Shown: positions 1 through 38,975 of the stretch, one piece after another
How positions within the stretch are numbered: position 1 is the stretch's first letter
Layout: every line of letters starts with the position of its first letter
Assembly (NCBI GenBank): GCA_903952145.1
Contig: CAJBES010000307.1
Coordinates: 1-38,975 of the forward strand
Reading direction: 5' to 3'
From: an uncultured Opitutaceae bacterium
Lineage (GTDB): Bacteria > Verrucomicrobiota > Verrucomicrobiia > Opitutales > Opitutaceae
DNA length: 38,975 nucleotides
Notes under the pieces: model-generated
Databases searched by the model: none
Told to the model about the DNA's origin: nothing
The model's input: only the letters and a program-made list of their open reading frames with translations
Program-made: the position numbers and the translations under genes

Positions 1-2
1 GC

Positions 3-833
3 CAGTTGCTCCAGCTTTATCAGCTCGCTCCGGACTACCCGGACGCAGCGACCCGCCGGCACTGGCTCACGGCGGCCACGGCCATGGGCAATTTCCTCGC
101 CGGGCTGCAGCGGGCCGACGGCGATCTCCCCGACATTCTCGACGACGACAACCGGGAGCTTAACCGCAAGCCGCACCGCATCACGGCCCGCGCGGTGGTC
201 TGCGGCCTGTGGACGCGCCTCGGGCAGGCCACCGGCGACCGGGAATGGGGCACGCGGGCCCAACGTCTCGCGGCAGCGGTCGCCCCGGCGATTCACCGCT
301 ACGAATATTTCAACCAGATGCTGGATGTCTTCAGCCAGGCCGACACAGAATATGTCGACTCGGAGGCGGCCTGCTACGTGCTCGAGGGGTTGGTACCGCT
401 TTACCTCGAGACCCGTGCGCCTGCGGTGCTCGCCCTCTGCCAGAAAGCCGCCGCCTTCGTCTTTGCGTGGACCTACTTCTACGACCTGCCGCACGCCCAC
501 CGGGGCATTGCCCGCGGTGGCCAATGCTGTCGCACGGACGACTATCCCCTGCTCTATCCGATCGCACCGGCCAAGGCGATGGAGCCCGTCCTCGCGCTCG
601 CTCGGAACACCGGCGATCCTTTCTATCAACAGATGGCGGACGAGATGGCCGCGTTCCTGGGCAACTGGCAGTTGGATGCGCCGGGGCAGCCCTGGCATGG
701 CGGCATGGTCCATGCCATGGGCCAGTTCTCCGGCCGACACTGGGGTCCGGATTTTGCCGGGCAGACCGACACCGGCATGGCGAGCAGCAACAGCCTGGTG
801 GCCTTGGAGTGCTGGCTCGCCGCGCGGGAATGA
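3..833 (+). CDS. Six-hairpin glycosidase-like protein, 3' part
   Basis: The reading frame is open to the left edge, so only the C-terminal ~276 residues are present and the true start lies outside. The protein is rich in Trp, Tyr and Ala and has repeated amphipathic helices of the kind seen in alpha/alpha-barrel (six-hairpin) glycosidases and related carbohydrate-active proteins. Acidic stretches such as GDLPDILDDDNREL and the YVDSEAACYVLEGL helix fit that fold. There is no signature specific enough to name a substrate. It is on the opposite strand to the metabolic genes that follow and is separated from them by ~450 bp without an intact gene. A role in polysaccharide or glycoside turnover is inferred. 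A non-enzymatic protein of the same fold is possible. Confidence 0.5.
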   Translation, partial: QLLQLYQLAPDYPDAATRRHWLTAATAMGNFLAGLQRADGDLPDILDDDNRELNRKPHRITARAVVCGLWTRLGQATGDREWGTRAQRLAAAVAPAIHRYEYFNQMLDVFSQADTEYVDSEAACYVLEGLVPLYLETRAPAVLALCQKAAAFVFAWTYFYDLPHAHRGIARGGQCCRTDDYPLLYPIAPAKAMEPVLALARNTGDPFYQQMADEMAAFLGNWQLDAPGQPWHGGMVHAMGQFSGRHWGPDFAGQTDTGMASSNSLVALECWLAARE

Positions 834-854
834 GACCAATCGCCCGTAGATTTT

Positions 855-1031
855 ACCCTAACCGAATACGGTTTGGGGGTAGGGCGTGATCCACCGGGCG
901 CGCTGTTCGACATTCGCGGTCGGTCCGGCAGGCCAACCCTACCGGCGCTACCGCGCCATAGTGCATAAACGATGGGCGACTGGCCTGAGCCGGGATCATG
1001 CAGTTCGCCGTAGGCCGCGAGCTTGCTCGCG
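855..1031. repeat. Cluster of REP-like inverted repeats
   Basis: Within the gene-free stretch 834-1280 there are three dyads. At 856-877 a stem-loop pairs AACCG with CGGTT around an AATA loop, plus three flanking C-G pairs. At 878-943 GGTAGGGC faces GCCAACCCTACC, forming a ~65-bp imperfect inverted repeat. At 1016-1031 CGCGAGC and GCTCGCG form a perfect 7-bp stem around TT. The dense dyads and GTAGG-type ends resemble extragenic palindromes (REP/REPIN). No T-tract follows any of them, so a simple rho-independent terminator is not supported. Other copies would have to be found elsewhere in the genome to confirm a repeat family. Confidence 0.4.
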
Positions 1032-1113
1032 CTTTGGCCGACCACCAGCGAAGATCTGCCGACATTCAAAACCCAGGCGTGTAAAAGCTCCGGGCGATTG
1101 GTATGAACTCAGA

Positions 1114-1250
1114 GGGAAGCCACGCATTCTCATCGTCGAAGACGAAGGCATGTTGCGCGTAACATCCAGCGGCAACTGATGGAGCTGACCGCGAGCGACG
1201 GTTCGAGATGAGTGCCGCGTCATCAACCCGCCGGTTGAAGCGTGGAGTCA
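1114..1250 (+). pseudogene. Decayed response regulator, N-terminal piece
   Basis: From 1123 the plus strand encodes RILIVEDEGMLR, the first strand and acidic pocket (E-D) of a CheY-like receiver. A one-base loss near 1158 shifts the frame, after which NIQRQLMELTASDG continues the first receiver helix. A second shift near 1200 gives FEMSAASSTRR, matching the usual second receiver strand. Homology then stops, about 30 bp before the stop codon of the opposing ceramidase-like gene. No phosphoacceptor region is left. The matching C-terminal part of a receiver domain lies at 6230-6390 in the same orientation. Confidence 0.65.
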
Positions 1251-1280
1251 CGGGGGCATTCCCTTGGCGCCGGGCGTGGC

Positions 1281-2609
1281 TCAGTCCAGCAAGGTGCGCA
1301 TCGCTGCGGATAGAGTAGCATCCACTTCGTCGGCGCAGAAGGCGACGCTGACCTCGTAGCCTCCACAGGAGTATTCCTCCTTAACGGGCATATACCAAGG
1401 TCCGCCGTCACCGTAGGCGGCCACGGCGACGTGGCGATCCGGCCGCATCTGTTGCGCTCGCAACTGGTATTCGATGAAGGGTTCGGCCGGCAGATGCAGG
1501 ACCGAAAGGTCGTTCAGGTGCAAGGCGCTCAGGACAACCGGAGTTTGGCGCTCATAGCGCTGGAGCCATCCCAGACGGAAGGTGAGCCGTTGCCGTTCAA
1601 GCGGGGTGTTGTTGGGATCAGCGATCTGTGCCCTGAGCTCGGTCAAGGTGGGCCCCGGGTGGGGTTTGGGCAGGATGGCCCGTGTCCGCCAGCTGATCGG
1701 TCCTAAGGGTTCGGGTCGCAGCGCGCACTCGGAGGCGACGATTCCGGCATAAATGCGTTTGGTGAGTAACCGACGGGTTTCCGGTTCGCCATCGTTATAC
1801 TTTCCCGCCGCGATATTGCCGGAGCAACCCGTGAAATAGAGGTGCAAGCACTCGGGCTCGTCCCTTTGTCGCTGCTTGCGCGCGAGCCCGCAAAAATCAC
1901 TGGTGACGCGGCCGTCCCCGTAATAGCTCATGGGGTGCGTCGCGTAATAATGACAGGCGAGGACCTTGGTTTGCCCATCGTAAAAGGCGATTGTCTGGAG
2001 CTTGGGATCGATCACCCCCTCGGGCAGGTCCCGCAATTGCGGATCCTTGCAGGCGCTGCCGCGCATGATGATGATCTTGCCGGCCACGTCGCGCGACACC
2101 CGGCGGTTCGAGGCCACTTTTTCAACGCGCGCCTCACCGTGCGCCACATGCGTGAGCGGGCGGGCCTGACGTAGGGCGGCGGTAACGGCGGCGCGCGCAC
2201 GGTCGAGGCACGCTCGGAAGAATCCTTCCTCAAACATGCGTGGCAACTCAGGGTATTTTGCGGTCTCGCGCCCGGCATCGAGACAGACGAAGGGCGCGCT
2301 GTGCTGGTGCACACAGTGGACGGCCACCCGTTCAGGCGTGGTCCCGGCCGCTTCAGCCAGCGCCGTCCGCCAGGCGACGTGGGCTTCGTTGAGGATGCCG
2401 GTCCAGTCGACGGCGCACACGACGATTGGGGCGCCGGCCCCCAGCAGGACGTAGCCTAGGGCTTCCAAGGAATCATCATGGGCGAGCACCGGCTTGACCA
2501 GCCCGCCGCAGAGCGGATCGCCAAGCGGTGGCGTCACATCAAAACGAAACGGCGCGATGCGGTTGGGTGCCGCCTCCGGTGTGGTGGCTTTGTCCGGGTA
2601 ATCTTCCAT
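1281..2609 (-). CDS. Neutral/alkaline ceramidase-like protein
   Basis: A 442-residue protein resembling the N-terminal catalytic domain of neutral/alkaline non-lysosomal ceramidases, a zinc amidase fold common in Planctomycetes and Verrucomicrobia. Visible features are the FRFDVTPPLGDPL opening (residues ~21-33), a probable metal-binding HCVHQHSAP segment (His98, His101, His103), and a second His in ATHPMSYYG (~225), followed by the TGCSGNIAAG loop. There is no signal peptide, so it appears cytoplasmic, unlike classical secreted ceramidases. It is the last gene of a minus-strand cluster, 57 bp after the aminotransferase. In such clusters these proteins more likely act on a sugar or amide intermediate than on ceramide; this is inference. 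The family assignment is fairly sure, the substrate unknown. Confidence 0.75.
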   Translation of the reverse strand: MEDYPDKATTPEAAPNRIAPFRFDVTPPLGDPLCGGLVKPVLAHDDSLEALGYVLLGAGAPIVVCAVDWTGILNEAHVAWRTALAEAAGTTPERVAVHCVHQHSAPFVCLDAGRETAKYPELPRMFEEGFFRACLDRARAAVTAALRQARPLTHVAHGEARVEKVASNRRVSRDVAGKIIIMRGSACKDPQLRDLPEGVIDPKLQTIAFYDGQTKVLACHYYATHPMSYYGDGRVTSDFCGLARKQRQRDEPECLHLYFTGCSGNIAAGKYNDGEPETRRLLTKRIYAGIVASECALRPEPLGPISWRTRAILPKPHPGPTLTELRAQIADPNNTPLERQRLTFRLGWLQRYERQTPVVLSALHLNDLSVLHLPAEPFIEYQLRAQQMRPDRHVAVAAYGDGGPWYMPVKEEYSCGGYEVSVAFCADEVDATLSAAMRTLLD

Positions 2610-2666
2610 GATTGATGGGCCAGATTGCGGGGAGTTCCTGGCGCCGGCGGGGAAACCGCCCGCCGC

Positions 2667-3887
2667 TCATTTTTCCAGCCGCTTGAGCACGGTGCGAATG
2701 GCGCGGGCGACTTTTTCGATATAAGCGTCGGTCATCGCTTCGTTGATCGGCAATTTCACGCAATCGTCGATGATGGCCTCGGTCGTGGGACAATTGACCG
2801 TCCGGTAATCCATTGTCGTGAGCCCGGCGTCGCGAGCCGGCCAGGTCCCGCCGAAAATGTTGTGATTCTGAAAAACCGGCCAGCGATAGGCGGCCTTACG
2901 TACCAACAAAACGCTGCAAGCCACGCCTGCGGCGGTGAGCGCGGCCGCAATCTCCGCGCGCGGCTGGGCGAACCGCGTCAACTCAAGCCGCAGCATGTAG
3001 AACCAGTAGCTATGGGTGTCACCGGGCCGAACGACCGGCAGCAGGACGCCCGGGGTGCCAGCCAAGCGCTGCGTCAGCAATTCACCGGCGCGGTTTCGCC
3101 GGGCGACGATGTCTGGCAGTTTCGTCATCTGTGCGGCGGCCACGGCCGCCTGCGGTTCGCTGATGCGATAGTTGGGGGCGAGGGTCTCGGGATCGCGTCC
3201 ACCTTCGGTCCGGCCGTAATCCTTGTCGGCCCAATTGTTCAGGCCCGGGCCGTAGCGGTCGTTGTTGGAGCCGACGATGCCGCCGTCGCCACAGCCAATG
3301 TGCTTGAAATCGTTGAGCGAGTAGCAGCCGAAGTCCCCGATGGTGCCGACGGGGCGACCCTGCCAGCACGCGCCCCACGATTGGGCGCAGTCTTCGATCA
3401 GGGCCAGCTTGTGCTCGCGGGCGATGGCTGTGAGCGCAGCCATGTCGCAGGGATTGCCCGCCAGATGCACGGCCATGATCGCGCGGGTCTTCGCCGTGAT
3501 AAGGCGGCGCACATCGGCGGGATCCAGCGTGTAGGTGCGCGGATCGACATCGGCAAACACCGGCACGCCCTGTTGGTAAAGAACCCCGATATACGTGCCC
3601 ATGTCGCTAATCGGCGGCACGATGACCTCGTCGCCCGGCTGCAAGCGCAGGGACGACACCGCGACGTGTAACGCCGCCGTGCCCGACGAGCAGGGCAGGC
3701 AATACTTTAACGGATGGTGGCGGCGAAATTCGTCGACCAGCGCCGTAGTTTGCGGGCCCTTCCAGTAAAACATCGAAGTCTGCTGCACCATCGCGGTGAG
3801 CCGTTCGAGTTCGACGGCGCCAAAGCGCTTGGGCTGTGGCAGCGGTTCATCAACCAAGGGCAGAGCGGGCAATGTCGGGTTATTCAT
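2667..3887 (-). CDS. DegT/DnrJ/EryC1/StrS family aminotransferase
   Basis: A 406-residue PLP-dependent sugar aminotransferase-type protein (fold type I). The order of motifs is conserved: CSSGTAALHVAV (~66-77) for phosphate binding, PGDEVIVPPISDMGT, ALIEDCAQSWGA with Asp166 facing the pyridine nitrogen, and GCYSLNDFKHIGCGDGGI with Lys195 as the Schiff-base lysine. Family members transaminate keto-sugars or act as dehydratases. A Verrucomicrobia/Planctomycete subgroup sits in catabolic clusters with oxidoreductases and has no known substrate, and this gene fits that setting. It is followed by the ceramidase-like gene and preceded by a 160-bp gap after the URO-D-like gene. No clear Shine-Dalgarno sequence precedes the ATG. 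Confidence 0.88.
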   Translation of the reverse strand: MNNPTLPALPLVDEPLPQPKRFGAVELERLTAMVQQTSMFYWKGPQTTALVDEFRRHHPLKYCLPCSSGTAALHVAVSSLRLQPGDEVIVPPISDMGTYIGVLYQQGVPVFADVDPRTYTLDPADVRRLITAKTRAIMAVHLAGNPCDMAALTAIAREHKLALIEDCAQSWGACWQGRPVGTIGDFGCYSLNDFKHIGCGDGGIVGSNNDRYGPGLNNWADKDYGRTEGGRDPETLAPNYRISEPQAAVAAAQMTKLPDIVARRNRAGELLTQRLAGTPGVLLPVVRPGDTHSYWFYMLRLELTRFAQPRAEIAAALTAAGVACSVLLVRKAAYRWPVFQNHNIFGGTWPARDAGLTTMDYRTVNCPTTEAIIDDCVKLPINEAMTDAYIEKVARAIRTVLKRLEK

Positions 3888-4047
3888 GGTGAATAGAAAG
3901 GTCTGGTGTTGGTAGGCAATGATGCGCGGCGGACTTTCACGGCGCCCGCTTGCGTGTGTTCATTGCGGCGGCCATGAGGCAGTCTCTGGTGTTACGATTC
4001 ACGGTCAGGGTGGCGGGCCCGGAACGGCTGGGTTCAACCATGGCGGG

Positions 4048-5181
4048 TCAATCCAGCCAGGTCTGCCAGAACTTTTGCCGGCCCTTCTCGCTGACGCGCT
4101 CTCGGAGTTCCGCCCGCGTGCCGCCCCGGTCGAGCAGGCGCTTGACCTCCTTGCCTGCCCGGATGAACGCTTTGACCTTCTCGATGTGCGGCGGCTCGCA
4201 CATGGTTCCTTCCAGAACCGTGAACACCTTGCAGGCACCGTCGGCCGCCGCTTGAAACACGAAATCCTCCACGTCGCGGCAGGTCATGCCGCGGTAATGG
4301 AAACTCACTAGCCGCCAGCCAAACGGCACGCGGCACTCCCGCGCAATGACCTGCGGGTTGATCTGCCGGGAGACCGAGGGATCGTAATACCAGAGCCCGA
4401 TTGTTTCCAAATGCCGGAGCTGGGTCGGACGCAGGTCCTCCACGTGGGCCAGGCGCCTGCCGCTCGTCACCCCGTTGAAATATTGATCCCAGTAAGGGAG
4501 GACAAATGTCTCCCACAGACGCGGTGGAATCATGGATGCGATGTCGTCGCAGATCATGGCGCTGTCCGGCTTGATCACCGGCCGGCCGCTGATTGAGCAG
4601 TGCCACCGGTAGAAATCCAGCACGCTCGTCGTCAGCAATCCTAGGAACTCCTGGGTCTTCTCCGGCTCGTCAAGGACATCCAAAAAGAACGCATCCCCCC
4701 GGAATTCGTAGGCGGTCGTCACCGGTCCCTCCCAACTGTATGCATACCACACCTCCTCGCCCGGAAAGGCTTTCTGCATCTGCGCGAGGAAATTGAGGTA
4801 GAACTGGGCCCGAGGTGCCCGGCCAAAATCAACCGGCTGCTTCAATGCCGCGATGGCCCGGTCGAGCGAATCCTGGAAAACATGTTCGACCGCCACCTCG
4901 CCGCCCTCGGGGAAGTAAAGCTCGGCCCCCAAGCTGTTGGGATGGCCGTAGCTAATGGGCGGCGTGGTCGGTCCCGCCACGCCCACGTCCGGCCCGAAAA
5001 GCTCCTCCACCCGTTGCCGGCCTGTTCGGTAGACTTCGATGCAAGCCTCCGGTTCGAGGAAGAAATCCCGGGTCGGCACCTCCGCCATCTTCAGGTAGGC
5101 CAGATACGAACCCGTGACGCTCCACTCAAAAGCAGTCGCCGTATCCCTCCTCAGGGCTTCGTAATCGGGGCGGAGGTGCAT
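4048..5181 (-). CDS. Uroporphyrinogen decarboxylase-fold (URO-D/MtaA-like) protein
   Basis: A 377-residue protein of the URO-D superfamily, which contains true HemE enzymes and corrinoid-linked methyltransferases such as MtaA. Recognisable segments are YSWEGPVTTAYEFRGDAFF (~145-163), the SAMICDDIASMIPP stretch after the central helix, and the WETFVLPYWDQYF helix. It lacks the usual HemE N-terminal substrate motifs and stands beside sugar-type enzymes, so haem synthesis is unlikely. Family members in similar PVC-group clusters are annotated only as URO-D domain proteins. The gene starts 12 bp after the oxidoreductase and is probably co-transcribed with it. Methyl transfer or demethylation of a methylated sugar is a guess. 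Confidence 0.8.
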   Translation of the reverse strand: MHLRPDYEALRRDTATAFEWSVTGSYLAYLKMAEVPTRDFFLEPEACIEVYRTGRQRVEELFGPDVGVAGPTTPPISYGHPNSLGAELYFPEGGEVAVEHVFQDSLDRAIAALKQPVDFGRAPRAQFYLNFLAQMQKAFPGEEVWYAYSWEGPVTTAYEFRGDAFFLDVLDEPEKTQEFLGLLTTSVLDFYRWHCSISGRPVIKPDSAMICDDIASMIPPRLWETFVLPYWDQYFNGVTSGRRLAHVEDLRPTQLRHLETIGLWYYDPSVSRQINPQVIARECRVPFGWRLVSFHYRGMTCRDVEDFVFQAAADGACKVFTVLEGTMCEPPHIEKVKAFIRAGKEVKRLLDRGGTRAELRERVSEKGRQKFWQTWLD

Positions 5182-5193
5182 AGAGTGCCCGGC

Positions 5194-6081
5194 TCAGACC
5201 GCTTCTTCTTTGCCGGAATCGAAGGAGCGCTGGGCGGCATCGAGCAGGGCCATCACTTCCATGGTCGCTTCCAACTCCATGGGGGCTTCCCCGGTTTGGA
5301 AAAATTTCACGATATGCTCCAGCAGATGGGTGTAACACCGGGCGGTGGAAGCGACAAAGGGGCAGGCTTGCTCCTTGTCGTGCAGACACCCGCCGTAGAT
5401 GGACGTGCCGGTCAGCAGTTCCGCGACCCCGCGGCGGTTTTCCGGATACTGCACGATTGCGGTGAAGCCCGCGTTATCTTTTTTCACAAAGACGCTCTGG
5501 GCTCCGCGGCCCATGGCCCGCTCCAACATCTCAAACGTGTGCACGCAATACCAGACGATGCTGCTGCCGGCCGGCGGCTTGCCAAACAGCCCATAGACAT
5601 GCCCAAAAGCGGGCTTGGGCATCTTCTCACATGCCGCGGTGAATTCCGGCACGAAGCGGAGGGAGGACGATGAAAAGACCTTCAGCTGCCGGGCCCTGGC
5701 CAGGTCATAGATTTTCTTCGCATTGGCGAGATCATCAGCGAACGGCTTGTCGAGATAGATCATCTTCCCCAGGCCCGCGCACTTGGTGAAGTATTCCAGA
5801 TGGTAAGCGGGATCGTTGATTTCGAGCATGAGGGCATCGCATCCGGCCACCGCCTCCTCGAAGCTCGTTGTCACCCTGATGCCCCAGCCCTCCAGTGTCT
5901 TTTGCCGTTGGTTCAGGCCCTCTTCGCTGTGAAATGGCGTGGTGAACCTCAGGCACGAAACCGGTTGCAAGCCGCGGACCTTTTGATCCGCGGGACAATC
6001 CGGCGCCACCATGCGACGGGCAAATTCAATGGTGTGACTCGTATCCAGCCCGATAAACGCGATTTTGATGTCTTGATTCAT
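5194..6081 (-). CDS. Gfo/Idh/MocA family oxidoreductase
   Basis: The start is placed at the ATG at 6081, giving 295 residues beginning MNQDIKIAFIGLDTSH. A longer reading from 6138 adds 19 residues that do not fit the Rossmann opening. The N-terminal IAFIGLDTS is the NAD(P)-binding strand-loop, a modified form of the family's usual GxGxxG. IYLDKPFADD carries the conserved EKP-like lysine, with Asp in place of Glu. The second domain has the HTFEML segment. The family oxidises or epimerises sugars and cyclitols using NAD(P). It is the first gene of the minus-strand metabolic cluster, and a -10-like TATAAT lies about 70 bp upstream. The substrate is unknown. Confidence 0.85.
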   Translation of the reverse strand: MNQDIKIAFIGLDTSHTIEFARRMVAPDCPADQKVRGLQPVSCLRFTTPFHSEEGLNQRQKTLEGWGIRVTTSFEEAVAGCDALMLEINDPAYHLEYFTKCAGLGKMIYLDKPFADDLANAKKIYDLARARQLKVFSSSSLRFVPEFTAACEKMPKPAFGHVYGLFGKPPAGSSIVWYCVHTFEMLERAMGRGAQSVFVKKDNAGFTAIVQYPENRRGVAELLTGTSIYGGCLHDKEQACPFVASTARCYTHLLEHIVKFFQTGEAPMELEATMEVMALLDAAQRSFDSGKEEAV

Positions 6082-6153
6082 AATGCCACCTTGGAATTTG
6101 GCGGTCCATGAGCAGTTAGCCATCGTCCCGCCCGCCACGAGCGCAAAGTGCTG

Positions 6154-6159
6154 ATTATA
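6154..6159 (-). promoter_or_regulatory. Candidate -10 element for the metabolic cluster
   Basis: The minus strand reads GACTATAATCAG here, a perfect TATAAT, 73 bp upstream of the oxidoreductase ATG. No good -35 hexamer is visible 16-18 bp further upstream, so this is a tentative housekeeping-sigma promoter. Confidence 0.35.
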
Positions 6160-6229
6160 GTCCCAACTTCTTTCTACCTGTATTTTACCCGATGAAAACC
6201 ACGTCGATCAATGCGAACGGCCGCAGACC

Positions 6230-6390
6230 ACCAAGGGTCCACTGGGCACCGGGGCCAATGATTACCCGGCCAAGCCCTTTGATCCCGGCGAACTCCTCGC
6301 CCGCATCGGGGCCGGCCGACGCCTGCTCGAGATCCAGGATACGCTGGTCGCCAAGATGGGAGAACGGGACAATCGCGCAGCGTCGGCTGC
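6230..6390 (+). pseudogene. Decayed response regulator, C-terminal piece
   Basis: Translation of 6248-6387 gives GANDYPAKPFDPGELLARI followed by AGRRLLEIQDTLVAKMGERD. This is the last third of a receiver domain, including the invariant K-P pair of the fifth strand, leading into the linker helix typical of receiver-output proteins such as receiver-GGDEF regulators. There is no start, no phosphoacceptor region and no recognisable output domain: the frame runs into unrelated sequence before the adaptor gene. With the N-terminal piece at 1114-1250 it could be the other end of a single gene. Confidence 0.6.
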
Positions 6391-6495
6391 ACCTACCTCA
6401 CTCCCTTCGGGAAATCCTGCAAATTATCAGCTTTGCCTCGATGGAACAAATCTCTCTCCAAGAGCTGCTTGCGAACAATGATACAAGGGACGAGC

Positions 6496-7746
6496 ATGCC
6501 GATATTCCTAAACATTTGGAAATCAATTACTCATAACTGGACAGCCGTGATTTCGCATGAAACATTCCACGTCGTGACTGCCAACGCTATTTCTCCGCGA
6601 GAAGAGCCGCCGCCGCTCCACAAGTCCTTACCGTCACGGGACCAGGGCAATCAGTTCCGCCGCCGCACCATACTGCTGTGCGTTCTCGTCCTCGTGGCTG
6701 CGGTCACCGTCTTTGCGTGGTCACGCAAGCCCACTGCTGCGGTGGTTGCGACTGCGGCGCGTGAGGTCGTGGATCTCGTGGTTGTCAGTGGTCGACTTCG
6801 GGCGGTTCGCGAAGCCGCGGTCGGGGTCGAAATTTCCGGCACAGTTGAGGAGGCCCTCGTCCGCGAGGGCGATCGGGTAACGGCTGGCCAACCCTTGGCG
6901 CGCATCGGCTTGATCGACTACGGCGCCCAGCGGGAACAAGCATTAGCGCACCGCGACACAAATGCGGCTGAAGCCGCCGCCGCCACGCTCGTCGCCACTC
7001 AAGCAAGAAACGACCTGCGGAGGACAGAAGAACTGGCGAACGGAGGTGTAACCTCCGAGTCGGAATTGGAGACCGCGCGCAACCTCGCTGCTCGGTTGGG
7101 TGCTTCGGAAACGTCGGCCCACGCTCGGCTATCCGAAGATGAAAGCGCCCTGCGGCTGCTGGAGCGCCAGTTGGAGAAGCGCACAGTGCGAGCGCCGTTT
7201 GCGGGTGTTGTCACCCGACGTTCGGTCGAGCCAGGGCAAAGCGTCGGGCCCGGCGCCGCACTGTATCTCGTGGCCGAAATGACCCAAACGGAAATTTACG
7301 CAGAAACCGACGAAAACAACGTGGACCGGCTGCACTCTGGGCAAGTCGCCACTGTGATAGCGCCCGCATTTCGAAATCAGCCGTTCCAAGCTCGCCTTAC
7401 CCAAATCGGCCCGCGAATTGACTGGGATCGGGGCGTCATTGGTCTGCGCCTTGCCCCGGAAAACCCGCCTGATTTTCTGCTGCCGAACATGACGGTGGAT
7501 GTGAACATCGAAGTCGGCCGCTATCCTCAGGCCCTGACACTTCCGGCTTCAGCCGTGATCCGGGTGCGCGAAGGCAACTTCGTCATGATGGTTATGGGTG
7601 ATCGCTTTGAACGCCGGGCGGTCACCGTGGTTGGTGAAAATCCGCTCTATGTCGCAATCGAAGGTCTGGCTCCGGGCACTCAGGTGGCGAAGGAAGCGAC
7701 CAAGGCGAGAATCGGTCCGCGTTACCAGATGTTAGTGGCGAAGTGA
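6496..7746 (+). CDS. HlyD/MacA-like periplasmic adaptor subunit
   Basis: The ATG at 6496 is preferred because AAGGGA lies 5 nt upstream; an in-frame ATG at 6433 has no such site. The product (~416 aa) has a ~55-residue N-terminal tail, one membrane segment (TILLCVLVLVAAVTVFAW, ~58-75), then the biotinyl-lipoyl-like half EEALVREGDRVTAGQPLARI, a coiled-coil hairpin (~120-220) with an SESELETARNLAA tip, the second lipoyl half VRAPFAGVVTRRSVEPGQ, and beta-barrel and membrane-proximal domains. This is the layout of MacA/HlyD membrane fusion proteins that connect an inner-membrane ABC transporter to an outer-membrane channel. The stop codon overlaps the permease ORF region and the three genes form an operon. 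No TolC-like gene is nearby. Confidence 0.88.
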   Translation: MPIFLNIWKSITHNWTAVISHETFHVVTANAISPREEPPPLHKSLPSRDQGNQFRRRTILLCVLVLVAAVTVFAWSRKPTAAVVATAAREVVDLVVVSGRLRAVREAAVGVEISGTVEEALVREGDRVTAGQPLARIGLIDYGAQREQALAHRDTNAAEAAAATLVATQARNDLRRTEELANGGVTSESELETARNLAARLGASETSAHARLSEDESALRLLERQLEKRTVRAPFAGVVTRRSVEPGQSVGPGAALYLVAEMTQTEIYAETDENNVDRLHSGQVATVIAPAFRNQPFQARLTQIGPRIDWDRGVIGLRLAPENPPDFLLPNMTVDVNIEVGRYPQALTLPASAVIRVREGNFVMMVMGDRFERRAVTVVGENPLYVAIEGLAPGTQVAKEATKARIGPRYQMLVAK

Positions 7747-7763
7747 GGGCTGGAGCTGTGAGT

Positions 7764-9020
7764 ATGGCTTCTCCCTTCGCTCTATCGGTTGCCCTGCGCC
7801 AGCTCACGCACAATCGCGGGCAAACGCTCCTCACGATCGGCGTGGTAGCGACCAGCGTCACGCTCATCCTGTTTGTCTCGTCGCTGATCAATGGTCTTCA
7901 GATCCGCCTGGTGAGCACGATTACGGATTCAATCCCGCACCTGCGGATCATGCCGGTAGAACGCGCGCCTGAGGTTTTGTGGGATCGCCCTGAGGCGCAG
8001 GCGTCGCCCGTTTTTGTCGGGACGGTTCCGAAGTTGGAGCAGCGTCAGCGCAAGATTGAAGGCTGGAAGCCATGGCTCGAAAGAATCGGTGCGCTGGAAC
8101 CGCTCGAACTGACCGCCTTGCTTCCCTCAGTCGACGGCCCGGTGGTCGTTTCAAGGGAAAGCAAACGGATATCCGCCCGGCTGATTGGGGCGTTACCGGA
8201 GCAATATAATCGCATTGTCGATCTGCAGGGGAACATGGCGGCGGGACGCTTTTTCGGTTTGAACGGCGGTGAGGCTGTCATCGGAGTGCAACTCGCCCGG
8301 GAACTGGGCGTACATTTAGGCGATCGGATCAGCCTGCTCAGCGCGGAGGGCATTGTTGCCAGTGCCACCATCGCGGGAATCTACGACACCGGCTTCGGCG
8401 CCCTGGACCAAACCACGGTCTTCGTGCCGTTGCGCGACGCCCAGTCGCTGCTTCAACTGGGTAATGCCATCACCGGGTTTGCCGTGAAAGTGCGGGACGT
8501 TTTCACCGCTGAAAAGATTGCCGGGAATCTTCGCCAACAACTCCCGTTCAAGATCGAGAGTTGGATGGAGGACAATGAGCGCACACTGAGCGGACTCAAA
8601 GCCCAGGATGGGTCCTCTCAGATGATCATCGCATTTACGACAGTCTCGGCGGGCTTGGCCATCGCGGCTTTGATGGTCATATCGGTCAGTCGCAAGTATC
8701 GGGAAATTGGTATCCTGAAGGCCATGGGGGCTTCGAATGGGCAGATCCTTCGGATATTTGCGCTGCAGGGCTTAATCCTGTCGGTGATGGGAGCGCTCAT
8801 CGGCACGTTCGTCTCGTTGGCTTTGCTCGGCTGGCTGAGTGGCTTGCAGACGGTTGCTGCCAGCACCGGACGCCCGACCGACCTGTTCCCGATTGCATTC
8901 ACAATTGGAAATTTTCTCGTCGGGAACGGACTCGCGGTGGCAACCGGCCTCGTCGCTTCCATTTACCCCGCTTCGCAAGCGTCCAAAGTGGACCCAATCG
9001 AAGTCATCCGCGGCCAATGA
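7764..9020 (+). CDS. MacB/LolC-like (FtsX-family) ABC transporter permease
   Basis: The start is set at the ATG at 7764, with GGAG 8 nt upstream; GTG codons at 7743 and 7758 are alternatives. The product is ~418 residues with four membrane segments: TM1 near residues 20-45, a large periplasmic domain (~50-280), TM2 around MIIAFTTVSAGLAIAALMV, TM3 around LQGLILSVMGALIGTFVSLA and TM4 near the C terminus. The cytoplasmic YREIGILKAMGASNGQILRIF segment is the coupling helix typical of FtsX/MacB/LolCE permeases. Such proteins form mechanotransmitting ABC systems, not classical substrate channels. The stop codon overlaps the ATPase start (ATGA). Confidence 0.88.
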   Translation: MASPFALSVALRQLTHNRGQTLLTIGVVATSVTLILFVSSLINGLQIRLVSTITDSIPHLRIMPVERAPEVLWDRPEAQASPVFVGTVPKLEQRQRKIEGWKPWLERIGALEPLELTALLPSVDGPVVVSRESKRISARLIGALPEQYNRIVDLQGNMAAGRFFGLNGGEAVIGVQLARELGVHLGDRISLLSAEGIVASATIAGIYDTGFGALDQTTVFVPLRDAQSLLQLGNAITGFAVKVRDVFTAEKIAGNLRQQLPFKIESWMEDNERTLSGLKAQDGSSQMIIAFTTVSAGLAIAALMVISVSRKYREIGILKAMGASNGQILRIFALQGLILSVMGALIGTFVSLALLGWLSGLQTVAASTGRPTDLFPIAFTIGNFLVGNGLAVATGLVASIYPASQASKVDPIEVIRGQ

Positions 9021-9739
9021 AACCAGCGTTATCATCTTCGACCCTCGCGGTGGAACGCGTCGGCAAAGTATACCCGGGCGAAGTGCCCACGCGGGCATTA
9101 AACGGCGTTTCCTTCGCGGTGGCGCCGGGTGAATTTGTGGCGATCGTCGGTGCCTCCGGGTCAGGCAAGACGAGCTTGCTTAACCTGCTTGGGTTGCTCG
9201 ATAGCGCCACTGAGGGCACAATCCACCTAAACGGCGTAGATGTCACGAACTTGACCCCGGGAGAGGCGGTTCGGCTACGCCGCGACATGCTCGGTTTCAT
9301 TTTCCAATTTCACTATTTACTGCCGGAGTTCAGCGCGTTGGAGAACGCCCTGATGCCTTGCCGCCTTGCCGGAGAAGGACAAGTAGCGAGACAGGAACCT
9401 GGTATGCTTGCGCTGTTCGACCGCGTGGGACTCGCCGGCAAACTCAACAAACGTCCCCATCAACTCTCGGGCGGCGAGCAGCAACGCGTCGCGATCCTGC
9501 GGGCCCTGGCCAACGATCCGTTGTTCATCCTGGCGGACGAACCGACCGGCAATCTCGACAGCGCCAACGCGAACGAGATTTTCACGCTCTTGCGCAACAT
9601 CACACGCGAAATGGAGCGAACCGTCATCATGGTCACCCACGATCATGAGCTTGCCGCGAAAGCAGACCGGGTAATCACACTGCGAGATGGTCGCATCGAA
9701 TCCGACCGCCCCGCATCGGCGTTGGCACACTGTTCCTGA
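9017..9739 (+). CDS. LolD/MacB-type ABC transporter ATP-binding protein
   Basis: A complete 240-residue ATPase. Walker A is GASGSGKTS (45-53), the Q-loop lies in GFIFQFHYLLPEFSALENA, the signature is LSGGEQQR, and Walker B with D-loop is ILADEPTGNLDSAN, followed by the switch His in MVTHDHE. The Q-loop neighbourhood is very close to that of LolD, the lipoprotein-release ATPase, while the gene partners (HlyD-like adaptor, FtsX-like permease) are those of MacAB or DevBCA exporters. It energises the exporter at the cytoplasmic face. The start overlaps the permease stop by 4 bp, implying translational coupling. The cargo cannot be read from the sequence. Confidence 0.92.
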   Translation: MKPALSSSTLAVERVGKVYPGEVPTRALNGVSFAVAPGEFVAIVGASGSGKTSLLNLLGLLDSATEGTIHLNGVDVTNLTPGEAVRLRRDMLGFIFQFHYLLPEFSALENALMPCRLAGEGQVARQEPGMLALFDRVGLAGKLNKRPHQLSGGEQQRVAILRALANDPLFILADEPTGNLDSANANEIFTLLRNITREMERTVIMVTHDHELAAKADRVITLRDGRIESDRPASALAHCS

Positions 9740-9980
9740 GATTGCCTCGATTCAGTGGACATGGACAACCATACCCCTCAGGGGTGATCATGCTCACCGT
9801 CACGCTGAGGACCGAGGGTCCCCGGCGTACCGTGCGATGCTCAACAGTGACATCAAGCAACTCGATTGCGACGACAAGACGTTGAGTTATCTATAGTCCT
9901 GCGACGCCGACCTGCGGCCGCTGGGCCCGCCCGTGTGAAATTCTGCAGGCCGTTAGACTCGGCAGAAATTACAGCCCCGG
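9740..9980. other. Intergenic region between convergent genes
   Basis: No convincing gene. At 9773-9785 ACCCCT and AGGGGT form a short 6-bp stem with a one-base loop, 33 bp after the ATPase stop. It has no following T-tract, so it is only a weak terminator candidate. Confidence 0.4.
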
Positions 9981-10925
9981 CTAGTGGTGAAACCCGTCGA
10001 CTGGAAAGCGCGTGCGGTCGGAAAGATTGACTGCAGCGGCCATGGTTGCGATTTCGAGCAATGGGCTCACCTCTTTGAGGCGAAGGACGACCTCGGCGAT
10101 GATCGCCGGAAGTGAATTGGCGGGCAGAGGCAGTAGGGCGAGCACGGGCGCACTGGGGCGCGGTGGGGCGCGGTCCGGCTGGCATGCGACAGAGCGCACG
10201 AACTTCGCCGTGTGCAGCAGCGCGGCAAGGCAGGTGTGGTCAGCGGTGGCCGGGTCATCTTGGCCGCGCATGGCCGCGCAGACCTCGGCCGGGAATCCCC
10301 AGTGGCACAGCAAGGCTGCGCCGGTGTCGGCTTGGGTGAACCCCAACTGGGCTTGCTCACTGGCGCTGGCGGAGTCGGTAATCTCATCGCGGCTCAACCT
10401 CAGCCCGCGCCGACTGCGCAAGGCCCACTCGTCGATCGCGACCATGCCGATGCCGTGCAGCAAACCAATCGTGTAGGCGGTCGAGGCATCCTGACCGGTG
10501 CGTTGCGCGAGAACCTCCGCGGCGAAGGCCCCGGCAAGCGACTGCAACCAAAAATCATCAGCCTCGATGCCATAGACGGCGAGCGGCCGGATTAGAACCT
10601 GCGCGGCGGCCGCGTAAGAGGCCAACTCATATACTTGGTTGAAGCCAACCCGGCCCACGGCTTCTTCGACCGTGGAGCACGATGCTCCGCTGCTGTAGTA
10701 GGCACTGTTGCCGACGCGCACCACTTGCGCGGCCATGCCCGGGTCGAGCCGGATTAGTTCCACGATCTCCTCGATCGACGAGTTACAGTCCGTGAGCAGG
10801 CGCTTGATCCGGGGCAGCACCTGGGGGGCCGAGGGCAGGTGCTTCACCGCCTGCACAATATCGCTAGGCGCCAGGGGTCTGGTGGCGACCCTAGGGCAAC
10901 CGGCGGATTTGGGGTCATTTCCCAT
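9981..10925 (-). CDS. HDOD domain regulatory protein
   Basis: The start is placed at the ATG at 10925 (MGNDPKSAGC), giving 314 residues. The frame is open to 10991, but that extension lies inside the upstream gene. The HDOD domain spans ~35-240: LPSAPQVLPRIKRLLTD, the PGMAAQVVRVGNSAYYSS segment that is the family hallmark, the VEEAVGRVGFNQVYELA helix, and GLLHGIGMVAIDEW, where the catalytic His-Asp of true HD hydrolases is absent. HDOD proteins are non-catalytic signalling modules often tied to motility, chemotaxis or c-di-GMP control. The start overlaps the 3' end of the upstream membrane-protein gene by 11 bp, so the two are translationally linked. The C-terminal 70 residues are Pro/Leu-rich and unassigned. 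Confidence 0.8.
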   Translation of the reverse strand: MGNDPKSAGCPRVATRPLAPSDIVQAVKHLPSAPQVLPRIKRLLTDCNSSIEEIVELIRLDPGMAAQVVRVGNSAYYSSGASCSTVEEAVGRVGFNQVYELASYAAAAQVLIRPLAVYGIEADDFWLQSLAGAFAAEVLAQRTGQDASTAYTIGLLHGIGMVAIDEWALRSRRGLRLSRDEITDSASASEQAQLGFTQADTGAALLCHWGFPAEVCAAMRGQDDPATADHTCLAALLHTAKFVRSVACQPDRAPPRPSAPVLALLPLPANSLPAIIAEVVLRLKEVSPLLEIATMAAAVNLSDRTRFPVDGFHH

Positions 10926-11418
10926 TGCCGGGTTGCCTTGGCTCACAGCGGTCAGCGACAGGTGGCGACCGGCGGAAGCGCGGGAGCACAAACCTGATCA
11001 CCGCGAACGTGAAAGGGTTGATTGGATCCAGAAAGAAGCAGACCAGGCCGATCGCCGGCCCGATCGTGGACTGACCGTGGGAGGTCAGGCCCGCGATCCA
11101 CGCGGTCAACGCCGGGAGCGGGAGGGTGGAGGATTTGCGGCTCACCCAGTAGACATTTAGCAGGGTGAAGAGCACGGCGGGCAGGAAAGCGGCGACCGCC
11201 AGATAGCTCTCCGGCTGCCCTTGATTCGCATGGATGGAGGTCACCAGGATTTTCGAGACGGAGTAGCCCCAGAAGAGCCAGATGGCGATGAACACGAACT
11301 GCATCGCGAGTTTGCCGCCGCGGGAAGGAGCCTTTCTGGGCTGAGCCGATGAGCCCGGAACAGCACCACCGCTGGAGGTGACTGGCGGGCGACTCGGAGC
11401 GGGATCGGGGTCGGGCAT
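10915..11418 (-). CDS. Small membrane protein of unknown function
   Basis: The frame is open much further upstream, but from the ATG at 11418 (MPDPDPAPSRPP) the 167-residue product looks like a real protein, whereas the extension to 11856 is low-quality. A Pro/Ser-rich N-terminal ~45 residues precedes the first hydrophobic helix (MQFVFIAIWLFWGYSV), a second (YLAVAAFLPAVLFTLLNVYW), and a third region (IGPAIGLVCFFLDPINPFTF, then AVIRFVLPRF). The order suggests an inner-membrane protein with a cytoplasmic N terminus. I do not recognise a family. It overlaps the downstream HDOD gene by 11 bp, so a membrane-linked role beside that regulator is possible. The start is uncertain. Confidence 0.5.
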   Translation of the reverse strand: MPDPDPAPSRPPVTSSGGAVPGSSAQPRKAPSRGGKLAMQFVFIAIWLFWGYSVSKILVTSIHANQGQPESYLAVAAFLPAVLFTLLNVYWVSRKSSTLPLPALTAWIAGLTSHGQSTIGPAIGLVCFFLDPINPFTFAVIRFVLPRFRRSPPVADRCEPRQPGNGK

Positions 11419-11863
11419 CTTCGGACCCCGAGCATGCAGGTGAGCCGCCCCGGCTTCACTAACAAAAGAAGACAGGGGAAGCGTAGCCGCCGCAGATATA
11501 TTGAGGTAAGACCTCCTGCAGGATTTGCTCCCACTGCCGGTGGCGATCTCGTCGGCCTTGATGTTGCCCATGAAGGTGATTTTATCGCCCACAGCAGCTT
11601 CAAGAGACGCACATCGTTGCCGGCCCATCTGCCTCGGACGGCATGGACGGCCGCACGCAAGGAGGGCGTCTCCATGGGGACGGGGCCAGAGTATCAGGCC
11701 GGTGATGAACGAGCATAGATCCCCGGAGCCGGCTCGCCCCACCCTTGCCTCCAACCAAGCTGGAGCTTTCGGGATATGAGTCCCACAGCGAGTGACGGGA
11801 CTGGCGGAAATCGAAGAAGAGTCCTGACCGAGTCGTGACCCGCCCTCCAGTCGCAACTCCGGT
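11419..11863. other. Intergenic region upstream of the membrane-protein/HDOD pair
   Basis: No ORF here shows protein-like composition on either strand. It separates the 102-aa repeat protein gene from the membrane-protein gene, both on the minus strand, and should hold the promoter of the latter. I could not identify convincing -35/-10 or -24/-12 elements. Confidence 0.4.
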
Positions 11864-12172
11864 TTAGTGGAACTGCCGAAACGCCCGTTTGGCGCGTTGC
11901 AGGTTCCCGCTCAGCAGGCAACGACCAAGCGCACGGAGCGCGCGCAGGTGCGAATTCTCACCCCGGAAAGGATCGCCCGACAGCGACGTGGCGAGGCCTG
12001 GCAAGTCCACCTGCAGGCGCGTGAACGCCGTACACGCGCCGGTAAGATCACTGGCGAGGAGGGCGCGGTCCAAGGCATGGTAGTCGGAGAGGGTGCGGCG
12101 GTAGTTGCCGTTAATTTCTGCTCCGTTTTCAATGTCACCGTCAAGGCGAGTAGGCGTAGTTTTTGAGTGCAT
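11864..12172 (-). CDS. Small protein with two helical repeats, unknown function
   Basis: A 102-residue soluble, basic protein. Two related segments are visible: YHALDRALLASDLTGACTAF (~31-50) and HLRALRALGRCLLSGNLQRAKRAF (~75-98), each of the pattern aromatic/His-x-x-LxxALxxxDLxxAxxAF. This pattern recurs in small uncharacterised proteins with QALxxALxSGDLxxAQxAF repeats that I associate with Acidobacteria and Verrucomicrobia. An open antisense frame exists but has poor composition. The ATG is preceded only by a weak ACGGA. The gene lies between 6-phosphofructokinase and the membrane-protein gene, spaced too far from either to assume an operon. No function is proposed. Confidence 0.55.
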   Translation of the reverse strand: MHSKTTPTRLDGDIENGAEINGNYRRTLSDYHALDRALLASDLTGACTAFTRLQVDLPGLATSLSGDPFRGENSHLRALRALGRCLLSGNLQRAKRAFRQFH

Positions 12173-12447
12173 GATCCGTGTTTACGAACAGGGTAAATCC
12201 AGAGGGGGTGCTTGAGTTATCGACACCGGGCCGACCGGCTTGAGGCGCACCTTTATTATTCCTGCGGTCCAACCGGGCGCGCAGCCGAAAGGGCCCTGAC
12301 CCGCCGCATCATCTCTCCGCCTGCTGCCATCTCCCAGCATCATTATGTGATGTGCCTCGCGAAAAGGGGTGGCTCCGGATGTCGCCTGTTAGTGATATTC
12401 CCCCTGTGCATCGGCGCACTCATGCCCGTGGACCCAACCGGGTAATA
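12173..12447. other. Intergenic region, no gene seen
   Basis: Between the phosphofructokinase stop and the 102-aa gene start. The only ORFs are short and unsupported. A 5-bp dyad (CATCA/TGATG) occurs near 12339-12353. No promoter or terminator could be assigned with confidence. Confidence 0.4.
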
Positions 12448-13557
12448 TTAGTCGCCGAAACTGATGCCGAGGGCGCGTCCCGTCCGCACGATATCGCCAT
12501 CGGGCGGCACGGTGCTGAGCCGGCCAATGGCCTCCGGGAGGGGGATACCGATGGTGTCAGGGGGTATGTAAGCGACCATCACACCAAACTTGTCCTCCGA
12601 GATCAGGCGCACTGCGCCCACGCCAAAACGAGTGCAGAGCATCCGGTCAAACGTTGTGGGCACGCCGCCGCGCTGGAGGTGGCCCAGCACACAGACCCGC
12701 GTTTCCTTGCCGGTGCGTTTCTGGATTTCCTCCGCCACCATCGTCGCCACGCCGCCCAAGCGCGCTTCACGGAATGCGCCGCCACCCGGTCCGATGCCCG
12801 CCGCGGGAACCTCCAGTGTGACAAATTCGCCGCCTTGTTGCCGGGCCCCCTCGGCTACAACCACCAGCGAGTGGTGTTTGCCGTCCTGTTCGCGTTCGCG
12901 GATCTTGTCGCAGACGCGCTGAAGACTGAAGGGAATTTCAGGGATCAAGATGGCATCGGCGCCCCCGGCAATGCCGCTGTGGGCGGCGATCCACCCGGCG
13001 TAGCGGCCCATCATCTCGCACACCAGCACACGCTCGTGGCTGGCGGCGGTGCAGCGCAGCCGGTCGAGGGCATCGGTCGCAAACGAGACGGCCGTGTCAA
13101 AACCAAACGTGACCATCGTGCCGGCAATGTCGTTGTCGATGGTCTTGGGGACACCGACCACCGGCACCCCGCTCTCGTAAAGTTGCTGGGCGATGGCAAG
13201 GGACCCATCACCGCCCACGACCACAAGGGCGCGCAGGCCCAGCCTGTCAAAATTGCCCTTGGCTTCGGCAATGATCCCCGGGTCGATCTCGCGGGACTCG
13301 CCGTGACCGACCTTGGCGGAGAATCGTCCGGAATTGCTCGTGCCCAGAATGGTGCCACCCATAAAAAGCAGGCCATCGGTTTCGTCGGGATCAAGCACTC
13401 GTGTCCGCACCGGATTGAGCAGACCTTCAAAACCGCCGAGAAAGCCAAAGGTAGTCCAGCCGTTCCTGGCTGCGGCGAGGACCACGGCCCGAATGACGGC
13501 GTTTAGGCCAGGGCAGTCGCCCCCGCCGGTAAGAATGCCAATGCGAGTTTTTATCAT
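12448..13557 (-). CDS. 6-phosphofructokinase, PfkA family
   Basis: A complete 369-residue PfkA-superfamily enzyme that phosphorylates fructose 6-phosphate in glycolysis. Residues seen: ILTGGGDCPGLNA (8-20) for nucleotide binding, VVGGDGS (113-119), VPKTIDND (136-143) with the catalytic Asp141, MGRYAGWIA for sugar phosphate, and GHLQRGG near the C terminus. The donor-determining positions are Gly in GGDGS (E. coli Gly104) and Lys138 (E. coli position 124). From family knowledge Asp-Lys marks PPi-dependent enzymes and Gly-Gly typical ATP enzymes; the Gly-Lys combination here is known among ATP-dependent longer PFKs, so ATP use is more likely. It is apparently monocistronic, and no Shine-Dalgarno sequence is obvious. 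Confidence 0.92.
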   Translation of the reverse strand: MIKTRIGILTGGGDCPGLNAVIRAVVLAAARNGWTTFGFLGGFEGLLNPVRTRVLDPDETDGLLFMGGTILGTSNSGRFSAKVGHGESREIDPGIIAEAKGNFDRLGLRALVVVGGDGSLAIAQQLYESGVPVVGVPKTIDNDIAGTMVTFGFDTAVSFATDALDRLRCTAASHERVLVCEMMGRYAGWIAAHSGIAGGADAILIPEIPFSLQRVCDKIREREQDGKHHSLVVVAEGARQQGGEFVTLEVPAAGIGPGGGAFREARLGGVATMVAEEIQKRTGKETRVCVLGHLQRGGVPTTFDRMLCTRFGVGAVRLISEDKFGVMVAYIPPDTIGIPLPEAIGRLSTVPPDGDIVRTGRALGISFGD

Positions 13558-13804
13558 TTAGATCTAAGGTATCTGGTCAATCGGCACGGAACCGGTCCGA
13601 CCTGAGAGTTCTTTCCCGATGGCGCCAAGTTTTGTCCTGTTCTCCCGCCAAAGACGCGGATGGCAGCACAAACCCGGCAATTGGTTGCGCGCACTTGGGC
13701 CGACAAGATCCGGAGGGGCATTTCACAAATAGGCCAAGAATGGCCCAAAAGTCCGTTTGAGGAGCTGGCTTTCTCCAGCGGGGTCACAAAACATATGGGG
13801 CGCG

Positions 13805-13830
13805 CTGTGCAGCACACACTTGCTGCACAG
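13805..13830. repeat. Perfect 10-bp inverted repeat
   Basis: CTGTGCAGCA is followed by a 6-nt spacer and its exact complement TGCTGCACAG. There is no T-run on either side, so an operator or an RNA hairpin is more likely than a rho-independent terminator. It lies ~250 bp upstream of the phosphofructokinase start. Confidence 0.6.
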
Positions 13831-13940
13831 GTTGGAATCGCTGGCATACCCCTCTTGTGCCCGATGCCACCCAGCGAACCGCATGTGATCACCCCGCTGA
13901 AACATCGGTTCACCCACTCTGGCTCTTACTGACCACGACG

Positions 13941-13963
13941 CCCGTTAGGGCCTGACCTACGGG
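13941..13963 (-). terminator. Possible terminator hairpin downstream of the HDOD gene
   Basis: CCCGTTAGG pairs with CCTACGGG across a 6-nt loop with one bulged base. It lies ~220 bp beyond the stop of the minus-strand HDOD gene. No U-tract follows, so the call is weak. Confidence 0.25.
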
Positions 13964-14184
13964 TCCAGCCCCCTTAATTATGCGCATTGCGTGGATGCAG
14001 CAGGTGGTTTGGGTGCGCACGGCCTGCCCCGATGGAACCATGCAGACGCAGTTCGGGGCTGGTGCCACGAACCTGCGCCACGCGAGGAACCGCTGCGGCG
14101 GCGAAAGCCAGGGACCGAGTCTGTTGTTGCCCGAGCCGCCGCCACTTAACTGGCCCGCAGGGGTGTGGTCGCGTCGCGCGTGGA

Positions 14185-15051
14185 TCAGCCTCCGCGGTGG
14201 GCCGGCTGGATGCTCTCAATTTTGCCCATCCCCTCCAAGTAATCTTCGCGCGCTTTTGTGAGGACCGCCGCCTGCATCTGCAGGCGATCCAGCAGGGCCG
14301 GATCAAAATCCGCAATGACTATGGACAAGGGCAGGGTTTCGATGATCAAAAACTCGGCAAGGTAAATGATCAGGGCGAGGTAATTCACCTCGCCACCTTT
14401 AACCGGTGAGTGGTGGCGGCCGATGCCCAGCGCGAGTGCCTCCGTAAAATTCCAGTTCCGACAAACCCTCATCCCGACCTCGCATTCGTCGAGCCCACAA
14501 CCGTCGAATCGATTTTCCCCAGCCAATCCCTGCGCGGGAAAATTGCCCAGCGCAGCCGTCCATTGTTCGGATGCCACCGCGATCACGAGCCGGCCAATGT
14601 TGTGCAGGAGACCACCCAGCCTGCAGACTTCCTGATCCTTGATCGAGGCACCGGCAGCCTTTGCGATGCAGTAGGCCGCGCCGGCCACCTTGTTCGAATG
14701 GGTGAAATAGTCGGCAAGATTTTGGAGGCACGCGAAATGCGAGCGCACAATCCTGTTTGTATAGGCCACGAGTACAAAATCCGACAGGTTGACCATCCCG
14801 AGGGTCATCACAGCTTCACTGATGGTATCCACCCGCCCACCCCGGCCATAAAATGAAGAGTTGGCCAATCTGATGAGATCGGCGCAGAGTCCGGCATCAT
14901 GTTCGAGCGGCGAGATAAGGTCGGCAAAATCGCAATTGGGATCTGCCAGGATTTGCCGCAGTTTAAGGGCGGTATCAGGCAGCGAGGGTAAAAATCTGAT
15001 TTGCTCTGAAACCTTGCGGGAAAATTCTTCGGACGTGAGCGATGTCGGCAT
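14185..15051 (-). CDS. HDOD domain regulatory protein
   Basis: A 288-residue protein almost entirely made of an HDOD domain. LPSLPDTALKLRQILADPNC (~21-40) matches the family opening, DAGLCADLIRLANSSFYG the core helix, ISEAVMTLGMVNLSDFVL the central helix, and RLGGLLHNIGRLVI the position where HD enzymes carry His-Asp (Asn-Ile here, so no metal site). The C terminus has GIGRHHSPVKGGEVN, a retained His-His. The family acts as a protein-interaction module in motility, chemotaxis and c-di-GMP signalling. GGAGG lies 7 nt upstream of the ATG, one of the clearest ribosome sites in the window. It follows fliR on the same strand after 358 bp, so co-transcription with the flagellar operon is possible but not shown. 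Confidence 0.85.
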   Translation of the reverse strand: MPTSLTSEEFSRKVSEQIRFLPSLPDTALKLRQILADPNCDFADLISPLEHDAGLCADLIRLANSSFYGRGGRVDTISEAVMTLGMVNLSDFVLVAYTNRIVRSHFACLQNLADYFTHSNKVAGAAYCIAKAAGASIKDQEVCRLGGLLHNIGRLVIAVASEQWTAALGNFPAQGLAGENRFDGCGLDECEVGMRVCRNWNFTEALALGIGRHHSPVKGGEVNYLALIIYLAEFLIIETLPLSIVIADFDPALLDRLQMQAAVLTKAREDYLEGMGKIESIQPAHRGG

Positions 15052-15409
15052 ATCTGGGCCTCCAGCGTGGGGAATTGTTTTTCATACACCTCTGCTTTCG
15101 CCGCGAAAGGCAACCCATTATCGCAACGGGCGGACGAGGGTTGGTGATTTTGTGTTGGCGCCTCGTTCGGCGATGTAACGTCGCGCTGCAATCGCAGACG
15201 GCAAGCTCGGGCTGGTGACGACGGTCAGCGCGAATTCTTCCAGTTGATGTGGTCTCGCTGCCTCATACCAATCGCCCCGAACTTTTCCCGGTCTGGGTTT
15301 TGAATGCGCAACGCCAGACGGCCATCCAGGGCGGCGGTGCCGTTGCGCCTCCTGATCGGGCCAGGGAAGACAAGCCGGACCGAGGGAGGCCTGGCCGCAC
15401 CCTGCGCAC
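15052..15409. other. Intergenic region between fliR and the HDOD gene
   Basis: No supported ORF. I searched for a -24/-12 (TGGC-N8-TTGC type) element on the minus strand and found none with correct spacing. The promoter for the HDOD gene, if separate, is not recognisable. Confidence 0.4.
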
Positions 15410-16162
15410 TCACGGCTCCGGCAGGAGCCTCAACATGTCGAGCGGCAGGTTGGCAAACTCACCATGGAGGTAGCGCGCGATAAGGGCCCCGGAGCCGGCG
15501 AGCAGCACCAGCCCGGCCAGCACGCGCACCGAAAAACTGAGGATGAAGACATTCATCTTCGGGACAGCGCGGCCAAGCACCGAAAACGCCAGAACCACGA
15601 GAAAATTCATCGCAATGAACGGCGCCGCCATGCGCAAACCGAGTTCAAGCACATGGCCCGTGGCTTGGATGAAAAACTCGGGAGCCCCCGCCTGAAAAAC
15701 GGCGTGCCCCGGCGCGGCGAATCGAAAGCTTCGGGCAAAAGCAGTGATGGCGGTGAGGTGGCCGCCGAGCAGAAAAAACAGCAACCCGGCAAAGGTGCCG
15801 AGAAAGGCGGCCAGCGGCTCCTGCGCCGGCTCGGGTATGCCGAGTCCGGGTGAGGCGGAAAGCCCGATTTCCGACGTGATGATGCGTCCGGCCATTTCCA
15901 CAGCCGCAAAGGCCAAACGACCGATGAAGCCCATCGCGAGGCCCAGAATGACCTCGCCGGCGGCGGCGGAGACGAGGGCCCAAGGCCCCGGCGTCACCTG
16001 CGCCGGCACGACGACGCCTGCAACCAAGGTAGCGAGGCAAGCCCCCAAAGCTACACGCACCGTCACCGGGACCGGCCGGCCGGCCAGTGTCGGCAGCAGC
16101 AGAATCACACCGAGCGAACGCAGCAGCACCAGCATCCAAGTGAGCAAGTATTCCAAGCTCAT
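15410..16162 (-). CDS. fliR: Flagellar export gate protein FliR
   Basis: The start is set at the ATG at 16162 ([11 protein letters not shown]), giving 250 residues, the usual FliR length; the longer frame to 16249 overlaps fliQ and is not FliR-like. It has six predicted membrane helices and the conserved [20 protein letters not shown] segment (~85-105). FliR forms the core of the type III export gate with FliP and FliQ in the inner membrane, inside the MS ring. It is the last gene of the flagellar operon, 17 bp after fliQ. In many genomes flhB and flhA follow fliR; here they do not, so these partners must be encoded elsewhere. Confidence 0.93.
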
Positions 16163-16179
16163 GGCGCGGGCAGCCGGCG

Positions 16180-16449
16180 CTAATGCGCCATCGTCCCCAT
16201 CCGGGTAATACAGGCAATGGCGAACTCCGAGAGGGTGCGCAGCAACCATGGGGCCAGCAGCACCATCGCACCGGCCAGCGCCAGGATTTTTGGGGCAAAG
16301 GACAGAGTCGGTTCCTGCAGACTAGTGACCGCCTGCACGAGGCTGGTCACCAAGCCGACGACGAGCGTGACCCCCAGAAAGGGCGCGACCACGTAAAGCG
16401 AGAAAACGATGGTATTTTTGAAAAGTTCAGCGGCGAGTTCGGGATTCAT
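16180..16449 (-). CDS. fliQ: Flagellar export gate protein FliQ
   Basis: An 89-residue protein with two membrane hairpin helices: [20 protein letters not shown] (~12-31) and [18 protein letters not shown] (~53-70). Between them lies [20 protein letters not shown], the conserved FliQ signature. FliQ wraps around the FliP-FliR core of the flagellar type III secretion gate. Size and order (fliP-fliQ-fliR) are standard. It is 11 bp after fliP and 17 bp before fliR, and is certainly part of the same transcript. Confidence 0.95.
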
Positions 16450-16460
16450 GGCAGCACAGG

Positions 16461-17276
16461 TCAGCCGGTGAAACTCTGCACCAGCGCGCGAACCACCAGG
16501 TGCCAGCCGTCCACAAGGACGAAGAGCAGGAGTTTGAACGGCAGCGCCACGGCGACGGGCGGCATCATCATCATCCCCAGCGCCATGAGCACCGAAGATA
16601 CGATAAAATCAATGACGAGAAACGGCAGAAAAAGCAGAAAGCCCATCTGGAAGGACGTCTGGAGCTCACTCACCACAAAGGCTGGCACGACGACACGCAA
16701 CGAGAGATTCTTCACCGTGGTCGGCGGGTAGCCGCCAAGTTCGAGGAAATACTCCAAATCACGCATCCGCGTCTGCTTCAGCATGAATTCCTTCAACGGC
16801 ACGGAGGCCAGATCGAGGGCCTCGACCGAAGTCATTTTCCCTACCAGATAGGGCTGGATGGCCTCAGCGTTCATGCGGTCAAAAACCGGGCCCATGATAA
16901 AAAATGTAAGGAAGAGCGACAGGCCGATGATGATCTGATTGGATGGCGCGCTGGGCACACCGAGGGCGGTGCGCACAAAACCGAGCACGATGACAATACG
17001 GGTAAAGCTCGTCATCAGCAGCACGATTGAAGGCGCAAGGGTGAGCAGCGTCATCAGGATGACGATCTGCACCGCCACGCTGACGTCGCCACCCTTCTGC
17101 TGGCCCTCAAGCCCGATGGTCAGGCGCAGCGGGTCAACCGCGGCCGCCGCCGGCCTGGCGCCCGGCGGGAGCACGGACGATGGGGCGGCCGCCGGCTGGG
17201 CCTGGCCAAGGACGGCAAAGACTCCCAACACAAGGAAGGTCACGACCACCATGAAATGACACCGGCTGCGCTTCAC
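16461..17276 (-). CDS. fliP: Flagellar export gate protein FliP
   Basis: 271 residues starting at a GTG codon whose GTGA overlaps the fliO stop; an internal ATG (residue 9) is a possible alternative. An N-terminal signal peptide (VVVTFLVLGVFAVLGQAQPA) is typical of FliP. Four membrane helices follow. Diagnostic segments are LLTLAPSIVLLMTSFTRIVIVLGF, ALGVPSAPSNQIIIGLSLFLTFF, the conserved FMLKQTRMRDLEYF loop and LPFLVIDFIVSSVLMALGMMM. FliP pentamers with FliR and FliQ form the protein-conducting gate of the flagellar export apparatus. Confidence 0.96.
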   Translation of the reverse strand: MKRSRCHFMVVVTFLVLGVFAVLGQAQPAAAPSSVLPPGARPAAAAVDPLRLTIGLEGQQKGGDVSVAVQIVILMTLLTLAPSIVLLMTSFTRIVIVLGFVRTALGVPSAPSNQIIIGLSLFLTFFIMGPVFDRMNAEAIQPYLVGKMTSVEALDLASVPLKEFMLKQTRMRDLEYFLELGGYPPTTVKNLSLRVVVPAFVVSELQTSFQMGFLLFLPFLVIDFIVSSVLMALGMMMMPPVAVALPFKLLLFVLVDGWHLVVRALVQSFTG

Positions 17277-17722
17277 GGTGGTTTGATCGCTGGAGCCCCC
17301 TCCAATTGGGTGAGCAGGTCGACGCGGCCCGGGCAGATGCCGAGCAGGAATTTTTTCTCTTTATAGGAGGCAACCACGAGAAACTGGCGGTTACCGAGCG
17401 ACTTGGTTTCGACTATGGCCAACTGCCGCATTGCCGCGGTGGTGGCGCCGGACGCAGCGCGGCCACGCCAGAGCAACCAGCCACCGGCTGCAGCCAGCAA
17501 CAAAGCGACCCCCAAGACAGGAGCGTATCCGGTCGAATGCCCGGAAGCTGGCACGACCTCACCGCCAGTGCGGCGTGGATAAATGACCGCGTCTGTTTCC
17601 TGCGCTTTCCCCGCGGCCGGGGCGAACGGGACCGCGACGGTCCCAAGCCATAGCAGGCCAAAAATGCGTGCCAGGCCAAGCGCGCGGTAGTATTCAGAAC
17701 GACAGGCGGGCGAATTTAACAT
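17273..17722 (-). CDS. fliO: Flagellar biosynthesis protein FliO
   Basis: 149 residues. A hydrophobic N-terminal stretch (~14-36) and a second membrane helix (PVLGVALLLAAAGGWLLW, ~68-85) precede a cytoplasmic domain containing MRQLAIVETKSLGNRQFLVV and KKFLLGI, the conserved FliO core in which a short beta-structure follows the membrane anchor. FliO helps assemble the FliP-FliR complex and is the least conserved gate protein. Position between fliN and fliP, with a 4-bp overlap into fliP, supports the call. Confidence 0.85.
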   Translation of the reverse strand: MLNSPACRSEYYRALGLARIFGLLWLGTVAVPFAPAAGKAQETDAVIYPRRTGGEVVPASGHSTGYAPVLGVALLLAAAGGWLLWRGRAASGATTAAMRQLAIVETKSLGNRQFLVVASYKEKKFLLGICPGRVDLLTQLEGAPAIKPP

Positions 17723-17751
17723 GACAGAGGGAAGATGGCACTGATGCAGAC

Positions 17752-18009
17752 TCAGGCCCCGAGTTTCACGCTGCCAACGAGTTCAGTGATCTTGATGCCG
17801 AAGTTGTCCTCGACCACCACGACCTCGCCATAGGCCACAAGCTTCTCATTGACGTAGAGACCGACCGGGTCGCTGGCGTGTTGGTTAAGTTGCACGACAG
17901 AACCTGGCGCAAGCTCAAGCACTTCGCGCATCGGCAACTGGCAGGAGCCGAGTTGCACAGTGACCTTCACCATGACGTCGAGCACGATATCAAGGGTATT
18001 ATCGTCCAT
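17752..18009 (-). CDS. fliN: Flagellar motor switch protein FliN
   Basis: The start is placed at the ATG at 18009 (MDDNTLDIVLDVMVKV), overlapping the 3' end of fliM by 11 bp; the frame extends upstream, but that part lies inside fliM and is not FliN-like. The 85-residue product consists of little more than the SpoA (SPOA/FliMN_C) fold, with PMREVLELAPGSVVQLNQ and GLYVNEKLVAYGEVVVVEDN clearly visible. Typical FliN proteins have an extra N-terminal region of 40-60 residues, so this is a minimal form. It forms the lower C ring with FliM and binds FliH. Confidence 0.93.
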   Translation of the reverse strand: MDDNTLDIVLDVMVKVTVQLGSCQLPMREVLELAPGSVVQLNQHASDPVGLYVNEKLVAYGEVVVVEDNFGIKITELVGSVKLGA

Positions 18010-19048
18010 CTGATTTGGTATGGTTGGCGTCCCCCGGGGGAAGTTTGCAGACAAGGGTGACCGCGACCCGATTGGTATCGAGGCCGACGGTGCCCCGGAA
18101 TTTCGGCGCACCGTTGAGCAGCACGGCGGTCTCCTGCAGATGCGAAGCGGGCATTTCCAGCACGTCGCCCACGCGCAAGCTGTGGATCTCGCGCAAGCTC
18201 AGCTCGAAGGCCTGCCATTCGGCACGGACGGGAACCGTGATGCGATCATAGGCAGCCTGCCAAGTGGGATGTTTCTCAATCTTGGGAATAGAGGCATCCT
18301 TATGACGGCGCGCTTGCATTTTCTTCACCAGCGGCTCGATGGTGTAATACGGCACCCCGATCTGGATCTGTTCAGAGCAGTCACCGAAATTCACTTCAAG
18401 GGTTAACGCGAGCATGACGGCGTCCTTCGGCGATGTCTGCACGAACCGGCCGTTATTCTCATGGCCGAGGATAAGCCCGCGCAGTTCCTGCTCGCTCTTC
18501 CACTGACTGCACCACTCCTCCAAGATGATCAGGATGACGTCCTCCAACAGCGAAACCTCGATTTCAGTCAGGTAGCGCTCCACCTTTATGGAATGGCCCC
18601 GACCGCCGAGGAGGCGGTCGGCAATGGTGAGCGCAAGGCGGGGATTGATGTCAAGAATGCCGACCCCAACCAAGGGTTCGGCCTTGAAGAGACACAGGTG
18701 CGTGGGACTGGGCAGCGCCTCGGTAAACTTGCTGTAGCTGGCCGTGGTCAGCTTCGCCATCTTAATGCTGAACTCCATGCGCAGGAACAGTGACAATCGC
18801 GCACTGAGGTAGCGGATGAAATCCTCGTGGAGGATACGGAGCCGGCGCAACTCGAACTCGGACAGGAAAACCGGATTGCGAAAATCATAGGCCTCCACCT
18901 TGAGACTGGTGCCAAGCGCGGTCCGGTGGCCGTTCGCCCGCAGGAAGTGCTGCTTGGGTGCCGCCACCGCCGTCTCCTGTGCCAACAGCCGGTCGATCTC
19001 GGATTGGTCGAGCGAATCGGAAACAGGTTCTGGGGAATGGTCGGCCAT
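17999..19048 (-). CDS. fliM: Flagellar motor switch protein FliM
   Basis: 349 residues. The N-terminal LDQSEIDRLLAQ (13-24) is the CheY-P docking motif. A middle CheC-like domain follows, including FRNPVFLSEFELRRLRILHEDF, TASYSKFTEALPSPTHLCLF, GVGILDINPRLALTIADRLLGG and YLTEIEVSLLEDVILIILEEW. The C-terminal SpoA domain contains LSLREIHSLRVGDVLEM. FliM links FliG to FliN in the C ring and switches rotation direction when CheY-P binds. The gene lies 11 bp after fliL and overlaps fliN. Confidence 0.96.
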   Translation of the reverse strand: MADHSPEPVSDSLDQSEIDRLLAQETAVAAPKQHFLRANGHRTALGTSLKVEAYDFRNPVFLSEFELRRLRILHEDFIRYLSARLSLFLRMEFSIKMAKLTTASYSKFTEALPSPTHLCLFKAEPLVGVGILDINPRLALTIADRLLGGRGHSIKVERYLTEIEVSLLEDVILIILEEWCSQWKSEQELRGLILGHENNGRFVQTSPKDAVMLALTLEVNFGDCSEQIQIGVPYYTIEPLVKKMQARRHKDASIPKIEKHPTWQAAYDRITVPVRAEWQAFELSLREIHSLRVGDVLEMPASHLQETAVLLNGAPKFRGTVGLDTNRVAVTLVCKLPPGDANHTKSDGR

Positions 19049-19059
19049 CGTCGGTCAGT

Positions 19060-19689
19060 CTATTGGATGACGAAGTCGGAGAAATAGACCTGCTCGGCGA
19101 CGCGTTTGCCGAGGGCTTGGTTGTAGGCCTGCACGAGTTTCTCGCGCAGGACATTCTTGGATCCGGGCTCCTCCAAATCCGCCAGCGTGAGCGAGCCCAG
19201 CACATTGAGGGTAATATCCGTCAGTTTCGCTTTCTGACCCTCGAAGGTGGCCACGATTTCGGCGTCGACGCCGGTGACGATGAAGGAAGTCTTGAGGTAA
19301 CGCGTGCCCATCGTACCGGAGAGATTCACAACTACGTTCTGAAACTCGTAACTCGCGGGATTGCCAGCCTCCTGGCCGCCTTCTTTGCCGCCTTCTTTGC
19401 CGCTTTTTTTGCCGCCTTCTTTGCCGCCCCTGGCCTTGGCACCGGGCGCAACAGCCGCGGGGTCCTCAGCGGAGACGCCTGCTTTGACCGCAGCGAGTTT
19501 TTGTTGCAAGCGGGGCAGCAACACTAACTCGGCCACCGCCCAACTGAGCACAGGCGCCAGCACAACCGCGATGATGACGGGGATCCATGGCGCCAGAGTG
19601 CTCTTGGCCGCCGGGGTGGCAACAGGCGCGGGAGTTGCGGCAGTCTCCGCGGCAGGAGGAGTGTGGGCGGGGTCGGCTTTGGCGGCCAT
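19060..19689 (-). CDS. fliL: Flagellar basal body-associated protein FliL
   Basis: 209 residues. An Ala/Pro-rich N terminus is followed by a membrane helix (WIPVIIAVVLAPVLSWAVAELVLL, ~33-56), a linker, and the periplasmic FliL domain beginning FQNVVVNLSGTMGTRYLKTS and ending KRVAEQVYFSDFVIQ, as in other FliL proteins. It encircles the stator and stabilises torque. The linker (~88-110) is an unusual Gly-Lys-Glu repeat encoded by near-identical 12-15-bp DNA units (see the repeat feature). It is the middle of the operon, 22 bp after flgE. Confidence 0.92.
   Translation of the reverse strand: MAAKADPAHTPPAAETAATPAPVATPAAKSTLAPWIPVIIAVVLAPVLSWAVAELVLLPRLQQKLAAVKAGVSAEDPAAVAPGAKARGGKEGGKKSGKEGGKEGGQEAGNPASYEFQNVVVNLSGTMGTRYLKTSFIVTGVDAEIVATFEGQKAKLTDITLNVLGSLTLADLEEPGSKNVLREKLVQAYNQALGKRVAEQVYFSDFVIQ
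19379..19430. repeat. Short tandem repeat inside fliL
   Basis: The plus strand repeats TTCTTTGCCGCC four to five times with one unit carrying a run of seven T. On the coding strand this is the AAA/GGC-rich linker of FliL (G-K-E-G-G-K type). Whole repeat units keep frame; slippage in the seven-base homopolymer would not. Confidence 0.75.
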
Positions 19690-19711
19690 GTGAATCGGGT
19701 GGTGCCGGAAC

Positions 19712-20587
19712 TTAACTGCGCTTCAGGTTGACGATGTCCTCAAGCACGCTGTCGGACACAGTGATGAGACGCGAACCGGCCTGAAAGCTGCGCTGGGTGG
19801 TGATCAGACTGGAGAACTGCTCGGTGAGATCAACGTTGGAGAGCTCGAGCGTGCCGGCCTGGATGGCGCCAAGGCCGTTGGACCCGGGGGCATTGATGCC
19901 GCCGGTTTGGAACTCCAGTTTGCCGGCGGCCGCGCCGATGGGACCAGCCGCGATTAGGCCGGAGAAAAGATTGTTGCCCTCCTTTACCAGCGCGGACTGG
20001 TCGGTGAATCTCTGCAGCTGCACTTGGTTGATCGTCGCCGAGGTGCCGTCGGAATAGAACTCCACCACGTTCCCGCTCTTGTCGATGGACACAGACTGGA
20101 GTTGGGTGCCCACTGGCGGGGTGCTGAGCTTGATGTCACCGACGGAGCCGAGTCCGGCGCCGGCGAGACCCTGCACGCGAAGGCCCTGAGCCGTGACAAG
20201 ATAGCCCGTATCGTCCCAGCGGAAGCTGCCGTCACGCGTGGCATATTCTGTTTTGCTGATTTGGTTCCGCACATGAAAATATCCCTCGCCGGAAACGCCA
20301 AGATCGGAACCCCGTCCGGTTGTCTCGAGCGAACCTTGGGCGTAATTGGTGCTGATGCCGCCAAGCTTGACGCCAGTCCCGAGGTCGATGGCCGGAGTGT
20401 TGGACGCGGAAGCCGTGGATGGGGCGGCTCGCTGCAGAACATTGCTAAAGCTGTCGGTGTATGTCGCCGCGCTGCTCTTGTAGCCCGTGGTGTTCACGTT
20501 GGCGATGTTGTTGCCGATGACTTCGAGGCCTTTCATGAAGGTGCGCAGGGCGCTGACGCCGCTGCCAAGTGTGCCGATGAGTGACAT
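19712..20587 (-). CDS. flgE: Flagellar hook protein FlgE (short)
   Basis: The start is at the ATG at 20587 (MSLIGTLGSGVSALRTF), the usual hook-protein opening; the upstream frame runs through flgD. 291 residues. N terminus: FMKGLEVIGNNIANVNTTGYKS, the flagellar rod/hook signature. D1 core: LGVSGEGYFHV and DGSFRWDDTGYLVTAQGLRVQG. C terminus: LELSNVDLTEQFSSLITTQRSFQAGSRLITVSD, the coiled-coil zipper. At 291 residues it is shorter than typical FlgE (about 400), so most of the outer D2 domain is lacking. The order flgD-flgE supports the hook assignment over rod protein FlgG, but the size leaves some doubt. Confidence 0.82.
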   Translation of the reverse strand: MSLIGTLGSGVSALRTFMKGLEVIGNNIANVNTTGYKSSAATYTDSFSNVLQRAAPSTASASNTPAIDLGTGVKLGGISTNYAQGSLETTGRGSDLGVSGEGYFHVRNQISKTEYATRDGSFRWDDTGYLVTAQGLRVQGLAGAGLGSVGDIKLSTPPVGTQLQSVSIDKSGNVVEFYSDGTSATINQVQLQRFTDQSALVKEGNNLFSGLIAAGPIGAAAGKLEFQTGGINAPGSNGLGAIQAGTLELSNVDLTEQFSSLITTQRSFQAGSRLITVSDSVLEDIVNLKRS

Positions 20588-20609
20588 AGTGGATTTTGAT
20601 GGTTGAGGA

Positions 20610-21056
20610 TTAGGCGCCGCCGGCATCGGCCGGAGACGTGGCGGCGGGAAAAGCGTTTCCAGGCTGCACATAGAGCACCGAGGAAATGGGATAGGGTTTG
20701 TCTCCCACCACGATTTGCGGCCCATCGCTGTTGATCTGCACCGCACTGACAAGGCCACTGCTACCATCGGCCACGAACACCTGCCGACCGAGATAACTGT
20801 TGGCGGTGACCAACTCTTGATTCTTGCTCAACTTGGCCATCTCGGCGGTGAGCGTTTGGGTTTGCTCCAGCGAGGTAAACTGCGCCATCTGGGCAATGAA
20901 AGCGGTGTCCTCCATCGGTTTCAGCGGATCCTGGCATTGGAACTGAATGGCCAGCAGTTTCATGAAATCAGCCGAACCGAGCGTCTTGGCGGAGTGAACG
21001 ACCGGCGTGATGGGGATCGCGGTGCCTGGGAGAGATGAAACAGACGTGATGGACAT
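20610..21056 (-). CDS. flgD: Flagellar hook assembly scaffold protein FlgD
   Basis: The start is at the ATG at 21056 (MSITSVSSLPG), giving 148 residues. The N-terminal half holds DFMKLLAIQFQCQDPLKPME and DTAFIAQMAQFTSLEQTQ, the defining FlgD motif. The C-terminal half is short (SYLGRQVFVADGSSGLV and after) and probably lacks the full Ig-like domain of enterobacterial FlgD (~230 aa). FlgD caps the growing hook and is lost afterwards. It lies 7 bp after fliK and 22 bp before flgE, the classical fliK-flgD-flgE hook module. Confidence 0.93.
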   Translation of the reverse strand: MSITSVSSLPGTAIPITPVVHSAKTLGSADFMKLLAIQFQCQDPLKPMEDTAFIAQMAQFTSLEQTQTLTAEMAKLSKNQELVTANSYLGRQVFVADGSSGLVSAVQINSDGPQIVVGDKPYPISSVLYVQPGNAFPAATSPADAGGA

Positions 21057-21063
21057 GGTGGAA

Positions 21064-22698
21064 TTAGGCGAAGGCGTTGAGTAGTGAAACAGCGTTGGGC
21101 ATGGCAGCACTGACCACAGGCACGGACTCGGTCGCTACAGCGTCCGTCAATGCCCGCGCAGACGGGGCCAGGGCGGGCTTGGGCTCCGGATGACCGCGGG
21201 ACTGCGGGTTGCCTTGGTTGAGCGCGCCGAAGGCGGTTTCATCCCCGTTGACCGCGGCAGCGTTAAAAACCGGCGGCGCCACGCTGAGCTCGCGGCCAAA
21301 GGTGGCCGGAATCACCGCATGCCATTCCTGCATGAGGGCGTTTCGCAGTTCGGGGGTGGCGGCGAGAAAAGTAGTGTGGACGGTGCCATCTCTTAGTTCA
21401 ATGCGGAGGCCCAGTTTATCCGCACCGACATGAAACTGGAGATCAATGCTCCGGGATGCCGTGCTCGTGCGGTGCTCGAGCGTCTCGACTGCAGACACGA
21501 CCGCGGCGATCGTTTCGCGCACGTTGGCGACTGGCACCGGCGCCTCGGCGTGCAGTGGGCTCTCCGCCGACAGCGCAACAGGAACCGCCCAGGATGGCTG
21601 GGACACAACGGCGGTCTTCGAACGGCTCGACGGAGCGAAGGACATATTCGAGCCTAACTTAGCACCGCTGATGCCAACACCGGCATGCGGTCCGGCAACT
21701 AACTTGTCCCCAACATTTAGAAAATTTCTTTTACCCGAGAAAATCATGTCCGGAACACTTTCCGGATCAAGTGCAGCCGGTGCGGCATTTTTTTCCGATG
21801 CCGGCGCGACGGTCCAAAGTATATCGACCCCGGGCCGCGTTCCCGACGGGGTGGCAAAATCGCTCCAGTGGAGACCGGCCACTGACGCTTTGGCTGGCTG
21901 CGCAAAAGACTCCCCCCCAGCAGAGCGGTCCGCTGCTGCCCTGGGCTCAGCCAGCCCACCGTCGGCTGGCATGGAAGCAATCGCCCCCGACTGCACAGCG
22001 ATGGCTGTGGGCCCCGGAGCCGGTTCAATCGCCCATGCAAGCCCTGGCATTGGCTGCGGCGCATTTATTCCGAGTGAGTTTAATACCCCGGAGCTGGCTC
22101 CGGGGATTTTTACTGTCGGACCTGGCTGACCGGGGCAAGCAGGGGCGGCCAATACTGGGCTGGGCGCATTTGGCCCCACGAAGGGAACGTCATAGCCGGT
22201 CAAATCAGCGAGCGCATCCCTCTTGCAAGCAGGCTCGCGCGTAATGGTCCTGGACATGGCTGGCCCCTTGCCGGCTGCATTTGCGGCAGCGACCGGGACG
22301 CCAGTCCGCGTGGACGGTGTCGTCGAGAGCACCGGTGGTTCGTGGGAGACGGTCGCCCCTTCCCGACCGTCAAAAAAAGTGCCAGCGTCGCCCCGCCCCG
22401 CGGCCCCGCCAATCATGGGCCTCGCGCCGGTGGGTTCAGTCCCGGGCGCCATCTGCGCCGGTTCGGGGGGCAGCGCCCCGGCAAGCCGCCAGAAAGCTCC
22501 GGCGAGCATTGATGCTGCTGGCTCGGCATCGTGGCCATCTTCTGCTGCTCCCGCCGGGATATTCTCCGGCAGGGGCGTGACCGGACAAAGGGTCTCAAAG
22601 GACACGGCGTCAGCAGCCGTTGGCATACCCGGCGACGGACTGGTATTCACCGCAACGGAAGCAGCACACTTGGGGGATACGGATAGGGAAAATTGCAT
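21064..22698 (-). CDS. fliK: Flagellar hook-length control protein FliK
   Basis: The start is at the ATG at 22698 (MQFSLSVSPKCAA), preceded by a strong GGAGGG at 9 nt. 544 residues, mostly Ala/Pro/Gly-rich and unstructured, as expected for a molecular ruler. The conserved C-terminal export-switch domain lies at ~415-485, with SIDLQFHVGADKLGLRIELR followed by a GTVHTTFLAATPELRNAL segment. A further Ala/Pro-rich tail follows. FliK measures hook length and triggers the FlhB specificity switch. The call rests on the C-terminal domain and on its place between the MotE-like gene and flgD. The N-terminal 400 residues have no recognisable homology. Confidence 0.85.
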   Translation of the reverse strand: MQFSLSVSPKCAASVAVNTSPSPGMPTAADAVSFETLCPVTPLPENIPAGAAEDGHDAEPAASMLAGAFWRLAGALPPEPAQMAPGTEPTGARPMIGGAAGRGDAGTFFDGREGATVSHEPPVLSTTPSTRTGVPVAAANAAGKGPAMSRTITREPACKRDALADLTGYDVPFVGPNAPSPVLAAPACPGQPGPTVKIPGASSGVLNSLGINAPQPMPGLAWAIEPAPGPTAIAVQSGAIASMPADGGLAEPRAAADRSAGGESFAQPAKASVAGLHWSDFATPSGTRPGVDILWTVAPASEKNAAPAALDPESVPDMIFSGKRNFLNVGDKLVAGPHAGVGISGAKLGSNMSFAPSSRSKTAVVSQPSWAVPVALSAESPLHAEAPVPVANVRETIAAVVSAVETLEHRTSTASRSIDLQFHVGADKLGLRIELRDGTVHTTFLAATPELRNALMQEWHAVIPATFGRELSVAPPVFNAAAVNGDETAFGALNQGNPQSRGHPEPKPALAPSARALTDAVATESVPVVSAAMPNAVSLLNAFA

Positions 22699-22755
22699 GG
22701 CGTGTTTCCCTCCGTGGAATACAACCACCCGGTCCATGGGCGGTGGTCTGTTGGA

Positions 22756-23376
22756 CTATGGATTTGAGGTAGATTTGGTGGACTTCATCAAACGGAGCCG
22801 GTCTGACAGCATGGCCGCCCGGCGAGCCAACGTGCCTTCGGGTGCGGTTGTCCGGCTCATTTGCTCGAAAATGGGGGCGACCACGTCGGGCTTCATCATG
22901 GAGAGAATTTTGACCACCATCACATCATCCATTTCCTTGATGATGGCGACGGCGGCCGCCGGCGTGAGGTTGGTGTAGGTCAGCGCCAGCGTGCGGATAT
23001 TCTTGGCCTCGTCGGTGTTGATCTCGATCACTTTGGTCGCAATTTCAACGCGGAGACCTTCAATCTCGTTCCGCACCTTGTTCAGTTCCAGGCGCTCCGC
23101 GGCAAGTTGGACTTCACGATGGTCGAGTTGCTCGGTCTGTTTGTGCAGCCGGTCCCGCTCCCCTTTCAGCTCGTTGGCCAGGTTTTCGATCTCGATGGTC
23201 CAGAAATTCCAGCCGCGCTCACGCGCTTCGCCACCCAGAGCATCCTGATGCGGCACCAATTGGACGGCGTGTTCCAATGCGCTCTCAGCGCCACGCCAGA
23301 AAACAAATACGCCGGTGGCCAGGCCCATGGGCAGGGCTAGGGCGGCAGCCGCAAAGGGATTCGCCAGTTTGCTCAT
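22756..23376 (-). CDS. MotE-like / MgtE N-terminal domain protein
   Basis: 206 residues. An N-terminal hydrophobic helix (~8-28, FAAAALALPMGLATGVFVFW) may be an anchor or uncleaved signal. A long coiled coil follows (~60-115, NELKGERDRLHKQTEQLDHR and onward), then an MgtE-N-like helical domain (~133-195) with LTPAAAVAIIKEMDDVMVVKIL and MKPDVVAPIFEQM. This layout matches MotE, the chaperone for MotC described in alphaproteobacteria, and related flagellar proteins found between fliJ and fliK. The start overlaps the fliJ stop by 4 bp. It may help stator or hook assembly; the precise role here is inferred from position. Confidence 0.72.
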   Translation of the reverse strand: MSKLANPFAAAALALPMGLATGVFVFWRGAESALEHAVQLVPHQDALGGEARERGWNFWTIEIENLANELKGERDRLHKQTEQLDHREVQLAAERLELNKVRNEIEGLRVEIATKVIEINTDEAKNIRTLALTYTNLTPAAAVAIIKEMDDVMVVKILSMMKPDVVAPIFEQMSRTTAPEGTLARRAAMLSDRLRLMKSTKSTSNP

Positions 23377-23837
23377 GAGAAAAGCCCGGTGTTGGCCAGA
23401 CGCCGCCCGCCGCGCTGGCCGGCCAGTTCGTCAAGTTCGAGCTGGGCTTCCCGCGCGCCTTGCAGCCGGTAGTCAGCGCGTGCCTTCTCCTCCAGTTTTT
23501 CAACCACCTTCACCGCACGGTGCGCCTCCAGATATTGCCGGCGGCGCTCGTCCAACGCGGCCTGGGCCTCACTGACCCCACGCTCGGCCATAATCTCCAC
23601 TGCGCAGACGCGGCGATACGCGCCCCAACAAGAGATCTCAAACACAGCTTGAAAAATTTCCCGGCGACCGTCGTGCATGACGGTTTCAAGTTCCTGCCGG
23701 CGCAGCTGCTGCGTGGCAAGGTGCTCTTCGGCGCGAACATAGGCATGCACCGCAACCGCAAAAGCCTCACTCGCACGCATATGGCGGTGCGCCCGCAGAA
23801 TGGCCACAGGCCGCAGTGGGAAGCGGAATTTTTTCAT
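23373..23837 (-). CDS. fliJ: Flagellar export chaperone FliJ
   Basis: 154 residues, almost wholly charged coiled coil: FPLRPVAILRAHRHMRASEA at the start and the long Glu/Arg/Gln-rich helix EAQAALDERRRQYLEAHRAV near residues 90-115. FliJ is the gamma-subunit-like stalk in the FliI hexamer and couples it to FlhA. Sequence similarity across the family is weak. The call rests on size, opening residues (MKKFRFPLRPV is typical) and place between fliI and the MotE-like gene, with 4-bp overlaps on both sides. Confidence 0.85.
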   Translation of the reverse strand: MKKFRFPLRPVAILRAHRHMRASEAFAVAVHAYVRAEEHLATQQLRRQELETVMHDGRREIFQAVFEISCWGAYRRVCAVEIMAERGVSEAQAALDERRRQYLEAHRAVKVVEKLEEKARADYRLQGAREAQLELDELAGQRGGRRLANTGLFS

Positions 23838-25159
23838 GCCGCGAGGATTTGTTTGAGGTTGGCATAACTGTCTGCACGGCTGGTGTGTTCGTGCACAGAT
23901 TGGCGGGCAAATTTGCCTAATGGCTCATGCAGTGCGATGGCCTGGTCGACCGCCACATTCGCCCCCTTCTGGTAGGCGCCGATGGAGATGAGATCCTCGT
24001 TCTTGCGGTAAAGGGCCAGACGCTCGCGGCCGCACGCGGCGAGGGCGATTTCTTCGGCGGTGCAGATATCCTGATTGAGTCGGCTCACACTCTCGAGCAC
24101 ATCAATTGCCGGATAGTGGTTGAAATGCGCTAAATGGCGCGAAAGCACAAGATGGCCATCAAGGATACCGCGCACTGCGTCCGCCACGGGCTCGTTCATG
24201 TCGTCACCCTCGACCAGCACGGTATAGAGTGCCGTGATGGCGCCGGTCTCACCGGCACCCGAGCGTTCCAGCAACCGCGGCAGCATCGCGAAAACGGAAG
24301 GTGTGTAGCCCCGGGTGGCGGGTGGCTCGCCAATGGCAAGCCCGATCTCGCGCTGCGCCATGGCGAAACGAGTGACCGAGTCCATCATCAGCAGCACGTT
24401 CCGGCCCTCGTCGCGCCAAGCCTCGGCAATGGCGGTGGCGGTAAACGCGGCGCGCAGGCGCAGCGGGGCCGACTGGTCGGACGTGGCCACCACCACCACC
24501 GCGCGCTTCATGCCCTCGGGGCCAAGATCTTTTTCCAGAAATTCTCGGACTTCGCGGCCACGCTCGCCCACGAGCGCGACGACCACAACATCCGCCGCGG
24601 AGCCGCGGGCAATCATGCCCATGAGGGTCGACTTGCCGACCCCGGAACCGGCGAACAAGCCAAGCCGTTGGCCACAACCGAGCGGGACGAAGACATCAAT
24701 GGCGCGCACACCGGTCGCAAAGGGAGTCTTGATGCGCTGTCGGCGCAACGGATGTGGCGGCACACTGGCCGCGGCGTTGCGTGCCGCGACGGGCAGCAGG
24801 CCCTTGCCATCAAACGGCCGGCCGAGCGCATCGAGCACCCGACCGAGCATTTCCGGACCTGGGCGCGGCAACGCCGGACACTCGAGCGCCGCCACTTCGC
24901 AACCGACGTGGAGCCCGCTGGTTTCGCCGAGCGGCATCAGGAGGACCCGGTGTTCGCGAAAACCCACAACCTCGGCCTGCACGGAAAATTCCGCACGGGG
25001 CGAACGGAGCAGGCAAAGCTCACCAAGGCCGACGTTGGGGCCGTCGGACTCGATGATGAGGCCGGTAACCGCTGTCACCGACCCGAGTCGCTGCACGGTT
25101 GGCAGATGCCGCACCTGAGTGCGGATGGCCTCGATCAGTGGTGTGACGGCAGCGTTCAT
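23834..25159 (-). CDS. fliI: Flagellar export ATPase FliI
   Basis: 441 residues, the usual FliI length. The N-terminal beta-barrel (1-95) precedes the F1-beta-like ATPase core: Walker A GLFAGSGVGKST (167-178), the GERGREVREFLEKDLG segment, Walker B LLMMDSVTRFAMAQREIGLA with the following GEPPATRGYTPSVF loop, and the DILDGHLVLSRHLA-type strand (RGILDGHLVLSRHLA). It energises substrate unloading at the flagellar export gate, with FliH and FliJ. Both ends overlap neighbours by 4 bp (ATGA), so translation is coupled. Confidence 0.96.
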   Translation of the reverse strand: MNAAVTPLIEAIRTQVRHLPTVQRLGSVTAVTGLIIESDGPNVGLGELCLLRSPRAEFSVQAEVVGFREHRVLLMPLGETSGLHVGCEVAALECPALPRPGPEMLGRVLDALGRPFDGKGLLPVAARNAAASVPPHPLRRQRIKTPFATGVRAIDVFVPLGCGQRLGLFAGSGVGKSTLMGMIARGSAADVVVVALVGERGREVREFLEKDLGPEGMKRAVVVVATSDQSAPLRLRAAFTATAIAEAWRDEGRNVLLMMDSVTRFAMAQREIGLAIGEPPATRGYTPSVFAMLPRLLERSGAGETGAITALYTVLVEGDDMNEPVADAVRGILDGHLVLSRHLAHFNHYPAIDVLESVSRLNQDICTAEEIALAACGRERLALYRKNEDLISIGAYQKGANVAVDQAIALHEPLGKFARQSVHEHTSRADSYANLKQILAA

Positions 25160-25737
25160 ACCACGGCGAGGGCCCGGGCCAGCGCGTCCAGTTTGGTTTG
25201 CTCGCGGGCGTCGATCAGACCAAAACGGCTGCGCACTTGGCAGTCACCAGGCTTGAGCGTCGGATCCGGGAGGATTTTCAGGTCCGGATAGTGCAGCAAC
25301 CAACCGGGATTAAGCTGGGTGAGCAGTTCGACATCGTGCGGGCAGAGTTTGAGCTCGAGGTTTTCACGCTCTGGGAAAAGCTGCTCGAGCGCCTCGCGGC
25401 AGAGGCGATCTATCAACTCGGCCGTCGGCTCGTAACCCGCCTGAAGGCGTCGGGCGATGTCGAGGGCGAGTAGGGGCAGTTGCTCGCGCAGCTGCTTGAG
25501 CAGGCCCGACTCGACGTGGCCGAGCTGCTGCAGCACCCCATTGCTCAGTTGCGCGATCGCGTGTCGGCTCTCGACCATTTGCTGATCGGCCAGCGCGCGG
25601 GTGGCATCGACCCCACGGCGGTAGGAGCTCTCGCCGTGCGCGCTGTATTCCGCCGCAGTATAGAGGCGGCCCGCCACCCCCGGAGTGATGGTCTCGGATA
25701 GCGGTGCGTGGAAAGCAATGATTCGCGTGTGGACCAT
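25156..25737 (-). CDS. fliH: Flagellar assembly protein FliH
   Basis: The start is at the ATG at 25737 (MVHTRIIAFHAP), 5 bp after fliG; the open frame extends to 26325 but only through fliG in another frame. 193 residues. An N-terminal region leads into a Gln/Arg-rich helix (~40-90, RALADQQMVESRHAIAQL), then a C-terminal domain resembling the stator delta-like fold (ELIDRLCREALEQLFPE, then HDVELLTQLNPGW and GDCQVRSRFGLIDAREQTKL). FliH is the negative regulator and docking factor of FliI, binding FliN at the C ring. It overlaps fliI by 4 bp. Confidence 0.88.
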   Translation of the reverse strand: MVHTRIIAFHAPLSETITPGVAGRLYTAAEYSAHGESSYRRGVDATRALADQQMVESRHAIAQLSNGVLQQLGHVESGLLKQLREQLPLLALDIARRLQAGYEPTAELIDRLCREALEQLFPERENLELKLCPHDVELLTQLNPGWLLHYPDLKILPDPTLKPGDCQVRSRFGLIDAREQTKLDALARALAVV

Positions 25738-25742
25738 GGGCG

Positions 25743-26762
25743 TCAGGTGACGAGACTTTCGGCGCCATCGCTCTCGACGGTGATGGAGCCTTCCTCCTCG
25801 AGCTTGCGCACCACCTGGATGATGGCGTCCTGCGCAACCTCGACGTCTTTTAGCCGGACCGGCCCGAGCAGGTCGATCTCCTCGCGCAGGCTCTCGGCGG
25901 CGCGCTTGGAGATGGAAGTGTAGATTTTCGAGCGGAGCACCTCGCTGGCCGACTTCATCGCGACAGCCAGACTGGCGGAGTCGATCTCGCGCAGCACGCG
26001 CTGCAGATCGACCGCCTGCAGGCGGTTGAGATCCTCGAAACTGAACATCTTCTTGCGGATCGCGGCCCCGAGCTGGGCGTTGCGCTCCTCCAAGCGGGCG
26101 AGCAGGTTTTTGGACGTATCCTTGTCCAACCCGTTGAGCAGGTCGGCCACGACACGCACCCCACCGCTGCGATGAAAGGTCGGCCGTACCTTGCTGTCGA
26201 AATGCTTGTTGAGCGAACGAACGATCTTTGAAACGAGATCCAGCGAGGTGGATTCGATGGTGCCAAGACGTTCGACCACCTCCTCGCGCAGTTCGGGACT
26301 GAGCAAAGTGAAGACCTCCGTGCACTTCTCGGTGTCGAGGTAGGAAAGCAGAAATGAAATGGTCTGAGGTTGCTCGGATTTGATCAAATTGTAGATCTGG
26401 CGGCCCTCCATCTCGCTGATGTCCTTGATGACTTCAATCGAGGTGCCGACCGGACCGACCCGACCGATGATGGCCGAGGCCTTATAGTCACCCTTCGCGA
26501 TTTCCAGAGCACGCTGTGCGTAAGTCAGACCGCCCAGCGCGGAGTTGACGCTCTGGGCCACGATGCCACCGAATTCCTCCATGACCTGCTGCTGCAGTGC
26601 CTCAGAAACCACCGGAATGGTGGACATCTCGCGACAAAGCAGTTCGATTGTGGCGTCGTCGAGTTGTTTGAGTACGTCGGCCGCCGCGTCGGGCCCAACC
26701 ACGATCAAAAAAACCGCAAGTTTCTGTTGCCGGGAGAGCTTGCTGTAGTCGATGTCGATCAT
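25743..26762 (-). CDS. fliG: Flagellar motor switch protein FliG
   Basis: The start is at the ATG at 26762 (MIDIDYSKLSRQQKLA), giving 339 residues. The N-terminal FliF-binding domain has KLAVFLIVVGPDAAADVLKQL. The middle domain contains SEQPQTISFLLSYLD, the EHPQR-type FliM-binding motif, and the C-terminal torque domain includes MFSFEDLNRLQAVDLQRVLR and a charged helix ending SLREEIDLLGPVRLKDVE. FliG sits on the MS ring and interacts with the stator to produce torque. It lies 10 bp after fliF. Confidence 0.96.
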   Translation of the reverse strand: MIDIDYSKLSRQQKLAVFLIVVGPDAAADVLKQLDDATIELLCREMSTIPVVSEALQQQVMEEFGGIVAQSVNSALGGLTYAQRALEIAKGDYKASAIIGRVGPVGTSIEVIKDISEMEGRQIYNLIKSEQPQTISFLLSYLDTEKCTEVFTLLSPELREEVVERLGTIESTSLDLVSKIVRSLNKHFDSKVRPTFHRSGGVRVVADLLNGLDKDTSKNLLARLEERNAQLGAAIRKKMFSFEDLNRLQAVDLQRVLREIDSASLAVAMKSASEVLRSKIYTSISKRAAESLREEIDLLGPVRLKDVEVAQDAIIQVVRKLEEEGSITVESDGAESLVT

Positions 26763-26772
26763 GGTCGGACCG

Positions 26773-28392
26773 TCAGTTCCTGTTGCTGCCTGACGGCATG
26801 GCGACCCAGTCACGCAGCGCGGCGCCGATATTGGCCGGCTTGTGGCGGATCAGCTGGTTGAGCATCTCCGGCGTGACTTTGCCATTCCCATTGGGCAGGG
26901 CCCGCCCCATGGCCTCCGGCGGGAGCGAAAGCATTTCAACCGGCACGGGTTCAGGTTTTTGCTTCGATAGCATGCGGAGAAAAAACCCGAACACCAGAAC
27001 CGCCCCGCCGACCGCAGCCCAGCGGCTGGCGGCCTCCACCCAGCTCAGCCAACGGTTCTCGTTCTGGATGGCCTCGATTTGCGCCGGCAGGCGCTCCGCG
27101 GACTGGAACGGAATTTCCTGCAATGACACCAAGGCATCGGCCGACTCCCCGGGCGCTACCTTGAGGCCCAAGGCGTTGAGCACGATCTGGCGTAGCGCAT
27201 TGATTTCCTCGGTTGTGCGCTTTGGCGCGGTGCCCTCACCAGTCGGGGTTCCTCCGGCAGCAGGCATCGCCGTGACTGCCGCCCGCTGGGCGATAAAGAC
27301 CGCTGCGCTCAGGCGCTTCACGGTCCCGGGATTGCGTGTGGTGTTGGTCGTGATGCGGTTGATCTCGTAGGTGGTGGTGCGGTTCTTGCGGTTCTGTTCG
27401 GTGGTGGACGTCGGACGGGCCGTCGGCTCGGCGGTGGCCATTTTTTCCGGGATATTCGCGCTGACCCCGACGGCCCCTCCGTTGGCGCGCTGCTCCACAG
27501 AGTTGGAGATATCGTCGATGGTCGTCTGGGAGCGCACGACCTGCCCGTCGGGATCGTATTTCTCCTGCGTCGAAGTGGTCGCCTCGGTCTCGATCTCGGC
27601 GGAAACGCGGACGACAGCGTTGCCCGGGCCAATGACTGCGGCGAGCATGCTCTCGACTTTCTTGGACAAGTAGTCTTCCACCTGTTGCCTGTAGCGCATC
27701 TGACTGGAGGCCGTGCCCAGGGCGGGGTCCTGTTTCAATTCCTCGGAAAGCACATGGCCCCGGTTGTCGACAACGGCGACCGCGTCGGTCTGCAGGCCCT
27801 GCACGGCGTTGGCGACCAGATTGCGGATGGCATTGACCTGTTCTGTTTCGAGACGGCTGCCGCCGACATCAATGAAAACGGAAGCGGAAGGTTTGACCCC
27901 CTGATCCGTGAGCAGGAGCCGGTTTTCGGGCTGGACGATCATCACCCGGGCGGCACGGACGCCCTGCAACTGCATGATGGTGCGGGCGAGTTCGCCCTGA
28001 ATGGCGCGCAGGTAGTTGGTGCGCTGGACAAAGTCGGAAAGACCGAACTGCCCTTTGTCAAAAATTTCATAGCCCACGCTGTCGCCACTCGGCAGTCCCT
28101 TCGCAGCCAAATCCATCCGGAGTTTGTAGACTTGGTCCGACGGCACCATCACCGCAGTGCCACCTGAGCTGATCTGATGGGGAATGTTCAACGTCTCGAG
28201 ATGGCTGATAACGGCCGCGGCGTCCTTCTCACTCATGCGTGCGTATAGCAACTGATAGTCGGGGCGGCGTGACCACAGCACCACAGCGATCAGGCCGCCG
28301 ATGACGGCAAGTAAGGCCACGACGAGCGAGACGCGCTGGTTGAGGCCGAGTTCACCCCAGAGTGCGAGAAGAGATTTGCCAAAATTATTCAT
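26773..28392 (-). CDS. fliF: Flagellar MS-ring protein FliF
   Basis: 539 residues. First membrane helix at ~20-42 (RVSLVVALLAVIGGLIAVVL), then the YscJ/FliF ring-building domains (YQLLYARMSEKDAAAVISHL, DFVQRTNYLRAIQGELARTI, KPSASVFIDVGG, VDNRGHVLSE), a beta-collar region rich in Thr/Asn/Arg (~255-370), and the second membrane helix (~468-485, WAAVGGAVLVFGFFLRML). The C-terminal tail (TPEMLNQLIRHKPANIGAAL) is the FliG-binding segment. FliF forms the MS ring that houses the export gate. It lies 20 bp after fliE. Confidence 0.96.
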   Translation of the reverse strand: MNNFGKSLLALWGELGLNQRVSLVVALLAVIGGLIAVVLWSRRPDYQLLYARMSEKDAAAVISHLETLNIPHQISSGGTAVMVPSDQVYKLRMDLAAKGLPSGDSVGYEIFDKGQFGLSDFVQRTNYLRAIQGELARTIMQLQGVRAARVMIVQPENRLLLTDQGVKPSASVFIDVGGSRLETEQVNAIRNLVANAVQGLQTDAVAVVDNRGHVLSEELKQDPALGTASSQMRYRQQVEDYLSKKVESMLAAVIGPGNAVVRVSAEIETEATTSTQEKYDPDGQVVRSQTTIDDISNSVEQRANGGAVGVSANIPEKMATAEPTARPTSTTEQNRKNRTTTYEINRITTNTTRNPGTVKRLSAAVFIAQRAAVTAMPAAGGTPTGEGTAPKRTTEEINALRQIVLNALGLKVAPGESADALVSLQEIPFQSAERLPAQIEAIQNENRWLSWVEAASRWAAVGGAVLVFGFFLRMLSKQKPEPVPVEMLSLPPEAMGRALPNGNGKVTPEMLNQLIRHKPANIGAALRDWVAMPSGSNRN

Positions 28393-28412
28393 CAGAAAGG
28401 TTTAGGGGAATC

Positions 28413-28751
28413 TCACACCTGCATGCGCATGAGTTCCTGGTAGGATTCAATGAGCTTGTTGCGCACCTCCACCATCAGGGAAAATGCCACTCCGGCCTCC
28501 TGCATGGCGATGACGCTCTGATGCAATTGGTCGCTGTCGCCCAGCAGCACTTTTTGCGTCAAAGCGCGGGCCTGTGCTTGCTTGGCATCCACCGTAGCGA
28601 CGAGGCCATCGAGCATCCGGCCGAAGCCCTCCGCCGGCATCGGACCGGCTGGGTCCAAGTGCATGCCCGGTAGTTTCGGCAGTGGTGCGTCGAGCTTTGT
28701 GAGCGGTAAGGCACCAGAGAACAGAGGTGTAACTGTGCCGACAGGTAGCAT
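28413..28751 (-). CDS. fliE: Flagellar hook-basal body protein FliE
   Basis: 112 residues. The C-terminal half carries the FliE signature: KVLLGDSDQLHQSVIAMQEA then FSLMVEVRNKLIESYQELMRMQV. The N-terminal half is Pro/Leu-rich. FliE links the MS ring to the proximal rod and is needed for export of rod proteins. It sits between flgC (11 bp) and fliF (20 bp), as in the standard flgB-flgC-fliE-fliF order. Confidence 0.94.
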   Translation of the reverse strand: MLPVGTVTPLFSGALPLTKLDAPLPKLPGMHLDPAGPMPAEGFGRMLDGLVATVDAKQAQARALTQKVLLGDSDQLHQSVIAMQEAGVAFSLMVEVRNKLIESYQELMRMQV

Positions 28752-28762
28752 GGGAAAGGTGG

Positions 28763-29182
28763 TTATTTCCCGATCTCAAGGGTGCGCATCGCCATCTGAC
28801 GTGCATTTTTGACAACAGAAAGGTTGGCTTCGTAAGTGCGTGATGCCGTGATGAGATCTACCATTTCCTGGGCTAGGTTGACGTTTGGCATCGTCACAAT
28901 ACCATCGGCTGAGGCGTCAGGATGTTGGGGGTTGTAAATCTGCGAACCCGGCGAGCGGTCCGTGGTGACCTGAGCGACACGCACGCTTTGCAGTGAGCGA
29001 CCGGCCGAGCCTTGGCTGTGGACAAGTTCGGTCTCAAAGGAGACGACCTGTCGCTGGTAGGGACCGCCGCTGGTGGTGCGCGTAGTCTGGGCGTTCGCAA
29101 TGTTCTGGGCAACTATGTCAAGGCGGGTCTTCTGAGCCGTGAGGGCACTGGCGCTGATATCGACGCCGGAGATGAGGTTCAT
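28763..29182 (-). CDS. flgC: Flagellar basal-body rod protein FlgC
   Basis: The ATG at 29182 (MNLISGVDISASALTAQK) is chosen; a TTG four codons upstream is less likely. 139 residues. N terminus: RLDIVAQNIANAQTTRT, the flagellar rod signature. C terminus: PNVNLAQEMVDLITASRTYE followed by KNARQMAMRTLEIG, the conserved coiled-coil end. FlgC is a proximal-rod subunit. It lies 23 bp after flgB. Confidence 0.95.
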   Translation of the reverse strand: MNLISGVDISASALTAQKTRLDIVAQNIANAQTTRTTSGGPYQRQVVSFETELVHSQGSAGRSLQSVRVAQVTTDRSPGSQIYNPQHPDASADGIVTMPNVNLAQEMVDLITASRTYEANLSVVKNARQMAMRTLEIGK

Positions 29183-29205
29183 GATGTGGGGCAAGCGAAA
29201 ATCTG

Positions 29206-29592
29206 TCAGGCTATACGGCCGGTAATGGCCATTTTCAGCTGCTTGATGTTCTGGGTGATGATTTCCGTAAGGTATTCGTGTTCTACGGCATTGCGGTTCA
29301 TCGCGAGCAACTCATGTTCGAGTTCGACAGAGTTGCCATCCGGGCGCAGTGACCGTGCGGCGGGATCCTCCACGATCTGCGGGCGGAGCGTATCCACGGA
29401 CGAACCGAGCTCGCCGGCAAGCAACTGCGCCTTCAGTTGCGAGGCAAAATCCGGCGACACATCCATCCGATGGTAGCCTGGCGTCTCCGCGTTGGCGATG
29501 TTCGCCGCCACTGCCTCCTGGCGCACCATCGCGGCATCTAGAAGCTTCCGGGCCAGAACATAATTGTCAGACTGGAAGATAGGATCGACCAT
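29206..29592 (-). CDS. flgB: Flagellar basal-body rod protein FlgB
   Basis: 128 residues starting MVDPIFQSDNYVLARKLLDA, very close to the usual FlgB opening, so the ATG at 29592 is secure. The rod signature is VAANIANAETPGYHRMDVSP (29-48) and the C terminus NAVEHEYLTEIITQNIKQLK. It is a proximal-rod subunit and the first gene of the 19-gene operon. The sigma-54-type promoter upstream predicts a transcription start only ~6 nt before this ATG, leaving no space for a Shine-Dalgarno sequence. Confidence 0.95.
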   Translation of the reverse strand: MVDPIFQSDNYVLARKLLDAAMVRQEAVAANIANAETPGYHRMDVSPDFASQLKAQLLAGELGSSVDTLRPQIVEDPAARSLRPDGNSVELEHELLAMNRNAVEHEYLTEIITQNIKQLKMAITGRIA

Positions 29593-29608
29593 GTAGTCTC
29601 AGCGCTAT

Positions 29609-29625
29609 TGCAACGGCCATGCCAG
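29609..29625 (-). promoter_or_regulatory. Sigma-54 (-24/-12) promoter of the flagellar operon
   Basis: Read on the minus strand the element is CTGGCATGGCCGTTGCA. It matches the RpoN consensus YTGGCACGRNNNTTGCW at every defined position except one (T for C in GGCAC). The GG and GC doublets are 12 nt apart, the required spacing. The predicted transcription start is at about 29598, six bases upstream of the flgB ATG. A sigma-54-dependent response regulator gene lies ~7.6 kb away. Confidence 0.8.
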
Positions 29626-29639
29626 TAAGTTTACTGGCA
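29620..29639. promoter_or_regulatory. 20-bp palindrome overlapping the -24 element
   Basis: TGCCAGTAA and TTACTGGCA are exact complements separated by GT, giving a 20-bp near-perfect palindrome. Its inner half contributes part of the TGGCA of the -24 box. A regulator binding here could block RNA polymerase or mark an upstream contact. No T-tract follows, so it is not a terminator for flgB or cheR. Confidence 0.7.
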
Positions 29640-29815
29640 GCATAACTCTCTCTTTTTGAGGATATTAAATATTTCTGCGCTTGAGCCCGTCTTTTATTTA
29701 CGTCTGGCGAGCTCTGGGAAACGGCGCTGTAGGCAATTTTTGCCGCCGCACAAATCATCATTCCGCCACAACTGCTACACTTCAGTGGATTCGGGACGAT
29801 AATGCCTGAGACCCC

Positions 29816-30649
29816 ATGAGGGAAAACGAATACGAATACATCTGCGGTATCGTTTACGAGCACAGCCGCATCAATCTTGGACCGGACAAACGTGAGTTAG
29901 TGTCCGCGCGTCTCGGTAAACGCCTGCGCGCCACCAAACTGGCAACCGTCGGCGAATACTGTCAGTTTCTCAAGACCCAGCACAATGGCGAGGAACTCGC
30001 GCACCTTATCGACGCCATCTCAACCAACCACACCTTTTTCTTCCGCGAGATGGCGCACTTTGATTTTCTTTGCACGACGGTCCTGCCGGAGATGAAAGCC
30101 CGTGCCAAAGCGGAACGCTGGTCGCAGTTTAATGTCTGGAGTGCAGCCTGTTCCTCGGGGGAGGAACCCTACTCCATCGCCATGCTGCTCGACGAACAAC
30201 TCGCGACTTCCTGGCCGTGGCACATCGCGTGCACCGATATTTCCAACCGCATTCTCGACAAGGCCCGCGGCGGGATTTACCGGGAGGAAACCGTCGGCAA
30301 GCTCACGCCCGACCGTATCCATCGGTATTTCCAACGTGGCTACGGACCGCAGGCGGGCAACTACAGGATTAAATCTTCACTCCAGTCCGGCCTGACCTTT
30401 CAGCATCTGAATCTGCTTGAGGGCGAACCGCCGTTTCGGGAGCTTTTCCACGTAATTTTCTGTCGCAACGTCATGATCTACTTTGACCGGAAGACACAGG
30501 AGGAACTGGTGGCAAAGCTCGCCCGCCTCCTCATCCCTGGCGGTTATCTCTTTGTGGGCCACTCGGAAAGCCTCACCGGCGTCCCCCACTCGCTCAAGTC
30601 CGTCCGGCCGGCCATCTACCGGCGGCCCCTCGCCTGTGGATCGTCATGA
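29816..30649 (+). CDS. cheR: Chemotaxis protein methyltransferase CheR
   Basis: 277 residues with the usual two domains. The N-terminal helical domain contains IVYEHSRINLGPDKRELVSA and ISTNHTFFFRE (68-78), the receptor-binding hinge. The SAM-binding Rossmann domain has WSAACSSGEEPYSIAML (108-124), ACTDISNRIL and FHVIFCRNVMIYFD. CheR methylates receptor glutamates for adaptation. There is no C-terminal TPR or pentapeptide-binding extension. The ATGA at the 3' end overlaps cheB by 4 bp. The start has no clear Shine-Dalgarno sequence. Confidence 0.95.
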   Translation: MRENEYEYICGIVYEHSRINLGPDKRELVSARLGKRLRATKLATVGEYCQFLKTQHNGEELAHLIDAISTNHTFFFREMAHFDFLCTTVLPEMKARAKAERWSQFNVWSAACSSGEEPYSIAMLLDEQLATSWPWHIACTDISNRILDKARGGIYREETVGKLTPDRIHRYFQRGYGPQAGNYRIKSSLQSGLTFQHLNLLEGEPPFRELFHVIFCRNVMIYFDRKTQEELVAKLARLLIPGGYLFVGHSESLTGVPHSLKSVRPAIYRRPLACGSS

Positions 30650-31746
30650 CTACTCCCAAAATCCGCGTCCTCATCATCGATGACTCCGCCATAGTCCGGC
30701 GGCTGGTCGCTGAGGCCCTGAACTCCGATCCTGCCATCGAGGTCGTGGGCACCGCCGTCGATCCCTACGCGGCCCGTGATAAGATCAATGAACTCAAACC
30801 CGATGTGCTCACCTTGGACATTGAGATGCCCCGCATGGATGGACTGACCTTTCTGGAGATTCTCATGCAGCGCCGGCCCATGCCGGTGATTGTCATGAGT
30901 TCGCTCACCCAGCTTGGCTCGGAGCATGCGCTCGAGGCGCTTAGGCTTGGGGCCTTCGATGTTTTGGGCAAACCCCACGGCGCCTACTCATTCGGTGACC
31001 TCGGCGACCAATTGATCACCAAGATCAAGGCTGCCGCCAGCACCCGCCTGCGCGCCCTGCCGCCACCGGCTAAGGCCGTGCCCCGGGTGCCCGTGCCCCG
31101 GGTGACTGTGCCGCCCGCAACGGTCCGTCCGTTCGATCCGCGTGCCATCATTTTACTTGGGGCCTCGACCGGCGGCACCGAGGCATTGCATGATGTCATC
31201 ACCCGACTGCCTCCGAACCTGCCGGGCATCGCCATCGTGCAGCATATTCCGCCGATGTTTTCCAAGGCCTTCGCCGACCGATTGCGCCACCTCAGTGCGC
31301 TCGATGTTCGCGAGGCCGTTGACGGGGACCGGCTGACGCCGGGTGTCGCCCTCATCGCCCCGGGTAATTTTCATCTTCTCCTCCAATGGGCCGGCACACA
31401 TTATCGAGCGCGCGTAACTGACGGACCGCAGATCTGGCACCAGCGACCCGCCGTGGACCTCCTCTTCAAGTCGGCTGCAGATTGCGGCGCGGCACCACAC
31501 GCCATCGCCGGCATCCTCACTGGCATGGGCAAGGACGGCGCCGAAGGCCTCCTGCGCTTGCGCGAAAAGGGGGCCAACACTTTTGCCCAGGACGAGGCCA
31601 GCTCAATCGTCTACGGCATGCCGCGCGCGGCCTGGGAAAATTCCGCCGCCCAGCGCCAAATTCCTCTTGGCCTAATCGCCGATTTCATCATCCGCCAGTT
31701 TGTCTCTCCCACTGTGTTCCACCCAGGCTCCGCCTCCGCCCCATGA
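30646..31746 (+). CDS. cheB: Chemotaxis protein-glutamate methylesterase CheB
   Basis: 366 residues. The receiver domain (1-125) has acidic pocket Asp12-Asp13, phosphoacceptor Asp58 in LTLDIEMPRMDGL and the LGKPHG lysine. A Pro/Val-rich linker (~138-165, with a duplicated VPRV unit) connects to the esterase domain with catalytic Ser174 (GASTGG), His200 (IVQHIPPMF) and Asp297 (GMGKDGAEG). These correspond to the Ser-His-Asp triad of enteric CheB. It removes methyl groups from receptors and may deamidate glutamine. It overlaps cheR and the next gene by 4 bp each. Confidence 0.96.
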   Translation: MTTPKIRVLIIDDSAIVRRLVAEALNSDPAIEVVGTAVDPYAARDKINELKPDVLTLDIEMPRMDGLTFLEILMQRRPMPVIVMSSLTQLGSEHALEALRLGAFDVLGKPHGAYSFGDLGDQLITKIKAAASTRLRALPPPAKAVPRVPVPRVTVPPATVRPFDPRAIILLGASTGGTEALHDVITRLPPNLPGIAIVQHIPPMFSKAFADRLRHLSALDVREAVDGDRLTPGVALIAPGNFHLLLQWAGTHYRARVTDGPQIWHQRPAVDLLFKSAADCGAAPHAIAGILTGMGKDGAEGLLRLREKGANTFAQDEASSIVYGMPRAAWENSAAQRQIPLGLIADFIIRQFVSPTVFHPGSASAP

Positions 31747-33017
31747 ACACACCCGCCATCCCGGCTGATCATCCGGTCATATTGATCGTCGACGACGAAC
31801 CCGTCGCCCTGACCGCCCTCAGGCTCACACTGGAGCGCGAGCACTACCACGTTGTCGCCGTCGCAAGCCCGCTCAAGGCCCTGTCCATTCTCGCCGAACG
31901 TGATTTCGCCGTCATTATCTCCGACCAACGCATGCCGGAGATGCTGGGGCTGGATTTCCTCATCGAATGCAAACGCCTCCGACCGCATTCTTCGCGCATC
32001 CTCATCACCGCGGTGCTTTCCCTGCCCACGCTTGTTGACTCGATCAACAAGGGTGAAATTTTCCGCTTCGTCGCCAAACCTTGGCTGCGCGAAGAACTCA
32101 CCGCTACAGTGCGCAATGCCATCCAGCGCCACGAGCTGATCGCACACAACACCACACTGCAGGCGGAAACAAACCGCCTGAACGACGAACTGCAGGCCGC
32201 CAACACCGCGCTTGAGGCCAAAGTGAACGACCTTGAACAAGAGCATCTGAAGCTCGACGGACTCAACAATGAGCTGGCAACCTCCTACGAACACTCCCTC
32301 GAACTCTGCCGCCGAATCCTAACCACCTTCGACCCCGTGCTCGGTGGCCAAGCCAAGATGCTGGTCGAGGTCTGTAGGCACATGTCCGAGACCGAGCATT
32401 TCAACGAGGACGAACGCCGCATTCTCCGCTCGGCTCCATTGTTATGCGACCTCGGCCTGATCGGCATTCCGCGCGAGCTGTTTCGCACGTTCCGCTCCCA
32501 CCCCGAGCGCCTGTCCGAGCGCGAGCGAGTCATGTTGCGCAATCATCCCGTTTTTTCGCAAACTCTCGCCACTTATGTCGATAGCCGGCCGGCCTTGGGC
32601 GAAACCATCCGTGCGCATCACGAGCGCTTCGACGGTCTTGGCTACCCCGACGGCCTCGCCGGGAATAGCATCCCCTGGACTGCGCGTTGCCTTGCTGTTG
32701 CGGTGGATTTTGTCGAATCCGACCTCCCGAAGCAGGGCACGCTCGCGGCCATCCTGGCAGGCTCCGGCCAGGCTTACGATCCCGAGGCGGTGCGACTTTT
32801 CCTTAAGGTCACACAACTCGCCCGACTGCCGCGACAAGTGCGCGAAATCATGCTTGAGGAACTCGAGGCCGGTATGGTGCTGGCCAGCGGCATCTACAGC
32901 CCGCACGGCCTGTTGCTCGTTGGCGAAGGCCAGACACTGGGAGCGCCGACGGTCGCAAAAATTCGCAGTCATAATCAAGTGACACCCATCCAACAGCGTC
33001 TGTTGGTATATTTGTGA
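31743..33017 (+). CDS. Response regulator with degenerate HD-GYP domain
   Basis: The start is at the ATG at 31743, overlapping the cheB stop (ATGA); 424 residues. The receiver (10-125) has DDE (17-19), phosphoacceptor Asp61 in IISDQRMPEM and the FVAKPW lysine. A coiled coil spans ~135-185. The HD domain keeps the overall HD-GYP order but is altered: the usual HDIGKIGIP is CDLGLIGIP (Cys235, Leu238), while NHP (His268), HHERFDGLGYPDG (His292-His293) and GYP remain. Loss of the HD histidine, a metal ligand, makes c-di-GMP phosphodiesterase activity doubtful, and a binding or output role is more likely. The C-terminal ~100 residues are unassigned. Similar RpfG-type proteins control motility and biofilm. 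Confidence 0.82.
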   Translation: MNTPAIPADHPVILIVDDEPVALTALRLTLEREHYHVVAVASPLKALSILAERDFAVIISDQRMPEMLGLDFLIECKRLRPHSSRILITAVLSLPTLVDSINKGEIFRFVAKPWLREELTATVRNAIQRHELIAHNTTLQAETNRLNDELQAANTALEAKVNDLEQEHLKLDGLNNELATSYEHSLELCRRILTTFDPVLGGQAKMLVEVCRHMSETEHFNEDERRILRSAPLLCDLGLIGIPRELFRTFRSHPERLSERERVMLRNHPVFSQTLATYVDSRPALGETIRAHHERFDGLGYPDGLAGNSIPWTARCLAVAVDFVESDLPKQGTLAAILAGSGQAYDPEAVRLFLKVTQLARLPRQVREIMLEELEAGMVLASGIYSPHGLLLVGEGQTLGAPTVAKIRSHNQVTPIQQRLLVYL

Positions 33018-33177
33018 GCTGGTAAACATAATTTTATCCGGAAATCGCTCAATTTCCCACCGGCTAGGTCGTTAGTCCATCAAGGCCCGGTGCGTCTGGC
33101 GCCCAGCCCACCATCTTCATGTCAGACCTCCTCACATTCTCACCGGCGGAACGCCCAGTGCAGCCCACTTTTTGACC

Positions 33178-33702
33178 ATGGCCGGAGCCCCGACCATCGC
33201 GGCACTTTTTACCCAGCGCATCATCATTGGCGTGGGGGACGTGGCCGTCTCCAATAATCAACAGGTGGTCCTCAGCACCTATGCCCTTGGGTCCTGCATC
33301 GGCGTCATCGCCTACGATCCCTTTACCAAGGTCGGCGGTATTCTGCATCTGATGCTGCCCGACTCGTCTATATCGCCCGACAAAGCCGCTCAACAACCCG
33401 CCATGTTCGCCAACACCGGCCTGCCCCTGCTCTTTCGCGCAATGATCGGCCTCAAAGCCGATCGCCACCGCATGAACGTGCTCGTCGCCGGTGGCGCCGG
33501 CATGCTCAGCGGGTCCGACCCGTTTAAAATCGGTGAGCGCAACACCGACGTCACCCTCCTCTTGCTGAAAAAAAACGGCATCAGAGTCAGCCACCAAGAA
33601 GTCGGCGGCACGATCAACCGCACCTTGCATCTTGAGATCAGCAGCGGCTGTGTCAGCCTCAAGACTCCCGTCGGCAGCAGCCAGTTTAACCTCGTCTCCT
33701 GA
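33178..33702 (+). CDS. cheD: Chemoreceptor glutamine deamidase CheD
   Basis: The start is at the ATG at 33178, giving 174 residues; a TTG two codons earlier is less likely. The CheD core is intact: GVGDVAVSNNQQVVLSTYALGSC, with Thr34, Cys40 and His57 (in GGILHLMLPDS). Their spacing (6 and 17) is the same as in Thermotoga CheD, where these residues catalyse deamidation. VLVAGGAGML and the IGERNTDVTLLLL segment follow. CheD deamidates receptor Gln and can bind CheC/CheX-type phosphatases; the cheX gene 1.3 kb downstream suits that. A 160-bp gap precedes it. Confidence 0.92.
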   Translation: MAGAPTIAALFTQRIIIGVGDVAVSNNQQVVLSTYALGSCIGVIAYDPFTKVGGILHLMLPDSSISPDKAAQQPAMFANTGLPLLFRAMIGLKADRHRMNVLVAGGAGMLSGSDPFKIGERNTDVTLLLLKKNGIRVSHQEVGGTINRTLHLEISSGCVSLKTPVGSSQFNLVS

Positions 33703-33810
33703 TGGGTTCACGCTGGCAAAGAAATCACCCCTGTGCGTGTGCAGCATTCTACCCCTATCGAAAGATGCCTTGCCCTGCAAGGAATGCAGCGTTGGTCAAG
33801 TGTATGCCGC

Positions 33811-33829
33811 CAGCCGGAAAATCCGGCTG
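33811..33829 (+). terminator. Hairpin downstream of cheD
   Basis: CAGCCGGA and TCCGGCTG form a perfect 8-bp stem with an AAA loop, 108 bp after the cheD stop. It is followed by ATCTTCGG, not a U-run, so it may be a rho-dependent or processed 3' end, or unrelated to termination. Confidence 0.35.
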
Positions 33830-34000
33830 ATCTTCGGCACGTTTAGGTTAGACTTACGCCGTGGCGAATGGGGCCCTTGAATTGGGCGCGCAATCGCTTG
33901 TAGCCCGACTTCCGCAAATGGAGGCAATGGGCGGTAGAAGTGATTGATGGTGCGTGCAACGAGGCCAAAGGTCGCCACTACACACCGGACGCGGACTGCG

Positions 34001-34395
34001 GATCATGGGCGGTGGTTGCGACGGCAGCGTCAGCACGACGCGGTCGAGCAGGAGGGCTACGTCACGACCGAGCTCGGTGCGGCGCACGAGTAGCAGCTCG
34101 CGGCCGTCGGTGGTCGGCACGGCGACGTCAAGCAATTGGACGGTGGCAAGTTTTCCCAGGAACACCCGCGGCTTCAGGCCGGGGGCCAGACCGCGCAGTT
34201 GCCGGCACCGCGTGATCGACAGGCCATAGGCGTGAAACGCAACGAACAGGTGCGCCTCGAACCGCTCGGCCTTATGATGGAGGATGGGCCTCAGGCCGAG
34301 GTCACCATTGAGCGTGCGGACGCTTCCTCGACGTGGCAGAGTTGCATGTAGCAAGGCCAGATCAGTGCGGATCGTTGGCCAGCAGCTTCACGGTC
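34001..34395 (-). pseudogene. Decayed transposase, IS1634-like C-terminal piece
   Basis: Translation of the minus strand gives LIWPCYMQLCHVEEA, then after a one-base loss near 34325, FRTLNGDLGLRPILHHKAER, FEAHLFVAFHAYGL and finally VVLTLPSQPPPM. The Y-x-Q-L-x-x-V-E-E-A-F-R-T-L-K-x-D-L-x-x-R-P-I pattern is the C-terminal end of IS1634-family DDE transposases, including the final catalytic Glu region. A further shift near 34370 separates KLLANDP from LIWP. The N terminus of this protein is missing. It lies between cheD and cheX. Confidence 0.6.
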
Positions 34396-34423
34396 GCAGC
34401 GGTGCCCGCCCAGTTGGCTCACG

Positions 34424-34800
34424 GACCCAAACGCCAGGCTCAGGTCGATGAGCGTCGAGTCGACGGCGTAAACCGGCGCATCCAGATCAAGCGCCCCCGG
34501 TTCATCGGCGTAAAGGCGGCGTGCGCGCGCGATCAGCTTGCGGGCGAGCGCCGCAAACAAGCGTCACTCCCGCTCCTCGTTGGCTCGGGCCAACGGGCTG
34601 CGCGTGACACGCGTGCGAAGGCCCAAGTGGTAAGCGACCGCCGGCTGCGTGCTCAGACAAGCCTCGATGTCGCGCAGGCTCTCGCGAAAAGTCATCTGCG
34701 CGAAGGCCAGCGCGAGAAAGTGATCCCACGCCGGAAACTGCCGTCGTGGCACCTTTTGGTTTGCGCAACTTGCAGTGCTTCGAGTGCAACCCTGCTTTCA
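34424..34800 (-). pseudogene. Decayed transposase, IS4-like N-terminal piece
   Basis: Minus-strand frames give FPAWDHFLALAFAQMTFRES then LRDIEACL and VTRSPLARANEERE, stopping at 34564. After a frameshift near 34562, FAALARKLIARARRLYADEP and APVYAVDSTLIDLSLA follow. These match the N-terminal domain and first catalytic Asp (VDSTLIDL) of IS4-family transposases with a DUF4372-type N terminus. The rest of the IS4 catalytic core is missing and the sequence joins the IS1634-like remnant. No clear terminal inverted repeats or target duplication were seen. Confidence 0.6.
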
Positions 34801-34986
34801 CCAGACGCGTTCAAGGCGTCACGGGCTTTCAGGACCGACCGCTTGCTTCATTTATTGCCCTGTCGCGAACCATGAATATTGCCCGCACCGCCTGAATTCG
34901 GCCCGGTCATTAAGTTTTGCAGAGAATTCTACAGTTGGTGCCGCTCTGCGCCGATATCGTCCCTACCGCTCTCCATTTCACGCACC

Positions 34987-35523
34987 ATGTCCGCCACAGC
35001 CGCCATCAACGAACAGTTGCTTCGCGAGAATATCACACGTGCCATAAACGATGTGTTCAGCACCATGCTTGGCCGTGAGCCTACATTCATGGGCTGCACC
35101 AATATCCTGCCGGATGACGGAATGTCGCCCCCGGCCTCCGGGCCAGCCAGCGGCAACACCACTTTCGTCGTAGGAACCGTCGGTTTTGTTGGTGATATCA
35201 ACGGCCTGATTTACCTATACCTTGACGAGACTCTCGCCCGGCACAGCACCTGCCATCTGCTTGGCATGAACGAGGCGGAACTTGAACAGGCCGGCGACGA
35301 GGTGATTAATGACGCCATCGGCGAGATCACTAACATGACCGTCGGCAGTTTCAAGAGCGGCCTCTGCGATGCCGGCTACATGTGCAAACTCACGATCCCC
35401 TCCATTCTGCGGGGCAGCAATTTCAGGATCGAGCCCACCACCGCAACCACCCGCTACCTCTATCATTATGAGTCTGCCGGGCATAAGGTAACCGCCGATA
35501 TTCTCATCCAGACCGATGAATGA
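34987..35523 (+). CDS. cheX: Chemotaxis phosphatase CheX
   Basis: The start is at the ATG at 34987 (MSATAAINEQLLREN); upstream in-frame sequence is not protein-like. 178 residues. The CheX/CheC-family core is seen in GTVGFVGDINGLIYLYLDE, the helix EAELEQAGDEVINDAIGEIT, and catalytic Glu113 and Asn116 in GEITNMTVG (the E-x-x-N motif that attacks CheY-P). The tail is LTIPSILRGSNFRI. CheX dephosphorylates CheY. The ATGA at the 3' end overlaps the next gene by 4 bp, coupling it to a receiver-STAS protein that it may act on. The nearest partner upstream, cheD, lies 1.3 kb away across a mobile-element scar. Confidence 0.9.
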   Translation: MSATAAINEQLLRENITRAINDVFSTMLGREPTFMGCTNILPDDGMSPPASGPASGNTTFVVGTVGFVGDINGLIYLYLDETLARHSTCHLLGMNEAELEQAGDEVINDAIGEITNMTVGSFKSGLCDAGYMCKLTIPSILRGSNFRIEPTTATTRYLYHYESAGHKVTADILIQTDE

Positions 35524-36701
35524 TTTTCAACACCACCGTCATGCGCTACAAAGTTCTCACCGTTGATGATTCTAGGACCGTCCGCATCATCGTGCGGAAG
35601 GCCTTCAAGTCCTATGATTGCGAAATTCTTGAGGCCGGCAACGGTGTCGAGGGTTTGGCGATCGCCGCCAAGGATTCGCCTGACCTCATCTTGCTCGACG
35701 TCACTATGCCCGTGATGGACGGCGTGGAGATGCTGACGAAGATCAAGTCCGACCCGCAGCTCAAGGGTATCCCCGTCATCATGCTCACCGCCGAGGGTGG
35801 TCGGGACAACGTGCTCAAGATCGCTAAGATTGGCGTGCGTGATTATCTGGTGAAACCATTCAAGGAAGAAACGCTCATCGAAAAGGCGGGCCGCGTTATT
35901 GACCTCAAACCCCTCTCCGATCAGCCCACAAAGGCCAAATCGATCTTCGATCCGGCCGACATCCTCGCCGTCGAAGACAAGCCTGCCATCATCCAGCAGA
36001 TTCAGGAAGGCTTGAAGCATATGCCCTGGAAGATCCACGGCGTCAGCACGCAGGGCGAAGCCTTGGATTACTGCACGAAAACACCGCCAGACCTCGTGCT
36101 GATGAGCTTGTCGTTACCCGAGGAGTCGGCTTTCAACCTGTTCCGCATCATGCGGACCAACATAAAGACAAAATATACACCAATTTTTGCCCTCGCCGTC
36201 AAAACAGAGACCGGGCAGCAGCAGCAAGCGCAGACCGTGGGTTTCTCAGCCCTTATCACCAAGCCGATCGATTTGGGCGAACTTGAAGCCAAGATGTGCA
36301 AATCGATGAACCTCGATACTTCGCGACGCTATTTTTCAATTGAGCCCGGTTTCCTCATGATGCGCTTGCCGGAAAACTGCTCCCCGGCGGTGCTGGCCGA
36401 GGTCGCCAATTACCTGAAACCTAAATTTTCCGAGGCTGTTGACGCCGGCCACACTCGCATGATTATCGATATTCACGAGCTAAAGACCCTCCACATGGGT
36501 GTGATCAAGCTGCTTTTTCAAGCCATGCAAACCTGCCGCGAATTGACCCTGCAGTTCGCACTGGTGGGGAATGCCCAAATCGTCAGTGAGTGCAAGGGCT
36601 TCGAAGATACGCGCAACTGGCTGTTCTGCGATTCTATCGATGAAGCGAAGTCCACTCTTGGGAAACTCGGCGCGGCCGTCCCGCAAATGGCCTCGGCCTG
36701 A
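35520..36701 (+). CDS. Receiver-receiver-STAS fusion protein
   Basis: 393 residues from the ATG at 35520 overlapping cheX; an internal ATG at 35541 is an alternative. Domain 1 (8-130) is a complete CheY-like receiver: VDDS pocket, phosphoacceptor Asp60 in LILLDVTMPVMDG, Thr90 and Lys112 (VKPF). Domain 2 (~145-262) keeps the receiver outline (ILAVEDKPAIIQ, LITKPIDLGEL), but Ser196 replaces the phosphoacceptor Asp in DLVLMSLSLP. Domain 3 (~278-380) is STAS-like, with MIIDIHELKTLHMG where anti-anti-sigma factors carry the phosphorylated Ser in IDSSG; Ser is missing. A phosphorylation-controlled partner switch is plausible, with CheX as the likely phosphatase. I know no named protein with this exact architecture. 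Confidence 0.8.
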   Translation: MIFNTTVMRYKVLTVDDSRTVRIIVRKAFKSYDCEILEAGNGVEGLAIAAKDSPDLILLDVTMPVMDGVEMLTKIKSDPQLKGIPVIMLTAEGGRDNVLKIAKIGVRDYLVKPFKEETLIEKAGRVIDLKPLSDQPTKAKSIFDPADILAVEDKPAIIQQIQEGLKHMPWKIHGVSTQGEALDYCTKTPPDLVLMSLSLPEESAFNLFRIMRTNIKTKYTPIFALAVKTETGQQQQAQTVGFSALITKPIDLGELEAKMCKSMNLDTSRRYFSIEPGFLMMRLPENCSPAVLAEVANYLKPKFSEAVDAGHTRMIIDIHELKTLHMGVIKLLFQAMQTCRELTLQFALVGNAQIVSECKGFEDTRNWLFCDSIDEAKSTLGKLGAAVPQMASA

Positions 36702-36863
36702 GCCAGCCGCAGCCAGGATAATTTGGAATTGCTGGCGGTGCGTAGCGTGCGTTGTCCGCTTATTTTTCGACTTGGCCAAAGAACCGCGACGGGGCACATG
36801 CCCTCACTCGATCTTGGTTTATTCTAGCGGCTTGGCTGCGCCCGATGGGGCAAAAGCCTGTGG

Positions 36864-36904
36864 CAGTGGCGATTCATTGATGGTCGCCACTGATTATCAG
36901 TGGC
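36864..36904. repeat. Three CAGTGGC half-sites in alternating orientation
   Basis: CAGTGGC occurs at 36864-36870 and 36898-36904, and its complement GCCACTG at 36886-36892. Together they make two overlapping palindromes, one with an 11-nt loop and one nearly uninterrupted. This looks like a binding-site array or the end of a decayed mobile element. Confidence 0.6.
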
Positions 36905-36991
36905 ATGTCCGCCCTGCGCGAGTTTTTCTAGGTGGCGGTCAACGCCGGCGCTACCTTGCCCTGGCGGGGGAACACCGGCTGGAGACAAACC

Positions 36992-37007
36992 GACCATGCG
37001 CATGGTC
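36992..37007. repeat. Perfect 16-bp palindrome
   Basis: GACCATGCGCATGGTC is its own complement. It lies 184 bp upstream of the sigma-54 activator start and is a possible operator. Confidence 0.5.
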
Positions 37008-37190
37008 TGCGCCATCTCAGTTGCGACATGCCAAGACGGGCCGTTTTCCCGCCTGTGAAGTAGCTCCGGCGTCATCTCAATTTTCTGCCAATGTAAATCT
37101 CATCGTGCGTCGCGCACCACCAGAGCGCCGGTTTTTATTGTCTCGCACTGGGGGATGTCTAGCAGATCGTTTTGCATTTCTGATACCGGC

Positions 37191-38666
<1,476 letters not shown>

Positions 38667-38975
38667 TACGCACGCGGGCCTTTGCCGACTGAATATAGGG
38701 CGGTTTGAATATTGACGTCTTCCGGGCGAGAACCTTCCTAAGAACTTCAGCAAAATAGGGTTTCTTCCTACCGACGAGGCGGTTGCCACTTCTTCGACCA
38801 TGATGGTATTCATGCCGGCAGTTTTTGATGGTGTTGGCACGGTCGCTCACACACCGCGAAGCGAACAAAAAAACGAGAGAGCGTAGTAGCACACGGCAAC
38901 TCGAGGATCATGCCAAGGCGCTGTTGGACAACCGGCGTTGAAGCTCAAGTTTTAACTCACGGCACTCTGTGTGCA
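38667..38975. other. 3' intergenic stretch to the window edge
   Basis: 309 bp with no convincing ORF; a minus-strand frame overlapping the activator gene has poor composition. No hairpin with a T-tract was found to terminate the activator transcript. Confidence 0.4.

Follow-up and report, generated by a model that had tools for sequence, protein, structure and literature searches.

Genes at the locus

The window, meaning the whole 38,975-nucleotide stretch of DNA from an uncultured Opitutaceae bacterium that was analysed, encodes chemotaxis and flagellar proteins, among them a CheY-like protein fused to two further domains. The features discussed below are as follows.

17999..19048, minus strand: fliM, whose N-terminus reads as a CheY-binding motif (LDQSEIDRLLA); the proposed target
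29816..33702, plus strand: cheR, cheB, a gene for a receiver-HD protein and cheD, the remaining chemotaxis cluster (Pfam)
34987..35523, plus strand: cheX, a predicted CheY-P phosphatase of 178 aa with an intact catalytic DxxxExxN motif (D109, E113, N116; Pfam and alignment)
35520-36701, plus strand: the CheY-pseudoreceiver-STAS open reading frame as reported, 393 codons
35541..36701, plus strand: the same gene from its likely true start, Met8, 17 nt past the cheX stop
35541..35909, plus strand: REC1, an intact CheY-like receiver (D16, D17, D60, T90, Y109, K112; alignments), predicted orthologue of a stand-alone cheX-linked CheY
35946..36317, plus strand: REC2, a pseudo-receiver with Ser196 (codon 36105-36107) in place of the phosphoacceptor Asp (alignments)
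36324..36665, plus strand: STAS domain with Met326 (codon 36495-36497) at the phospho-Ser position (Pfam; fold match to TM1442/RsbS), found only fused
37155..38666, plus strand: NtrC-type sigma-54 response regulator (Pfam)

The open reading frame at 35520-36701 encodes an intact receiver, a second receiver in which Ser replaces the phosphoacceptor Asp, and a STAS domain lacking the phosphorylatable Ser. An earlier note on this DNA had proposed this composition, and it was borne out by Pfam, where Response_reg matched two stretches (E=1.4e-42), by an alignment of 81 fusion sequences and by fold matching. The same architecture was present on 80 further contigs and in 24 sampled genomes, and fusion through an assembly or frameshift error was rejected. 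A monomer AlphaFold model of the whole chain had a low pTM of 0.60 and therefore gives no interdomain packing for the protein. Literature searches for a REC-REC-STAS protein or a verrucomicrobial CheX/CheY system found no description, in keeping with the statement in the earlier note that no system of this form was known.

That note had also placed the start of the gene over the stop of cheX and suggested translational coupling. The close linkage of the two genes is real, but the start codon of the overlap is not conserved, and the overlap was therefore discarded as a feature of the family. Instead, 79 of the 81 aligned sequences keep Met8 (window 35541), and in relatives this start lies mostly 9-40 nt past the cheX stop, often in the cheX frame. 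The ATGA overlap is thus probably not the real start of the fusion gene, as judged from the alignment.

CheX and gene neighbourhood

The upstream gene product matched Pfam CheX (E=7.5e-21), and its D109xxxE113xxN116 motif was invariant in 80/80 sequences. A CheX match lay within about 200 nt upstream of the fusion gene in all 24 sampled genomes that encode the fusion. Because of this class-wide adjacency, action of CheX on REC1, the resetting role that had been predicted for it, is well supported by gene order.

In relatives the common order is fliD, fliS, the NtrC-type regulator directly upstream of cheX (in most loci), cheX and the fusion gene; at about ten loci cheA follows downstream. The window differs in that the NtrC-type gene is downstream, the cheR, cheB, receiver-HD and cheD genes are upstream, and a large flagellar cluster is on the other strand. 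In the window's genome a single CheA was detected, at C50. The earlier note had called for a survey of neighbours for an anti-sigma or GTPase partner; the annotated neighbours in the window and the neighbour clusters that recur at the 80 loci were examined. They are flagellar and chemotaxis genes, and none was identified as encoding a sigma factor, a stressosome GTPase, a SpoIIE phosphatase or an anti-sigma kinase.

Between cheD and cheX lies a gap of 1.3 kb in which positions 33900-34800 (minus strand) resemble a decayed insertion element; the segment 34654-34713 shares 85% identity with a transposase annotated as IS4 family, and the short open reading frames in the gap matched no Pfam family. 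This remnant may account for the rearranged order, with the NtrC-type gene downstream rather than upstream. Beside it is a 46-bp sequence (34745-34790) with nine further genomic copies at 83-89% identity.

Two HDOD-domain proteins (9981-10991 and 14185-15051, both minus strand) adjoin the flagellar cluster in the window. HDOD is also found within the che operon of locus L099, where an HDOD-CheX protein (3952-4680, minus strand) directly follows the stand-alone CheY, and a similar-sized CheX-matching protein is in the equivalent place in L098 (4737-5468, minus strand). The HDOD-CheX protein is a second, differently built CheX.

REC1 and stand-alone CheY

The receiver residues of CheY, namely the acidic pair D16 and D17, D60, T90 and K112, are all conserved in REC1, and 79/81 aligned sequences retain the phospho-Asp D60. 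Conservation of this domain is 0.82. In related families (G062, G099) a stand-alone CheY directly follows cheX, as in the G099 operon CheD-HDOD-CheB-CheX-CheY-HDOD/CheX-CheA-CheW. These stand-alone proteins scored 193-202 bits with a REC1 profile, on par with fused REC1s. When the G062 CheY was searched against the genome of the window, REC1 was the best match (70% identity, 187 bits), followed by a protein at 39% and 72 bits. Fused REC1s and cheX-linked CheYs formed one supported clade (98/91) in a tree whose outgroup was two CheY sequences. Stand-alone CheYs were interspersed among fused REC1s in this tree, which does not settle the direction and count of fusions or losses. On these sequence comparisons, REC1 and the stand-alone CheY encoded after cheX in the che operons of related families are orthologues. 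The window's genome also encodes other small receivers, which could act at the motor.

The textbook CheY is a single-domain protein. The fusion protein carries two further conserved domains and is therefore described here as a CheY variant and not as a canonical CheY.

REC2 and STAS domains

REC2 retains an acidic pair (E152/D153) and K248, and its phosphoacceptor position is S196 in 80 of the 81 sequences and Asn in the other. The term phosphorelay output, used in the earlier note, is unsupported because the usual site of this second receiver cannot be phosphorylated. Conservation of REC2 is highest in the pseudo-active-site loops (0.85-0.89 versus a mean of 0.68), which suggests that a contact surface has been maintained there. 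The pocket includes invariant K228 and K248.

The Pfam STAS match in the fusion protein (residues 291-352, E=3.5e-4) was just below the gathering score. The family was matched by 20 of 23 relatives, with a best value of 7.6e-7, and this support from family matches settles the weak score. An AlphaFold2 model of the STAS domain alone had a mean pLDDT of 89, and comparison with solved structures upheld the fold: TM1442 (1vc1) was matched at E=9.8e-5 with TM 0.71/0.80, and all 24 structure matches below 1e-3 were STAS proteins or STAS-bearing SLC26 transporters. The nearest solved structures were TM1442, RsbS, SpoIIAA and other STAS domains. A chance or false STAS call was rejected from the family profile together with the fold match.

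The position of SpoIIAA Ser58 is Met326 in 77/81 aligned sequences. Fifteen additional full-length sequences of greater divergence, also from the class, had Met, Ile, Val or Leu at this site and never Ser or Thr, and the REC2 site in the same proteins was Ser or Asn and never Asp. The substitutions that had seemed odd in a single sequence are thus conserved and shared across the family. Of the three domains of the fusion, STAS is conserved least (0.54), and its former Ser loop reaches 0.49, evidence against partner switching through Ser. In 141 sampled genomes of the class, a profile of this STAS family recovered fused copies only, one per genome, and no free-standing version.

The window's genome (G000) has a separate, more classical partner switch on contig C211. 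This module (L097, 4233-6730) encodes a 706-aa protein joining an RsbW-like ATPase to a SpoIIE phosphatase and then a stand-alone receiver, with a STAS match nearby (C211:6139-6438).

Distribution of the fusion and its association with FliM

A scan of genome contigs, which detects close relatives only, yielded 80 loci at 57-86% identity. Almost all carry the title Verrucomicrobia or Opitutia, and all match over the full length except for a few truncated ones. The full-length fusion was present in 24 of the 141 sampled genomes of the class; FliM was found in 34 and CheA in 41. All 24 fusion genomes had both FliM and CheA, and the fusion was present in 0 of the 107 genomes lacking FliM. The association of fusion with FliM had a Fisher probability of 1.7e-19, a value that ignores relatedness among genomes that are not phylogenetically independent. 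Outside the class, no full-length fusion was found among 289 genomes of the phylum (E<=1e-60), and a plasmid tblastn search gave only receiver proteins, diguanylate cyclases among them, at less than 60% identity. This distribution indicates that the fusion architecture is old and conserved within the class.

CheY docks on an N-terminal peptide of FliM, which is LSQxEIDxLL in well-studied bacteria. We inspected the FliM N-termini in all 34 FliM-encoding genomes of the class sample. A motif of this type was present in 24/24 genomes with the fusion versus 0/10 without it, for example LDQSEIDRLLA in the window, LSQSEVENLLA and MNQSDIDQLVA. The probability of such a perfect split is 1 in C(34,10), or about 8e-9, which overstates independence because the genomes are related. 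One member of the same family as the window (G054) encodes FliM but is without CheA, CheX, the fusion and the FliM motif. Another genome, G047, encodes FliM twice, and the full motif is found in just one of the two proteins.

The CheY-binding motif is absent from FliM of G062, G099 and G104 (L149, L150, L161). Despite the motif-less FliM, two of these genomes, G062 and G099, encode CheA together with a stand-alone CheY linked to cheX. Since the stand-alone CheYs of the REC1 clade occur in genomes with motif-less FliM, the extra domains are unnecessary for CheY function in those relatives.

Proposed mechanism and alternative explanations

We consider it likely that the fusion protein is a motor-switching CheY that is reset by CheX, in which REC2 is a PleD-like adaptor and STAS a docking or oligomerisation module. 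The REC1, CheX and FliM part of this explanation is well supported by conservation and gene association, and the roles given to REC2 and STAS are proposed by analogy. CheA would phosphorylate Asp60 of REC1, as expected from the family, and phosphorylated REC1 would bind the N-terminal peptide of FliM and switch the motor, consistent with the covariation of the FliM motif. The neighbouring CheX, with its adjacency and intact catalytic residues, would then strip the phosphoryl group from REC1. By analogy to PleD, REC2 may act as an adaptor packing against REC1, such that phosphorylation shifts the contacts between the two, within or between molecules, and alters how far the FliM-binding face is exposed. 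STAS would not be a Ser-phosphorylated switch and may instead be a constitutive module for protein docking or oligomerisation, for example on CheA, as in rhizobial CheS, or on the motor. Together, REC2 and STAS probably govern dimerisation or docking. A more specific and more tentative idea, which we think somewhat less probable than its opposite, is that the protein is a lineage-wide three-domain regulator in which REC2 and the non-phosphorylatable STAS gate binding of CheY to FliM via phosphorylation-controlled dimerisation or docking on CheA or the motor. If so, allosteric control would be built into the output CheY of a chemotaxis switch.

The main rival to this motor-switching explanation is that the fusion serves as a phosphate sink or kinase tuner, with REC1 draining phosphoryl groups from CheA, STAS docking on CheA and another CheY driving the motor. 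CheS, a STAS-only chemotaxis protein, offers a parallel, as it binds CheA and enhances the sink CheY1; with Sinorhizobium meliloti CheS, CheY1 binds CheA 100-fold better (PMC12654446, PMC4214558). However, REC1 is the one clear CheY orthologue in the window's genome, the FliM motif tracks the fusion gene perfectly in the sample, and built-in sinks tend to replace a phosphatase and not to accompany one, with 93% of genomes that have a single CheA bearing a CheY-like domain being without phosphatases (PMC10782961). A sink therefore seems unlikely to us. More doubtful still is a purely passive role, in which REC2 and STAS would tether CheY to the chemoreceptor array or the flagellar pole and exert no allostery. 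The low conservation of STAS relative to REC1 (0.54 vs 0.82) would fit such a role, but conservation of the REC2 pseudo-active-site pocket goes beyond the needs of a tether.

The earlier note had taken another view, that the chemotaxis-type receiver controls a STAS partner switch; phosphorylated REC1 would then act through STAS as an antagonist of an anti-sigma factor. The STAS fold is nearest to those of TM1442, RsbS and SpoIIAA, and SpoIIE/RsbW-type modules are encoded elsewhere in the window's genome (C211). We nevertheless regard this view as very improbable, given that the phospho-Ser site is never Ser or Thr in divergent members and lies in a poorly conserved loop, that no partner-switch genes were identified among the examined neighbours, that the STAS domain was found in the fusion only, and that presence of the fusion tracks FliM, CheA and the FliM motif. 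Partner-switch kinases were rejected as discriminating partners, with matches to the RsbW-type ATPase family (HATPase_c_2) in 133/141 genomes being uninformative.

Comparison with known systems

Motile members of the whole class appear to use a three-domain CheY, long kept and with its own phosphatase adjoining. It provides a clean test case for the contribution of non-catalytic pseudo-receiver and STAS modules to motor control, and in a phylum that has received little study the chemotaxis proteins gain testable assignments.

The CheY and CheX pair of Thermotoga and Borrelia has in common with the fusion system the intact receiver residues, a CheX with ExxN, the che/flagellar neighbourhood and the CheY-binding motif in FliM, but here the receiver bears an attached pseudo-receiver and STAS. 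PleD (REC, pseudo-REC adaptor, GGDEF) likewise has an active receiver followed by one without a phosphoacceptor, and was the top solved-structure match for the REC1-REC2 pair both by sequence and by fold; the fusion differs in having STAS in place of the C-terminal GGDEF diguanylate cyclase and in its ties to CheX and FliM. The anti-sigma antagonist and stressosome proteins SpoIIAA, RsbS and TM1442 share the STAS fold, whereas the fusion is without the phosphorylatable Ser and had no partner-switch neighbours identified. CheS of Sinorhizobium and Agrobacterium, which is not known to act in sigma control, has the same STAS domain type in chemotaxis and appears to be the most relevant precedent for the STAS domain of the fusion. 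It differs as a free STAS protein acting on CheA/CheY1, and the likeness is one of domain type only; the fusion protein represents a further case, besides rhizobial CheS, of STAS in chemotaxis.
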